This document shows, piece after piece, positions 1 to 45,567 of a stretch of DNA of 45,567 nucleotides. The stretch comes from a virus: positions 1-45,567 of IMG/VR virus record IMGVR_UViG_3300012685_000008, one strand, 5' to 3'. Under the pieces are notes generated by a model, which saw only the letters and a list, made by a program, of their open reading frames with translations, did no database searches and had not been told where the DNA came from. Position numbers and translations under genes: made by a program. Position 1 is the stretch's first letter; each line of letters opens with the position of its first letter.

Positions 1-70
1 ATGCAGCTCATATGAATCTCAGGTTTCCTGACATAAAATTCTGATACCCGAGTCTCAGTCTGGAGGAAAC

Positions 71-298
71 ATGTTACCTGATCATGACTTAGAGATCACC
101 CGAGCAGGTGTGACGCATGTTGCCACTGGTCTTCGCTTTGACCCTCAGTGGGGGATTGTTTACTTTCAGTCACAGCACGGTGACGACTGGGCCGCTGTGA
201 CGCTCTCGCTCCTGCCCTATCTGATCCAGGTGCTAACGGAGGAGTATGGCTCCCTCGACCGATGGATCAACGAAGGTGGTGCAGATGTATCTCGGTGA
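71..298 (+). CDS. hypothetical protein, 75 aa
   Basis: Not recognised. A good ribosome site (ctggaggaaac) precedes the ATG. The protein is acidic and soluble, with no signal peptide or membrane segment; its middle is amphipathic (around residues 38-55, LLPYLIQVL). It is the first gene of the rightward packaging block and overlaps the next start by 14 nt, so the two are probably co-translated. Its place just upstream of the small terminase gene suggests a late or packaging-linked expression class, but gives no function. Confidence 0.6.
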   Translation: MLPDHDLEITRAGVTHVATGLRFDPQWGIVYFQSQHGDDWAAVTLSLLPYLIQVLTEEYGSLDRWINEGGADVSR

Positions 299-470
299 AC
301 CCCAACCGTTCGAGCCTCAGACGTCTGTAGAGGAACGCGGTGGCAACCTCTACATGGCCATCACGATGACCTTGCCGCTTGGCTACGAAGCTGAGGGTCA
401 ACGGTACTTGGACACGCTGACCAACGCGGTACTACAAAGGTGGGGTGTGTCGGATGCCAGGACCCCCTAA
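285..470 (+). CDS. hypothetical protein, 61 aa
   Basis: Not recognised. The ATG at 285 is chosen over an in-frame ATG at 246 because 285 has a spaced ribosome site (gaaggtggt) and only a 14-nt overlap with the preceding gene, while the GGAGG at 246 lies almost against its ATG. The protein is short, with a hydrophobic stretch near residues 20-32 (LYMAITMTLPLG) and an acidic, aromatic C-terminus. It overlaps the small terminase start by 17 nt, consistent with translational coupling. Confidence 0.5.
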   Translation: MYLGEPQPFEPQTSVEERGGNLYMAITMTLPLGYEAEGQRYLDTLTNAVLQRWGVSDARTP

Positions 471-942
471 GCTCCCACCATCCCTGCGCCTAGCCACCGG
501 CCGCACTGACCACACCGATAGTGGAGGGCGACCCGTGGCCACTGGTCCGCTGCCCTACAAGCTCCCTGAGCGCCCTGACTACGTGGGTGGCTATGGCCCT
601 ACCATGTGGGACTTTGTGGTCGCTGAGCTTGTCGGCAAGGACGTGCTACGCGCCGTTGATGCTGAGGCCCTAGCTGCCTGTTGCGTCGCCTATGATCGAT
701 GGCGCACAGCCGTTGAGGCACGGCGCAAGGACGGGATCACTATCCTGAATCGGTTCGGTCAGCCTGTACGTGCACCGTGGGTTCAGGTGGAAGAGGCAGC
801 GGCCAAGGAGCTGCAATCGTGGCTTAGAGAGTTTGGGCTCACGCCTAGCGCTGCTGCGAACCTCGGTGATGGTGGTGTACCCACCAATCCATCCGGCGAC
901 GAAGAGGACTCCAACCCCTTCAAGTGGAGTTTGGACGATTGA
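454..942 (+). CDS. terS: terminase small subunit, P27-like
   Basis: Small terminase subunit of the P27 type, which recognises phage DNA and recruits the large subunit for headful or cos cleavage. The evidence is the start MPGPPKLPP, typical of the family, followed by a basic linker and the helical core around residues 50-130 (TMWDFVVAELV, AAKELQSWLREFGLTPSA); 162 aa is within the usual range. The start at 454 is preferred to the GTG at 445 because aaggtgggg lies at a proper distance and the family begins MPGPP. It sits upstream of the large subunit, but the two are unusually separated by a 600-bp minus-strand cassette. Family assignment is by recognised pattern, not by search. Confidence 0.85.
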   Translation: MPGPPKLPPSLRLATGRTDHTDSGGRPVATGPLPYKLPERPDYVGGYGPTMWDFVVAELVGKDVLRAVDAEALAACCVAYDRWRTAVEARRKDGITILNRFGQPVRAPWVQVEEAAAKELQSWLREFGLTPSAAANLGDGGVPTNPSGDEEDSNPFKWSLDD

Positions 943-990
943 CCTTCTCCACCATGACTAACGTTACCTTGATCAAGTCAACCTGTCAAG
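942..990 (-). repeat. inverted copy of the terL promoter/start region (IR-L)
   Basis: Read on the minus strand this 49-nt stretch matches 1527-1575 at 39 of 49 positions without gaps. It includes an identical 12-mer TTGACTTGATCA and an identical 14-mer ATGGTGGAGAAGGT, which is the start of terL. It begins on the last base of terS. The minus strand encodes an 11-codon reading frame starting MVEKV, the same as TerL, that soon stops. With 1527-1575 it forms an inverted repeat around the minus-strand cassette. Confidence 0.85.
961..989 (-). promoter_or_regulatory. candidate minus-strand promoter, antisense to terS
   Basis: TTGACA (984-989) and TAACGT (961-966) are separated by exactly 17 nt on the minus strand. 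The expected start site falls near 954-955, at the duplicated ATG, and transcription would run antisense into terS. Spacing and core hexamers are the same as in the terL promoter at 1528-1556. Activity is inferred from sequence only. Confidence 0.5.
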
Positions 991-992
991 GA

Positions 993-1026
993 CAAACTAA
1001 AACCCCTCACCCGAATGGATGAGGGG
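993..1026 (-). terminator. intrinsic terminator for the minus-strand cassette
   Basis: The 7-bp stem CCCCTCA/TGAGGGG (1003-1009 with 1020-1026) is followed, on the minus strand, by TTTTAGTTT (from the a-rich run at 993-1002). It lies just downstream of the stop of the 47-aa minus-strand gene, as expected for its terminator. Confidence 0.65.
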
Positions 1027-1040
1027 TATGAGCGAAAGCT

Positions 1041-1184
1041 TTAGCTGGCTTGGCTGACGTAGGTGACCACGAGCCCATCGGTGTGAAGCGCAGCCTCATA
1101 CTTCCAACAGGCTCGCTCGGTCATCGGGCGGGATGCATGCTCCACACCCTCGCGGTCGAGGTAGTGAACGATGTAGGTGCTCAT
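1041..1184 (-). CDS. small hypothetical protein, 47 aa
   Basis: Not recognised. The protein starts MSTYIVHYLDREGVEH and ends VSQAS. Its ATG overlaps the TGA of the upstream 83-aa gene as ATGA, strong evidence of a coupled two-gene cassette. It contains an antiparallel-like pattern (TYIVHYLDREG, then DGLVVTYVSQ) suggesting a tiny beta-rich fold, which is an inference. A terminator hairpin follows 15 nt after the stop. The pair is on the opposite strand to all flanking packaging genes. Confidence 0.6.
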   Translation of the reverse strand: MSTYIVHYLDREGVEHASRPMTERACWKYEAALHTDGLVVTYVSQAS

Positions 1185-1432
1185 CGGTCAAGCTTCACTA
1201 CTGAGTAGCGGATACCATCATAGTCCCACCGCTGAGCATCCGGGTTGCTGACCATAAGGTCAACGAACTGCTGCCCCCGATCGTCGCTCTCACTTTCAAT
1301 CTGCATGGCGAATGCGGCGGCACACAGGAGAGCATTGTTCGTGTAGATCGTGAGCTTGGCCATGCTCATTGCCAGGTCCTCATCCGTGCGAGCGACGGTG
1401 CTAAAGCGGCTGATGCGGTAGTAGCTGCCCAT
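1181..1432 (-). CDS. hypothetical protein, 83 aa
   Basis: Not recognised. The start at 1432 (MGSYYRISRF) has gaggag six nt upstream; a longer frame to 1498 lacks a ribosome site. Residues 22-42 (AMSMAKLTIYTNNALLCAAA) are helical and moderately hydrophobic, and the C-terminus has DGIRYSVVKLDR. First gene of a minus-strand cassette inserted between the terminase genes. No promoter was clearly seen directly upstream: the terL promoter repeat at 1527-1575 faces the other way. Confidence 0.6.
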   Translation of the reverse strand: MGSYYRISRFSTVARTDEDLAMSMAKLTIYTNNALLCAAAFAMQIESESDDRGQQFVDLMVSNPDAQRWDYDGIRYSVVKLDR

Positions 1433-1526
1433 GAGGTGCTCCTCGGTAGTTCCTGTCTTGCTGATAGGACAACCATATGCCCTCGGCTGGCTGAGCACAA
1501 GACCTTGTGACGTGTCTCACATCACA

Positions 1527-1575
1527 CTTGACGCCTTGACTTGATCAGTGTAACTTAGGAGATGGTGGAGAAGGT
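1527..1575 (+). repeat. terL promoter/start region, inverted repeat partner (IR-R)
   Basis: This is the functional-looking partner of 942-990 (39/49 identical in inverted orientation). It carries the -35, -10, ribosome-site-like aggag and first codons of terL. The two arms enclose 536 bp including both minus-strand genes. Confidence 0.85.
1528..1556 (+). promoter_or_regulatory. candidate terL promoter
   Basis: TTGACG (1528-1533), a 17-nt spacer holding TTGACTTGATCA, and TAACTT (1551-1556). A start site 6-7 nt downstream would coincide with the terL ATG at 1562, giving a leaderless or nearly leaderless mRNA, which is common in Actinobacteria. The spacer is more conserved between this copy and 961-989 than a promoter alone would need, so a protein-binding site may overlap. 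Confidence 0.55.
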
Positions 1576-3247
1576 GGATTTGAAGATAGACCCGGAGGTC
1601 ATGTCCTACTTGATCTCACGTGGTATCCCCATGCCCACTGCTCCACCAGCGATCCAGACCCCCTCACCAGGGAATCTCTTGGGCGCACGGTTCGACCCCA
1701 AGCGCGTTGACCGAGTTCTACAGGCCTTCATGGCCATGCGGCACACCCAAGGTGAGATGGCGGGGCAACCCCTTCGCCCGGACCCCTGGCAGATTGCATA
1801 CATTCTCGCCCCCGTGTTCGGGTGGGTGAAGCTCAACGAGAACGGCCGCTGGGTTCGCATCGTCCGCAAGCTCTTCGTAGACGTGCCTCGTAAGAACGGT
1901 AAGACCACCATGTGTGGTGGGCTCGCGCTGTACCTGCTCGCCGCTGATCGTGAAGCAGGCGCTCAGGTGTACGCCGCTGCTACTAAGCGGGACCAAGCTA
2001 GTAAGCTGTTTGATCCCGTGAAACAGATCGTGGATCAATCCCCCAAGCTTCGCCAGTACCTTCGTACGCGGCAGGGGCGCATCATTCATCCCGCTAGTGG
2101 ATCATACTTCAAAGTGGAGTCGTCGGATGCCGACGGCTTGCATGGAGCTAACGTCCACGGGGCAGTCATTGACGAGATCCACTTGCACAAGACCAAGGAC
2201 CTGATTGAGGCCCTTGAGACTGGTATTGGGTCTCGTGCCCAACCACTGATCATTTCAATCACCACTGCCGATGATGGCAAGACTGAGACTCCCTACGCCC
2301 AACGCAGGCAGCTGATTGAGGCTCTCGCGCGTGAGGCTGTAGAGGACTCTGCTTACTACGGCGTGGTGTGGGCGGCCACTGAGGAAGACGACCCCTTTGC
2401 AGAAGCAACGTGGGCTAAGGCCAATCCTGGTTTCCCCATCTCGCCAACCCGGGACTTCCTGACCAACGCTGCCACCGAGGCTAAGAACTCACCGGCACAA
2501 CTGGCATCGTTCCTACGGCTGCACTTGGGCCTCAGGACTAAGCAGGAGACCCGCTACATCGATATGGATGCGTGGGACCTAGGCAACGCCCCGTTCGATG
2601 AGGCGGAGCTTGAGGACACCGTGTGTTATGCGGGACTGGACCTCGCCTTCACTGATGACCTCTGCGCGTTCGCCATGCTGTTCCCACAGCCCGATGGCGA
2701 GATCAAAGTCATTGTGCGGTTGTGGACCCCCGAAGCGAACCTAAAGCGGTTGGACAAGCTGACCTCAGGGTCAGCAACCGTGTGGGTGCGCGAAGGGTTA
2801 CTGAAGCTAACGCCCGGTAACGTCGCGGATTACGACATCATCCAAGCTGATGTGCTTGCGGACGCTGAGCGGTTTGCCATTATGGACTGTGGGTTTGACC
2901 CCTATGGTGCTACCCAGTTGATCACCAACCTCATGGGTGAGGGTATGCCCATGACCCCTGTGCGCCAGGGTTACCTAACGATGAGTCCAGTGACCAAGGA
3001 AGCACAGCGCACCATTCTGTTGGGCAAACTCAACCATGCCGGTAACCCCGCGCTCCGTTGGCAAGCTGACATGTTCGCCGTGTCCATGGATCCAGCGGGC
3101 AACGTGAAGCCTGACCGTGAAGTGGTGCGGGCGAATGGGGGCAAGATGGATGGGATTGTCGCACTACTAATGGCCCTTGTTCCTCTCACCCGGGCAAACA
3201 TCTTCGGTGGGGATGACGATGGTGAGTATGAGGTAGTTGACTTCTAA
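1562..3247 (+). CDS. terL: terminase large subunit
   Basis: ATPase-nuclease motor that packages DNA into the prohead. The N-terminal ATPase has Walker A in VPRKNGKTT (about residues 106-115), the preceding DPWQ adenine-binding pattern, and Walker B AVIDEIH (about 201-207), followed by the coupling motif IISITTA. The C-terminal nuclease shows acidic clusters in YAGLDLAFTDD and DCGFDPYGA. At 561 aa it is full length for the phage terminase family. The ATG at 1562 lies immediately after a promoter -10 box, so the message may be leaderless; a downstream GTG at 1574 is a less likely alternative. It is separated from terS by a minus-strand cassette. Confidence 0.95.
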   Translation: MVEKVDLKIDPEVMSYLISRGIPMPTAPPAIQTPSPGNLLGARFDPKRVDRVLQAFMAMRHTQGEMAGQPLRPDPWQIAYILAPVFGWVKLNENGRWVRIVRKLFVDVPRKNGKTTMCGGLALYLLAADREAGAQVYAAATKRDQASKLFDPVKQIVDQSPKLRQYLRTRQGRIIHPASGSYFKVESSDADGLHGANVHGAVIDEIHLHKTKDLIEALETGIGSRAQPLIISITTADDGKTETPYAQRRQLIEALAREAVEDSAYYGVVWAATEEDDPFAEATWAKANPGFPISPTRDFLTNAATEAKNSPAQLASFLRLHLGLRTKQETRYIDMDAWDLGNAPFDEAELEDTVCYAGLDLAFTDDLCAFAMLFPQPDGEIKVIVRLWTPEANLKRLDKLTSGSATVWVREGLLKLTPGNVADYDIIQADVLADAERFAIMDCGFDPYGATQLITNLMGEGMPMTPVRQGYLTMSPVTKEAQRTILLGKLNHAGNPALRWQADMFAVSMDPAGNVKPDREVVRANGGKMDGIVALLMALVPLTRANIFGGDDDGEYEVVDF

Positions 3248-3257
3248 GGAGGCTCAT

Positions 3258-3479
3258 ATGGCGCGGTTCATGCTGCGCAAGCGCTATTTGGTTACGCTCA
3301 AGAATGGGGAAGCATTCTCCGGAATGATTGAGAAGATGACCAAAAGCGAGATTGTGCTACAGCAAGTAACTTCATGGACCCGTGATGGGCAATCCAAGGT
3401 AGACGGCCAATTGATTATTGAGCGTCGCGAGGTGCTCTATTATCAGAAAGTGACCGTGACCGAGAATGCTACTGTCTAA
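3258..3479 (+). CDS. small Sm/SH3-like barrel protein, 73 aa
   Basis: The start at 3258 has aaggaggctcat upstream; a longer frame from 3237 is not supported. The sequence reads as five short strands: RYLVTLKNGEAFSGMIEKMTKSEIVLQQV, then DGQLIIERREVLYYQKV. This resembles an Sm-like (LSM) barrel, with Gly in strand 2 and an Sm2-like end. Small proteins of this kind are common between terminase and portal genes in actinophages; their role is not established. It overlaps the portal start by 14 nt. Confidence 0.65.
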   Translation: MARFMLRKRYLVTLKNGEAFSGMIEKMTKSEIVLQQVTSWTRDGQSKVDGQLIIERREVLYYQKVTVTENATV

Positions 3480-5586
3480 CGGCTACCCTCAGAATTTCCC
3501 TTTGCAAGCGCTTGGCGAGATCACTCCCATGTCAAGCACTTCTTACTGGTACTCGCACGATGGGCTCCCGCTCGTTGACAAGTGGGCAACCTACGGCTAC
3601 ATCTACAAGAGCCAACCCAACGTCTCTGGTGTACTCGACAAGAAGTCCAAGCTTGCAGCACGACTAACTCCATTGGGTGTCTGGGATTACTCGGACCCCA
3701 AGGAGCCTGTTCAAAACTTCACTAGCGATTACGCGAAGCTAATGATGAACCCCTCATCCTTCATGAGTTGTTACTCCTTCTGGATTTGGTGGGAAACCAC
3801 CAAGGGCATTTATGGGGAAGTCTTCGGTCTCAAGCTTCGGCAGGGTGGCATCACTGCCTCATACCCTTCCAAGGTTGTTGAGATCGTGCCTATGCACCCG
3901 ACCCGCACATGGATCAAGCGTGTGGGACCAGGGCCCAATGGCACCGGTGAGGTTATCGCTGGCACCTTGTACCCGCCGGGTGAGGAAGTGTTCACCTTCA
4001 CTCTTGGTATCGCGGCCGATGGCCTTATCACCGTGCCCCGTAGTGAGGTCATCGTTGAGCGTAATTACAACCCTGATACCCTTATGCGTGGGCTATCGCC
4101 TATGGAGTCTTTGACTAGGACCATCCAAAATGAGGATGCAATCCGTCGGGGTATTTCCAGTACGTGGCAGCGTGGAGCCATGCCATCACTGGTAGTCACA
4201 CAGCCTAACGCATCAGGCACCGGTGCCGCTAAGCGTATCCAGGGCAAGATCGAGATGCAGCACAGCGGTCCTGACAAGGTGGGTGGGATCTTGGTTCTCC
4301 CTACTGGCCTTGAGGCTCAGCCACTGCAAATTGATCCCCAGAAGATGCAGCTCATTGAGTCTCTGAAGTTCACGCGAGATGAAGTCATCTCTAGGCTTGA
4401 CCTACCACCAACGGCAATCCACATCATGGATCACGCCACCTTCACCAACATCACTGAGCAACTACGCAGTGTGTATCGCGATGTCATGATCCCTCGGTTT
4501 GAGGAACTAGAGTCTCAGCTCGCCTTTGACATTGGCGCTGAGTTCAGCCCCGATGGCACATTGCGTGCTAAGTTCGACTTGTCTGAGGTGCTACGTGGGG
4601 ATTTTGAGTCCCGCGTTGATAGCGCCGTTAAGGGTGTTACCAATGGGCTTCTCACCCCCAATGAGGGTCGAGAGCTCATGGGTATTGATCCCTCCGATCA
4701 GGAGGAAGCTAACAAGCTGTACGGCAACCAAGCGCTTCAGCCGTTGGGTACTCCAGTGGAGAAGTTCACGGGTGCCGTTGCGGGTACGCCAGGTGGCCCT
4801 GACGCCATTGCCACGGACCCTGCACCAGTTGTGGTGGGTGCACCTGCTAGCCCAAAAGCCCAACCGGCGCAACCGCCGGAGCAGGTAACCCGGTCGATAA
4901 TGGGTCGGGTGGGAAGGGCACTCAAGGCTAATGATCGTGTGCTCCTTCGTGAGCGCTTGACCCAAGAGCATGAGGCAGCGCTTAACTCTGTGCTTGACAA
5001 GCAGCGGGCGGCCATTAAAAGCATGGGCTCAAAGGCCGCCGGATCAGTTGATCTCAGCGCATGGGATGGCCCACTGGATGATTCATTGAACCCAGTGATC
5101 ACAGCGACTGCCCTTGCGGGTGGAACGCTTGTGGCCAAGAAGGTCAACAAGAAGTATGACGTTGGCTCCATGAAGAACTACATTGCTACCACCTCCGCTC
5201 AAACGGCCAAGAACATGAACGCCGCTAACGCAACCGAGTTGCAGCAACGCCGTGATGATTGGGAGACCAGCCAGGGCCCATGGGATGATGTGGTGGATGA
5301 GTTCTACGACACCAGTGCTGCATCCCGCGCGGACCTTTTGATCACATCTCTTGTCACTACATTCCTTGCTAAGTCAGGGATGGAGGCCGCTACCTTCCAC
5401 GGTATGAAAGAGAAGACGTGGGAATACAACGCAGGGGCCAAGGGTTCCCGCTCCGACCATGCCTCTATGAATGGCGAGACTGTTCCTCTTCAAGATGCCT
5501 TCTCAAATGGGCTACAAATCGCCGGTGATCCCAGTGGCAGCGCAGCGGACAATGCCGGTTGTCTATGCGTCAATGACTTCAACTAA
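3466..5586 (+). CDS. portal protein fused to a MuF-like domain
   Basis: HK97/SPP1-type portal, the dodecameric ring through which DNA enters the head. Residues about 1-420 carry portal features: the RGLSPMESLTR segment, the stem/crown region with FTRDEVISRLDLPPTAI, and ATFTNITEQLRSVYRDVMIPRFEELESQL. A Pro/Ala/Val linker (about 445-480) leads to a helical region and a C-terminal MuF-type domain (about 630-706: KTWEYNAGAKGSRSDHASMN, then CLCVNDF), normally a separate minor head protein. At 706 aa it is far longer than ordinary portals (400-500 aa), which fits a fusion. The start at 3466 overlaps the previous gene; the ATG at 3529 is possible because neither has a strong ribosome site. Confidence 0.9.
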   Translation: MLLSNGYPQNFPLQALGEITPMSSTSYWYSHDGLPLVDKWATYGYIYKSQPNVSGVLDKKSKLAARLTPLGVWDYSDPKEPVQNFTSDYAKLMMNPSSFMSCYSFWIWWETTKGIYGEVFGLKLRQGGITASYPSKVVEIVPMHPTRTWIKRVGPGPNGTGEVIAGTLYPPGEEVFTFTLGIAADGLITVPRSEVIVERNYNPDTLMRGLSPMESLTRTIQNEDAIRRGISSTWQRGAMPSLVVTQPNASGTGAAKRIQGKIEMQHSGPDKVGGILVLPTGLEAQPLQIDPQKMQLIESLKFTRDEVISRLDLPPTAIHIMDHATFTNITEQLRSVYRDVMIPRFEELESQLAFDIGAEFSPDGTLRAKFDLSEVLRGDFESRVDSAVKGVTNGLLTPNEGRELMGIDPSDQEEANKLYGNQALQPLGTPVEKFTGAVAGTPGGPDAIATDPAPVVVGAPASPKAQPAQPPEQVTRSIMGRVGRALKANDRVLLRERLTQEHEAALNSVLDKQRAAIKSMGSKAAGSVDLSAWDGPLDDSLNPVITATALAGGTLVAKKVNKKYDVGSMKNYIATTSAQTAKNMNAANATELQQRRDDWETSQGPWDDVVDEFYDTSAASRADLLITSLVTTFLAKSGMEAATFHGMKEKTWEYNAGAKGSRSDHASMNGETVPLQDAFSNGLQIAGDPSGSAADNAGCLCVNDFN

Positions 5587-5594
5587 GGAGACCT

Positions 5595-6593
5595 ATGGAC
5601 GATATTGTTCGTAAGTCAGTAACGGCTGAGATTACCTCAGTCGATAAGGACACGGGCTCGTTCTCGGCAGTCCTTAGTACTCCCGATAAGGACCGTGAGG
5701 GGGAAGTTCTAAACCAGAACGAATGGAAGAGCTTCCCGCCTCGCATCCCCATCAACACCGATCACGATATGAGTGTGTCTGGTACCGTTGCGAGTGCAGT
5801 CCCTACACTACAACCTGATGGCAAGGTCACCATTGAAGGTACCTTCGCTAGCACACAAAAGGGTCAGGATGTTCGGACCCTCGTGAACGAAGGACACATC
5901 ACCACGATGTCCGTCGAGTTCATGCGCTCTCGTATCCCAAGCACTGAAAAGGGCGGGGCTCCCACGGTGTCCCGTGAGTTGGTTGGCGGGGCTTTTACCC
6001 CATACCCGATCAACCCTAACGCACGGATCCTAACCTCTAAGGCGGGCGCGCGTAACAACAAGTCCGATGCCTCAAACATCCAATCCATCCATGATGCGAG
6101 TGCATCACTTGGCGCTGATTGCGCGGGTGCTGGTGAGAAGGCCATGAAGGCTTTTGACCAAGCAGTGCGTAAGGCGCTCAGTGGCAGCGTTGAGGATCTC
6201 AAGAATCGCCTCTCGGATGAGCTCTGTGAGTTCTACGGTGGCGGGCCAGATCTATATGTATGGATCTGTGCCACATTCCTTGACTCCATGGCCGCTGGCA
6301 CAGTCGTGTATGAGTACAACGGTGATACCTATTCCCAGACTTTCACCGACGATGGCACCACTGCAACTGTGGATGGTGCTCCACAAGACGTCTCCCTAAT
6401 CACATCAGTGGTTCTGGAGGATAAAGAAGACCCTAATACGGTTGTAAGCTCAAGTGACTCCGCTAAGTCGGTCGCCGCATCCCAAGAAGATGTCGCCACC
6501 AAATCAGCCGATGAGCAAGCGCTAGACCTTCAATGTCTTCTATTTGACACGCAAGCAATGCTTGCAAATATGCAACTAGAAATTGGAGAGTAA
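5595..6593 (+). CDS. prohead protease, HK97 U35-like, with long C-terminal extension
   Basis: Maturation protease that processes capsid and scaffold. The serine-protease core (about residues 1-150) shows the catalytic His in DHDMS (near 57), the Ser in TTMSVEF (near 105) and the typical GGAFTPYPINPNARI region. It has a good ribosome site (aaggagacct). The remaining 180 residues are unlike the protease: an acidic, Ser-rich tail with GGPDLYVWICATFLDS and an amphipathic end (ALDLQCLLFDTQAMLANMQL). These may form a scaffold, since no separate scaffold gene is present; this is an inference. The capsid gene starts directly after its stop. Confidence 0.85.
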   Translation: MDDIVRKSVTAEITSVDKDTGSFSAVLSTPDKDREGEVLNQNEWKSFPPRIPINTDHDMSVSGTVASAVPTLQPDGKVTIEGTFASTQKGQDVRTLVNEGHITTMSVEFMRSRIPSTEKGGAPTVSRELVGGAFTPYPINPNARILTSKAGARNNKSDASNIQSIHDASASLGADCAGAGEKAMKAFDQAVRKALSGSVEDLKNRLSDELCEFYGGGPDLYVWICATFLDSMAAGTVVYEYNGDTYSQTFTDDGTTATVDGAPQDVSLITSVVLEDKEDPNTVVSSSDSAKSVAASQEDVATKSADEQALDLQCLLFDTQAMLANMQLEIGE

Positions 6594-7865
6594 GTGTCTA
6601 ATGAAATTGCGCTGAAGGCGCAAATGCAAAAGCTCTCGGCTGAGATTGAGTCCACTGTCAATGACAGTGAGCTAACCATTGCTCAGAAGTCCGAGAAGGT
6701 TGGTAAGCTCCGCGAGGATGCTATCAACGTCAGCAAGATGATTACGGACATCGCTGCGTCGAAGGGCCTGTTTGCGGGCACCGGTGCTGCGACCCCAAGC
6801 CCAGAGGCTCAAGCTACGGCTGAGCGCGCGGACCAGGGTAGGGTTGAGGCCAAGTCCCTTGGTGCTCAGTTCGTTTCCTCGGACGTGTATAAGAAGGGCG
6901 CTCTAGCGGTTGACAACAACCTCAAGCTAGAGGGTGTCTCCATGATCACCAAGGCGTTCAACGACGGTACCTATGACGGTACTCAGAACGTCTCGAACTT
7001 CAACGGTACCGCTGGTCCGTTCTACTACCCGCACCTGGTTCCCGGCATCGTCGGTATCAACCAGATGCCCCTGAACGTCGAGGCGTTCCTGCCAAGTGGT
7101 GCTACTGATTCCCCCGTGGTTTCGTACATCATCGAGGCTAGCTGGACCAACGCTGCGGACATGGTTCTTGAGGCTGGTACTAAGCCTACCATGACCGTCG
7201 AGACCTTCCAACGTGTCAACGAGCCAGTGACCAAGGTCGCGCAAATCTACAAGATGACTGATGAGATGATGCTAGACGCGTCTCAGGTCAAGTCGTGGAT
7301 TGACGCTCGCCTGCTGTATGGCCTAAACCGTAAGGTTCAGGATCAGCTGCTTAATGGTAACGGCACCCTGCCTCAGCTTCGTGGCCTGAACCTGCGCTCT
7401 GGCTTTGAGACCACCGTTGTCTCTGCCTCTCTGGGTGGTGACTCGGGTGCGTGGGCTACCGCCATCCTTGCACAGATCACCGCGATTCGTAACGTGGGCT
7501 TCACCGAGCCTAATGCCATCCTGGTCAATCCACTTGACTGGGCCGTCATTCAGGACCTCAAGGATGCCAATGGCCAGTACCTCAATGGTGGGCCATGGGG
7601 TCGTTCCTACGGGAACAACGCCCCGAACGTCACCTCGTTCTGGGGTCTTCCGCTAGTCGCCACCCTATCGCAGCCGCAAGGTACCGCGCTGGTTGGTAAC
7701 TTCTCGGATGCCCAAGTGTGGAACCGTCAAGGTGTCACGGTCGAAATGACCAACTCGGATGGTACCGACTTCCAGAACGACATCGTCACGGTGCGTGCTG
7801 AGCGTCGGTTGGGTCTGGCCCTGTACCGCCCACTGTCCTTCGGTAAGGTTACCCTAACCGCCTAA
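6594..7865 (+). CDS. major capsid protein, HK97 fold
   Basis: Forms the icosahedral shell. The GTG start abuts the protease TAA and has ggagagtaa upstream. Residues 1-60 are a charged helical region (KAQMQKLSAEIEST, then KSEKVGKLREDAINVSKMI), the HK97 delta-domain type that acts as internal scaffold and is usually cleaved by the protease. After an Ala/Pro linker the core follows, with FYYPHLVPGIVGI, TVETFQRVNEPVTKVAQIYKMTDEM (E-loop/spine region) and a C-terminal NDIVTVRAERRLGLALYRP typical of the family. 423 aa. Confidence 0.93.
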   Translation: MSNEIALKAQMQKLSAEIESTVNDSELTIAQKSEKVGKLREDAINVSKMITDIAASKGLFAGTGAATPSPEAQATAERADQGRVEAKSLGAQFVSSDVYKKGALAVDNNLKLEGVSMITKAFNDGTYDGTQNVSNFNGTAGPFYYPHLVPGIVGINQMPLNVEAFLPSGATDSPVVSYIIEASWTNAADMVLEAGTKPTMTVETFQRVNEPVTKVAQIYKMTDEMMLDASQVKSWIDARLLYGLNRKVQDQLLNGNGTLPQLRGLNLRSGFETTVVSASLGGDSGAWATAILAQITAIRNVGFTEPNAILVNPLDWAVIQDLKDANGQYLNGGPWGRSYGNNAPNVTSFWGLPLVATLSQPQGTALVGNFSDAQVWNRQGVTVEMTNSDGTDFQNDIVTVRAERRLGLALYRPLSFGKVTLTA

Positions 7866-7872
7866 TTGACTT

Positions 7873-7900
7873 GGGGCTGGTAGACCAGGATACCAGCCCC
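7873..7900 (+). terminator. hairpin after the capsid gene
   Basis: A perfect 8-bp stem GGGGCTGG/CCAGCCCC with a 12-nt loop, followed by atccccttctt. There is no U-tract, so it may be a partial terminator or an mRNA-stabilising structure that raises capsid message relative to downstream connectors. Confidence 0.5.
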
Positions 7901-7928
7901 ATCCCCTTCTTAGATAAGGATTTCATCC

Positions 7929-8309
7929 ATGGCCCCTAGGGTTACTGGCAATTTCCGCACCGCTGCACCCGTTCAATCGGTTGTGCTTGTGGATGCGGAC
8001 ACCCAAATCGCGACTAACAACCAAGCGTCGGTCGCCATCTCCCCAGTGCAGAGCACGGGCAAGGTACTGCTATCTGCTACCGCGTCTAACTTCTCTGGCA
8101 CCTCCGTTACCCCCAAGCTGCAACACAGCTATGATGGTGGGCTTACGTTCACTGACGTTGCTTCGGGCGCATTCACGGCAATCACTGCGAATGGTACTAC
8201 GTTCCTATCCATTGCAGGTGTGGTTGCCCCGGTCGTGCGAGTGGTCAATACCTACTCCGCTGTGACCACGTGCACGCTCTCTGTGTTCGGCACCGTTATT
8301 ACCAAGTAA
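7929..8309 (+). CDS. probable head decoration protein, 126 aa
   Basis: It directly follows the major capsid gene, the usual place for a decoration protein. The sequence is Thr/Ser/Val-rich and strand-forming (VSIS-like alternation in QASVAISPVQSTGKVLLSATAS, here broken at 20 residues or fewer; also CTLSVFGTVITK) with a bacterial-Ig/fibronectin-like pattern including HSYDGGLTFTDVASG. No signal peptide. It has general compositional resemblance to the 112-aa protein at 44565-44903. The function is inferred from position and composition. Confidence 0.55.
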   Translation: MAPRVTGNFRTAAPVQSVVLVDADTQIATNNQASVAISPVQSTGKVLLSATASNFSGTSVTPKLQHSYDGGLTFTDVASGAFTAITANGTTFLSIAGVVAPVVRVVNTYSAVTTCTLSVFGTVITK

Positions 8310-8331
8310 CATTTAACCAAGGGAGTCCGTT

Positions 8332-8946
8332 ATGGCTTTCATCACTGATCAAGACCTAGCGGACTTCCTTGGCACCCCTGCAATCGTAGGGACCACCCAA
8401 GCAATCCTCGCTGCCTCCTTGGCCTCTGGGATCATCGCTGAGCTCCTAGATAACGCCGCTATCTCCAGCACCCCGGTAACCCTCACTGACTTCGTCATGG
8501 ACGGTCCTAGCCCCCGCTCCAGTGTGCTGGTTCTACCAGGGTTCCCAGTGACCGCTGTTACCAGCGTCAGCCTGTGGGATTGGAACGCTGCCGCATGGGG
8601 CACACCCCTAGTTAACAACATTGACTACTCGTGGAATCCCAACGGTGTGCTTGCCCGCCGCACCTTCGACCCTGATCCCGCCGGTGGGTTCTCGTTCTGG
8701 CCCAACCGCATGAACTCCATCAAGGTTACCTACACCGTCGGATCTGGCACCGTGCCCACAACGATCAAGGCCATCTGCCTTGGTATCGCCGCACGTGCTT
8801 ATGTGAACCCACAAGGTTTGAAGTCTGAGGCTATCGCTGGGTACAGCATTGACTACGGTAAGTCCCTGACTAAGCCCAACGTCCTTACCCTAGACTCTAC
8901 GGAAATTGCAGCCCTAGCCAAATGGATTGATTGGGGCATCGCGTGA
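8332..8946 (+). CDS. head-tail connector (adaptor), 204 aa
   Basis: Matches the pattern of gp6-like head-to-tail adaptors: an N-terminal helical FITDQDLADFLG, the central FVMDGPSPRSSVLVLPGFPVT followed by VTSVSLWD, a GFSFWPNRMNSIKVTYTVG strand pair and a C-terminal helix (IKAICLGIAARAYVNPQG). These bind below the portal to form the neck. The ribosome site is gggagtccgtt. First of five connector/terminator genes overlapping in series. Confidence 0.75.
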   Translation: MAFITDQDLADFLGTPAIVGTTQAILAASLASGIIAELLDNAAISSTPVTLTDFVMDGPSPRSSVLVLPGFPVTAVTSVSLWDWNAAAWGTPLVNNIDYSWNPNGVLARRTFDPDPAGGFSFWPNRMNSIKVTYTVGSGTVPTTIKAICLGIAARAYVNPQGLKSEAIAGYSIDYGKSLTKPNVLTLDSTEIAALAKWIDWGIA

Positions 8947-9290
8947 TAACTAGCTACTACATCCACGCTGTGGTGATACTTAGGGCCCCTTTAGTACCAG
9001 ACAAGTATAATCCTGCTGGCGCGTCCTTGCGTAACTGGGCTACTGCTGCGCATGTGTGGACGGGTAAGGGTTGGCTAGCACCCAAGGGCTCCCAATCCGA
9101 GGACCTCAATGACAAGGAGCAGGAGCTCAATTACTCCTGGCTGTACTTGCCCCCCGAGTCCTCTCCTTTAGCCACAGATCGTGTGACGATCAACGGCATC
9201 ATGTACCAGGTCTACAGCGACCCCATCACAGCGTATACCCCACGGGGTCTGCACCACTATGAAGTGCGGGTTAAGGAGATCCATGGGTAA
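8943..9290 (+). CDS. head closure / stopper protein, 115 aa
   Basis: Likely head-tail stopper. A GTG start at 8943 overlaps the preceding TGA as GTGA; an upstream in-frame TTG at 8931 is less likely. The C-terminal half has the family-like DRVTINGIMYQVYSDPI followed by HHYEVRVKEI, a beta-barrel ending often seen in neck proteins. Position between adaptor and the gp10-like gene supports the call. Confidence 0.6.
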   Translation: MITSYYIHAVVILRAPLVPDKYNPAGASLRNWATAAHVWTGKGWLAPKGSQSEDLNDKEQELNYSWLYLPPESSPLATDRVTINGIMYQVYSDPITAYTPRGLHHYEVRVKEIHG

Positions 9291-9591
9291 GTTCATTTTG
9301 AACCCTGCGTTTGACATGGAGCTGTTCCGTCAAGCACAGATTGAGAAGGGTATCAGCGACGCTGGTCGTCGTGTGCTCAGTGCTGCTAAGTCTCTAGCGG
9401 GATCCACCGGTCGCGGCAACAAGGCGGCTGATATTTCCGGTGCCTTCAAGCGCACCTCCAAGGGCCGTCCCCACTACTACGTGCAGATGGATGATGGGGA
9501 CAAGGAGGGCTCCGCTGTGGCCATTGAGTTCGGTACCAGTGATACCCCTGTACACGCCATCCTACGCCGTGCGATTGAGAGTGCCCGATGA
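9283..9591 (+). CDS. HK97 gp10-like neck/tail-completion protein, 102 aa
   Basis: The start at 9283 has aaggagatcc upstream and overlaps the preceding gene by 8 nt. Its pattern is that of small gp10-like proteins: a basic helical N-terminus with AGRRVLSAAKSLAG, then HYYVQMDDGDKEGSAVAIEFG and a closing HAILRRAIESA. It ends in an ATGA overlap with the next gene. Function is inferred from family pattern and position. Confidence 0.6.
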   Translation: MGKFILNPAFDMELFRQAQIEKGISDAGRRVLSAAKSLAGSTGRGNKAADISGAFKRTSKGRPHYYVQMDDGDKEGSAVAIEFGTSDTPVHAILRRAIESAR

Positions 9592-9794
9592 GCAAGTATA
9601 AACTGCACCTGTATTGGGGTACACACCTACCAGGCGAGATCGTGGAGCTAACCCCTGATGAGTCCCTGCAATTAGTGGCCGTTGGGCTTGCTGAGGAAGT
9701 GATTGATGACGACTCTGCCAAACTTGCTTCCGGACTCGGAGGAACTGACCACAACGTTCCTACGGGTAAAGCTGACAACTCCCTCGACGATTGA
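9588..9794 (+). CDS. small connector-region protein, 68 aa
   Basis: It begins MSKYKLHLYWGTHLPGEIVE, an SH3-like beginning (hydrophobic strands, PGEIVELTPDES) followed by a helix and an acidic, Gly/Ser tail. Small proteins of this type occur between gp10-like and tail-terminator genes in many siphoviruses; a specific role is unknown. Its last 89 nt are shared with the tail-terminator gene in another frame, an unusually long overlap for this genome. Confidence 0.6.
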   Translation: MSKYKLHLYWGTHLPGEIVELTPDESLQLVAVGLAEEVIDDDSAKLASGLGGTDHNVPTGKADNSLDD

Positions 9795-10116
9795 TGTCCG
9801 CTGGCCATCGGGGTACGACGGGTCACAAACTTTCGTTTTAGTCGAACGTGTGGGCGGGCCGCCTGATCGTGTGGCCCGTGGCACATGGCTGGATAAGCCC
9901 CTGATTCAAGTGAGCGCGGGTGCAGCTAGTAAGGCTGTAGCCCAAGCTCTTAGCGCTGAAATGCGCGCATGGATGGTGCTCATGCATGAGTACTACATTA
10001 CCTCACCGGTGGTCACCTTCGTTGAGGAACTGGTTGGTCCGCTATGGATTCCCGACCCTAACTATTCACCGGCCGGACGCTATCTGATTCAGTTTCAGAT
10101 GATGGTCCACAATTAA
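9706..10116 (+). CDS. tail terminator protein, 136 aa
   Basis: The start at 9706 follows gaggaag; a TTG at 9703 also exists. It has the tail-terminator pattern: an N-terminal helix LLPDSEELTTTFLRVKL, then PSGYDGSQTFVLVERVGGPP, then IQVSAGAASKAVAQALSAEM and a C-terminal strand YLIQFQMMVHN. It caps the tail tube and joins it to the neck. It is followed directly by the tail tube gene. Confidence 0.7.
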   Translation: MTTLPNLLPDSEELTTTFLRVKLTTPSTIDVRWPSGYDGSQTFVLVERVGGPPDRVARGTWLDKPLIQVSAGAASKAVAQALSAEMRAWMVLMHEYYITSPVVTFVEELVGPLWIPDPNYSPAGRYLIQFQMMVHN

Positions 10117-10127
10117 GGAAATGACCC

Positions 10128-10691
10128 ATGGCCAATAATGCCTTGCAAGTGAGGATCGCCCAGACTGGAAGCGTCTATCTTGCTCCCTATGGTACTGCCG
10201 CTCCTGTCGACACTGCGACCCCCCTATCCGCCACCTGGCAGCAACTGGGCTATACCTCGGACAAGGGTGTGACCCTTAAGTTCGACGTCAAGTTTGGCGA
10301 CGTGACTTCGTGGCAGTCCCTCTCGTCCCTGCGTAAGTTCGTCCAGTCGCAAGCCTTCACTGCGAACTTTGAGCTGGAGCAGACCAACTCGGCCGTGCTC
10401 TCGGCCTACTTCGCTGGTGCTAGCTCCATCACTAACCCCAGTGAGTCCGGTGGCCAACTGGTCAACGTCTCGAACAACCCTGGCGTTGATGAGCGTGCAG
10501 CCGTTGTGGAGTTCTTCGATGGTACCCAGAAGTACCGCGTTTATATTCCGCGATGCATCGTGACTGACCGTGGTGACACGCCACTATCCCGTACCGGTGC
10601 CGTTATGTGGGTGCTGACCATCGAGGCGCTAGCGGTTGACGCTAACACCCCAATCGCTACCTTCATTATCAAGGATAGCTCTTACGCGTAA
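10128..10691 (+). CDS. major tail tube protein
   Basis: 187 aa, with ribosome site aaggaaatgaccc. The N-terminal QTGSVYLAPYGTAAP segment, the DKGVTLKFDVKFGDVTSWQS strand pair and the C-terminal TPLSRTGAVMWVLTIEALAV are typical of lambda-gpV/HK97-type tube subunits in actinophages. Its place before the frameshifted chaperones and tape measure supports this. Many copies stack as hexamers around the tape measure. Confidence 0.88.
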   Translation: MANNALQVRIAQTGSVYLAPYGTAAPVDTATPLSATWQQLGYTSDKGVTLKFDVKFGDVTSWQSLSSLRKFVQSQAFTANFELEQTNSAVLSAYFAGASSITNPSESGGQLVNVSNNPGVDERAAVVEFFDGTQKYRVYIPRCIVTDRGDTPLSRTGAVMWVLTIEALAVDANTPIATFIIKDSSYA

Positions 10692-10698
10692 CATGAGC

Positions 10699-10715
10699 GT
10701 AGGCTTATAGCCTAC
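10699..10715 (+). terminator. hairpin after the tail tube gene
   Basis: A 6-bp perfect stem GTAGGC/GCCTAC with loop ttata, extendable outward by GAG/CTC (10695-10719) across one mismatch. It is not followed by a T-run. Probably attenuates transcription or protects the abundant tail-tube message. Confidence 0.45.
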
Positions 10716-10752
10716 TCTCATAATACTCATTCTCCCTGGATAGGATGATTAC

Positions 10753-11127
10753 ATGGCTAACAAGTATTTTGATCTCACTGACGTTGTTGACGCCATTGAG
10801 GCCCCGGAGCCCTTTCGGTTCCAAGTGCACGGCGAGAAGTTTGAACTCTCCTTGGAAATGCGCCCAGAGCAACGCAAGGCTATGGCTAAGGCCATGGTCA
10901 CTGAGAATCTGGACCAGCTCCTAGTTGCCATCTTCGGATCTGAGGATCTTGCACGACTGGATGCTATGAACCTTTCGGTTCCCCAGCTGATGGTCATCGT
11001 GAGCGCCTACAACGAGGAGCTGGGAGAGTCCACGGGTGAGGCTCTGGGGGAAGGCTTCAGCAGTACCTCTTCGTCCAAGAGTACTGGCGTGCCATCGAAG
11101 CGGACTTCGCGCACTACTTCGCGCTAA
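10753..11127 (+). CDS. tail assembly chaperone (G-like), zero-frame product
   Basis: The 124-aa product binds the tape measure and helps tube assembly. Its core (residues about 10-85: FRFQVHGEKFELSLEMRPEQ and LVAIFGSEDLARLDAMNL) resembles actinophage chaperones. It lies between tail tube and tape measure, where all such phages keep a frameshifted pair. The last 25 codons after the slippery site (SSTSSSKSTG) are low complexity, as expected for a frame read only when no shift occurs. Confidence 0.85.
   Translation: MANKYFDLTDVVDAIEAPEPFRFQVHGEKFELSLEMRPEQRKAMAKAMVTENLDQLLVAIFGSEDLARLDAMNLSVPQLMVIVSAYNEELGESTGEALGEGFSSTSSSKSTGVPSKRTSRTTSR
11046..11052 (+). promoter_or_regulatory. programmed -1 frameshift site GGGGGAA
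   Basis: In the zero frame the heptamer is read G-GGG-GAA (after CTG). A one-base backward slip moves translation into the frame that encodes LQQYLFVQEYWRAIEADFAH, a chaperone GT-type sequence with no start codon of its own. Frame arithmetic confirms -1. The exact slip codon is inferred. Confidence 0.75.
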
Positions 11128-11459
11128 GCGATCCGTTTGAATATTTCACAGGTGAGATGAGCGACGCAACCATGCGGGGTCGCCTCATGTGGTTGCTCGC
11201 TCGCCCTGAAAGTCAAACGTTCCGCGTGTCCACGGGCACCGATATGGACCCGGTGTGGACGATGGACACTTACCTCCTTGCTGAAATCGCCGACCGCTTG
11301 GGCATCAACATCACTGCTGTGCTCAACGCCGCTGGCGCTAATGCTACACCTCCTAACCCCGTACCGCGTCCCCACATGAACGTGGGTATGGACCTTGAGC
11401 CAGCCGCCACCATCGACGATATCAAGAGCTTCTTTGGAGCGCTGGAGAGTAGTAGCTAA
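11049..11459 (+). CDS. tail assembly chaperone (GT-like) extension in the -1 frame
   Basis: This reading frame continues the chaperone after a -1 slip at 11046-11052, giving a fusion of about 235 aa (10753-11049 joined to 11049-11459). The open frame begins upstream of any start codon, and EYWRAIEADFAHYFALSDPF is typical of GT proteins. An internal ATG at 11157 (MSDATMRGRLMWLL) exists, but separate use is unlikely. The last A of its TAA stop at 11459 is also the first base of the tape-measure ATG (TAATG). Confidence 0.85.
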   Translation, partial: GRLQQYLFVQEYWRAIEADFAHYFALSDPFEYFTGEMSDATMRGRLMWLLARPESQTFRVSTGTDMDPVWTMDTYLLAEIADRLGINITAVLNAAGANATPPNPVPRPHMNVGMDLEPAATIDDIKSFFGALESSS

Positions 11460-14176
11460 TGAGTTTCTCAGCCGGTACCGCGTGGATTGATCTCACCCTC
11501 GGAAGCACCGCCGCCGTGAAGGGCAGCATGATGGCTGAGGGTGAGATGGCCGCATCCGGATTCGCGGGCAAGTTCACCTCTGGATTGTTCGGCACGTTGA
11601 AGGGTCTCGCCGGTCCTCTGATTGGCATCATGGCCCTTGACAAGCTGTTCGAATTCGTCAAGGGTGGCGCGCAGGATTGGGCCGCCCTTCAAGCGTCCAT
11701 CCGGCAGACGAATGCTGTGCTTACCTCAACCGGTGGTGCGGCTAACGTCAGCGCTGACGCTATCACTGCTCTGACCGGGACGTTGTCCAAGAAGACCGCC
11801 ACCGATCAAGCCGTGATCCGCTCTGGTGAGAACATGCTGTTGACGTTCACCAACGTCAAGAATGGTGTGGGCGCGGGCAATGATATCTTCAACCAAGCTA
11901 CCGCTACGATGTTGGACATGTCTAAGGCCCTTGGACAGGACACCAAGAACAGCGCCATCCAATTGGGCAAGGCCCTTAATGATCCGGTCAAGGGTGTCAC
12001 CGCGCTTCAGCGTGTGGGTGTCACCTTCACGGCTCAACAGAAGGACCAGATCAAGACCATGGTGGCCAGCAACAACACGCTGGGTGCCCAGAAGCTTATC
12101 CTCGCTGAGCTCAACAAGGAGTTCGGTGGATCCGCCGCCGCCGCTGCAACTGGTGGTGCTAAGCTTTCGCTAACCATGCGGGACTTGGCCATGAACCTCT
12201 TCGGCCTGATCGCCCCAATCAAGACCATCGGTATTACATTCTCAACGTGGCTGATTACCCCCATTGCGGATGGTGTGGCGAAGCTGCTCCCCATCCAACA
12301 GAAATGGGTGGCGGATTGGAAGTCCACATTCAAGCAGGCGAAGGAAGCGGCCCAGAACCCGCTGGCCGATTTCCCCAAGGTTGGTAACACCCTTGAGGAG
12401 GTGGCCCGCACCGTAGGTGTTGTGGTGGGCAATATCCACCAGCAGTTGGTTGCCCTGCGTGAAGCATGGACCCTAGTCCTTGGTGGGTTCCTGGGTACCG
12501 GCGCAATCAGTTATACATCCCATGAACTCAACGCTTTCGCAGAGCGCCTGTACAATGTGGGTGCTGCGGCCCGTAACATGTGGAATCTCGTTAAGCCAGT
12601 CTTTGAAGAGTGGGGGCCCGCCATTGGCAAGGCCTTGCTAGCGGGCTTGTCGCTTATGGTGCTGGTTACGGTGTTCCAAGCAGTCGGCAAGGCCGCGTTG
12701 CTTATGAGTGGCAACGTCCTAAAGGCCATGGCTTCCATGGTGGAGTTGTTCACTAAGAACCCTATCCTCCTGATCGTCGCGGCCATCGCTGGCGCGCTCG
12801 TGCTGCTATGGCAGATGAGCCCCAAGTTCCGTGAGTTCGCGTCGAAACTATTCGATGCCTTTATGCCGGTCGCTGAGCAATTGATGCCCATGCTATCGCA
12901 AGCGTTCAAGATTGCTATGGATGTCATCAGCACAGTGCTCTCCATCATCATCCCATTGGTTGAGCCCCTGCTTTCACTTCTGGAATTGGGCGTCCACGTA
13001 ATTTCGGACTTCGTCAAGGGTGGAGGTATCGCCTCCTCCGGTGGTGGGTTCGTCGACTGGCTCATCAACGCATTCAACGTGGTCAAGGGAATCTTTGACG
13101 GTGCGGTCAGCTGGATCTCCGGTGCCGCGCAAGGTATTGGTGATTGGTTGAACTACATGTTCAGCCCCCTAGCTCCCTTGCTTCCCAAGATCAAAACCGT
13201 ACTAGATCAAATCGAATATGGTTTCGATAAAATTTGGCACTTCGTTCTGCAACCGTTCTTTGAGTGGTTGGGCCCAATTGTTGGTGCTACATTCTCGGCC
13301 ATCTGGCAAGTTCTACAGCCCATCCTAACGACCATTGGCGCGCTGTTCGGCGTCGTGTTCGGCTTCATCTGGGACGTGGTTAGTGCCGTATTTGGTTTGA
13401 TCACGGTCATTGTCCGTAGTGCCATGGAGATTATCTCCGGTATTATTGGCTTGTTCCTTGATATCATTACAGGTAACTGGAATGGTGTTTGGGATGACCT
13501 AGCCATGATTGCTAAGGGCTTTGTTGATCTTTTCTTTGGGATCATTCAGTTTGGTCTCAATTTGGTTAAGGCCATTTTCACCGCTGTGCTCGGTGTCATT
13601 ATCGCTGTGGTGCAGGGTGCGTGGAACTTTATCGTGGGCAACTTCACCGCTGCCCTTACCCTCATCAACAGTGTCGTTGGCGGTGGACTTGATAAGGTCA
13701 TCAGTTGGTTTAAGGGCCTTGGCTCTAGTGTCTCTAACGCCATTGGCGACCTCGGCCAATTGCTGCTACACGCGGGTGAGGCTATCATCAACGGTCTGCT
13801 AGATGGATTAAAGAATGCATGGAAGGCAGTCACCGACTTCGTTGGTGGTATCGCTTCCTGGATCGCGGATCACAAGGGCCCAATCAGCTACGATAAAACG
13901 TTGTTGACCCCCCATGGTACCGCAATCATGCAAAGTCTGCTCGCTGGTTTGCAATCTCAAGAGAGCACCATCCTAGGATGGTTGTCCTCCTTCACGGATA
14001 ACATCGCTGTGTCTGGTCTCAATCTTGGGGCTCCAAAACTCAGTGGTGCGGCTGGCTCCCTCAGTGGTGCTGGCGCTGCTTCAAGTGGCGTGTACAACGT
14101 GTATGGCAACGATGACCCTCTGTCTACGGCCATGGCCATCGATCGGATCCAGACAAACAACGCACGCGTTTCGTAA
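11459..14176 (+). CDS. tape measure protein
   Basis: 905 aa, the longest structural protein; it sets tail length and is ejected with DNA. The N-terminal part (residues 1-250) is Ala/Gly/Thr-rich with a coiled region (TGTLSKKTATDQAVIRSGEN, ATATMLDMSKALGQ) typical of actinophage tape measures. The middle and end contain many hydrophobic, possibly membrane-spanning segments (GLSLMVLVTVFQAV, ILLIVAAIAGALVLLW, LGVIIAVVQGAWNFIVG). The C-terminus holds the conserved HKGPISYDKTLLTPHG motif. By the usual 0.15 nm per residue, the tail would be around 135 nm. It starts in TAATG with the chaperone stop. Confidence 0.93.
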   Translation: MSFSAGTAWIDLTLGSTAAVKGSMMAEGEMAASGFAGKFTSGLFGTLKGLAGPLIGIMALDKLFEFVKGGAQDWAALQASIRQTNAVLTSTGGAANVSADAITALTGTLSKKTATDQAVIRSGENMLLTFTNVKNGVGAGNDIFNQATATMLDMSKALGQDTKNSAIQLGKALNDPVKGVTALQRVGVTFTAQQKDQIKTMVASNNTLGAQKLILAELNKEFGGSAAAAATGGAKLSLTMRDLAMNLFGLIAPIKTIGITFSTWLITPIADGVAKLLPIQQKWVADWKSTFKQAKEAAQNPLADFPKVGNTLEEVARTVGVVVGNIHQQLVALREAWTLVLGGFLGTGAISYTSHELNAFAERLYNVGAAARNMWNLVKPVFEEWGPAIGKALLAGLSLMVLVTVFQAVGKAALLMSGNVLKAMASMVELFTKNPILLIVAAIAGALVLLWQMSPKFREFASKLFDAFMPVAEQLMPMLSQAFKIAMDVISTVLSIIIPLVEPLLSLLELGVHVISDFVKGGGIASSGGGFVDWLINAFNVVKGIFDGAVSWISGAAQGIGDWLNYMFSPLAPLLPKIKTVLDQIEYGFDKIWHFVLQPFFEWLGPIVGATFSAIWQVLQPILTTIGALFGVVFGFIWDVVSAVFGLITVIVRSAMEIISGIIGLFLDIITGNWNGVWDDLAMIAKGFVDLFFGIIQFGLNLVKAIFTAVLGVIIAVVQGAWNFIVGNFTAALTLINSVVGGGLDKVISWFKGLGSSVSNAIGDLGQLLLHAGEAIINGLLDGLKNAWKAVTDFVGGIASWIADHKGPISYDKTLLTPHGTAIMQSLLAGLQSQESTILGWLSSFTDNIAVSGLNLGAPKLSGAAGSLSGAGAASSGVYNVYGNDDPLSTAMAIDRIQTNNARVS

Positions 14177-14188
14177 CAAAGGAGCCCC

Positions 14189-15106
14189 ATGACGACTACT
14201 GCTATTTCACTTCCGGTGCAATGGTCCCTACCGTCATGGGGCTTGTCTTTTAACACCAACGTCAAAGACGCTAACGGCGCAGCGTACTTCTGCACCGATG
14301 AAAAGGGCTGGTCTGGTGGGCCTCCGGTCAGGCCTTCCACTCAAGGAAAGCCCTATTCCCAGGGCGCGTTCAACGGCCCCAACTTTGCGGGTGCCCGCAT
14401 TATCACCCTGTTTGGTACGGTGTCTGCACCTACCACCATCGCTCGTAGGGCGGCAGAGCACACGGTGGCCGCTGCCCTCATGGATCCATTCAATCTCTAT
14501 GATCTTCACTGTACAGAGGAGACTGGCGAGCTAATCGCCTACGTGCGGTTGGACCAGCCCACCACCGTAGTGCAGATGCCCGGTGGCTTGGACTTCCAAT
14601 GGTCCATGCAGCTGGCTGCGCCTGATCCCCGTAAGTACTCCGCAACAAATCAAAGCGCCAGCACTGGGTTGCCAATGACCACGGGCGGGTTGGATTGGGC
14701 CACGGGTGGTGGCCTTGATTGGGCCACGGGTGGTGGTCTCAACTGGGGAACGGTTGTCAGCACAGGTTCTGTCGTCATGGCGAACGCAGGTACCGCTGAT
14801 ACATGGCCCAAGTTCACTATCGCGGCCAATGGTACTGCTCTGGTCACACCAGGCATCACTATCACTTTCAATGGCTCAACCCTCTTCTACAATGACACCC
14901 TTGCCGGTGGGGACGTACTGGTGATTGACACCAACCCCTCATCCCGCTCTGTGATCTTGAATGGCGTGAGCGATCGCAGGGGCTCGTTGACTACTGCTCA
15001 ATGGGCTTCCATTCCTGCGAAGACCACTGTCACAGCCGCGTTCAGTGCCGCTGTTTACTCCGCTACTGCAACACTCAGCGCCCAATGGGCCAATGCATAC
15101 TGGTAA
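14189..15106 (+). CDS. minor tail protein, distal-tail (Dit)-like
   Basis: 305 aa directly after the tape measure, the standard location of the distal tail protein that starts the baseplate. The N-terminal part (ISLPVQWSLPSWGLSFN to FQWSMQLAAPDPRKYS) follows the Dit pattern, including the APDPRKYS junction common to siphovirus Dit proteins. Then a short repeat GGLDWATG occurs twice, with a third degenerate copy, leading to a C-terminal beta-sandwich (TWPKFTIAANGTALVTPGI). The ribosome site is aaaggagcccc. Confidence 0.75.
   Translation: MTTTAISLPVQWSLPSWGLSFNTNVKDANGAAYFCTDEKGWSGGPPVRPSTQGKPYSQGAFNGPNFAGARIITLFGTVSAPTTIARRAAEHTVAAALMDPFNLYDLHCTEETGELIAYVRLDQPTTVVQMPGGLDFQWSMQLAAPDPRKYSATNQSASTGLPMTTGGLDWATGGGLDWATGGGLNWGTVVSTGSVVMANAGTADTWPKFTIAANGTALVTPGITITFNGSTLFYNDTLAGGDVLVIDTNPSSRSVILNGVSDRRGSLTTAQWASIPAKTTVTAAFSAAVYSATATLSAQWANAYW
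14693..14736 (+). repeat. 24-bp tandem repeat inside the Dit-like gene
   Basis: GATTGGGCCACGGGTGGTGG occurs at 14693 and again 24 bp later at 14717, with a third partial unit after it. It encodes the GGLDWATG repeat linking the two domains. Confidence 0.9.
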
Positions 15107-15120
15107 AGGACTGATCACAT

Positions 15121-16239
15121 ATGGCCGTTAACATTGCCGGTGACGGCGCATGGACTGTTCAATCTACGGACACGGCCCGCGTTGGTCGTGCGCACGATGC
15201 TATCTCCCTTGTTAAGGGAGCCAGCCTAGACCCAAGCACGGCGCGCTCTGGTGTGTTCGCCACCGTGTCTGACTCTTCGAACTCATGGCAAGACCTCTTG
15301 GTGGTCAAGACTGCCGCCGTCGGTACCCTAACATGCACCATTGCGGCTGGCGGTGGAGTGATCAATCGCTCTGGCCAAGGTGCAGTGGAGATCATGAACA
15401 ACGCCACCAAGACCGTCACCCTGACTACCGCGAATGGCTCCAATCCCCGCATCGACCGGATCAGCGCCCGCCACTACGACACGGCGCTTGGTGATTCCCT
15501 CGCAGGTACCACACTGTCCGGTGCCGGTGGATGGCAGGTTGAAGTGACTGACGGAACCCCTGCTGGCTCACCAGTGGCCCCTGCGTTGCCCGCTAACAGC
15601 ATCGCACTGGCTACCGTGCTGGTCCCCACCGCCGCTGCCAACAGCTCCTCCCTGACCGTCACAGACGTGCGCCAGGGCGTAGGAGTGTTTGGGGCCACGC
15701 GCCCCTTGCTCCCAGGTGACACAGGATTCACGGGCATCAACGCCACCAGTCCCACCGCATTCGGCATTGGCGAGCGTATCGAGAACACCATCGGTGAGTA
15801 CCGGTGGAACGGCACCTCGTGGCAACCCGTGGTCAACTTCAATGCCAACACCTACACCCCCACGTTCGTTATGCAGACGGCCAACGGTACCGCCACCGGG
15901 CAGATTCGCTTCAGTGGTAACTGGGTGATCATCAACGGTCTGTTCACAGCTACCGCTGGTGTGTCCTTGGGCACGGGTACCATCACCATGTCCGTGCCGT
16001 TCACCTCTGCAAACATCACTGGCGCGAACTGGACAGGGCAGACGGTATGGGCAGGTGGTAACGGTTACACACTTCCGTGTGTTCTTGGCGCTAACTCCAC
16101 CACGGTTACCATCTACGCCGCTGACCCATCCAGCCTTTCTACTGTAGCATCCGGCAAGCTTGGGACCCCAGGTACGGCGGGTGTTGCCTTTGCCTCTGGT
16201 CATACGATCTCTGTAAACATCCAATACCCACTGGCGTAA
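15121..16239 (+). CDS. minor tail / tail-fibre-like protein, 372 aa
   Basis: It begins MAVNIAGDGAWTVQSTDTAR. Residues 1-210 are similar in style to tail-spike anchor proteins (NPRIDRISARHYD, SIALATVLVP, TVTDVRQGV), then an IGERIENTIGEYRWNGTSW segment common in actinophage minor tail proteins. The C-terminal 130 residues are a Gly/Thr-rich beta domain. It is likely part of the baseplate or a receptor-binding fibre; the exact role is unknown. Confidence 0.65.
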   Translation: MAVNIAGDGAWTVQSTDTARVGRAHDAISLVKGASLDPSTARSGVFATVSDSSNSWQDLLVVKTAAVGTLTCTIAAGGGVINRSGQGAVEIMNNATKTVTLTTANGSNPRIDRISARHYDTALGDSLAGTTLSGAGGWQVEVTDGTPAGSPVAPALPANSIALATVLVPTAAANSSSLTVTDVRQGVGVFGATRPLLPGDTGFTGINATSPTAFGIGERIENTIGEYRWNGTSWQPVVNFNANTYTPTFVMQTANGTATGQIRFSGNWVIINGLFTATAGVSLGTGTITMSVPFTSANITGANWTGQTVWAGGNGYTLPCVLGANSTTVTIYAADPSSLSTVASGKLGTPGTAGVAFASGHTISVNIQYPLA

Positions 16240-16254
16240 GGGAGGTACCTGGTA

Positions 16255-17412
16255 GTGCCTACCCCCACCAACTGGTCAGTACAAATCTTCCAGACGAACA
16301 CGGGCAAGATCGTAAACAACGATTTGCCGGTGTCCGACTTCCCCCAGTTCACACGTATCCTCAATGGCAGTGGCTCGTGGCAGGTGAAACTGCTACTAGG
16401 TGACAAGTCGCTTGGCTTCCTTACCGATTTGCGTCAGACCATTGCGCCCTTCCGCTATTCCATCGCTGTGTGCTATGGGCAGTACATTGCCCAAGCTGGC
16501 CCCATTGTCACTACTCAATTGGATGACACTAACGGGGCGTTGACCATCACTGGTGGAGACTTCTGGACGCTGCTTAAGTATCGCGTGATTTGGAACAGCT
16601 CTGTTCCTCCAAGCCAGACCACAGCTGCATCCTTGCTGCCGATGGACACCACTCGTGATGTCAACTTCTCCAGCCTGGATCTACCATCCATTGCGGCGAG
16701 TCTAGTGACCAACGCCACTGCTCGATCTGGGTTTGCACTACCGGTTGATGTCCCCAGCACAAACGCTGGTACCGCTGTTCGGCAGTATCCTGTGTATGAT
16801 CTTGCCACCGTATACACACGATTGACAGATCTAGTTGGTGTATCCGGCGGACCGGATGTGGACTTCAGCCCATACTTTGATTTGGCCAATCCAGGGTTCA
16901 TCCGTTGGAAGATGAACATTGGCAATCCGCTATTGAACGCCACCAAGCTGTTCTACTTTGACTATGGGAGCTCGTGCCGATTCATCTCCATTGACTCGGA
17001 CGCGTCCAATATGGCTAGTGCCGTGTATGCCAAGGGTAACGCCACGGAGCGCGCCTCACAGGTCGCGTACTCTGTGAACTCCACGCTGGTCACAGCTGGC
17101 TGGCCAGCCATGGAGTATGTGGATACCGGCCACACTAGCGCCACAGACACGACCACCATTCAGGGCTACGCGGATGGGGACCTTGGTCTTTACGCGAAAC
17201 CTGTGGAGGTGTGGCACGCAACGGTGAACGTCTCCGCCGCATCCTCTGCGTTTGGGTCCTACGATCCTGGTAGCATTGGTGTGTTCACCATCCCACCGAA
17301 TGGCCACATCTTCATCCCATCAGGCTCATACTCCCAACGTATCCTCGGCTTCACCCAGGGCGACCTTGCCACCGTGAAGCTCACCCTTCAAGCGACGCAG
17401 GGGAGCCTGTAA
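16255..17412 (+). CDS. minor tail protein, tail-tip (Tal/gp37)-like, 385 aa
   Basis: GTG start with gggaggtacctggta upstream. The N-terminal region (SVQIFQTNTGKIVNNDLPVS, SGSWQVKLLLGDK, TITGGDFWTLLKYRVI) resembles the central tail-hub proteins of actinophages (a gp27-like fold is commonly predicted). The C-terminal NVSAASSAFGSYDPGSIGV and YSQRILGFTQGDLATVKLT fit the hub family ending. It overlaps the next gene by TAATG, beginning a run of three paralogous genes. Confidence 0.7.
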   Translation: MPTPTNWSVQIFQTNTGKIVNNDLPVSDFPQFTRILNGSGSWQVKLLLGDKSLGFLTDLRQTIAPFRYSIAVCYGQYIAQAGPIVTTQLDDTNGALTITGGDFWTLLKYRVIWNSSVPPSQTTAASLLPMDTTRDVNFSSLDLPSIAASLVTNATARSGFALPVDVPSTNAGTAVRQYPVYDLATVYTRLTDLVGVSGGPDVDFSPYFDLANPGFIRWKMNIGNPLLNATKLFYFDYGSSCRFISIDSDASNMASAVYAKGNATERASQVAYSVNSTLVTAGWPAMEYVDTGHTSATDTTTIQGYADGDLGLYAKPVEVWHATVNVSAASSAFGSYDPGSIGVFTIPPNGHIFIPSGSYSQRILGFTQGDLATVKLTLQATQGSL

Positions 17413-18044
17413 TGACGCTGACCCCCTCAGCCCGTGACTCCCTTGTCAAGCGCCTAGCGGACGTTGAGAACCGCTTGGATGAGATTGCCCGGAAAACCTT
17501 CACCACGTTCACGGTGACCGACACCACAGGTGTTCAGATGCTCTCTGTGCTCCCTGGCAACTTGAACAGGCGGCAGTTGAGCTTCAAAGATGCAGCTGGC
17601 GATGTGCTCATCCAGAATGATGTTAATGGGAATGGTTGGGGGTTCTCTCACCCTCAGCCTGTGAATTCCTCAGTGACTCAAGCCAACTACACGGCTAACA
17701 ACAATATCACCACAGTTGATGCAACTGTGTGGTCTGTATTCATGCCCGTGTTGACACAGAAGATCCATGGCTACGGATATATGTGTATCGTGGACCCAAC
17801 CACCAGTCGCAATGGTACCTTCACTGTGAAGTGGGCTCCATTGGGCACCACTTCATACACCACGATTGACTCCGTGGGCCAGAATGGCAACAACATTGCG
17901 GTGCTCCATGAGTGGGATTACACGTGGCCTTCCAATATGTACAACCAGATTGTGGAAGTTTCATTTTGGTCCTTCACCACGACTGTTGGTGCCAACTGCG
18001 CTAGTAGCTATGTCCCGATTGGAATCGCGGAAAGGCCCTTCTAA
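17412..18044 (+). CDS. tail-fibre-like paralogue A, 210 aa
   Basis: First of three tandem relatives. Shared features: an N-terminal coiled coil (LVKRLADVENRLDEIARKTF), a short beta segment ending in a Leu-rich core, and the signature FKDAAGDVLIQNDVNGNGWG. After about residue 80 the C-terminal domain (WSVFMPVLTQKIHGYGYMCI, TFTVKWAPLGTTSYTTIDS) is beta-rich and is probably the host-contact part. Adsorption role is inferred from position in the tail block and the anchor-plus-variable-head design. Confidence 0.65.
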   Translation: MTLTPSARDSLVKRLADVENRLDEIARKTFTTFTVTDTTGVQMLSVLPGNLNRRQLSFKDAAGDVLIQNDVNGNGWGFSHPQPVNSSVTQANYTANNNITTVDATVWSVFMPVLTQKIHGYGYMCIVDPTTSRNGTFTVKWAPLGTTSYTTIDSVGQNGNNIAVLHEWDYTWPSNMYNQIVEVSFWSFTTTVGANCASSYVPIGIAERPF

Positions 18045-18712
18045 TGAAGACACCATCCGATGACGCCCTGATCAAACGCTTAGCGGCAGCTGAGGCACGT
18101 CTTCAAGAGCTCTCTCGCAAGACGTTCAGCACCCTAGCGGTGTCGGATCCCACGAGCTCTACAAGCGTGCTCACGGTCCAACCAGACACCCTTAACGCGG
18201 GGCGACCGCAGATTACCATCAGGGATACCACCGGTGGTGTGTTGTTCCAGAACGACACCGCCGGGAATGCATGGGGGTTGCGCGCGCCCCTGCGTATCTA
18301 CAATGGCAGTCCCACGGGTTTGACTGTTATTGGATCTTACGGATCAGACACCACGGATGCTAACGGTTATCAAATGGTGCTACCCACCACCAGCCAAAAG
18401 GTACGGATCATTGGTAACGCATATATCCACAACGCCAGTGCGACTACTCGCGTGGGTACCTACTCAATGCTAATCACCTTCAACAACGGTGGTAGCTACA
18501 CCCTCATTGACACCTTCACCATTTCCCTGCCCATGTCGCCCAGCTCCTCCAATGCATCTCAGCTACGGGACATCACTTACACGTACCCCAGCAATGTATA
18601 TGACCAAAATGGTATTGTACGGGTCAAGTTCGTACGCCATATTGATTCTAACCCCAGTGGGTTTGATGGTTGCAGCTACATCCCATATCTAGCATTGGCG
18701 GTTCCTGCATGA
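18044..18712 (+). CDS. tail-fibre-like paralogue B, 222 aa
   Basis: Second of the tandem set. It has the same coiled-coil start (LIKRLAAAEARLQELSRKTF), TLAVSDPTSSTSVLTV, and signature IRDTTGGVLFQNDTAGNAWG followed by LRAPL. The C-terminal domain differs from A and C in sequence (YQMVLPTTSQKVRIIGNAYI, RVGTYSMLITFNNGGSYTLI). Starts in TAATG with A and ends in ATGA with C, so the three are translated as a unit. Confidence 0.65.
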   Translation: MKTPSDDALIKRLAAAEARLQELSRKTFSTLAVSDPTSSTSVLTVQPDTLNAGRPQITIRDTTGGVLFQNDTAGNAWGLRAPLRIYNGSPTGLTVIGSYGSDTTDANGYQMVLPTTSQKVRIIGNAYIHNASATTRVGTYSMLITFNNGGSYTLIDTFTISLPMSPSSSNASQLRDITYTYPSNVYDQNGIVRVKFVRHIDSNPSGFDGCSYIPYLALAVPA

Positions 18713-19350
18713 GTCTAACCCCTCAAGAGGACTCTCTCAACAAGCGGATCACGGCGCTAGATGCAGCAATCGATGAGTTCGAGCGCAAGACGCTGAGTAA
18801 CCTCGCGGTTACAGACCCAATCACCGGAATCAAGATGCTAGTGGTTGACAAGGACCCCAGTAACAATGCGCCGCGCATCACTGTGAAAGACTCCACTGGG
18901 AACATCCTCATGCTCAACGATACCGCTGGCGCTGGGTGGGGGCTACGGGCTCCGCTGTATAGTGGTGCAGCGTTCTCAGACAGCAGCTTTGATGCCTCTC
19001 AGAACACCACTACCACTGACAAGATCAATTGGAAGATTGCCTTCCCAATCGCATCCCAAAAGGTACTTTTGCGGTACTACTGGCAGTTCTCTTTCACAGG
19101 CTCTAAGACTGCCACCTTTGCCCTACGATGGGCTCCATGGGGGACCACCTCATACACCGATATCCTGCCCGCATTTACGCAGACAGGATCCGGTGGTGGA
19201 AGCAGTACATACCTTGAGTCCACGTACGCGTGGCCGTCCAACATGTTCGGTCAAATTGTGGAACTATCCGCTTGGAGCAAGCTCAGTGTTGCAGGGTCCG
19301 GAGATTGGACCGCCATGCAACTAGAGTTCGCGAAGAGCGTGCCCTTCTAA
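18709..19350 (+). CDS. tail-fibre-like paralogue C, 213 aa
   Basis: Third of the tandem set; the start at 18709 (MSLTPQEDSLNKRITALDAA) is fixed by the ATGA overlap and by alignment to A and B. It has the signature VKDSTGNILMLNDTAGAGWG plus LRAPL as in B. Its C-terminal part FALRWAPWGTTSYTDI is closer to A (VKWAPLGTTSYTTI) than to B, suggesting duplication and domain reassortment. Its stop overlaps the stop of a minus-strand gene by four bases. Confidence 0.65.
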   Translation: MSLTPQEDSLNKRITALDAAIDEFERKTLSNLAVTDPITGIKMLVVDKDPSNNAPRITVKDSTGNILMLNDTAGAGWGLRAPLYSGAAFSDSSFDASQNTTTTDKINWKIAFPIASQKVLLRYYWQFSFTGSKTATFALRWAPWGTTSYTDILPAFTQTGSGGGSSTYLESTYAWPSNMFGQIVELSAWSKLSVAGSGDWTAMQLEFAKSVPF

Positions 19351-19709
19351 GCAACACAGGCGGACGGGCCCGTCTTGGTGACGGTGCTCAGCACGGCGGA
19401 GTACACCTGGCCCCTGCGAATGGGGTCTTGGATGCTCGCGGGAAGCACGGACAGCAGCGACGGGCGATCCTGCCAACGAGAGGTCATCACGGTGGTGCAG
19501 ACCCACGTGGTGTCCTGGTACGCCAGCTGCAAGTTGTCCAAGCTCTCGCCATGTCCCGCGACGACCCGCTTAAACTGCTCGAAGGAGACCACGTGGCTGT
19601 GGTCAGTCGCGACCCCAGCGACAACGGTGGGCTGTGCGGCGGCCTTGCAAGCGATGGCACCGGCGAACGCTCCGAGGATCAGGGCGACTGCAACCAGGAT
19701 CTTCCTCAT
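19347..19709 (-). CDS. secreted hypothetical protein, possible moron, 120 aa
   Basis: Minus-strand gene in an otherwise rightward late region. The start at 19709 has aagggag eight nt upstream. Residues 1-25 are a signal peptide (MRKILVAVALILGAFAGAIAC) with a Cys that could be a lipobox (AIAC, imperfect). The mature part has two more Cys (VCTTVM, SACVA) that may pair. It has its own promoter. The arrangement is that of a moron, a gene expressed independently of the lytic programme, possibly altering the host envelope or excluding other phages; function is inferred. Confidence 0.7.
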   Translation of the reverse strand: MRKILVAVALILGAFAGAIACKAAAQPTVVAGVATDHSHVVSFEQFKRVVAGHGESLDNLQLAYQDTTWVCTTVMTSRWQDRPSLLSVLPASIQDPIRRGQVYSAVLSTVTKTGPSACVA

Positions 19710-19741
19710 CTGACTCACTCCCTTGTTGGTGTTGTGTCACC

Positions 19742-19771
19742 AACATAGCACGTCCCTCTGGAGGTACGCAA
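19742..19771 (-). promoter_or_regulatory. promoter of the secreted-protein gene, overlapped by a hairpin
   Basis: On the minus strand TTGCGT (19766-19771), an 18-nt spacer, and TATGTT (19742-19747). A perfect 7-bp inverted repeat GTTGGTG/CACCAAC (19725-19744) overlaps the -10 box and start site, so it could be an operator or a 5' UTR hairpin. Confidence 0.5.
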
Positions 19772-19773
19772 GC

Positions 19774-20127
19774 ATGAGTTTTGACCCATCTACCTGGGGT
19801 GATGCCCTGGGTGTCTCTGGCGGTTGGCTGCTCTCCGTGCTCCTGGGCCTCTCCTACCTCATCAGCAGTGCGCGCGGGTGGCTGGTGTCCAGCAAGACCC
19901 TAGAGACCATCCTGAGGGTCAAGGAGGAAGCCTTGCAGGCTGAGCTTGAAGCCCGCCAGCTGTGGCAAAAGGCTGCAATGGACCAGCTCAGTATTAACGA
20001 TCTTGAACGAGAGACATCACGGCGAATCAGTGCCGCCGTGGAAGCGACCCTGAAAGTCGTCACTGATCTTCAAGCCGCTAACGACTTGCATCGGAAGCAA
20101 CTAGGAGGCAACCCCGATGTGGTTTAA
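19774..20127 (+). CDS. membrane-anchored coiled-coil protein of the lysis cassette, 117 aa
   Basis: The start at 19774 has ggaggtacgcaagc upstream. One N-terminal membrane segment (about residues 15-32, GGWLLSVLLGLSYLIS) is followed by a long charged coiled coil (LETILRVKEEALQAELEARQ, LERETSRRISAAVEATL). Such single-span coiled-coil proteins often sit upstream of lysins in actinophages and may be holin-like or spanin-like; the role is not established. It overlaps the next gene by 11 nt. Confidence 0.6.
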   Translation: MSFDPSTWGDALGVSGGWLLSVLLGLSYLISSARGWLVSSKTLETILRVKEEALQAELEARQLWQKAAMDQLSINDLERETSRRISAAVEATLKVVTDLQAANDLHRKQLGGNPDVV

Positions 20128-20338
20128 GTCGAAGAGGATTGAAGATACCCAACCCATGCACGCTATCTCACCCAGCGCCATTGAAGCCTACGAGGCTTTG
20201 AACCAGGTGGCCAAAAACAAGCAAGCCGCAGAGCGACGCTCCGAGCTTGTGCAGCGCAAGGCCGATGAGTTGGTTGAGCGTTGCAATGATAATCACTTCG
20301 CGCAAGCGTGGCTCAGCATTCTCAGACAGGAGCACTAA
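20117..20338 (+). CDS. small helical protein of the lysis cassette, 73 aa
   Basis: Ribosome site aggaggcaacccc precedes the ATG. It is basic at the N-terminus (MWFKSKRIEDT) and then a continuous charged helix (AYEALNQVAKNKQAAERRSE, LVQRKADELVERC). No membrane segment. Unknown function; it lies between two membrane proteins and overlaps both (11 nt before, TAATG after). Confidence 0.6.
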   Translation: MWFKSKRIEDTQPMHAISPSAIEAYEALNQVAKNKQAAERRSELVQRKADELVERCNDNHFAQAWLSILRQEH

Positions 20339-20664
20339 TGGTATTCGCTACGGTACTGTTCGTGTTGGGGTTTCTTGCGGTACTCGTTACACCGGTTTAC
20401 TACCTTAGTGTTTCGAAACCGTGGCGCAATCCCATCGGGCGATTGATGCTGATCCAGCAAATCACATTCGCACTGCTATACGGGCGGAGCGCTTATTCTC
20501 TAACGTTGGGCACTGGGCATCTCCAATCGGATATAGGCTCCTTGGTTTTCACCACCCTAATTGACGCCTTCCTATGGGCGTTCATTCCCGTCTATGAATA
20601 CACACGGAGGAAGAGTGCTCGTAGCAGACTACAGCGCCCGGAGGATGACCGGGGCGGAGCTTAA
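20338..20664 (+). CDS. three-span membrane protein, holin-like, 108 aa
   Basis: The start at 20338 overlaps the previous stop (TAATG). Membrane segments: FATVLFVLGFLAVLVTPVYY (about 3-22), a region around LMLIQQITFALLYG (about 37-50) and LVFTTLIDAFLWAFIPVYEY (about 70-89), ending in a basic tail (RRKSARSRLQR). This topology matches small membrane proteins adjacent to actinophage lysins. It may be a holin partner to the r1t-like holin at 21494. Its last 50 nt overlap the lysin gene. Confidence 0.6.
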   Translation: MVFATVLFVLGFLAVLVTPVYYLSVSKPWRNPIGRLMLIQQITFALLYGRSAYSLTLGTGHLQSDIGSLVFTTLIDAFLWAFIPVYEYTRRKSARSRLQRPEDDRGGA

Positions 20665-21490
20665 GGCAGCAGGATACGGCGGAGCCATCCGATATGCTGG
20701 GATGAGTGAATCAAACATCAAGATCACTAACCTCACCGAAGTGAACTCCATCAAAGCCGCTGGCCTTAGCGTCGCTCTTGTATACGAGAACGGTACTGCG
20801 GACTTCACTGGCGGATACTCAGCCGGTGTGGCTAATGCTACAGCGTTGAGCAACCATGCCGCTGCGCTTGGGCTCCCACGTAGAGGGTTTATCTCAGTGG
20901 ATCAACACATCACCACAGCCCAATATGGGGTTGTCACCCAATATTTCCAAGGAGCTGTAAGCGTCCTAGGGGCCGCGAACACGGGAGCCTATGGCTTCTA
21001 TGACACCTTGGATTTGGTGCACTCCCAGGGCCTTGCAGCGTACTGGCAGGCAGGCTCTGTGTCGGACATACGTAGCTTCGCTAGTGTGTACCAACGCAAC
21101 TATGGTACCTACAGTATTAATGGCACCTCGGTGGATGCCAACGATATTCGCCTATCAGACTGGCTTCAAACCCCAACCCCACTCATTGAATTGGATGACT
21201 CTATGTATATCATCTGTGACCAACTGAATCTTGCAGGAGAGCTCAGCGGCGGAGTGATCACGGGCTACGATGGCCCCTCTCGCAATGCTAATGAGCCATC
21301 GCTGCAAGCTTCGCAGAAGCGCTATGTCACCGCTGGCGTATGGAATGACATGGTGGCTAAGAGTGCAAGCATTTTGGCCCTGGGTGCGAAGGTGGATGCT
21401 GTTGCTGCCGCCGTTGCTGCCATCCCGCCGGGCCACGTCAACCTCACTGGCTCCGTGCCGGTGACTGGATCCCTCACCCTAGGAGCATAA
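20615..21490 (+). CDS. endolysin with DUF1906 (Rv2525c-like, glycoside-hydrolase-like) domain
   Basis: Cell-wall lytic enzyme. The GTG at 20615 with ggaggaaga upstream is chosen; a longer frame exists. The domain (residues about 1-215) shows the DUF1906 pattern: VADYSARRMTGAELKAAGYG, AIRYAGMS, LSVALVYENGTADFTGGY, FISVDQHITT, GAYGFYDTLDLVHSQGLAAY and YWQAGSV, with conserved acidic residues of a TIM-barrel glycosidase-like site. The C-terminal 60 residues have a short heptad region (ILALGAKVDAVAAAVAAIP) and a Val/Thr tail that may aid binding or oligomerisation. It lies between two membrane proteins. Confidence 0.8.
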   Translation: MLVADYSARRMTGAELKAAGYGGAIRYAGMSESNIKITNLTEVNSIKAAGLSVALVYENGTADFTGGYSAGVANATALSNHAAALGLPRRGFISVDQHITTAQYGVVTQYFQGAVSVLGAANTGAYGFYDTLDLVHSQGLAAYWQAGSVSDIRSFASVYQRNYGTYSINGTSVDANDIRLSDWLQTPTPLIELDDSMYIICDQLNLAGELSGGVITGYDGPSRNANEPSLQASQKRYVTAGVWNDMVAKSASILALGAKVDAVAAAVAAIPPGHVNLTGSVPVTGSLTLGA

Positions 21491-21493
21491 TCC

Positions 21494-21766
21494 ATGGCAA
21501 ATGTGAATTGGAAGAATATCGGGGAGCGTGTGCTTAGCACGTTCACCCAAGCTGTTCTAGGTGCCCTCGCTGCTGGCGCAGAGTTTGTCGTTGCCAACGG
21601 CCTTGACTGGCGCACTGCCGCTGTGGCGGTTGGTGTGCCTGCTTTGCTCTCGCTGGCTAAGAACCTACAGGCAGAGCTGAACAAGGACCTTGCGGACGCT
21701 GGTGTCAATGTGCAAGTGGTCACCACGGATGCTGAGCGCGCGGCACTGACCAACCCAGACAAGTAA
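21494..21766 (+). CDS. holin, r1t-like
   Basis: 90 aa with two predicted membrane segments (about residues 14-36, FTQAVLGALAAGAEFVVANG, and 41-57, TAAVAVGVPALLSLAKN) and a charged C-terminus, matching the phage r1t holin pattern found in many actinophages. It starts four nt after the lysin stop and is followed by a strong terminator, so it is the last gene of the late operon. Confidence 0.8.
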   Translation: MANVNWKNIGERVLSTFTQAVLGALAAGAEFVVANGLDWRTAAVAVGVPALLSLAKNLQAELNKDLADAGVNVQVVTTDAERAALTNPDK

Positions 21767-21770
21767 CACG

Positions 21771-21810
21771 AAAGCCCCCACCTCTCGCAATGAGTAGGTG
21801 GGGGCTTTTT
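21771..21810 (+). terminator. strong intrinsic terminator ending the late operon
   Basis: A perfect 10-bp stem GCCCCCACCT/AGGTGGGGGC (21774-21783 with 21796-21805) followed by TTTTT. On the minus strand the stem is followed by TTTC, so it may also stop transcription of the minus-strand gene 21817-22062: a bidirectional terminator between converging blocks. Confidence 0.92.
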
Positions 21811-21816
21811 GCTTTG

Positions 21817-22062
21817 TCACACCAACCGGTACACCAGGTTGAACATGTACTCGATTCGATCCCCCATGACCCGGCCGTTGCGGGTCGCCGTAATCACCAA
21901 GGACTCCTCATCCATCTTGAAGGGAACGATGGCCTCAGCCTTGTACACGTACGCCCCAAAGTAGAACTCGTCGCCAGGGCGCACCTGGGACCAGGTGGTG
22001 CACTCCACGCGGGAGCCGTCGGTCCGGTGATTGACGTTGTCCCAGTTCACGTTTGATGTCAT
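21817..22062 (-). CDS. hypothetical protein, 81 aa, last gene of the leftward block
   Basis: Not recognised. It starts MTSNVNWDNVNHRTDGSRVE and has alternating strand-like segments (DEFYFGAYVYKAEAIVPFKM, SLVITATRNGRV, YMFNLVYRLV), suggesting a small beta fold. It has its own promoter whose start point would coincide with the ATG, giving a leaderless transcript; only a weak aggt is seen upstream. Confidence 0.6.
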   Translation of the reverse strand: MTSNVNWDNVNHRTDGSRVECTTWSQVRPGDEFYFGAYVYKAEAIVPFKMDEESLVITATRNGRVMGDRIEYMFNLVYRLV

Positions 22063-22068
22063 GTCACA

Positions 22069-22097
22069 AACCTACGGCCCCTCAACCATGTGGTCAA
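22069..22097 (-). promoter_or_regulatory. promoter embedded in a palindrome, upstream of the 81-aa gene
   Basis: Minus-strand TTGACC (22092-22097), 17-nt spacer, TAGGTT (22069-22074). The predicted start site is about 22062, the A of the ATG. The spacer and -35 lie within a large inverted repeat (22073-22106). Confidence 0.5.
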
Positions 22098-22106
22098 GGG
22101 GCCGTA
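22073..22106. repeat. 10-bp inverted repeat, operator- or terminator-like
   Basis: TACGGCCCCT (22073-22082) and AGGGGCCGTA (22097-22106) are perfect complements around a 14-nt centre that itself contains ACC/GGT. It overlaps the promoter for the 81-aa gene and lies 10 bp beyond the stop of the 20-aa reading frame, so it may both end the leftward operon and control the next gene. Confidence 0.75.
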
Positions 22107-22115
22107 ACCTAATTG

Positions 22116-22178
22116 TTACCCTCTAGGGCATCCTGGCGTGTGGGTAAACACTCCGCCGCACACGGGGCAAGTGCTCAC
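22116..22178 (-). CDS. 20-aa putative zinc-binding micropeptide
   Basis: Reading frame MSTCPVCGGVFTHTPGCPRG. The GTG overlaps the preceding TGA as GTGA, the same junction used by several other genes here, and agaaggg lies upstream. Cys4, Cys7, His13 and Cys17 form a plausible single zinc knuckle. It is very short, so it could be chance; the overlap and the four ligands argue for a real gene. Confidence 0.4.
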   Translation of the reverse strand: MSTCPVCGGVFTHTPGCPRG

Positions 22179-22318
22179 TTACCCTTCTTGTCCCGCTCCT
22201 CGGCCTCCTTGCGGATGGCCTCCTTAGCAGCCTCATCCTCGCGGAGCTGCTTGATAAGCTTCTCGTCCGCAAGGCGCTGCTTCATGCTGACATCCTCGTT
22301 CTTGTCCTTCTTACCCAT
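22175..22318 (-). CDS. highly charged helical protein, 47 aa
   Basis: The start at 22318 has ggaggtaactgac upstream. Almost entirely Lys/Glu/Asp/Arg (KQRLADEKLIKQLREDEAAK), predicted to be one long helix. Unknown function; small charged helical proteins of this type can be host-takeover peptides, but nothing specific is visible. A longer frame to 22549 runs antisense-free through the nuclease gene but is not supported. Confidence 0.65.
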   Translation of the reverse strand: MGKKDKNEDVSMKQRLADEKLIKQLREDEAAKEAIRKEAEERDKKGK

Positions 22319-22334
22319 GTCAGTTACCTCCGTA

Positions 22335-22955
22335 TCAGCGTTTCTGTTTGTGGGTTTCAATATACACTGCTGCGGCCCGGAGCACAAGGGGATCGTCATG
22401 AAGGTACCCAATCCCTCTGTTACACACATCACAAAGCAAAGAGCGTATGCATGCTCCACAGGAGTACGCGCCAGGGCAGCACTCATGGTCATGGTCCACA
22501 TGGAGACGACTACCACGCTCACTACTACCTTGTGCGCCACAAATGGCACAGCAGCCCCCTTGTATGTGGAACATCTCCATGTATTCAGCAGGGGTCATCT
22601 TGTACTTCAATTTAAGGTGCCGAGCATCCGTGTCACTCCACCCTACCGGCAAGCCTACACCATCATTGTGTAGACACAATTTGCAGCTAGGACGGCGACC
22701 ACCTATACCCCGGGAAGCACCATTAAGATAGAACCGATCGGCGTATGCCCAGTGATCCCCGGTTACACACCACAATAATCCTTGCTCATCATACATCCAC
22801 TGACGTTTGATAAGGAAAAAAGGTTCCCTACTTCGTTGTATAGCAGGGGGACCCTCTTCCGAGAACCCTATTTTACGCCAGCGCTCATAACAGGTGTGAC
22901 AATATCCTCGGGACCAAGTCTGCCGAATGCAATTCTCGGCTGTGCACTGATTCAC
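22335..22955 (-). CDS. recombination endonuclease VII-like
   Basis: 206 aa. Resolves branched DNA (Holliday junctions, Y-structures) before packaging. An N-terminal zinc-finger-like region has CTAENC and CHTC. The C-terminal nuclease domain has CCAICG, the catalytic LHVDHDHE motif (beta-beta-alpha metal, His and Asp) and the second Cys pair in LLCDVCNRGIGYL, typical of endonuclease VII family members. It starts with GTG overlapping the resolvase stop (GTGA). Having both this enzyme and a RusA-like resolvase is notable, since they act on similar substrates. Confidence 0.88.
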   Translation of the reverse strand: MNQCTAENCIRQTWSRGYCHTCYERWRKIGFSEEGPPAIQRSREPFFLIKRQWMYDEQGLLWCVTGDHWAYADRFYLNGASRGIGGRRPSCKLCLHNDGVGLPVGWSDTDARHLKLKYKMTPAEYMEMFHIQGGCCAICGAQGSSERGSRLHVDHDHECCPGAYSCGACIRSLLCDVCNRGIGYLHDDPLVLRAAAVYIETHKQKR

Positions 22956-23389
22956 AGACGATAGGCCCTATACACCAGCCCCTCGTCTGGTGTGTCCGCA
23001 ATGCTGTCACTAAAGACGTCCACCGCATGGATATTGGCCACCTGCCGGTCATCTACATACACAACCTCTGTGAGCGCATCAAGCACCGACCGAATCAGCT
23101 TATCCAGATCTGGTGAGGTGACCTTGTAGGTCACGGTGTCGCGCTTGGAGTTGACCCCGGATTTGGGCCGTTTATGGATGAAGATCAATGACAATCCAAT
23201 GGGGCCCTCGGTGGGTTCCCAACCATCCGGGAGCACCTTCCAAGTCTCCTCAGCGATGAGTCCCCGCCACTTGCGGAGCTCAGGGCCGTTGGTCCAGTAC
23301 TGCTGCCCCTGTCGCCCGGTGGAGAGGTCGCCCTGTTGAATGGGCTTCCCCTCCACGCGGACGGTTACGATTTCAGTTGGTTCGCTCAA
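22952..23389 (-). CDS. rusA: RusA-like Holliday junction resolvase
   Basis: 145 aa. The signature SPDLDKLIRSVLDALTEVVY followed by VDDRQV supplies the conserved Asp residues that bind Mg in RusA dimers. The N-terminus (EIVTVRVEGKPIQQGDLSTG) matches the usual first strand. Start is TTG at 23389, with aaaggga upstream, overlapping the zinc-finger gene end. It sits in an operon of recombination genes. Confidence 0.85.
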   Translation of the reverse strand: MSEPTEIVTVRVEGKPIQQGDLSTGRQGQQYWTNGPELRKWRGLIAEETWKVLPDGWEPTEGPIGLSLIFIHKRPKSGVNSKRDTVTYKVTSPDLDKLIRSVLDALTEVVYVDDRQVANIHAVDVFSDSIADTPDEGLVYRAYRL

Positions 23390-23662
23390 TCATTTCCCTT
23401 TCGCTGCCCTCATAGATTTCATCCGTTGGGCCAGCGAGATATCTGATTGAGTGCCCCATCGGCCATCGAATGTGGTTAGTCCATTGTCATTCATTTCCCG
23501 AACGGTACGGCACCGACCGAGATCCTGCCTTTCATCGTCTTCACCATTGCCTGTGCGGTACGCCCGTTTCTTGTTGATACCACGGTGGATGTCAAAGGCC
23601 TCCTCTGACAAAAACCCACCGTGGCACACGGCGCATTCAGCCGCTGACAACAACCCACCCAT
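23390..23662 (-). CDS. zinc-finger protein with FDxHR motif, 90 aa
   Basis: Contains CAVCHGGFLSEEAFDIHRG, a CxxC-x12-H type finger of the form seen in many actinophage proteins in which the finger is followed by a basic region, a Cys, and NGLTTFDGRWGT. The start at 23662 gives a 26-nt overlap with the previous gene; in-frame starts at 23692 and 23701 are possible. It probably binds DNA or RNA; the partner is unknown. Confidence 0.7.
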   Translation of the reverse strand: MGGLLSAAECAVCHGGFLSEEAFDIHRGINKKRAYRTGNGEDDERQDLGRCRTVREMNDNGLTTFDGRWGTQSDISLAQRMKSMRAAKGK

Positions 23663-23849
23663 GAGACTCGCGAGATACCAGACGGTATTCATTGCGCTCA
23701 TCGTGCCATAGCCGGTACTCCGCCAGCTCTGCCTGCGCCCTACTAAGGTTGCTGGTGATGAAATCAACTCGGCAATCGAACTCAGGGTTCTTCAGCTGGT
23801 ACCACTCGGAGTTGTACCTTCGGCGAACTTGGATTCCATACTCAAGCAT
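23637..23849 (-). CDS. hypothetical protein, 70 aa
   Basis: Not recognised. It starts MLEYGIQVRRRYNSEWYQLK with overlap to the upstream stop (ATGCTTGA). It is basic and aromatic with DFITSNLSRAQAELAEYRLW forming a helix and ending RLVSRESHGWVVVSG. Short proteins with this YRxW pattern occur in actinophage early operons, where they are uncharacterised. Confidence 0.6.
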   Translation of the reverse strand: MLEYGIQVRRRYNSEWYQLKNPEFDCRVDFITSNLSRAQAELAEYRLWHDERNEYRLVSRESHGWVVVSG

Positions 23850-24027
23850 CCGGCCCACTCTCCCAGACCAGAACTGAGATGGGGTCCTCAGTAAACCCCT
23901 CAACCCACTCAACATAAGGCGAAGCCTCCCGGAACTCAGTGAGGTAGACGTAGCGCCCATCCTCAAGTTTAGCAATGAGATCGCCGGTACCATCGTTCTC
24001 CCTATAGATCTTGATCTGTGGCAGCAT
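23842..24027 (-). CDS. hypothetical protein, 61 aa
   Basis: Not recognised. The start at 24027 follows agaggtcc and overlaps the preceding gene by 26 nt. The sequence DGTGDLIAKLEDGRYVYLTE suggests a small beta barrel, followed by an acidic, Trp-containing end. Part of a chain of overlapping minus-strand genes. Confidence 0.55.
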   Translation of the reverse strand: MLPQIKIYRENDGTGDLIAKLEDGRYVYLTEFREASPYVEWVEGFTEDPISVLVWESGPDA

Positions 24028-24286
24028 GGACCTCTGGCCCCCTTCCGGTGTACCATTCCCTGGCACCGTCGATTTCGTGGATGGAGCAGTTGAACAAGAG
24101 CTCCCGCTCAGCTCTGAAGGCTTTCAGCTCGTGCCGCGCAATGACTGCGCCAGCCCAATCCTCAGCATCAATGGCAAGGTTCAGGGTCTCCTCATATACT
24201 TCGACAAGACCATCAAGGACTTCAATGGCAGTGCGCCGGGGACCAGGGTAAACATCGGAGGTTCGTAGTTCAGTCATCGTCACCAT
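24002..24286 (-). CDS. hypothetical protein, 94 aa, helical
   Basis: Not recognised. The start at 24286 has gggag nine nt upstream; ATG 24277 and GTG 24292 are alternatives. Mostly helical (AIEVLDGLVEVYEETLNLAI, AVIARHELKAFRAERELLF). No membrane segment. It overlaps the 238-aa gene by 17 nt. Confidence 0.55.
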   Translation of the reverse strand: MVTMTELRTSDVYPGPRRTAIEVLDGLVEVYEETLNLAIDAEDWAGAVIARHELKAFRAERELLFNCSIHEIDGAREWYTGRGPEVHAATDQDL

Positions 24287-24986
24287 GTGCACTCACTCCC
24301 AGGAACTCGGGGAACTCGTCCTTCAACCACTGACGCGCTCCGATTAGTAGCAATGTGATGGTGACATTACGGTACGCGTCGTACGTTGTCAAATCAACTT
24401 CCAGCTCCTGCCACCTGTTGACTGCCAAACCCGCTAGGATCATAGCCTCACCGAACTCCCCATCTAGGAAGGCTCCGATTGTGGCCTTGAGCTTGTCGCT
24501 CAGATCCATGTCGATGGTGAATGCCTCACGCTCCGCATCCCATGCCCCCAGGATCTCCATCTCCTCGGAGGAGGTGTCAGGGTCCACATTGGATGCAATC
24601 CAGCGGCCAGTCTCGAACAGCACCCCACGCGCGGAGTCGTTGTCATCCTCGGTGAAGAGCTCCATGGCCCCAATGACCGCGTTCTCAATGCTGCATGCGG
24701 CCAGGGTGGGCTCCAGAAGCACGTGAGGCCAGTGGGCAATGACGGCGGAGTCAAGGGTCTTATAGACGAACCCCGTGGGCGGACCAGGCAGATAAGGGTT
24801 ATCGCCGGACATCTGCTCCGCATAAAGATCGTAGGAGTCTTCCTCCTCCTCCGGAGCATCATCGATCCAATCTTCATCCCCGTAATCCAGTGCCGGTGGC
24901 GCAGATTTATCTGCGTACACCACGATCACCGGTGGCTCATACTCCCCAGCTAGCGCGAGTAGTAGACCCTTCCAAAAACCTCCCAT
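24270..24986 (-). CDS. hypothetical acidic protein, 238 aa
   Basis: Not recognised. The start at 24986 follows aaaggggttcgac. It begins MGGFWKGLLLALAGEYEPPV, possibly a short membrane-associated helix. Residues 35-60 are very acidic (GDEDWIDDAPEEEEDSYD) and the remainder is a helical domain (ATIGAFLDGEFGEAMILAGL, NVTITLLLIGARQWLKDEF). DNA-mimic behaviour is conceivable from the charge but not supported otherwise. Confidence 0.65.
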   Translation of the reverse strand: MGGFWKGLLLALAGEYEPPVIVVYADKSAPPALDYGDEDWIDDAPEEEEDSYDLYAEQMSGDNPYLPGPPTGFVYKTLDSAVIAHWPHVLLEPTLAACSIENAVIGAMELFTEDDNDSARGVLFETGRWIASNVDPDTSSEEMEILGAWDAEREAFTIDMDLSDKLKATIGAFLDGEFGEAMILAGLAVNRWQELEVDLTTYDAYRNVTITLLLIGARQWLKDEFPEFLGVSAHGDDD

Positions 24987-25020
24987 GTCGAACCCCTTTC
25001 GTGCTAGTGGGGATGGTGCA

Positions 25021-25055
25021 TCCCGGGCCACCGTCCAATGACAAGTGGCCCGGGA
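25021..25055 (-). terminator. 11-bp hairpin between the HAD gene and the 238-aa gene
   Basis: TCCCGGGCCAC/GTGGCCCGGGA (25021-25031 with 25045-25055), loop of 13 nt. It is very stable but lacks a U-tract on either strand. It may attenuate the leftward operon or separate mRNA segments. Intergenic space here is 88 bp, the widest within this block. Confidence 0.55.
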
Positions 25056-25074
25056 GCTGTGCTTACGGAGTGTA

Positions 25075-25458
25075 CTACGGGATGTAGCTGTACGTCAAGT
25101 TGAAGCTTGGGATCTCCCACACGGGCTGAGCAGCGTTGATGGCCTTGTCATCCACGTAGATGGTGCCAAGTGGCTTGCCACAGACGACCTGATCAAAGGG
25201 GACCTCATGCGTGGTGAGCCATGCGGTGATCATCCCATGATCCTGCCACGAGCGGGCCGTGAAAATCACGATCCGGTAACCCTTGGTGCGGAGGTTATTG
25301 AGTTGGTTGATGCCGTGCTCAATGGGATCCCCAATGAACGTTTTGGTCTGGCCAGGCTCCCAGATGTTCTCGGCTAGGGTGCCATCGAAGTCAACGATTG
25401 CAGTCAGTAGTTGAGTATCAGTGGGAGGCTCTTGGTAGAAACCACGGGGCTTGGTCAA
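25075..25458 (-). CDS. HAD-superfamily phosphatase, 127 aa
   Basis: Contains the HAD motifs: I, AIVDFDGTLAE (nucleophile Asp near residue 23); II, VIFTARS (Thr); and IV, IYVDDKAIN (paired Asp). Length and cap-less layout match small phage HAD phosphatases related to the C-terminal domain of polynucleotide kinases. The substrate is unknown; nucleotide or RNA 3'-end phosphates are possible given the kinase/ligase genes elsewhere. TTG start overlaps the preceding stop (TTGA). Confidence 0.8.
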   Translation of the reverse strand: MTKPRGFYQEPPTDTQLLTAIVDFDGTLAENIWEPGQTKTFIGDPIEHGINQLNNLRTKGYRIVIFTARSWQDHGMITAWLTTHEVPFDQVVCGKPLGTIYVDDKAINAAQPVWEIPSFNLTYSYIP

Positions 25459-25616
25459 ATCAGCTCATCCTCATTCGCACCGTTTTGGAGATCATAGGCG
25501 TAGTCAATACCTTCCCAATTGTCCACACCAGCACTCTCAAGACACGTCAGCCAGTTGCTGTCACGTAGTAGGGAGTTATACTCCGCTGTAGGGATAGTGA
25601 TCAGGTCATCAGTCAT
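25455..25616 (-). CDS. hypothetical protein, 53 aa
   Basis: Starts MTDDLITIPTAEYNSLLRDS and continues to CLESAGVDNWEGIDYAYD. This AEYNSLLRDS/AGVDNWEG pattern recurs in small phage early proteins of unknown function. Gene boundaries are supported on both sides by overlaps: ATGACTGA with the upstream gene and TTGA with the HAD gene. Confidence 0.65.
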   Translation of the reverse strand: MTDDLITIPTAEYNSLLRDSNWLTCLESAGVDNWEGIDYAYDLQNGANEDELI

Positions 25617-25839
25617 GGTACTCCACTTCATCAATTACAACATATACACGTGCCCTACCGTGGAGCTCGTAGGCCTGGTCAGTCCCCCGTCGCTCCTCTG
25701 CCTCATCATACTCCGCAGTATCGGGCCAGGGGTAAAGGTCATAGATGGTCTCATGCAAGCACTCAGAGTCCTCAGCATTGCGCAGGATAAACGCCGCGAC
25801 CGCATTACGGAGGTCATCCTCAGTGGGGACATTACTCAT
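25609..25839 (-). CDS. hypothetical protein, 76 aa
   Basis: Not recognised. The start at 25839 has ggaggttgcgga upstream. It begins MSNVPTEDDLRNAVAAFILR, is acidic, and ends in a strand pair HGRARVYVVIDEVEYHD. Overlaps neighbours on both sides. Confidence 0.6.
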   Translation of the reverse strand: MSNVPTEDDLRNAVAAFILRNAEDSECLHETIYDLYPWPDTAEYDEAEERRGTDQAYELHGRARVYVVIDEVEYHD

Positions 25840-26512
25840 TCCGCAACCTCCAATCAACTAGGATCTTGCCCATGCAGTTGAACATGATGGCAACATCATG
25901 ATCCTCATCCGTCTCGCCACAGTCACTCTGCGCCGTGTGACGCAACCGTGACTCACTGTAACGGTCACGCTCTTCCACCGTTGATGCTTTCTCCCAGTTG
26001 CGGTCATCGTACTTCTCCGCACCCCGGGCCATCAGCATTGCGAGGCGATAAAGGGGCTGCTCCTCATAGGGCATGTCCTTGATCCACAGGAGATCAAACC
26101 TGGGCTTGCCTTTGTTGGTGTCCCGCTTCATGCCCGTGTTGTACACCTGGCGTTCGCCGGAATCCTTGGTGATGAACACCTCAGCAATATCTAGCTTCTG
26201 TGTCATTGCTGCCTCAATCGCCTCCCTATCCTCCTCATCATGCCACCAAATGCGACCCTCGGTGTCCCAACCAACCAAGTTGGGCTCATCCTCCGGATTA
26301 GAGGCGGTCATCGGGAAGTAATCTTCCCCGATATCCTCCCATGGCCAACCACTAGTGTCCCAGCTGAACCAACCAACACCTTTAGCATATTGCCAAATCT
26401 CACCATCGGTGTCTTGAAACACAAGTCCCCGGGGAGGTTCCAGACTATAAGCACGCACAACAAGTGGCTCTCTATACTCCGGAACCTCTACCCCATCCCT
26501 CGGGATATGCAT
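25832..26512 (-). CDS. dATP/dGTP diphosphohydrolase-like (DUF5664-type) protein, 226 aa
   Basis: The C-terminal half (about residues 125-226) matches the pattern of the family annotated as dATP/dGTP diphosphohydrolase, N-terminal: GMKRDTNKGKPRFDLL, LYRLAMLMARGAEKYDDRNW, RHTAQ, DEDHDVAIMFNCMG. The DEDH helix and GAxKYxxRNW are the recognisable core. The first 110 residues are extra, Trp-rich and acidic (GWFSWDTSGWPWEDIGEDYF). Likely a nucleotide-pool enzyme; catalytic activity of this small domain is not proven in general. The start overlaps the preceding TAA (TAATG). Confidence 0.65.
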   Translation of the reverse strand: MHIPRDGVEVPEYREPLVVRAYSLEPPRGLVFQDTDGEIWQYAKGVGWFSWDTSGWPWEDIGEDYFPMTASNPEDEPNLVGWDTEGRIWWHDEEDREAIEAAMTQKLDIAEVFITKDSGERQVYNTGMKRDTNKGKPRFDLLWIKDMPYEEQPLYRLAMLMARGAEKYDDRNWEKASTVEERDRYSESRLRHTAQSDCGETDEDHDVAIMFNCMGKILVDWRLRNE

Positions 26513-26994
26513 TAGGCCTTCTTGCGGTTAAACGGTGACTTGGTCTCCTTACGCTCACCCACAGCGGTCAGCACGTAGTCATACACGTGCGACTTACCGG
26601 AGTCCTCAAGACGGATGACCCACAGCTCGTCACCCTCGACGATGCTCGTAACCCCGGCCTCCTTGATCGCGGCCTGTAGGTTCTGGTCGTGCCAGTGCTG
26701 GCCCTCATCGGCGTACGTGAGGTCGTGGAAGTACGCGACCACAGTACCCACCTCAGGAGGCTGCACAGCGTCCCGCTTGCCCTTGGGGGTATAGGGGCTT
26801 AGGTTGGAGCCCTCTAGGAGCTCACCGTTGTACACAACCTTCTTAACGACCCCAGCGTCGGTGTCCTGTGGGAACTCGTTGCCCACCTTGGTGACCTTGA
26901 TCCCGAAGGAGTCGTCGGGGAACGCCAAGCGGACGCCAGGGGACTTGTCCCGCTCGCGCGGCTTGAATGTACCATTAGAAAAGGGATTAGCCAT
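26512..26994 (-). CDS. possible single-stranded-DNA-binding protein, 160 aa
   Basis: Begins MANPFSNGTFKPRERDKSPG, a start resembling actinophage ssDNA-binding proteins, and has an OB-like series of strands (RLAFPDDSFGIKVTKVG, ELWVIRLEDSGKSHVYDYVL). Position directly downstream of the exonuclease and upstream of the nuclease genes fits recombination. There is no acidic C-terminal tip (it ends NRKKA), unlike bacterial SSB, so the call is tentative. Confidence 0.45.
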   Translation of the reverse strand: MANPFSNGTFKPRERDKSPGVRLAFPDDSFGIKVTKVGNEFPQDTDAGVVKKVVYNGELLEGSNLSPYTPKGKRDAVQPPEVGTVVAYFHDLTYADEGQHWHDQNLQAAIKEAGVTSIVEGDELWVIRLEDSGKSHVYDYVLTAVGERKETKSPFNRKKA

Positions 26995-27011
26995 ACGTTA
27001 GTTCCTCTCAC

Positions 27012-27836
27012 TCACCATTTGACAGGTAGGATGCCACCCGCGTGCAGGGGCTCGCCAATCAACTCATCATCACTACGCACTGCCCCGTAGGCAAACAGGT
27101 TCAGGTGCTTCCTGAAATCCTCAAACGTCTCGTCCGTGTACTCAAGGGGGAACAGGTTCCACCCTTCCTCACGGATCCAGAAGACATAGGAGCCCTTCAC
27201 CTTATGCATGGGCGTGCGCTTGCCAGTGGTCATATCCATGATGAAATCCGCATTGCCGTAAGCGCTGTTCTGGAGCGCGACCTTGCCATTCGGACCATTC
27301 TTGTTGGACTTGGTGTCCACCAGCACCAGCTCACCGTTGAGCCTGAGCACGTGGTCAAATCGCCCAGCGAAACCCCACTCATCGGATACAACCACTTGCT
27401 CAGCGTCAACAAACTCAACATCAAATTCCGCGCGGAACTCCTCCCAATACTTGGGAACGAACTCCGTGAAGGTATTGGACACAGGATAGGTCTTGGACCC
27501 TTCGACGTGCTCCAACCCCTCATCAAGGGGTCGTTGGAACAAGTAGTTGTCAGTGACCGTGTGCACGGCTGTACCGAAGTCGGTGGCGGTGCGCCAGTCG
27601 GGCAAGACTACATCTTGTTCCTTGAGCAGCGCCTCAGCGTGAGCCTGGGTGCCCTCTGCTAGCTCCTTGCGGTTCTTGGCCGCATACTTCGCGATACCAG
27701 TGCGCTTAGCCTTCTCAAGACCAGGCGCTGACTTGATGTTCAAGATGCTTGTGACACCTGCGTAGACCTGTGAAGGGTTCGCTGGATCACGATACCAGCG
27801 GTTCCCCTCACGGTCGTAAAACGTCCCGTTAGCCAG
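27012..27836 (-). CDS. PD-(D/E)XK / Cas4-like exonuclease, apparent CTG start, 274 aa
   Basis: Recombination exonuclease of the RecB/Cas4 nuclease type. Motifs: FGTAVHTVTDNY (His of motif I), WGFAGRFDHVLRLNGELVLV followed by DTKSNKN (Asp and the DxK of motifs II/III) and an aromatic WNLFPLEYTDE end. An internal TTG at 27743 would cut off the conserved N-terminal segment DREGNRWYRD then YAGVTSILN, present in such exonucleases. Reading upstream, the only start with a ribosome site is CTG at 27836, seven nt after aaaggag, in the 5' UTR of a good promoter. No ATG, GTG or TTG is available in the frame near it. Confidence 0.82.
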   Translation of the reverse strand: MANGTFYDREGNRWYRDPANPSQVYAGVTSILNIKSAPGLEKAKRTGIAKYAAKNRKELAEGTQAHAEALLKEQDVVLPDWRTATDFGTAVHTVTDNYLFQRPLDEGLEHVEGSKTYPVSNTFTEFVPKYWEEFRAEFDVEFVDAEQVVVSDEWGFAGRFDHVLRLNGELVLVDTKSNKNGPNGKVALQNSAYGNADFIMDMTTGKRTPMHKVKGSYVFWIREEGWNLFPLEYTDETFEDFRKHLNLFAYGAVRSDDELIGEPLHAGGILPVKW

Positions 27837-27868
27837 AGTGTATCTCCTTTGTCCGTTTCGTACCTCGG

Positions 27869-27897
27869 AGTGTACACCCCCAACACGGATGTGTCAA
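27869..27897 (-). promoter_or_regulatory. promoter of the exonuclease operon
   Basis: Minus-strand TTGACA (27892-27897), exact 17-nt spacer, TACACT (27869-27874). The start site should be near 27862, leaving a 25-nt leader with aaaggag before the CTG start. The -35 overlaps the stop codon of the upstream 73-aa gene. Confidence 0.7.
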
Positions 27898-28115
27898 TAC
27901 TTGTTCCAATCCGTACGGGCGCTAACATGTTTAATGGGTGGGTGCACCCCACTGGGCCAGTTGGGCACGGTGATGTAGTTCAGGTTGTCATCATCATCCC
28001 AATCCTCCCAGATCAAGCGGAAACTACCACCGTCACGATGGCTCTGCTTGATGCTACGGCGCAGGCGCTGGCGGTACACTGAGATACAGTGGCGAAGGCG
28101 TTTGCCACGCATCAT
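27894..28115 (-). CDS. hypothetical basic protein, 73 aa
   Basis: Not recognised. It starts MMRGKRLRHCISVYRQRLRR, is very basic in the first 27 residues, then acidic (FRLIWEDWDDDDNLNYITV). ATGA overlap with the upstream stop. The strongly basic start could bind nucleic acid; no known domain is seen. Confidence 0.6.
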   Translation of the reverse strand: MMRGKRLRHCISVYRQRLRRSIKQSHRDGGSFRLIWEDWDDDDNLNYITVPNWPSGVHPPIKHVSARTDWNKY

Positions 28116-28549
28116 CGCTTGGGCCCTACTGGCACGTACTTGTCCTTGCGCTCTTGATCTGTCTGAACCACCGGGTCCGCCAACACTAGCACCTCCCTAT
28201 GAATCATTGCTTGGCCGGTTTCACGTGAAACAAGCACAGTATCCTCGGGCACTTCATATACGTGCAAGGGGTACCCTTCAGCTTCGAGCAGCATGAGCAC
28301 ACGCGGAGGGAACCACCTAAGCGCAGCGTCCATGGAGTCAAAGCCACAGTAAGCGGTGCTGGGTGAAGATCCATACTTGGCCCAGAACCGGGTATATAGT
28401 TGATCATCGTCGATAGGCCCAGGCCGCCCGTTGTCCCTACTGTGTACACATAGCTCATTGTCGAGCTCTTCGTTGAACCAATCATGCTCGCATTGGTATG
28501 GACCCTGCAAGCGGTCGCTCTCTGCATGGACCCTGAAAAACAGCATCAT
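28112..28549 (-). CDS. hypothetical protein, 145 aa, first gene of the leftward block
   Basis: Not recognised. Two adjacent ATGs (28549, 28546) follow ggaggaggtgt. It begins MMLFFRVHAESDRLQGPYQC with CEHDWFNEEL, and FDSMDAALRWFPP, then VYEVPEDTVLVSRETGQAMI. The pattern of an inner strand, a helix around DAALRWF and a terminal strand is like small nucleic-acid-modifying or ADP-ribosyl-type folds, but I cannot assign one. It is divergent from the primase, with promoters overlapping in 84 bp. Confidence 0.6.
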   Translation of the reverse strand: MMLFFRVHAESDRLQGPYQCEHDWFNEELDNELCVHSRDNGRPGPIDDDQLYTRFWAKYGSSPSTAYCGFDSMDAALRWFPPRVLMLLEAEGYPLHVYEVPEDTVLVSRETGQAMIHREVLVLADPVVQTDQERKDKYVPVGPKR

Positions 28550-28565
28550 ACACCTCCTCCGGGGA

Positions 28566-28594
28566 TTGCGCAACCCCTAGTTTCATGATACACT
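28566..28594 (+). promoter_or_regulatory. primase-operon promoter with extended -10
   Basis: TTGCGC (28566-28571), 17-nt spacer, TACACT (28589-28594) preceded by TGA one base upstream, an extended -10 pattern. The same TACACT -10 is used by the exonuclease promoter. The start site would be near 28600, so the ATG at 28585 would not be in the transcript. Confidence 0.6.
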
Positions 28595-28632
28595 TCCTGG
28601 GCATTGTGCCCCAAGAGAAAGGATCTTGCCTC

Positions 28633-31335
28633 TTGCTCAATCAACGTCACACAGAGTACCTCGCTGAGCGGGGGATCGTCGACAAAGATGTTGTCGAACG
28701 TCGCGGATACGAGTCCGTGGATGAGGGGCTCTTGATCCCTTGGTTCACGGTGCCCGATGGGCTCCCCGGCGGGTATGAGATCAGACTAGATGATCCACAG
28801 GAAGGGCGCAAGTTCACCAGGCCAACTGGGCAACCAACCGTGCTCAACGTGCACCCGAACATGATCCAAGAGGTGCAGGACCTTGGTACCCCCCTGTTCA
28901 TCGTTGAGGGGACCTCACGCGCGGACGCGCTAGCCCAGGTCAGCATCCCATCCGTGAGCATCCCAGGCTGCTACAACTTCATGGCTGACAAGGCTGTGTT
29001 GCCGGATTGGGACAGCATCCCCATGCGGGACCGGGAGATCATCATCGGTCTGGATGGGGACTACAACACCAACGCGGATGTGAACGCCGCGCTACATCGC
29101 CTTGCGGCCCTAGTTCAGCGTAAGGGCGCGGGGAGCATCACCGTGCTCAACATCCCTGGGGGGGCGGGTCTAGACGACTATTTGGTAGGCGACTACTACA
29201 AGGGTATGACCGGCACCCTGCGAGTCATGCGCAAGCTTGATGCTGTACGCGTGGACTATAAGGACGTCGCCGTCCTTAAGCCCAAGAAGCTCAGCAGGGA
29301 GGCAAGGGCCCGTAAGGTAGTGGGCGACGTGAACGATACGGCGCTCGCTGAGGCGTTCATTCAGAGTGAGTACAACCGTACCCTGTATCTGCCGGTAGCT
29401 GACTCCTACGCCTCATACGTAAACGGTCGGTGGGTCCAGACCAGCAACACCGCGTTCTTGGGTGGGTTCGTGGCAGATTTCATGATCGAGACTGCGGCTG
29501 CTCTAGGTGACGACCCAGAGGCCCAAGATTACCTGCTCAGCAGCCAGAAAATCGGGTCGGTGATGACGGCCGTTCGGCGCTCATTTTCGACGTTCGCAAG
29601 CACCGAGGATTTCGACAGTGATCCCTGGCTGCTCAACTGTGCCAACGGGACACTTGATCTACGCACAGGGCTTCTAAAGGATCATGATCCTGGTGACCTC
29701 CTGTGGGGGTTGTGCCCAACCAACTGGGACCCCACCGCTGAGTGCCCGATGTTCGAACAGTTCATCTCCGAGATCCTGCCGGATGCTGCGACAGCCTCAA
29801 CGGTCCAAGAGATCCTTGGCGCAGCCTTGGTGGGCGAGCCCCTAGCCCAAATCCTCCCAGTGTTCATTGGTGAGGGCCGCAATGGCAAGAGCCTCCTTGT
29901 CAACACCGTAGGACAAGTGTTGGGTAATGACTTCTTCGGGGACATCGATGGGAAGCTGCTTACAGCTCAGAAGTTCGACAGTCATCCTGAGAACATCATG
30001 CGTCTCCGGGGCAAGCGCTTGGCCATCGCAAGCGAAACTGAAAGTGGGGATAAGTTTGCAACTGCAAGCATCAAGCGGCTAACCGGCGGGGACATGCTCA
30101 CCGGGCGGTTCATGCGTGAAAATTCAACCAACTTCCGGCCCACTCACTCGGTGGTGTTGATCACCAACAACCACCCACAAGTCGATGACCAGGGTGCCGC
30201 AATCTGGGCACGCCTCAAGAAGGTGCCCTTTACGGTCTCGTTCCTGGGCCGCGAGGATCTGAGCCTAGCCACGCGCCTGCTCACTGAGCGTGAGGGAATT
30301 CTACGGTGGTTGGTAGATGGTCAGCGCCGGGCCATGGAGCGTGGAGGGGTTCTGTTCTCTCCGGAGATCGAAGCCGCTACCGGATCATGGAGGGAGGATG
30401 AGAACTCCCTGCTCGCTTTCGTCAACTCTGGGGTGGTGGTGAAGGACCCAAAAGCCTCCATGGCCGCCACTGAGCTTCAGATGCTGTACGCGGACTATTG
30501 TGTCACCAACACCCTCACACCCCTCCGTGGACGTGCATTTGGGGCAGCAATGAGGGCTGAGGGGTTCACGCCTGCTCGCTCAAACACCGAACGCCGGTGG
30601 GAGGGGCTTCGTGGTGACGGAACTACGGCACAGGATGACGGTTTGGTGACAAGTTCTGAGGAGAATCCGTCACCCGAGAATCCCCAGGTCAAAGGCACTA
30701 TTACTAATATTAGTGACACATATGACACATATAATGGGGGTATCCGCCCTATAATTTCTGCAACCCCAGTAGAGAGCCCAGAGAGTCCCGGAGACCTGCA
30801 ATACAAAGTTGCCCCTAAAAGTGTCACAAGCGTCAGGGAGATGATCAAGGCCAGGGGGTTCGACCCCACCAACAGCGCGGGCTCGTACAAGATCACTCAC
30901 GCCAGTGACCCCAAGCAGGTGGAGCACTTCACCCCCAACACGGACATGGACCCCATCGTGACCCTCTGGGCCAAGCTTCTGACCCCCATTGCAGAGCTCA
31001 CGGACCGTGACAGCTTCGACAAGATCAACGTGTCGACGGAGCCCTTGTGGAGGGACCATGACAAGCGGGACCTCCATGAGCACTTCACCCTGACCCTTGA
31101 CGAGCTCGCCACCATCGCTGCTGGTGAGGTCGCTGAGGATGGGAGTATGCTCCCCCGTGAGCCCTTGGACTTGCGTCGCTCGTTGTACCGGTGCGCTGAG
31201 GCGCTTGACACCGTGCATGGGTTGGGTGTTTACTTGCGTCGTACTGATGGGGCCCTTGGAGAGTTCCGCAAGGCCAAGGAGGACCGCTCCGACCGGGGCA
31301 AAGAAGCGCTGCTGATCTGTAAGTGGGAGGATTGA
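28633..31335 (+). CDS. DNA primase-helicase, P4/DUF3854-type with SF3 helicase
   Basis: About 900 aa. The N-terminal primase half has the DUF3854-like TOPRIM region (PLFIVEGTSRADALA, then SIPGCYNF, then IIGLDGDYNTNADV). The SF3 helicase has Walker A GEGRNGKS (about residues 412-420), Walker B-like LAIASETE, and sensor/motif C VVLITNNHP. A low-complexity, AT-rich linker (codons near 30700) separates a 200-aa C-terminal domain of unknown type. TTG at 28633 with agaaagga upstream is chosen because the promoter -10 overlaps the ATG at 28585 and homology-like sequence begins at LNQRHTEYLAERGI. It unwinds and primes phage DNA with the polymerase at 32495. Confidence 0.88.
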   Translation: MLNQRHTEYLAERGIVDKDVVERRGYESVDEGLLIPWFTVPDGLPGGYEIRLDDPQEGRKFTRPTGQPTVLNVHPNMIQEVQDLGTPLFIVEGTSRADALAQVSIPSVSIPGCYNFMADKAVLPDWDSIPMRDREIIIGLDGDYNTNADVNAALHRLAALVQRKGAGSITVLNIPGGAGLDDYLVGDYYKGMTGTLRVMRKLDAVRVDYKDVAVLKPKKLSREARARKVVGDVNDTALAEAFIQSEYNRTLYLPVADSYASYVNGRWVQTSNTAFLGGFVADFMIETAAALGDDPEAQDYLLSSQKIGSVMTAVRRSFSTFASTEDFDSDPWLLNCANGTLDLRTGLLKDHDPGDLLWGLCPTNWDPTAECPMFEQFISEILPDAATASTVQEILGAALVGEPLAQILPVFIGEGRNGKSLLVNTVGQVLGNDFFGDIDGKLLTAQKFDSHPENIMRLRGKRLAIASETESGDKFATASIKRLTGGDMLTGRFMRENSTNFRPTHSVVLITNNHPQVDDQGAAIWARLKKVPFTVSFLGREDLSLATRLLTEREGILRWLVDGQRRAMERGGVLFSPEIEAATGSWREDENSLLAFVNSGVVVKDPKASMAATELQMLYADYCVTNTLTPLRGRAFGAAMRAEGFTPARSNTERRWEGLRGDGTTAQDDGLVTSSEENPSPENPQVKGTITNISDTYDTYNGGIRPIISATPVESPESPGDLQYKVAPKSVTSVREMIKARGFDPTNSAGSYKITHASDPKQVEHFTPNTDMDPIVTLWAKLLTPIAELTDRDSFDKINVSTEPLWRDHDKRDLHEHFTLTLDELATIAAGEVAEDGSMLPREPLDLRRSLYRCAEALDTVHGLGVYLRRTDGALGEFRKAKEDRSDRGKEALLICKWED
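30703..30732. repeat. AT-rich palindrome and tandem repeat inside the primase gene
   Basis: Perfect 12-bp palindrome ACTAATATTAGT (30703-30714) followed at once by GACACATAT twice (30715-30732), in a stretch far more AT-rich than its surroundings. It encodes the variable linker TITNISDTYDTYNGG. This could be a replication origin, internal promoter or simple linker drift. Confidence 0.6.
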
Positions 31336-31337
31336 TC

Positions 31338-31538
31338 ATGGAATATGGTACCCGCGTGGAGCTGACCGACTACGGCCATAAAGTGTGGTCCTTTACCGGG
31401 CATGGTACTGTGGTGGACACGAACCACAGGCTGCCCTTTATCGAAGTTCTATGGGACAGCCTTATCCCTATGATCGGCCGTTACGATGCCAGTATCCCCA
31501 TGATGGGGATGGAGATCAAGAAGGTGCCGAATGAGTGA
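31338..31538 (+). CDS. small SH3/KOW-like barrel protein 1, 66 aa
   Basis: The start at 31338 follows gggaggattgatc. The pattern MEYGTRVELTDYGH, GHGTVVDTN, PFIEVLWDSLIP and a final acidic strand resembles a KOW/SH3-type barrel as found in small phage proteins. First of four adjacent genes with the same design: a starting GxRV or GDKV strand, a GTV turn and a V-x-W-D or V-x-F-P strand. Function unknown. Confidence 0.6.
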   Translation: MEYGTRVELTDYGHKVWSFTGHGTVVDTNHRLPFIEVLWDSLIPMIGRYDASIPMMGMEIKKVPNE

Positions 31539-31782
31539 GTTCACCGTTGGCGACAAGGTCACCCTCACGGAGGCTGGTCTCAAGGCCTGGGTGACCGACC
31601 TGGGCCACGAGTACGCTCCGGAGACCTGGGGTGTTGGCACCGTGCGCCATCTCCACCCGGATGGCTTCACCGTGCTGGTGGATTTCCCCAATGCCAACCC
31701 CATTGCCCAGGCCATCCCCGTGAAGTTCGGGTACCCGGAGGGCATGAACATGTACACCCACGAGATCACTAAGGAGGCGTAA
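31531..31782 (+). CDS. small SH3/KOW-like barrel protein 2, 83 aa
   Basis: Overlaps protein 1 by eight nt. Starts MSEFTVGDKVTLTEAGLKAW; has TWGVGTVRHLHPDGFTVLVD and a closing MYTHEITKEA. Same layout as the neighbours, consistent with tandem duplication and divergence. Unknown function. Confidence 0.6.
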   Translation: MSEFTVGDKVTLTEAGLKAWVTDLGHEYAPETWGVGTVRHLHPDGFTVLVDFPNANPIAQAIPVKFGYPEGMNMYTHEITKEA

Positions 31783-31786
31783 TCCC

Positions 31787-32254
31787 ATGATCTATCAGCT
31801 CGGTGACAAGGTCCGGATCCAACAGAAGCACTTGGACCGGGAACTGTGCCACCCGGAGTGGAAGGCCGCTGGTGTGGGTACCATCCTCAGGTTCCCCACC
31901 ATGCTTGACTCTCTTGCCTTCTCCCTCCTCTACTCCCTGGCCCCGGATTTCATCGTGCAGTTTGAGGGTATCGGCCACCCCATCCCCGTGGTTAAGGACA
32001 TGGTGGAGCTGGCCGGTGAGCGTGAAGGGTATCCCCTTCGCTTCACCATTAACGACGTTGTGCAGGCCGCCCGGTCCTTCTGCCCGTGCGAGCAGTGTGA
32101 CTTCACCGTGGGCACGGTCACGGATGTCATCACCTCCTTTGGTGGTGCGAACCCCAGTGGCGACTACGAAATCATGTGGGATGGTGGCTCTGGGCCACTT
32201 CCCTACTACGACCGCGAGTTGGTGCCCGGTGGGCACAGGTTGGAGGAGCTGTGA
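31787..32254 (+). CDS. large SH3/KOW-like barrel protein 3 with Cys motif, 155 aa
   Basis: Starts MIYQLGDKVRIQQKHLDREL and contains two barrel-like halves: AAGVGTILRF with DFIVQFEGIG in the first, and FTVGTVTDVIT with YEIMWDGGSGPLPYYDREL in the second. Between them, FCPCEQCDF carries a Cys cluster. It looks like two fused units of the kind in proteins 1, 2 and 4. Function unknown. Confidence 0.6.
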   Translation: MIYQLGDKVRIQQKHLDRELCHPEWKAAGVGTILRFPTMLDSLAFSLLYSLAPDFIVQFEGIGHPIPVVKDMVELAGEREGYPLRFTINDVVQAARSFCPCEQCDFTVGTVTDVITSFGGANPSGDYEIMWDGGSGPLPYYDRELVPGGHRLEEL

Positions 32255-32502
32255 GCAAGTTTGAGGTTGGTACACGGGTCCGGGCGATTGGTTCCACGGA
32301 TGGGCCGGCCTTCAGTTTCCCTGAGGGTTCCCTCGGTACGGTGAGGGAGGTTCTCGACCATAGCACCTTTGCCTACATCATCTCATCTGCATTCCTGGGT
32401 TACTACCCGGATGTGGACATTGAATGGGATGAGCCCTCTCCATCAGGAGCCACCTTCTCCGCCCGCGCCTTCACCGATGTTGAGATCGTGGAGAATGCCT
32501 AA
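32251..32502 (+). CDS. small SH3/KOW-like barrel protein 4, 83 aa
   Basis: GTG start overlaps the preceding TGA (GTGA) with ggaggagct upstream. MSKFEVGTRVRAIGSTDG, GSLGTVREV, DVDIEWDEPSP and FTDVEIVENA follow the same barrel plan. The stop overlaps the polymerase start by eight nt. Unknown function; close linkage to primase and polymerase suggests a replication-associated role. Confidence 0.6.
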   Translation: MSKFEVGTRVRAIGSTDGPAFSFPEGSLGTVREVLDHSTFAYIISSAFLGYYPDVDIEWDEPSPSGATFSARAFTDVEIVENA

Positions 32503-34285
32503 CCTCCACATCGTGCCGGCTTCCCTGACCGGTGTTGAGGCGGATGCTCTGGTTCAAGCGATCCTTGAGTCAGAGCGCCGTTTCGGCGTTCTCGCATACG
32601 ATGTGGAGTCCACCGGCCGTCGGCTCTTCTTGGAGGGTGCAGCCCTTAGGACGGTCCAGTTTGGGGTACCCGATGAGGCGTGGTACTTCATCGCTGAGAA
32701 CCCCATCCACGCGCATGTGATCATTGAAGTGTTGAAGCGTGCGCTTCATTTAACGGCCCACAACGCCTCTTTCGACATCCAATGGCTCGTTGTCACCTAC
32801 GGCGTCAACCATGACGCCCTATGGGAGAAGACCACGGACACATTCCTCCTGTCCCACATCTTCAACACAGATCGCGACCACCACGATCTTAAGACCTTGT
32901 CAGCGTCATGGAACACTAACCCAGTCTCCGCCGATGCACTTGAGGACCTAAAAGCGCTAGCGCGCCGGATCAAGTGTACCATCAAGCCCACTCTTGAGAC
33001 TCCCATTGAGAACAACGCCTGGGCCCAGTTCGACCTTAACGACCCCATCTTCCAACGCTACGCATGTGCAGACGTCCTAGACGGAAGCCAGCTTTGCCTG
33101 AGCTTGCTCCCATACCTCCGTGGTGAGGAGGAGGTAGTCCGCCGTGAACACAGGATCGCTAAACTCATGTCACGGACCACGTTGCTTGGCACCCTCATTG
33201 ACCAGGCCCATTCCGAGGCCCTGAGAGCGTCTCTGAGCCCCCAGATTGAGGAGGTCGCTAGGACCCTACACGGGATGGGTCTCAGCTCGCCTACGAACAA
33301 CACAGAGCTTGGAGCGTTGCTCACTGAACGCGGCAGCGTTTTGCCACGTAACACCAGGAGCTACACGGTGGATGTGAACGTGCTTGAATCGCTTAGCGAT
33401 CCTATGGCTGCGTTGGTGCTGGAGTACAGGAGTCTCACCAAGAACCTCAACACGTATGTCATGAACACTCTCACATTGAGTAGTGGGGATGGCCGAGTGC
33501 ACCCCTCCATCAAGACCCTTGGGGCTCGCACGGGGCGAATGAGCGCCAGTGACCCCAACGTACAGAACGTGCCCAAATCAGGGCAATATCGCGGTATGTA
33601 CATCCCTGATCACGGAGAGTCATTCGTCTCTTGTGACTTCGCCAGCGTTGAGCCTCGGTGCATTGCGGCGCTCAGTGATGATGTCAATCTAATTGAGGAG
33701 TACAGGAAGCCCAAGGGCGACCCTTACAAGGTGCTCGCTGCCGAGGTCTACGACGATGAATGGGCTAACGCCCTTGCAGCTGGCGATAATGCAGCGTGGA
33801 AGATCATGCGCAACTCCATGAAGCCCGTGCTCCTTGGTCGTGCTTATAAGGGCTCCAAGGCCACCCTATCCGAGCAAACCGGTTTGCCCATGGACATGGT
33901 GGAGTTGGCCATTGAGACCTTCGATGGCTTGTACCCGGATGTGGCAGCTAGCTCAGCTGAGTGGACCCGTCGCATCGAACAAGGTAACGCAGAGGTGGTT
34001 ACACCCACTGGCCGCCGGGTACCCGTGTCGATCCCCTACACGGCCGGTAACCGCACCATCCAAGCATGGGCCCGTGACGTGCTAGTAGACTCCTGCTTCA
34101 TCATTGATGACGCAGGGCTGTGGCCGATCGTTCGGTTCCCCGTGCACGACGAACTGATCCTTTCAGTCCCGATTGAACAAGTTGACGACTACCAGGTATG
34201 GATCCAAGAGGCCATGTCTGGTATGGTGTTGGATGTTCCAATTTTGGGTGAATCAGAAGTCCTAGGAGAGAGGTGGCACAAGTGA
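32495..34285 (+). CDS. polA: DNA polymerase I, family A
   Basis: 596 aa. The 3'-5' exonuclease has LAYDVESTGRRLF (DxE), LTAHNASFDIQWL (N-x3-D) and a third motif in YACADVLDGS. The polymerase has motif A FVSCDFASVEPR, motif B RNSMKPVLLGRAYKGSKATL (Arg, Lys and Tyr at normal spacing) and motif C PVHDEL. There is no 5'-nuclease domain, as in other phage family A enzymes of this size. The ATG at 32495 overlaps the preceding gene; upstream in-frame starts would lie inside that gene. Confidence 0.93.
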   Translation: MPNLHIVPASLTGVEADALVQAILESERRFGVLAYDVESTGRRLFLEGAALRTVQFGVPDEAWYFIAENPIHAHVIIEVLKRALHLTAHNASFDIQWLVVTYGVNHDALWEKTTDTFLLSHIFNTDRDHHDLKTLSASWNTNPVSADALEDLKALARRIKCTIKPTLETPIENNAWAQFDLNDPIFQRYACADVLDGSQLCLSLLPYLRGEEEVVRREHRIAKLMSRTTLLGTLIDQAHSEALRASLSPQIEEVARTLHGMGLSSPTNNTELGALLTERGSVLPRNTRSYTVDVNVLESLSDPMAALVLEYRSLTKNLNTYVMNTLTLSSGDGRVHPSIKTLGARTGRMSASDPNVQNVPKSGQYRGMYIPDHGESFVSCDFASVEPRCIAALSDDVNLIEEYRKPKGDPYKVLAAEVYDDEWANALAAGDNAAWKIMRNSMKPVLLGRAYKGSKATLSEQTGLPMDMVELAIETFDGLYPDVAASSAEWTRRIEQGNAEVVTPTGRRVPVSIPYTAGNRTIQAWARDVLVDSCFIIDDAGLWPIVRFPVHDELILSVPIEQVDDYQVWIQEAMSGMVLDVPILGESEVLGERWHK

Positions 34286-34413
34286 CAGCGAAGCATCGCG
34301 CAGACAAGAACGACGATGGCGTGAATTGGCCAACCGTTGATGAGGACAAAGTCACAGACCCTGCAAAGCCCAAGATCAAGCGAGCACCTAAAGGAGGCAA
34401 GAAAAAGCCATGA
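34282..34413 (+). CDS. small basic protein, 43 aa
   Basis: GTGA overlap with the polymerase stop; gagaggtggcacaa upstream. The sequence has an acidic middle (NWPTVDEDKVTD) and a strongly basic tail (KIKRAPKGGKKKP). Could bind nucleic acid or the polymerase complex. Not recognised; supported by the overlap at both ends (ATGA with the next gene). Confidence 0.55.
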   Translation: MTAKHRADKNDDGVNWPTVDEDKVTDPAKPKIKRAPKGGKKKP

Positions 34414-34523
34414 CCAAGTGTGAGCCCCCCAAGACCCCGGAGAAGTGCAAGCACTGTGGCGAACCTCTGGACTCACACATCTGTGCTGAGTGTGGCGGGT
34501 GCTGGGTGTTTTGCAAATGCTAA
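34410..34523 (+). CDS. Cys-rich zinc-ribbon micropeptide, 37 aa
   Basis: Begins MTKCEPPKTPEKCKHCGEPL and ends CAECGGCWVFCKC, with eight Cys in 37 residues: CKHC and CAEC form a standard zinc ribbon pair, with further Cys able to bind a second metal. ATGA overlap with the upstream gene and aaaggaggc ahead of it. Function unknown. Confidence 0.55.
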   Translation: MTKCEPPKTPEKCKHCGEPLDSHICAECGGCWVFCKC

Positions 34524-34546
34524 TGTAACGAGTTGGTCACAGGCCC

Positions 34547-34575
34547 TTGACCTCCTTGCCCTCAGTCGGTAGTGT
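34547..34575 (+). promoter_or_regulatory. candidate promoter for the RNA-repair/small-protein block
   Basis: TTGACC (34547-34552), 17-nt spacer, TAGTGT (34570-34575). The start near 34582 leaves a leader of about 39 nt with ggaggcttgaaac before the ATG at 34621. It stands at the only gap of about 100 bp between polymerase genes and the following block. Confidence 0.55.
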
Positions 34576-34620
34576 TTGAGGTGTCAGGGAGGCAAGAGCC
34601 CAAACTTGGAGGCTTGAAAC

Positions 34621-35019
34621 ATGACCAAGAACATCAACATTGACGCCACTCGCGCCTACGCCTTGCTCAAGAAGGCCGTGGAGCGCAAGGGCGAAGCCTA
34701 TGTCACGCCCATCGTGGAGGTCACTTCGACCACTGGTCTGTTCTCCTCCTACTCCACCCGGTGCCTGTACACCCACGAGAACAAGTCCCACTGCCCCGTT
34801 GGTGTGGCCTTGAGCATCGCTGGTGTCACTCAGGAGGAGCTGGAGGTGTATGGGCCCGCAATGGACCTGGATGAGCACCTCCCGGAGCGTGTGCGCATCA
34901 ACTACGCCGCGCTCAGGGTGTTTGCCGCCGCACAGGCCGAGGCCGACAGTGGCAACACATGGGGTGAGGCCCTAGCGGCAGCATACAAGGTGGCTCCCAC
35001 CCCCGACAGCGACCGCTAA
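34621..35019 (+). CDS. hypothetical protein, 132 aa
   Basis: Not recognised. Begins MTKNINIDATRAYALLKKAV; central YTHENKSHCPVGVALSIAGV, then a long helical end (RINYAALRVFAAAQAEADSG, WGEALAAAYKV). The Cys/His pair in HENKSHCPVG is a possible metal site. Good ribosome site and own promoter. Proteins of this style with a CPVGVAL core appear in actinobacterial genomes without known function. Confidence 0.65.
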   Translation: MTKNINIDATRAYALLKKAVERKGEAYVTPIVEVTSTTGLFSSYSTRCLYTHENKSHCPVGVALSIAGVTQEELEVYGPAMDLDEHLPERVRINYAALRVFAAAQAEADSGNTWGEALAAAYKVAPTPDSDR

Positions 35020-35027
35020 CACGCTTG

Positions 35028-35043
35028 GTGAGCTAGCGCTCAC
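35028..35043 (+). terminator. short palindromic hairpin before a tRNA-like element
   Basis: GTGAGC TAGC GCTCAC, a perfect 6-bp stem with a 4-nt loop, nine nt after the stop of the 132-aa gene and 9 nt before the tRNA-like element. No U-tract. It could protect the upstream mRNA end or guide processing. Confidence 0.4.
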
Positions 35044-35052
35044 ATGTGGATC

Positions 35053-35148
35053 GCTCCCGCTCTGGCAGAGCTAACACGGTTCGATTCCGTGGTAACCCTT
35101 GGACGGGCACCAGGCATGGTGATACCGGTTCGATTCCGGTAGGGAGCA
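35053..35148 (+). pseudogene. aberrant tRNA-like element with two T-arms
   Basis: The 5' GCTCCC and 3' GGGAGC form an acceptor-like stem with a discriminator A. A D-arm-like GCTC-TGGCA-GAGC follows directly. Two separate T-arm signatures are present: CACGG-TTCGATT-CCGTG (35075-35091) and ACCGG-TTCGATT-CCGGT (35124-35140). No normal anticodon arm is seen between them. It could be the fusion of two decayed tRNA genes. If the first T-arm-like loop were used as the anticodon arm, the anticodon would be CGA (Ser) with a long variable region, but it lacks a purine at 37 and the 8-9 linker. Confidence 0.5.
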
Positions 35149-35198
35149 CAAATGGCCATCGACAAGCGTTGGTCGTGAATAAATAAGGAGGCACCTCA

Positions 35199-35600
35199 AT
35201 GTCTGATGTTCGTGTGCTGACCCGTGAAGACGTCATCTCCCTCGTGCGTATCGATGAGGACACGCTGCTGCATGAGGATGGGGCGGTCACCTACACGTGG
35301 CACCTTACCTTCCCCAGCTGGACGGACTCCACTGACTCCACTGAGCCGTTGCCCTTCATCATCCGTGAGTGCTTCAACAGTCCGGACTCGGTGGAGGATG
35401 TGGTCGAGGCCTACGCGGCCGACGACGAGTTCTTCCTGCTGTCCCTCATCCCGTTTGTGCGGGTGCCACGTGAGAATGAGGGTTCGGTTGAGGCCGCTGT
35501 TGCGGAGCTGATCGACACATACAACAGCAACCAGGGTGACCCCCAGCATAAGGCTCTGCTGTCGCTCCTGCGCATCATGAATGCGGAGCCTCAGGACTGA
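35199..35600 (+). CDS. hypothetical acidic protein, 133 aa
   Basis: Not recognised. aaggaggcacctca precedes the ATG. It is acidic, with DVISLVRIDEDTLLHEDGAV, then TYTWHLTFPSW, and helical parts (VEDVVEAYAADDEFFLLSLI, SVEAAVAELIDTYNS). Overlaps the start of the RNA ligase by one nt, so likely co-translated with it. Confidence 0.6.
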   Translation: MSDVRVLTREDVISLVRIDEDTLLHEDGAVTYTWHLTFPSWTDSTDSTEPLPFIIRECFNSPDSVEDVVEAYAADDEFFLLSLIPFVRVPRENEGSVEAAVAELIDTYNSNQGDPQHKALLSLLRIMNAEPQD

Positions 35601-36196
35601 TGGACTTCATCAAGTACCCGAAGACCGCGCGTTGGGGTTCCCCGTTCGACATCACGGAGAAGTTGGATGGTACGAATGCAGCGGTGTTGATTCGTCCGGT
35701 GGACCTCAGCACGGATGAGTACATGTTCCCCGTCAACGAATGGTTGATTTGGTCAAAGGGCAAGATGTATGCGGTAGCGGCCCAATCCCGTACCCGCATT
35801 ATCACCCCGGAAGACGATAACTACGGCTTCGCCCAGTGGGTTGAGGACAACATTGACACATTGGTTGCGGACCTTGGTCCGGGTACCCACTATGGCGAGT
35901 GGTGGGGTGCGAAGATCCAGCGTGCTTATGGCTTGACCAACGGGCAAAGGTACTTCTCCCTCTTCGATGTCAATCGTTATGACAACATCCGAGTTGAGGG
36001 TGCACTGACTGATGGGCTTGATATCGTGCCCATCGTTATTGAAGGCGAGGTCTTCGACTCCAAGGCCCTTCTTGAGGCTGAGTCTGTCCTTCGGACGTAT
36101 GGGTCGCTAGCGGCCATTAGATTCGACCGGCCTGAGGGGTTCGTGGTACACTGGCACCACAACGGAATGCGACTGAAGTACATCCTGGACAAATGA
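35600..36196 (+). CDS. RNA ligase, Rnl2-like short form
   Basis: 198 aa nucleotidyltransferase that seals RNA nicks. Motif I is EKLDGTN, with the adenylated Lys at residue 21; motif III is RYFSLFDVN; motif IV is PEGFVVHW; motif V is RLKYILDK. SRTRIITPEDDNYGFAQWVE lies between, as in this ligase group. It lacks the C-terminal domain of T4 Rnl2 (334 aa), so it is a minimal catalytic core. It is one of two ligases in the block, with a T4-type kinase/phosphatase and tRNA genes nearby, pointing to tRNA repair. Confidence 0.85.
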   Translation: MDFIKYPKTARWGSPFDITEKLDGTNAAVLIRPVDLSTDEYMFPVNEWLIWSKGKMYAVAAQSRTRIITPEDDNYGFAQWVEDNIDTLVADLGPGTHYGEWWGAKIQRAYGLTNGQRYFSLFDVNRYDNIRVEGALTDGLDIVPIVIEGEVFDSKALLEAESVLRTYGSLAAIRFDRPEGFVVHWHHNGMRLKYILDK

Positions 36197-36211
36197 ACGG
36201 AGAGTGATCTC

Positions 36212-36412
36212 ATGGCTTCTTACCGTAAGGTTCCGCCGCTGCCACTACCACCGGCGGACCAGTATGAGTTGCTGGGTCTGTCCAGTACGGATGTGTGGGT
36301 CTTGTACTACTCTCTCCTAGAGTACAAGGCACGTAACCTGGGTGCGCGGACTGAGCAGCAATCCGTTCATGGTCTTCTGGATCTTCTGGACCGATTGACC
36401 AACGAGCTCTGA
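36212..36412 (+). CDS. hypothetical protein, 66 aa
   Basis: Not recognised. ggagagtgatctc precedes the ATG. MASYRKVPPLPLPPADQYEL, a Pro-rich start, then a helical part (SSTDVWVLYYSLLEYKARNL, VHGLLDLLDRLTNEL). It lies between the first ligase and the tRNA-Leu gene. Confidence 0.6.
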   Translation: MASYRKVPPLPLPPADQYELLGLSSTDVWVLYYSLLEYKARNLGARTEQQSVHGLLDLLDRLTNEL

Positions 36413-36437
36413 CAAATGGGGGCAAAGCCCACTTCAC

Positions 36438-36453
36438 GGTGGGACAAACCCCC
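36438..36453 (+). repeat. 16-bp direct repeat, copy 1, 4 nt before tRNA-Leu
   Basis: GGTGGGACAAACCCCC here and GGTGAGACAAACCCCC at 41409-41424 differ at one base. Both immediately precede structured RNA regions (tRNA-Leu and the tRNA island), so the repeat may be a processing or recombination signal. A small hairpin CCCAC/GTGGG overlaps this copy. Confidence 0.6.
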
Positions 36454-36457
36454 CTAA

Positions 36458-36531
36458 GGCTCTCTAGCCCAATTGGCAGAGGCGCTGGTCTTAGGAACCA
36501 GAGGTTCGGGGTTCGAACCCCCGGAGAGCCA
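36458..36531 (+). tRNA. tRNA-Leu(UAG), short variable arm
   Basis: Acceptor GGCTCTC/GAGAGCC with discriminator A, anticodon stem CTGGT/ACCAG, loop CTTAGGA (anticodon TAG at 36492-36494, reads CUA), and T-arm CGGGG-TTCGAAC-CCCCG. No CCA is encoded. The variable region is only five nt (AGGTT), whereas bacterial tRNA-Leu normally has a long variable arm, so charging identity is uncertain. It is separate from the main tRNA island and its 3' end overlaps the ribosome site of the next gene. Confidence 0.9.
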
Positions 36532-36532
36532 C

Positions 36533-36721
36533 ATGACTGATTACAGGGAAACAATGCGCTTAGCGCTAGAGATGAAAAGGGGCCTTGAGAAGCAATGGAA
36601 CGCCAAAGCCGCTAAGGTCGGTAAGTCTCACAGGCGGGCGCGAGGTAAAGGAACACGGCGCAGGGCCAATCTGGCCATCGAGTATGACCCCAAGGAGGAG
36701 GATAGCCATGAAGATCTCTAA
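36533..36721 (+). CDS. small basic protein immediately after tRNA-Leu, 62 aa
   Basis: MTDYRETMRLALEMKRGLEK then a very basic stretch (KSHRRARGKGTRRRANLAI) and an acidic tail. Nucleic-acid binding is likely from charge. The only ribosome site is ggagag at 36523-36528, inside the tRNA acceptor stem, so cleavage of the tRNA 3' end would remove it from the mRNA. Overlaps the next gene by 14 nt. Confidence 0.55.
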   Translation: MTDYRETMRLALEMKRGLEKQWNAKAAKVGKSHRRARGKGTRRRANLAIEYDPKEEDSHEDL

Positions 36722-37019
36722 CAAGAGTACTACAGTTAGTGTTGTGCCTTCCCATTTCGAAGAGGGAACTGTGGCCCTTGACATTTGGCCAGCCGATGGT
36801 GTCTCGGGGGTGTATGTGCGTCTGACGCCCAAGGAGGCCCGGAAGCTGGCCAAGAGGCTGAAGCGCGTGGCGGCGAAGATTGACCCAACGATCCTGGTTG
36901 ATGGCGACGGTGACACCTGGTACCTGAATGAGGGGGAGTGGACCTTGAGCGCCAAGGGCATTGGTTGGGCCTCCAAGGATTACATTCGAGAGAACTACGG
37001 GATCAAGGGAGAGGACTGA
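36708..37019 (+). CDS. hypothetical protein, GDTW-motif paralogue 1, 103 aa
   Basis: The start at 36708 follows aggaggatagcc. N-terminal MKISNKSTTVSVVPSHFEEG, a helix LTPKEARKLAKRLKRVAAKI, then the shared C-terminal motif DGDGDTWYLNEGEWTLSAKG and DYIRENYGIKG. The same C-terminal motif is found in the next gene, so the two are probably a duplicated pair. Function unknown. Confidence 0.6.
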   Translation: MKISNKSTTVSVVPSHFEEGTVALDIWPADGVSGVYVRLTPKEARKLAKRLKRVAAKIDPTILVDGDGDTWYLNEGEWTLSAKGIGWASKDYIRENYGIKGED

Positions 37020-37021
37020 TC

Positions 37022-37315
37022 ATGGAGGTTACGCGCAACGAAGCTGTGTCTTACACCATCCATTTCACTTCCGCTTTCGTCGAGGATCTGACCCTTGTTG
37101 ATGATGACGCCAGGGAATTGTACCGACTACTAGGGGAACAGTTTGCAGGGATACCTGTTTCCCGGATCATTGACGCCGGTGGGGATACGTGGGAGCTTCA
37201 GCCCAACGGTAAGTATACGCTCAGATGGGGGGCCGGCGATCAGTCCACACGGTGGCGTGATTACACCATTGAGGCCATCCGTGAGGGATTTGGACTTAAA
37301 GGTGATTTCCGGTGA
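37022..37315 (+). CDS. hypothetical protein, GDTW-motif paralogue 2, 97 aa
   Basis: The start at 37022 follows gggagaggactgatc. It has an N-terminal strand and helix (DARELYRLLGEQFAG) and the C-terminal IDAGGDTWELQPNGKYTLRW then AIREGFGLKG, aligning with the end of the preceding protein. Its stop overlaps the second RNA ligase (GTGA), linking it to the RNA-repair genes. Confidence 0.6.
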   Translation: MEVTRNEAVSYTIHFTSAFVEDLTLVDDDARELYRLLGEQFAGIPVSRIIDAGGDTWELQPNGKYTLRWGAGDQSTRWRDYTIEAIREGFGLKGDFR

Positions 37316-38418
37316 CCCATCTAGCTGACATCATGGACATGGACGATCTCGCCCGCTCCCTTGGCGAGGGCTGGATCAGGGTGCAGAAGCACCCCCAGCA
37401 TCCCCTGTTCATCTACAACTACACCGAGCGCGCCGTGTTCACCCAATCATGGAACACAGCCACCCTTGCGTGCCGGGGTCTCATCACCAACCAACACGAC
37501 GTTGTAATCGCGCGCCCCTTCCCCAAGTTCTTCAACCACGGTGAAGCGGCGGACCCATATAAGCATGAGGCCGCCCGGGGTTACTTGCCCATGATCATCA
37601 CGGACAAGCTTGACGGCTCCCTCGGGATCCTCTACTACACTCCCGATGGCCAGCGCGCCGTTGCAACGCGGGGAAGTTTCACTTCGGACCAGGCGCTATG
37701 GGCCACTGAGAAGCTTAATACCTTTGATTGGAACTGGGCGGCTGGGTACACGCCCCTGGTGGAGATCATCTACCCGGAGAACCGCATCGTGCTTGACTAT
37801 GGCAACCGTGAGGCGCTTGTGCTCATTGGGGCGGTGGAGCGGTGCAGTGGGAAGACGTGTACACCCTTGCAGGCACAAATTATTCTCAATTGGCCGGGGG
37901 AGGTTGCTGAGCGCTTGGATGCTATCCAATTGGATAGGGAGAACCGTGAGGGTGTGGTGGTCCATTACCTCAAGTCTGACACCCGGGTCAAGTTCAAGCA
38001 GGAGGATTACATTCAGCTGCATAAGCTCGTGACCAATCTGAATGCCCGCACGGTGTATGACGCCTTGGGAAAGGGCCAGATGAAGCAGTCTCTTGAGGCC
38101 TTCTGTGCTCCCTTCCCTGATGAGGTTCACGAGTGGATCCTTGATGTGGCCCTTGAGCTGTGGTGGATGGTTGAGGATCATGTGAGTGTGGCCTACAACC
38201 TATATGATGAGGTGGTGGGCACACTCAACGAGTCCAAGCCAGGTTGGGACCGTGGTGACTTCGCACGGCTGGTACAGAGTGAGTATCCTCGTGTGAGTGG
38301 GCCCTTGTTCTTCCTGTTGGATGAGCGGTATGACCGCCTCGACCAGTGGGCATGGGATGCATCTAAGCCAGCGGCTGACGCCTTTGGTAAGCCACGGGCA
38401 GGAGGTATCAAGCGATGA
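37312..38418 (+). CDS. RNA ligase, T4 Rnl1-like
   Basis: 368 aa, close to T4 Rnl1 (374 aa). Motif I is KLDGSLG with the nucleophile at Lys99, the same number as in T4 Rnl1. Upstream, ACRGLITN supplies the conserved Arg. Motif III is PLVEIIYPENRIVLDY, motif IV REGVVVHY, and motif V RVKFKQEDYIQLH with the two Lys. A C-terminal helical region of about 120 residues matches the Rnl1 specificity domain, which in T4 recognises tRNA broken in the anticodon loop. The GTG start overlaps the previous TGA and the stop overlaps the kinase start (ATGA), so ligase and kinase are one translational unit. Confidence 0.93.
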   Translation: MTHLADIMDMDDLARSLGEGWIRVQKHPQHPLFIYNYTERAVFTQSWNTATLACRGLITNQHDVVIARPFPKFFNHGEAADPYKHEAARGYLPMIITDKLDGSLGILYYTPDGQRAVATRGSFTSDQALWATEKLNTFDWNWAAGYTPLVEIIYPENRIVLDYGNREALVLIGAVERCSGKTCTPLQAQIILNWPGEVAERLDAIQLDRENREGVVVHYLKSDTRVKFKQEDYIQLHKLVTNLNARTVYDALGKGQMKQSLEAFCAPFPDEVHEWILDVALELWWMVEDHVSVAYNLYDEVVGTLNESKPGWDRGDFARLVQSEYPRVSGPLFFLLDERYDRLDQWAWDASKPAADAFGKPRAGGIKR

Positions 38419-39302
38419 CGCTCTTAACGATCATGCGGGGGCTCCCTGCCTCTGGTAAAACCACGTACAGTAGCAACCTGGATGCAGTGCGTGTCTCTCG
38501 GGATGACATTCGTCAGACCGTGCAGCCAGGTATCTTCATTCTAGATGAGGTACAAGAGCGTGTGGTCACCAAGGTTGAAGAGCAAACGGTTCGCCTGTGG
38601 CTCAAAGCTGGACGTGACGTCGTGGTGGATGACATGAACCTCCGTTCCAAGTACGTCAAGCGCTGGATCAGTATCGCGTACCAGTGTGGTGCTGAGTACG
38701 ATGTGGTGGACCTCACCAACCAACCCCTCAACGACTGCCTAGAGCGCAATGAAACCCGGGGCTTTAAGGTCCCTGCTGAGCTCATCACAGGCCTTCATGA
38801 GCGTTACATCAAGGGTCAGCCTTACCCCCTGCCCTATACTGAGGCGTTGGGCTCCCAGCGTGAGCCTTACGTGCGGCCTGAGGATGGGGTCCGGGCCTTC
38901 TTGATCGACATTGATGGGACCCTAGCCAACCACGAGGGCATCCGTAACCCGTACGATACGACCCGTTACTCTCTGGATACAGTCCATGAGCACGTCCGTA
39001 CGCTCATTTACGCCCTTGTTGGTAGGGGCTATTACCCCATCTTCTGTTCGGGCCGCAGCGACGAGTTCAGGGCCGTTACGGCGTCATGGATTCACCGGGC
39101 GACTAACCTGTATGACTTCGGGCTGGTCATGCGACCCAAAGATGATCACAGGGAAGACAGTGAGGTCAAGTACGACCTGTTCGATGAGCACATTCGTTTG
39201 GTCTACGATGTGCTCCTGGTCCTAGATGATCGTGATCGGGTGGTTGACATGTGGAGGGACATTGGGCTACCTTGTCTACAGGTTGCACCTGGTGACTTCT
39301 GA
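38415..39302 (+). CDS. pnkp: polynucleotide 5'-kinase / 3'-phosphatase, T4 Pnkp-like
   Basis: 295 aa (T4 is 301). The kinase P-loop is GLPASGKTT (residues 9-17, Lys15), followed by SRDDIRQ with the Asp and Arg used in catalysis. The HAD-type phosphatase has DIDGTLA with the two Asp at 165 and 167, the same positions as in T4, then FCSGRSDE (Ser/Arg) and VLDDRD. It removes 3' phosphate and phosphorylates the 5' OH at breaks made by tRNA nucleases, preparing ends for the Rnl1-like ligase next to it. ATGA overlap with that ligase. Confidence 0.95.
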   Translation: MTLLTIMRGLPASGKTTYSSNLDAVRVSRDDIRQTVQPGIFILDEVQERVVTKVEEQTVRLWLKAGRDVVVDDMNLRSKYVKRWISIAYQCGAEYDVVDLTNQPLNDCLERNETRGFKVPAELITGLHERYIKGQPYPLPYTEALGSQREPYVRPEDGVRAFLIDIDGTLANHEGIRNPYDTTRYSLDTVHEHVRTLIYALVGRGYYPIFCSGRSDEFRAVTASWIHRATNLYDFGLVMRPKDDHREDSEVKYDLFDEHIRLVYDVLLVLDDRDRVVDMWRDIGLPCLQVAPGDF

Positions 39303-39320
39303 TCTCGGGAGATGAGCGCG

Positions 39321-39497
39321 ATGACCCCCAAGAAAGCCGCACTGTACGGCCTCCTGGCAGTGATCATGCTGTACATGGCCGGTGGTGAAGTTTTGGTAAC
39401 GACTGTACTCCAGTACTTGCTCAACAGTGTGATGTCCGTGGTAGAATTGATCATCAACCTGTTCGTGGGCTTGTTCCACGTGCTACACCTCACCTAA
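39321..39497 (+). CDS. small membrane protein, 58 aa
   Basis: The ATG at 39321 with gggag upstream is preferred to one at 39312. Two hydrophobic segments (AALYGLLAVIMLYMAGG and VVELIINLFVGLFHVLHL) suggest two spans. No known family. First of several tiny membrane proteins following the RNA-repair genes. Confidence 0.55.
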   Translation: MTPKKAALYGLLAVIMLYMAGGEVLVTTVLQYLLNSVMSVVELIINLFVGLFHVLHLT

Positions 39498-39510
39498 GGA
39501 GCTGTTGATC

Positions 39511-39621
39511 ATGGCTGGTGGCACCGTTGTCACTCTTGACACTTTGAAGGTCGATGACATGAAGCGCGCTGAGGCACGGCGCACTGCCAAGTCCACGCGC
39601 AAGAACCGTAAGGGGTTTTGA
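39511..39621 (+). CDS. basic peptide, 36 aa
   Basis: MAGGTVVTLDTLKVDDMKRA followed by a tail rich in Arg and Lys (RRTAKSTRKNRKGF). aaggagctgttgatc upstream. Likely to bind nucleic acid or ribosomes from its charge; no known family. Short, but the strong ribosome site and tight packing support it. Confidence 0.5.
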   Translation: MAGGTVVTLDTLKVDDMKRAEARRTAKSTRKNRKGF

Positions 39622-39623
39622 TC

Positions 39624-39824
39624 ATGAGTTTTGGAGCGCTGTTCGGGCTGATCCTGTGGTCCATGGCAAACGTCTTCCTGGTATCGGTGGCGGCGGCGTT
39701 CGGGCACATGCTCAACGAGACGGAGGATCGACTTGAGGCCTGGGCCGCGCTCGTCCTAGGAGTGGTCAGTCTCATTGTGTTCGCCGCAAGCGTCGCTGGT
39801 GAAATCGTAGTGTACAGCGGATGA
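39624..39824 (+). CDS. small membrane protein, 66 aa
   Basis: The start at 39624 follows aaggggttttgatc. Two membrane segments (GALFGLILWSMANVFLVSVA and ALVLGVVSLIVFAASVAGE) with a short acidic loop between them. No known family; ATGA overlap with the next gene. Confidence 0.6.
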   Translation: MSFGALFGLILWSMANVFLVSVAAAFGHMLNETEDRLEAWAALVLGVVSLIVFAASVAGEIVVYSG

Positions 39825-40003
39825 TCTCCCCAAGAGTAGTCATTCGCAAACGGGGTGGTGAATGGTTCTGGGAGCTGTTCACCATTATCCCCGAGTTGAT
39901 TACCTCTAAACGCTTCGTTGACTGTGGGGTCCAAGACACCTGGCGCGGGGCCATGTGGGAAGCGGCGCACGAGTGGACCTTGTACCAGGAAAGGTGGTTG
40001 TGA
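39821..40003 (+). CDS. hypothetical protein, 60 aa
   Basis: Not recognised. MISPRVVIRKRGGEWFWELF, basic and Trp-rich, with an amphipathic centre, then CGVQDTWRGAMWEAAHEWTL. No clear membrane span. Linked by ATGA before and TGATG after. Confidence 0.55.
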   Translation: MISPRVVIRKRGGEWFWELFTIIPELITSKRFVDCGVQDTWRGAMWEAAHEWTLYQERWL

Positions 40004-40167
40004 TGAATGTTGCATTTGGTATCTTCTACATGGTCTTGTGCGTGATGAACCTCAACACGGCGCGAGTGTTTGCAGACTCTGATCACCCAGTAGCGGCGGC
40101 CACCATGAGTGTTCTAGCGCTGGCTATGGGCTTCATTGCAGGGCTGTATTTCGGTGGTGTTCTATGA
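40003..40167 (+). CDS. small membrane protein, 54 aa
   Basis: Two hydrophobic segments: MNVAFGIFYMVLCVMNLN and AAATMSVLALAMGFIAGLYF, with a short charged loop. No known family. TGATG junction with the preceding gene and ATGA with the next. Confidence 0.55.
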   Translation: MNVAFGIFYMVLCVMNLNTARVFADSDHPVAAATMSVLALAMGFIAGLYFGGVL

Positions 40168-40349
40168 CCGAAACCCTCCGCGAGATCATGCTAGAGGCCG
40201 CTGAGGCCATTAGAAGGGGGTACCCTTTGAAAGCACCGGCACGTGAGCAATTGGCTAACTTGATCGTTGAGGAGGCAAACACCCTTCGGCCGTTGGCGAG
40301 GGTTCAGAAAGTCGCTGAGGCGACATGGTTGCAGGGAGGTGTGGGATGA
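40164..40349 (+). CDS. hypothetical helical protein, 61 aa
   Basis: Not recognised. Begins MTETLREIMLEAAEAIRRGY and has an amphipathic second helix (REQLANLIVEEANTLRPLAR). No special motif. ATGA overlaps at both ends. Confidence 0.55.
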   Translation: MTETLREIMLEAAEAIRRGYPLKAPAREQLANLIVEEANTLRPLARVQKVAEATWLQGGVG

Positions 40350-40663
40350 GTGCGCGTGTGGAGCTTAATGATCTCGATAATAGGGTCAATGAAGTAGTTC
40401 GCCTGCTCACCAATCTGATGTATACTGTTTCTGAGCTCTCCGCGAAGGTGAATGCTGTTCCTTCTACCAGTATTCAGCGGCAAGTGTACAATGATCGGCT
40501 GGACCGCATTGAGGTCAATCGACTCACCGGAGAGCTTAAGGTGAGCACGGGTGCTGCTACCTCAAGCCCCATTCCGCCAGCATCGACTTCCGGTGGATGG
40601 GAGACCGTGGCCATTGTGAAGATGCCGGGATGGCAGGGACCACTTACGGTGCGCCAAGGATGA
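40346..40663 (+). CDS. hypothetical coiled-coil protein, 105 aa
   Basis: The ATG at 40346 overlaps the previous TGA. An N-terminal coiled coil (LNDLDNRVNEVVRLLTNLMY, TVSELSAKVNAV) is followed by a basic region and a Pro/Ser linker leading to GGWETVAIVKMPGWQGPLTV. Not recognised. It overlaps the HTH gene start (ATGA). Confidence 0.55.
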   Translation: MSARVELNDLDNRVNEVVRLLTNLMYTVSELSAKVNAVPSTSIQRQVYNDRLDRIEVNRLTGELKVSTGAATSSPIPPASTSGGWETVAIVKMPGWQGPLTVRQG

Positions 40664-41184
40664 AATGGGACCTCAGTGACGTTGGCGAGGTGCCAGCACA
40701 CCACACGTGGTGGTTTGAGTTCGCTGTGCTCCCCATCATAGCCACCGCTACTGGGGGCCCAGAGCTCGTTCAAGATGTCGCAATTCGCATGTGGGTACTG
40801 GGACCTGGTACGGAACCCCGTACGGCTCAGGAGCGCTGGCAAGAGGAGTTGAAGGTAGTTCACCAGCACACCAAGCCCCGTACTCAGAAGCGCGAGCGCA
40901 TGTATGATGATCTTGGTTGGGATTACGCTTGGCAGGAGGCGGGTCGGTATGGTACAGTGGTTGAAGATGGTGGGCTGGAGGGCTGGTATCTCGGTGATAT
41001 GCTTCTTGATGCGGCTCCCGCTCAACGTGGTTTTCTATTCCATTGGGCGGTCGAAGGACTTACCGTGGAGGAAGCTTCAAAGCAAGCCAGCATCTCCCGC
41101 GCCACTGGGTACAGATGGCGAGATGAACTGATGTTCACACTACAGCAGAAGTGGGGTGTTACTGATGGTGGTTTGGAAGAGTAA
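40660..41184 (+). CDS. HTH protein, possible transcription regulator, 174 aa
   Basis: The start at 40660 is set by ATGA. The C-terminal region (about residues 128-165: HWAVEGLTVEEASKQASISR, ATGYRWRDELM) is a clear helix-turn-helix of the resolvase or sigma region-4 kind. The N-terminal 110 residues contain an aromatic WWFEFAVLPIIATATGGPEL and a basic region. Last but one gene before the tRNA island. It could control late transcription (the ends of such operons often carry the late regulator); that is an inference. Confidence 0.65.
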   Translation: MKWDLSDVGEVPAHHTWWFEFAVLPIIATATGGPELVQDVAIRMWVLGPGTEPRTAQERWQEELKVVHQHTKPRTQKRERMYDDLGWDYAWQEAGRYGTVVEDGGLEGWYLGDMLLDAAPAQRGFLFHWAVEGLTVEEASKQASISRATGYRWRDELMFTLQQKWGVTDGGLEE

Positions 41185-41407
41185 GTTGAGCTTGGGGGAC
41201 GTGTTCAACAATGATAGTCTGTCCTTCGCTGAGAAGAAAGAGAGCATTACTGATCGAATCGTCGCGGCTTCATGGTACGATAGCGACGATTTGGGGTTCA
41301 TCGTGTTTGATCTTCAGTTCGCTCTCGATGAGGAAGAGTTCGATAGCGCATGGGATCAGTTCTACGATTGGGCGGATGAGAACAGCGTGTGGGTGAGTAC
41401 GTGGTGA
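41165..41407 (+). CDS. hypothetical acidic protein, 80 aa
   Basis: ATG at 41165; an in-frame GTG at 41156 is possible. It is acidic, with KKESITDRIVAASWYDSDDL, then a helical FDSAWDQFYDWADENSVWVS. The DxxYDWAD and VWxST ending occurs in a common actinophage small-protein family of unknown function. It is followed by the tRNA island. Confidence 0.65.
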   Translation: MVVWKSKLSLGDVFNNDSLSFAEKKESITDRIVAASWYDSDDLGFIVFDLQFALDEEEFDSAWDQFYDWADENSVWVSTW

Positions 41408-41408
41408 T

Positions 41409-41424
41409 GGTGAGACAAACCCCC
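41409..41424 (+). repeat. 16-bp direct repeat, copy 2, at the start of the tRNA island
   Basis: GGTGAGACAAACCCCC, one mismatch from the copy at 36438-36453. It marks the boundary between the last protein gene and the non-coding tRNA region. Confidence 0.6.
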
Positions 41425-41494
41425 AACTAAGTGAGCCTTATAAGTGTAAGGACTTTTAGTTGTGGCGCTCTCTGCCAGCCCTAGTTAGGCTCAC
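41424..41494 (+). ncRNA. structured non-coding element at the head of the tRNA island
   Basis: Two competing folds are visible: a long hairpin pairing CAACTAAGT with ACTTTTAGTTG (41424-41462, inner CCTT/AAGG), and a tRNA-sized outer stem GTGAGCC/GGCTCAC (41431-41437 with 41488-41494). No T-arm consensus, so not a tRNA as it stands. It could be a decayed tRNA, a leader/attenuator or a small RNA. The following 41495-41623 shows no gene. Confidence 0.4.
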
Positions 41495-41623
41495 CACTCA
41501 ATGGAGCAACAGGCAAAGTGAAGACCCTGACAGACCGAGAAGCACACGCCAATATGTGTAGCGAGTAGGGACCTGTTAGAGACGTCGGTGAGGACCCTCC
41601 TTCACTCGCGCGGGCGTCCAAAT

Positions 41624-41695
41624 GTGAATGTAGGGTAGTGGTAACCCACTTGCTTTGGGAGCAAGACGTCGCAGGTTCGAATCCTGTCATTCGCA
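41624..41695 (+). tRNA. tRNA-Pro(UGG)
   Basis: Acceptor GTGAATG/CATTCGC with one G-T pair, discriminator A, D-arm GGG/CCC, anticodon stem CTTGC/GCAAG, loop TTTGGGA (anticodon TGG), T-arm GCAGG-TTCGAAT-CCTGT. No encoded CCA. Bases 41696-41858 downstream have no recognisable gene. Confidence 0.92.
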
Positions 41696-41858
41696 CGGCC
41701 GGGAATCACTAAGACTGGTATCTCTCAGTGAGCAAGGACGCTTGAGGGTTGCAGAGATGTTGAACAGTGCAACTACCCCGGATCAAACAACCTCGCCTCC
41801 AACGCGCGGTTCATAGCTGGACTGGGCCCGCCAGCATATAAATCCAGGGTCCTGCCAT

Positions 41859-41928
41859 GTATGGGTGCTGATGGTCAGCAGTTGGTCTCCAAAACCAACC
41901 CTTCTGGGTTCGATTCCTAGCTCATGCG
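41859..41928 (+). tRNA. tRNA-Trp(CCA), shortened D-loop
   Basis: Acceptor GTATGGG/CTCATGC with two wobble pairs, discriminator G as is usual for tRNA-Trp, anticodon stem TTGGT/ACCAA, loop CTCCAAA (anticodon CCA), T-arm CTGGG-TTCGATT-CCTAG. The D-arm is very short (CTG-ATGGT-CAG), which is unusual but may still fold. No encoded CCA. Confidence 0.85.
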
Positions 41929-41949
41929 CAAGGTGTGGGTCATCCGTGA

Positions 41950-42025
41950 GGTATCAGCTATAGCAAGCCCATTGATGCTGATACCAAGGACAACGTGTAG
42001 AGCGATGAATGGGTCATCACTACAC
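41950..42025 (+). other. two hairpins in the tRNA spacer
   Basis: GGTATCAGC/GCTGATACC (41950-41958 with 41977-41985, 9 bp) and GTGTAG/CTACAC with inner GATGA/TCATC (41995-42025). They lie between tRNA-Trp and the next tRNA-like gene. No T-run follows either, so they may be processing elements or remnants of lost tRNA genes. Confidence 0.5.
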
Positions 42026-42061
42026 CGGATCACACTCAGTCGCACTGATCATGCGGCACCC

Positions 42062-42133
42062 GCCTGATAGCTTAATCGGTAAAGCGCTCCCACACAATAT
42101 GGGGAGGATGAGGGTTCGAATCCCTCAAGGGCA
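42062..42133 (+). pseudogene. degenerate tRNA, identity unclear
   Basis: A perfect T-arm (GAGGG-TTCGAAT-CCCTC) and a tRNA-like D-arm (TAGCTTAATCGGTAAAGC) are present. The acceptor pairs poorly: with C at 42061 as position 1, the pairs 1-72, 6-67 and 7-66 are mismatched. The anticodon stem TCCCA/TGGGG leaves the loop CACAATA, which has A instead of the universal U at position 33 and would give CAA. It may be inactive or need repair/editing. It lies four nt before tRNA-Met. Confidence 0.6.
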
Positions 42134-42137
42134 CTAT

Positions 42138-42211
42138 AGCGGAGTGGCGCAGTTCGGAAGCGCGACGGTTTCATAAGCCGTAGGTCCTGGGTTCAAATCC
42201 CAGCTCCGCTA
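42138..42211 (+). tRNA. tRNA-Met(CAU) or tRNA-Ile(CAU)
   Basis: Acceptor AGCGGAG/CTCCGCT fully paired, D-arm GCGC/GCGC, anticodon stem ACGGT/GCCGT, loop TTCATAA (anticodon CAT), T-arm CTGGG-TTCAAAT-CCCAG, discriminator A. The paired 1-72 position excludes a normal initiator. Elongator Met and lysidine-modified Ile cannot be told apart by anticodon. The spacer 42212-42279 holds an imperfect hairpin GGTCA/TGACC but no clear gene. Confidence 0.92.
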
Positions 42212-42279
42212 CAAATGAGGGGTCATTAGCTGTAGTGGGCTGACCTTAAACGACCTCCGGGTACAGGTGCCTCATGTAA

Positions 42280-42350
42280 TTCCCCTTCGTTCAATGGCAG
42301 GACTCCTGACTTTGGATCAGGTAATCGTGGTTCGAGTCCATGAGGGGAAG
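42280..42350 (+). tRNA. tRNA-Gln(UUG)
   Basis: Acceptor TTCCCCT/AGGGGAA, discriminator G, D-stem GTTC/GGAC, anticodon stem CCTGA/TCAGG, loop CTTTGGA (anticodon TTG), T-arm CGTGG-TTCGAGT-CCATG. The U1-A72 start matches bacterial tRNA-Gln identity. No encoded CCA. Confidence 0.93.
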
Positions 42351-42402
42351 CAAGCGCGGGACGGCTTAGCCGTGGAATACATAACTTGGCAACCGCGCGC
42401 AA

Positions 42403-42475
42403 TGGTTACTAGCTCAACTGGCAGAGCAGCGCCCTGTTAAGGCGCGGGTTATAGGTTCGAGTCCTATGTAGCCAG
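42403..42475 (+). tRNA. tRNA-Asn(GUU)
   Basis: Acceptor TGGTTAC/GTAGCCA, discriminator G, D-arm GCTC/GAGC, anticodon stem GCGCC/GGCGC, loop CTGTTAA (anticodon GTT), T-arm ATAGG-TTCGAGT-CCTAT. Last tRNA of the island. Confidence 0.95.
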
Positions 42476-42567
42476 CGCTTGTTTAGTTGGCCGTATACTC
42501 CATGCATAATGAAGTCCACCTTGAGTGGGATAAGGTAGGAATGGTCCCAATTCGTTAAGGAGCTCAA

Positions 42568-43572
42568 ATGCGCAAGACCCTGATTGCTATGGGAGCTGCT
42601 GTGCTCCTGCTGCTCACCGCATGCCAAGTCAACTGGACCAGTGACAACGGAACGCAAGGGAGTGTGTCATGCCCACCGATTCCAACCCAAGTGACAGTTG
42701 TCCAGACCTTTTCGTGTACCGGAGTGGTGTCACCCAGCTCCACTGTATTGCCAACCACGATGACTCCCGTCACCACCTCTACGAGTACTACGAGCTTACC
42801 CTCTCCGTCCACGTACCCTACAGTGGCGACGACGGGTGTCTCTGCCAACCAAGGATTCGTTGAGCACAACGGCGACCTTACCCTAACGCAATCAGGGTCT
42901 TACGACCGCTTGCACGTGTTTGGGTCTCTCATCGTGAACGCTCCGAATGTGCACTTGACCAACTCTTGGGTTGAGGGCAGCGCAGGTACAGAGGAAGCCA
43001 TCGTGAACAACGGTGTGGGCTTCACTCTCACGGATGTCACGATTGGTAAGACCACGGGGTGCAATCCTCAGCCTGGCATTGGTGAGCATGATTACACTGC
43101 TCTTAGAGTTCGCATTCAGAGTATGGGTGATGGCTTCCGCGTGAGTGGCAACAACGTCACTGCGACTAATTCATATGTGCAAACGTGCGATGACGCCAAT
43201 AACCATGATGATGGTATGCAGGCATATTGCCCTGGGACCACGTGCTCTAATGTGATGTTCAAGCACAACTACTTGAGTGTGTATGGTACTCGCAACTACA
43301 CTGCTCCACTATTTGGGGGTTCCAACCCTGGTGGCTCCAATGGCCAGTTGGCTAATAGTGTATTCAATGACAATCTGCTCAATGGCGGAGTATTCAGCCT
43401 CTACCTCTACAGCAGTACATTGCAAGTGACCAACAACAAGATCATCAATGGGCACTGGACTTACGCACCCATTGACGCCAGCTCTTGTGTGGGCTTTGCC
43501 AACAACACCATTGTAACCGTGGATGTGAACAACAACATCACCCGCACGATTGGGCCAGCTAACTGCGCATGA
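42568..43572 (+). CDS. secreted lipoprotein with right-handed beta-helix-like domain, 334 aa
   Basis: A signal peptide with a good lipobox (MRKTLIAMGAAVLLLLTAC, Cys at 19) anchors the protein to the host membrane outer face. A Ser/Thr/Pro linker (residues about 45-90) follows, then a domain of short repeated Asn/Val/Thr strands (LIVNAPNVHLTNSWVEG, VTATNSYVQTC, NVMFKHNYLSV, LQVTNNKIING) as in parallel beta-helix polysaccharide-binding or lyase proteins. HDDGMQAYC may be an active or binding loop. aaggagctcaa upstream; a weak candidate promoter lies near 42483-42510. Its stop overlaps the glycosidase start. Confidence 0.7.
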   Translation: MRKTLIAMGAAVLLLLTACQVNWTSDNGTQGSVSCPPIPTQVTVVQTFSCTGVVSPSSTVLPTTMTPVTTSTSTTSLPSPSTYPTVATTGVSANQGFVEHNGDLTLTQSGSYDRLHVFGSLIVNAPNVHLTNSWVEGSAGTEEAIVNNGVGFTLTDVTIGKTTGCNPQPGIGEHDYTALRVRIQSMGDGFRVSGNNVTATNSYVQTCDDANNHDDGMQAYCPGTTCSNVMFKHNYLSVYGTRNYTAPLFGGSNPGGSNGQLANSVFNDNLLNGGVFSLYLYSSTLQVTNNKIINGHWTYAPIDASSCVGFANNTIVTVDVNNNITRTIGPANCA

Positions 43573-44555
43573 CTATCCTAATTGGGCAAGCGCTCAACAA
43601 TGACGACCGCACCCCCACCAGTGACCAATTGCTCAGCATCCCTAAGATGCCAGCGGTCATCCAAGTAAACGTCATGGTGGGTTCCGGCGACAACCAGTCA
43701 TACAACACCGTTAACCTTGCCTACGCCACTAAGCACCTCAACGCCGGTGGCACGGTTGTGGTCGCGGCTCACTACCCGAACCCCCTCAGCACTGTGCAGA
43801 ACATCAGCTCTGCCTGGGTGGCCAACCAGTCGGCCCGTAAGCCCTCCTACGCGACGTTCACCGTGGCCCAGATGAAGTTGTTCACCGGCTGCACCAACGT
43901 GCTCACGAGCTTCCTCAAGGCGTTGCCTACGCAAGGTAGGGTCATCGTGCGCCTGTTCCATGAGGCCGGTGGCTTGCACTTCTGGTGGGGTCGTGATGTC
44001 GCAACACCTGGGCAGAGTGAATCCAACGTCAAGTCCATGTTTGTGGGCGTGCGCCAGGCGTGCTTGAATGTGCGTCCTAACACATTGTTTGGGTTCAGTG
44101 GTGCAATGAGCTGGTACTCACCCATTGACTACGGCTATCCGGGATCCGCTTACGCGGATTATGTGGGTGCATCCTTGTACTCAACCTCTCTAACCTTTGC
44201 GCACTCCTATGATTGGAGTGCGCTACTCGCATTGGGTAAGCCCGTGTTCCTCTTTGAGGTCGGCGCTGATGAAGGCACAGGGACCATTCTTGATGGCAAT
44301 ACCGTCGAAGCGTTCACGAAAGCACATCCGCAATTGGCTGGCATGTGTTTCTGGACGGACGTATATTCGCTTTACAAGATGGTGAATCTTACGGTTCTGG
44401 TAGGTGATCCAAATCTCGGTTGGCTGGTTCCGTTAACATCAACCGTTGCGGCTGTGAATGTCCTTGGTTCTTTCACTTCGCTATCAGCGGCTAAGGCCGC
44501 ATATCCCAATGCTACATTCACCGTTTGGCCATTGCCAAGCGTACCTAATTCATAA
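43569..44555 (+). CDS. GH26 mannanase-like glycoside hydrolase, 328 aa
   Basis: The segment GRVIVRLFHEAGGLHFWWGR matches the GH26 acid/base region (H-E-x-x-G-x-W/F-F-W-W-G), and GKPVFLFEVGADEG matches the nucleophile strand. Between them YVGASLY and an (alpha/beta)8-like arrangement agree. No signal peptide is present, so the protein may be part of the virion or act on intracellular or later-released glycan. It begins with ATGA overlap after the lipoprotein and ends with a Thr/Val-rich C-terminal segment (residues about 285-328) that could attach to the particle. Substrate is unknown; mannan or lipomannan of the actinobacterial envelope is an inference. Confidence 0.7.
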   Translation: MTILIGQALNNDDRTPTSDQLLSIPKMPAVIQVNVMVGSGDNQSYNTVNLAYATKHLNAGGTVVVAAHYPNPLSTVQNISSAWVANQSARKPSYATFTVAQMKLFTGCTNVLTSFLKALPTQGRVIVRLFHEAGGLHFWWGRDVATPGQSESNVKSMFVGVRQACLNVRPNTLFGFSGAMSWYSPIDYGYPGSAYADYVGASLYSTSLTFAHSYDWSALLALGKPVFLFEVGADEGTGTILDGNTVEAFTKAHPQLAGMCFWTDVYSLYKMVNLTVLVGDPNLGWLVPLTSTVAAVNVLGSFTSLSAAKAAYPNATFTVWPLPSVPNS

Positions 44556-44564
44556 GGACATTCA

Positions 44565-44903
44565 ATGGCCGTTGCTCTTACCCCTGTTTACGCCAATCGC
44601 ACTAACACTGCGACTCCGCTGGTTATCGGCGCTGGTGTTACCCCAGATGTTGCTACCACTACGTTCTCCAATGATGGATCTACATTCCTTGTCATCGTGA
44701 ATGGCGCTACGTCAGCGACTTGCACCCCCACGCTAGTCACTGGTGTTGATGGGCTAGTTCAGACGGGGCGCACGTACACGCTCGCAGCGTCGGGTACTAC
44801 GGTGATTGGTCCATTCCCAGTGGGAACCTATGGTCAGACCTGTACCTTCGCGTTCAGCAACGTCACGACCGTTAAGGCTGTTGCGATGGGGTTCCAAAAC
44901 TAA
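44565..44903 (+). CDS. small beta-rich protein, decoration-like, 112 aa
   Basis: MAVALTPVYANRTNTATPLV, then TTTFSNDGSTFLVIVNGATS and TYTLAASGTTVIGPFPVGTY and a final AFSNVTTVKAVAMGF. This Thr/Val-rich pattern is like head-fibre or decoration proteins of actinophages, in which GPFPxxxY is common. aaggacattcaatg around the start. It follows the glycosidase, so it may be a virion-surface module. Confidence 0.6.
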   Translation: MAVALTPVYANRTNTATPLVIGAGVTPDVATTTFSNDGSTFLVIVNGATSATCTPTLVTGVDGLVQTGRTYTLAASGTTVIGPFPVGTYGQTCTFAFSNVTTVKAVAMGFQN

Positions 44904-44924
44904 TGTGATATGGAGGCGTTGAAT

Positions 44925-45086
44925 ATGGCTCGTCCTAAGTTGGATTCTACAAAGGCTCGCGAATTGCTTGCCCTAGCAGAGGCCTCAATTACAAGTCAAA
45001 TTCAACGCCAATTCCTAATTGATTTAGCAGACCGATATATTGAATTGGCTAAACTATCTCCATTGAATAGTGGGGATAGTGCCTAA
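44925..45086 (+). CDS. hypothetical protein, 53 aa
   Basis: tggaggcgttgaat precedes the ATG. It starts MARPKLDSTKARELLALAEA and continues as helical segments to the end. Short proteins of this kind often precede HNH genes in actinophages. Its end overlaps the HNH gene. Confidence 0.6.
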   Translation: MARPKLDSTKARELLALAEASITSQIQRQFLIDLADRYIELAKLSPLNSGDSA

Positions 45087-45477
45087 CTATCCTAGGCCCT
45101 TCTGCTGCATACGCTTCCCACCATGCCCTAATAAGGCGGGGCATAGGAGTGGCAGGTGTGATGAGCATGAGCGTGCATACCAACGCCCCTTTGATAGGGA
45201 ACGTGGCAGTGGTGGCCAGCGTGGTTGGTCTAAGCAGTGGGCTACATTCCGTAAGCAGTACCTCTTGCTACATCCACGCTGTGAGTGTACTGTGTGTATA
45301 GCTAAGCCCTATTGGGCTAGGCCTATAGCTACTGACATAGACCACATCGATGGCACTGGACGTGGTGGTGCACGCGCATATGATGTCACTAACCTACGTG
45401 CCATGAGCCATGAGCATCACAGCCAACGTACTGCGCGCGATCAGCCGGGTGGGTGGGCCAGGCGCGACACCGATTGA
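45079..45477 (+). CDS. HNH endonuclease, packaging-associated
   Basis: The GTG at 45079 is preferred (an earlier GTG at 45070 is in frame). CDEHERAYQRPFDRERGSGG, then GWSKQWATFRKQYLLLHPRC, then two Cys, IDHIDG (HNH His/Asp) and a final HEHHSQRT. This is the arrangement of HNH nucleases encoded next to small terminase genes in many cos phages, where they take part in DNA packaging. On a circular map it lies about 0.55 kb before terS, which supports that role. Confidence 0.88.
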   Translation: MPNYPRPFCCIRFPPCPNKAGHRSGRCDEHERAYQRPFDRERGSGGQRGWSKQWATFRKQYLLLHPRCECTVCIAKPYWARPIATDIDHIDGTGRGGARAYDVTNLRAMSHEHHSQRTARDQPGGWARRDTD

Positions 45478-45499
45478 GTAAAGAAAATGATCTTTGCAT

Positions 45500-45528
45500 A
45501 CCCCTTGCATATCTACGCAAAAAGGGGT
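45500..45528 (+). terminator. terminal hairpin near the right end, possible cos-region element
   Basis: ACCCCTT/AAGGGGT with a further GC pair inside (45500-45508 with 45517-45528, one side carrying extra A) lies 22 nt after the HNH stop. It could be a terminator for the late operon or a packaging-site element. The last 40 bases and the first 70 of the window carry no gene. Confidence 0.45.
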
Positions 45529-45567
45529 AGGGGGTGATGCAAAATCTCTACAAACTCTTGCGATGCC

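Follow-up and report, generated by a model that had tools for sequence, protein, structure and literature searches.

An Rnl1-Pnkp RNA repair pair, a separate core-only Rnl2-like ligase and tRNA genes in a 45-kb phage contig of probable actinobacterial host range

In bacteriophage T4, tRNA-Lys is repaired by Pnkp and Rnl1 (PMC12409363) in answer to PrrC. In jumbo phages, combinations of Rnl1, Rnl2, RtcB and kinase with tRNAs are regarded as answers to translation-directed immunity (PMC7824862); these genomes are far larger than the about 45 kb treated here. Microbacterium phages of cluster ED, e.g. Hortus1, are described as having an RNA ligase, a polynucleotide kinase and 2-4 tRNAs, and defence against RNA cleavage has already been proposed for their ligase and kinase pair; the available part of that paper mentions no core Rnl2 (PMC7302621). 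A similar locus is in Arthrobacter phage Seahorse (MH910041, 56 kb), where gp74, gp81 and gp82 correspond to core Rnl2, Rnl1 and Pnkp and one tRNA is present. Identities to the proteins studied here are 48% for core Rnl2 (in a 7-protein alignment), 46% for Rnl1 and 43% for Pnkp, and the Rnl1 and Pnkp genes overlap by 4 nt in both phages. In Seahorse, however, the core Rnl2 gene is 2.8 kb upstream and separated from the pair by other genes, the DGDxW paralogues described below are missing, and the single tRNA is near the genome end, whereas the present phage has a tRNA within the block. The preliminary description pointed to repair enzymes combined with replacement tRNAs in a 45-kb phage. The three-gene combination was already deposited with Seahorse and the anti-cleavage reading was already published for cluster ED (PMC7302621), such that the locus adds a good example to a system already known.

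The DNA analysed (the window) is a 45,567-base contig from IMG/VR, given without a completeness estimate, and 45 kb is therefore a minimum for the size of the phage. Its tail genes back the siphovirus label given earlier, on the basis of genes and not of morphology. The host group is probably soil actinobacteria. The nearest phage was sought by DNA comparison with no match, and bacterial genomes were scanned twice for prophage relatives, Pnkp and terminase serving as queries, with no related locus found. Features are listed in Table 1.

Table 1. Positions of the repair block, tRNA genes and relics, and neighbouring genes in the window
Feature	Positions	Strand	Description
Tape measure and minor tail protein	11459-15106		tail genes
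DNA polymerase	32441-34285		replication gene upstream of repair block
tRNA-like relic	35053-35147	+	6-bp acceptor stem, D-arm-like hairpin, two T-arm sequences; from reading and folding
Rnl2-like core RNA ligase	35600-36196	+	198 aa, nucleotidyltransferase domain only, Lys21 nucleophile
Small ORF	36212-36412	+	66 aa; no family match
tRNA-Leu(UAG)	36458-36532	+	within ligase block; ARAGORN, Rfam 60.2 bits
Small basic ORF	36533-36721	+	begins right at tRNA-Leu 3′ end; no family match
Small paralogue 1	36708-37019	+	DGDGDTW motif; BLASTP to paralogue 2
Small paralogue 2	37022-37315	+	DAGGDTW motif; overlaps Rnl1 start
T4 Rnl1-type RNA ligase	37312-38418	+	368 aa, Lys99
T4-type polynucleotide 5′-kinase/3′-phosphatase (Pnkp)	38415-39302	+	295 aa; ATGA overlap with Rnl1
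tRNA-Pro(UGG)	41624-41696	+	ARAGORN, Rfam
tRNA-Trp(CCA)	41859-41929	+	ARAGORN; weak Rfam tRNA-Sec match, 33.5 bits
Degenerate tRNA	42060-42134	+	Rfam tRNA 32 bits, model positions 8-63 only
tRNA-Met(CAU)	42138-42212	+	ARAGORN, Rfam
tRNA-Gln(UUG)	42280-42351	+	ARAGORN, Rfam
tRNA-Asn(GUU)	42403-42476	+	ARAGORN, Rfam

The two enzyme families of T4 tRNA-Lys repair are both present, with catalytic residues intact. The Rnl1-type ligase matches Pfam RNA_lig_T4_1 at 54.7 bits (cut-off 28.3) and, over residues 6-351, phrog_562 (E 3.9e-55); K99, E151, E213, K227 and K229 are invariant among 11 aligned proteins. An alignment profile of the ligase matches T4 Rnl1 structures (E 8e-29), positions 32-322 of the 357 in the profile pairing with residues 33-331 of the T4 chain, which extends past the catalytic core. 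The best three PDB matches of an AlphaFold2 model (pLDDT 87.6) are T4 Rnl1 (E 1.7e-15 to 1.6e-13), followed by the fungal tRNA ligase Trl1, with TM-scores of only about 0.5. The model is helical beyond residue 231 and sequence similarity reaches T4 chain residue 331, with a TM-score to T4 Rnl1 over the full length of only 0.46-0.51. In T4 Rnl1, the helical C-terminal domain is linked to tRNA specificity.

The Pnkp is one chain with an N-terminal P-loop kinase (GLPASGKT, K15) and a C-terminal phosphatase (DIDGT, D165/D167); K15, D165 and D167 are invariant in 5 proteins. The domains match HAD_PNKP (3.3e-43) and AAA_33 (2.8e-16), and the whole protein aligns with T4 Pnkp from end to end (8.7e-26), though it is divergent. 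The preliminary description had named an Rnl2-like core, an Rnl1 with Lys99 and a Pnkp with Lys15, Asp165 and Asp167, the last two genes overlapping by ATGA; Pfam and phrog matches and the residues bear out the enzymes, and the overlap is at 38415-38418. Unlike in T4, the Rnl1 and Pnkp genes are adjacent and overlapping, and the likeness to T4 is one of enzyme families.

Co-occurrence was counted in metagenomic phages of IMG/VR, at 80 Rnl1 loci and 80 core-Rnl2 loci, with a range of 10 kb for Pnkp near Rnl1. Pnkp is found within this range in 60 of the 80 Rnl1 loci, mostly just downstream. Spacing is 600 nt or less in 42 loci, and 39 of these have Rnl1 followed by Pnkp on one strand. Pairwise distances of the two proteins are correlated (Mantel r 0.82 for 58 loci and 0.55 for the 45 left after dereplication, 0/2000 permutations each). 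Rnl1 and Pnkp are a real coupled unit, predicted from sequence to heal and seal ends as the T4 enzymes do.

The other ligase matches Pfam RNA_ligase PF09414 at 40.4 bits (cut-off 27, E 4.6e-10) and phrog_548, annotated 'RNA ligase' (E 7.5e-25). Motif I reads K21-L-D-G, and motifs I, III, IIIa, IV and V are kept across 7 aligned proteins. The C-terminal domain of full-length T4 Rnl2 is absent from this chain of ~200 aa. As the chain ends 5 residues past the motif V lysine (K193 of 198 aa), the name is restricted to Rnl2-like core; relatives in the 7-protein alignment stop within about 25 residues past motif V. Truncated T4 RNA ligase 2 (1-249) likewise consists of the nucleotidyltransferase domain only, but it is an engineered truncation, whereas the core type is naturally short in the 7 aligned members. 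A PDB search with the 7-member profile gave no Rnl2 structure at E ≤ 1, and a predicted structure was discarded because the model was too poor (pLDDT 57).

The small paralogue pair at 36708-37315 does lie inside the block, as first described; for its suggested role as a repair partner there is only a weak hint. The two proteins, compared alone by BLASTP, are 38% identical over 72 columns (E 1e-7). Clear relatives were found in only two other phages, one a contig from single-protein and profile scans and one a phage from tblastn; in both, a core-Rnl2 gene is no more than about 2 kb away. Phage L041 has two copies of the family directly upstream of core Rnl2 and one just downstream. The bare motif matched at least 599 IMG/VR stretches, perhaps hardly more than expected by chance. 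In T4 Rnl2, AMP transfer to 5′-PO4 ends involves the C-terminal domain (PMC3149579). That the DxDGDxW paralogues partner the core-only Rnl2 and supply the role of this missing domain in trans, as a split, multi-subunit RNA ligase, is a long shot.

The several tRNA genes reported earlier, broken ones included, are upheld: ARAGORN predicts six, one of them within the ligase block, to which at least two degenerate tRNAs must be added. The degenerate tRNA next to tRNA-Met is without a usable acceptor stem and has a non-canonical anticodon loop. The tRNA-like relic upstream of the block (fold z = -2.7) is below any Rfam or ARAGORN threshold and has no Rfam tRNA match; its two T-arms point to fused relics. 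It was also considered as a hidden intron-bearing tRNA, and ARAGORN with introns allowed gave none.

It is probable that the T4-type pair mends host-cleaved tRNA for an actinobacteriophage, with the core Rnl2 separate and the tRNAs adding to the pool. A host ribonuclease would cut tRNA during infection, with the anticodon loop as the likeliest site, and leave 2′,3′-cyclic phosphate and 5′-OH ends. By analogy with T4, from which the reaction order and tRNA substrate are taken, Pnkp would remove the 3′ phosphate and phosphorylate the 5′ end, and Rnl1 would seal the break such that phage protein translation continues. For the independent, core-only predicted ligase of Rnl2 type, the probable substrates are RNA breaks of another kind, such as nicks or other ends. 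The phage tRNAs would enlarge the pool by codon supply, by replacement of cut tRNAs, or both. Catalytic residues are intact in all three enzymes.

The three enzymes had been described as one 'complete T4 set'. They are within 3.7 kb of each other here and are found together also in Seahorse and in G006, where Pnkp and core Rnl2 are side by side. On the co-occurrence counts, such a set is rejected as a single unit: core Rnl2 is present in 3/80 Rnl1 loci, and core-Rnl2 loci have Rnl1 in 3/80 and Pnkp in 9/80. Phage Bauer carries the pair but no core Rnl2, phage Auxilium core Rnl2 but not the pair, and T4 tRNA-Lys repair uses Pnkp and Rnl1 (PMC12409363). One three-enzyme repair system is thus unlikely. 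The core Rnl2 is outside the Rnl1-Pnkp unit and assorts independently, and since each is rare beside the other, the apparent set represents two modules that chance to meet, probably with different targets. Slightly less likely again is a role of the enzymes in phage DNA or mRNA metabolism or in tail assembly instead of tRNA repair. In vitro, T4 Pnkp and Rnl1 accept other nucleic acids as well, T4 Rnl1 has also been described as gp63, the tail-fibre attachment protein, the phrog_562 annotation reads 'RNA ligase and tail fiber protein attachment catalyst', and the block comes after replication genes such as the DNA polymerase. Yet the tight coupling of Rnl1, across loci, to a bifunctional 3′-phosphatase/5′-kinase fits end healing, and Rnl1 is far from the tail genes in the window.

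Concerning the tRNAs, there is about an even chance that they represent codon supply unrelated to the ligases; tRNAs and ligases would then share a genome simply as common features of actinophages. GC content is moderate (55.9%), and codons read by the phage's own tRNAs are heavily used, as counted from phage codons alone (CUA 16% of Leu, CAA 45% of Gln, CCA 23% of Pro). Replication/terminase relatives without any Pnkp have tRNAs in 5 of 10 cases, and about one third of Microbacterium phages have tRNAs (PMC7302621). The position of one tRNA gene within the ligase block speaks against pure codon supply, as does a somewhat higher frequency of tRNAs near the pair. tRNA genes are found within 10 kb in 37/60 Rnl1 and Pnkp loci vs 15/71 core-Rnl2 loci without Pnkp; the difference has p 0.016 in contigs of 20-65 kb and p 0.14 in size-matched contigs of 35-60 kb (9/22 vs 7/33). 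The co-presence of repair enzymes and tRNAs in one phage therefore stands as first described, but the combination is common, the association is weak once size-matched, and codon supply explains the tRNAs as well.

With repair of host-cleaved tRNA by the Rnl1-Pnkp pair as the preferred reading, RNA repair of the T4 type is again seen in small actinophages, whose cultivated hosts (Arthrobacter, Microbacterium, Streptomyces) allow it to be tested outside coliphage T4 too. Identification of the actinobacterial defence that these enzymes answer would carry the T4/PrrC story into another phylum.

The window, an IMG/VR contig of 45,567 bases, carries genes for terminase, portal, protease, capsid, tape measure, endolysin, primase and DNA polymerase. 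Its nearest protein relatives come from phages that infect Arthrobacter, Gordonia, Microbacterium and Streptomyces, every one at <60% identity. Domain matches place a T4 Rnl1-type ligase (Rnl1), a T4-type kinase/phosphatase (Pnkp) and an Rnl2-like ligase with a nucleotidyltransferase domain only (core Rnl2) where the preliminary description had them, and the residues it named in Rnl1 and Pnkp are present, as is the ATGA overlap of these two genes. The start of Rnl1 is also overlapped by the second of two small paralogous genes.

Features of the repair and tRNA regions (window coordinates unless another phage locus is named)
Feature	Position	Length	Characteristics
Core Rnl2 ORF	35600-36196	198 aa	Pfam RNA_ligase match above cut-off; phrog_548
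Rnl1 ORF	37312-38418	368 aa	RNA_lig_T4_1; phrog_562; nucleophile Lys99
Pnkp ORF	38415-39302	295 aa	P-loop kinase domain and PNKP phosphatase domain; Lys15, Asp165, Asp167
DxDGDxW family	36708-37315; locus L017 7249-8599; locus L041 9478-11040		rare small proteins
tRNA-Leu(UAG)	inside ligase block		ARAGORN
tRNAs Pro, Trp, Met, Gln, Asn	41.6-42.5 kb		ARAGORN
Degenerate tRNA	42060-42134		D- and T-arms recognised by Rfam; acceptor stem and anticodon loop non-canonical
tRNA-like relic	35053-35147		one 6-bp acceptor stem; two T-arm sequences (TTCGATT twice)

In an alignment of 11 phage Rnl1 proteins, K99, E151, E213, K227 and K229 are invariant, and the profile of this alignment finds T4 Rnl1 (8e-29). 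The AlphaFold2 model of Rnl1 (pLDDT 87.6) has T4 Rnl1 and then fungal Trl1 as best PDB matches; since the TM-scores are near 0.5, equivalence of its C-terminal domain to that of T4 Rnl1 is likely but not proven. The window Pnkp matches T4 Pnkp end to end.

The three enzymes do not, however, form the one complete set that had been proposed. Among 19 records examined whole, Rnl1 is present in 15, with Pnkp in 13 of these, mostly adjacent, and core Rnl2 in only two, Arthrobacter phage Seahorse and the IMG/VR contig G006. Of 80 IMG/VR Rnl1 loci spanning <=21 kb, 60 have Pnkp (<=600 nt from Rnl1 in 42, in the order Rnl1 to Pnkp in 39 of these) and three have core Rnl2, while 80 core-Rnl2 loci have Rnl1 in three and Pnkp in nine; these counts are lower bounds because contig ends cut some loci. 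Pairwise distances of Rnl1 and of Pnkp are strongly correlated. Rnl1-Pnkp is therefore a co-inherited unit and core Rnl2 a separate module. Arthrobacter phages split likewise: Bauer has only Rnl1-Pnkp, Auxilium only core Rnl2 and Seahorse both. In G006 all three genes lie close together (60157-63411), with 15 tRNAs. Another RNA-ligase pairing, core Rnl2 with an RtcB-type ligase (5688-6353 and 23668-24894), occurs in the 48-kb Microbacterium phage Caron.

All seven aligned core Rnl2 members are short and end soon after motif V. In T4 Rnl2 the C-terminal domain, missing here, is involved in AMP transfer to the 5'-PO4 end (PMC3149579), so core Rnl2 may favour different ends or depend on a partner. 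Its family profile did not reach PDB Rnl2 structures, and its predicted structure model is poor. The small DxDGDxW proteins are possible, unproven partners; sequence comparison bears out that they are a real pair. With the family model, clear members come to light in three phages only, always no more than about 2 kb from core Rnl2: the window, Microbacterium phage phiMiGM15 (two genes, downstream) and contig IMGVR_UViG_3300042923_000650 (three genes flanking the ligase). Neither the 10 control phages nor the other phages with repair genes yield a clear member; Curtobacterium phage Yappy gives one marginal match (E 0.016). The link to phiMiGM15 was found from the paralogue itself (E 0.4, weak alone), and only one of 80 core-Rnl2 loci carries the family.

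Several tRNA genes, some broken, had been described; ARAGORN finds six; beyond these are the degenerate tRNA and the relic. The latter folds well (z -2.7), is accepted by neither ARAGORN nor Rfam, and looks like a fusion of two tRNA-gene remnants brought together by a deletion. A small basic ORF (36533-36721) starts right at the 3' terminus of the tRNA-Leu gene; processing of the tRNA should thus cleave the leader of the ORF's mRNA. Long stems close non-coding stretches before and between tRNA genes at 41428-41496 (z -1.2), 41930-42048 (-2.2) and 42354-42401 (-2.3); these are possibly stable RNAs, like RNAs C and D between the T4 tRNAs, or processing or terminator elements.

Repair enzymes and tRNAs do stand together in this genome, as noted earlier. 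Nearby tRNA genes occur in 37/60 Rnl1+Pnkp loci against 15/71 core-Rnl2 loci without Pnkp (p 3e-6); the gap narrows for 20-65 kb contigs (17/31 against 12/47, p 0.016) and for 35-60 kb contigs is 9/22 against 7/33 (p 0.14). Five of 10 related phages without Pnkp have tRNAs, one of them 16, and codon use fits codon supply (CUA is 16% of Leu, CAA 45% of Gln). The combination thus fits joint defence without demonstrating it.

Nor is the combination new: the 56-kb genome of Seahorse likewise holds all three genes together with a tRNA, and cluster ED Microbacterium phages, which carry an RNA ligase, a kinase and 2-4 tRNAs, are read in their published description as countering RNA-cleaving defence (PMC7302621). 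The same discussion is in print for the ligase and kinase of mycobacteriophage LeBron (PMC13148394), and a wider pattern is seen in jumbo phages (PMC7824862). The window is a divergent addition to the phages already known to carry such repair genes together with tRNAs.
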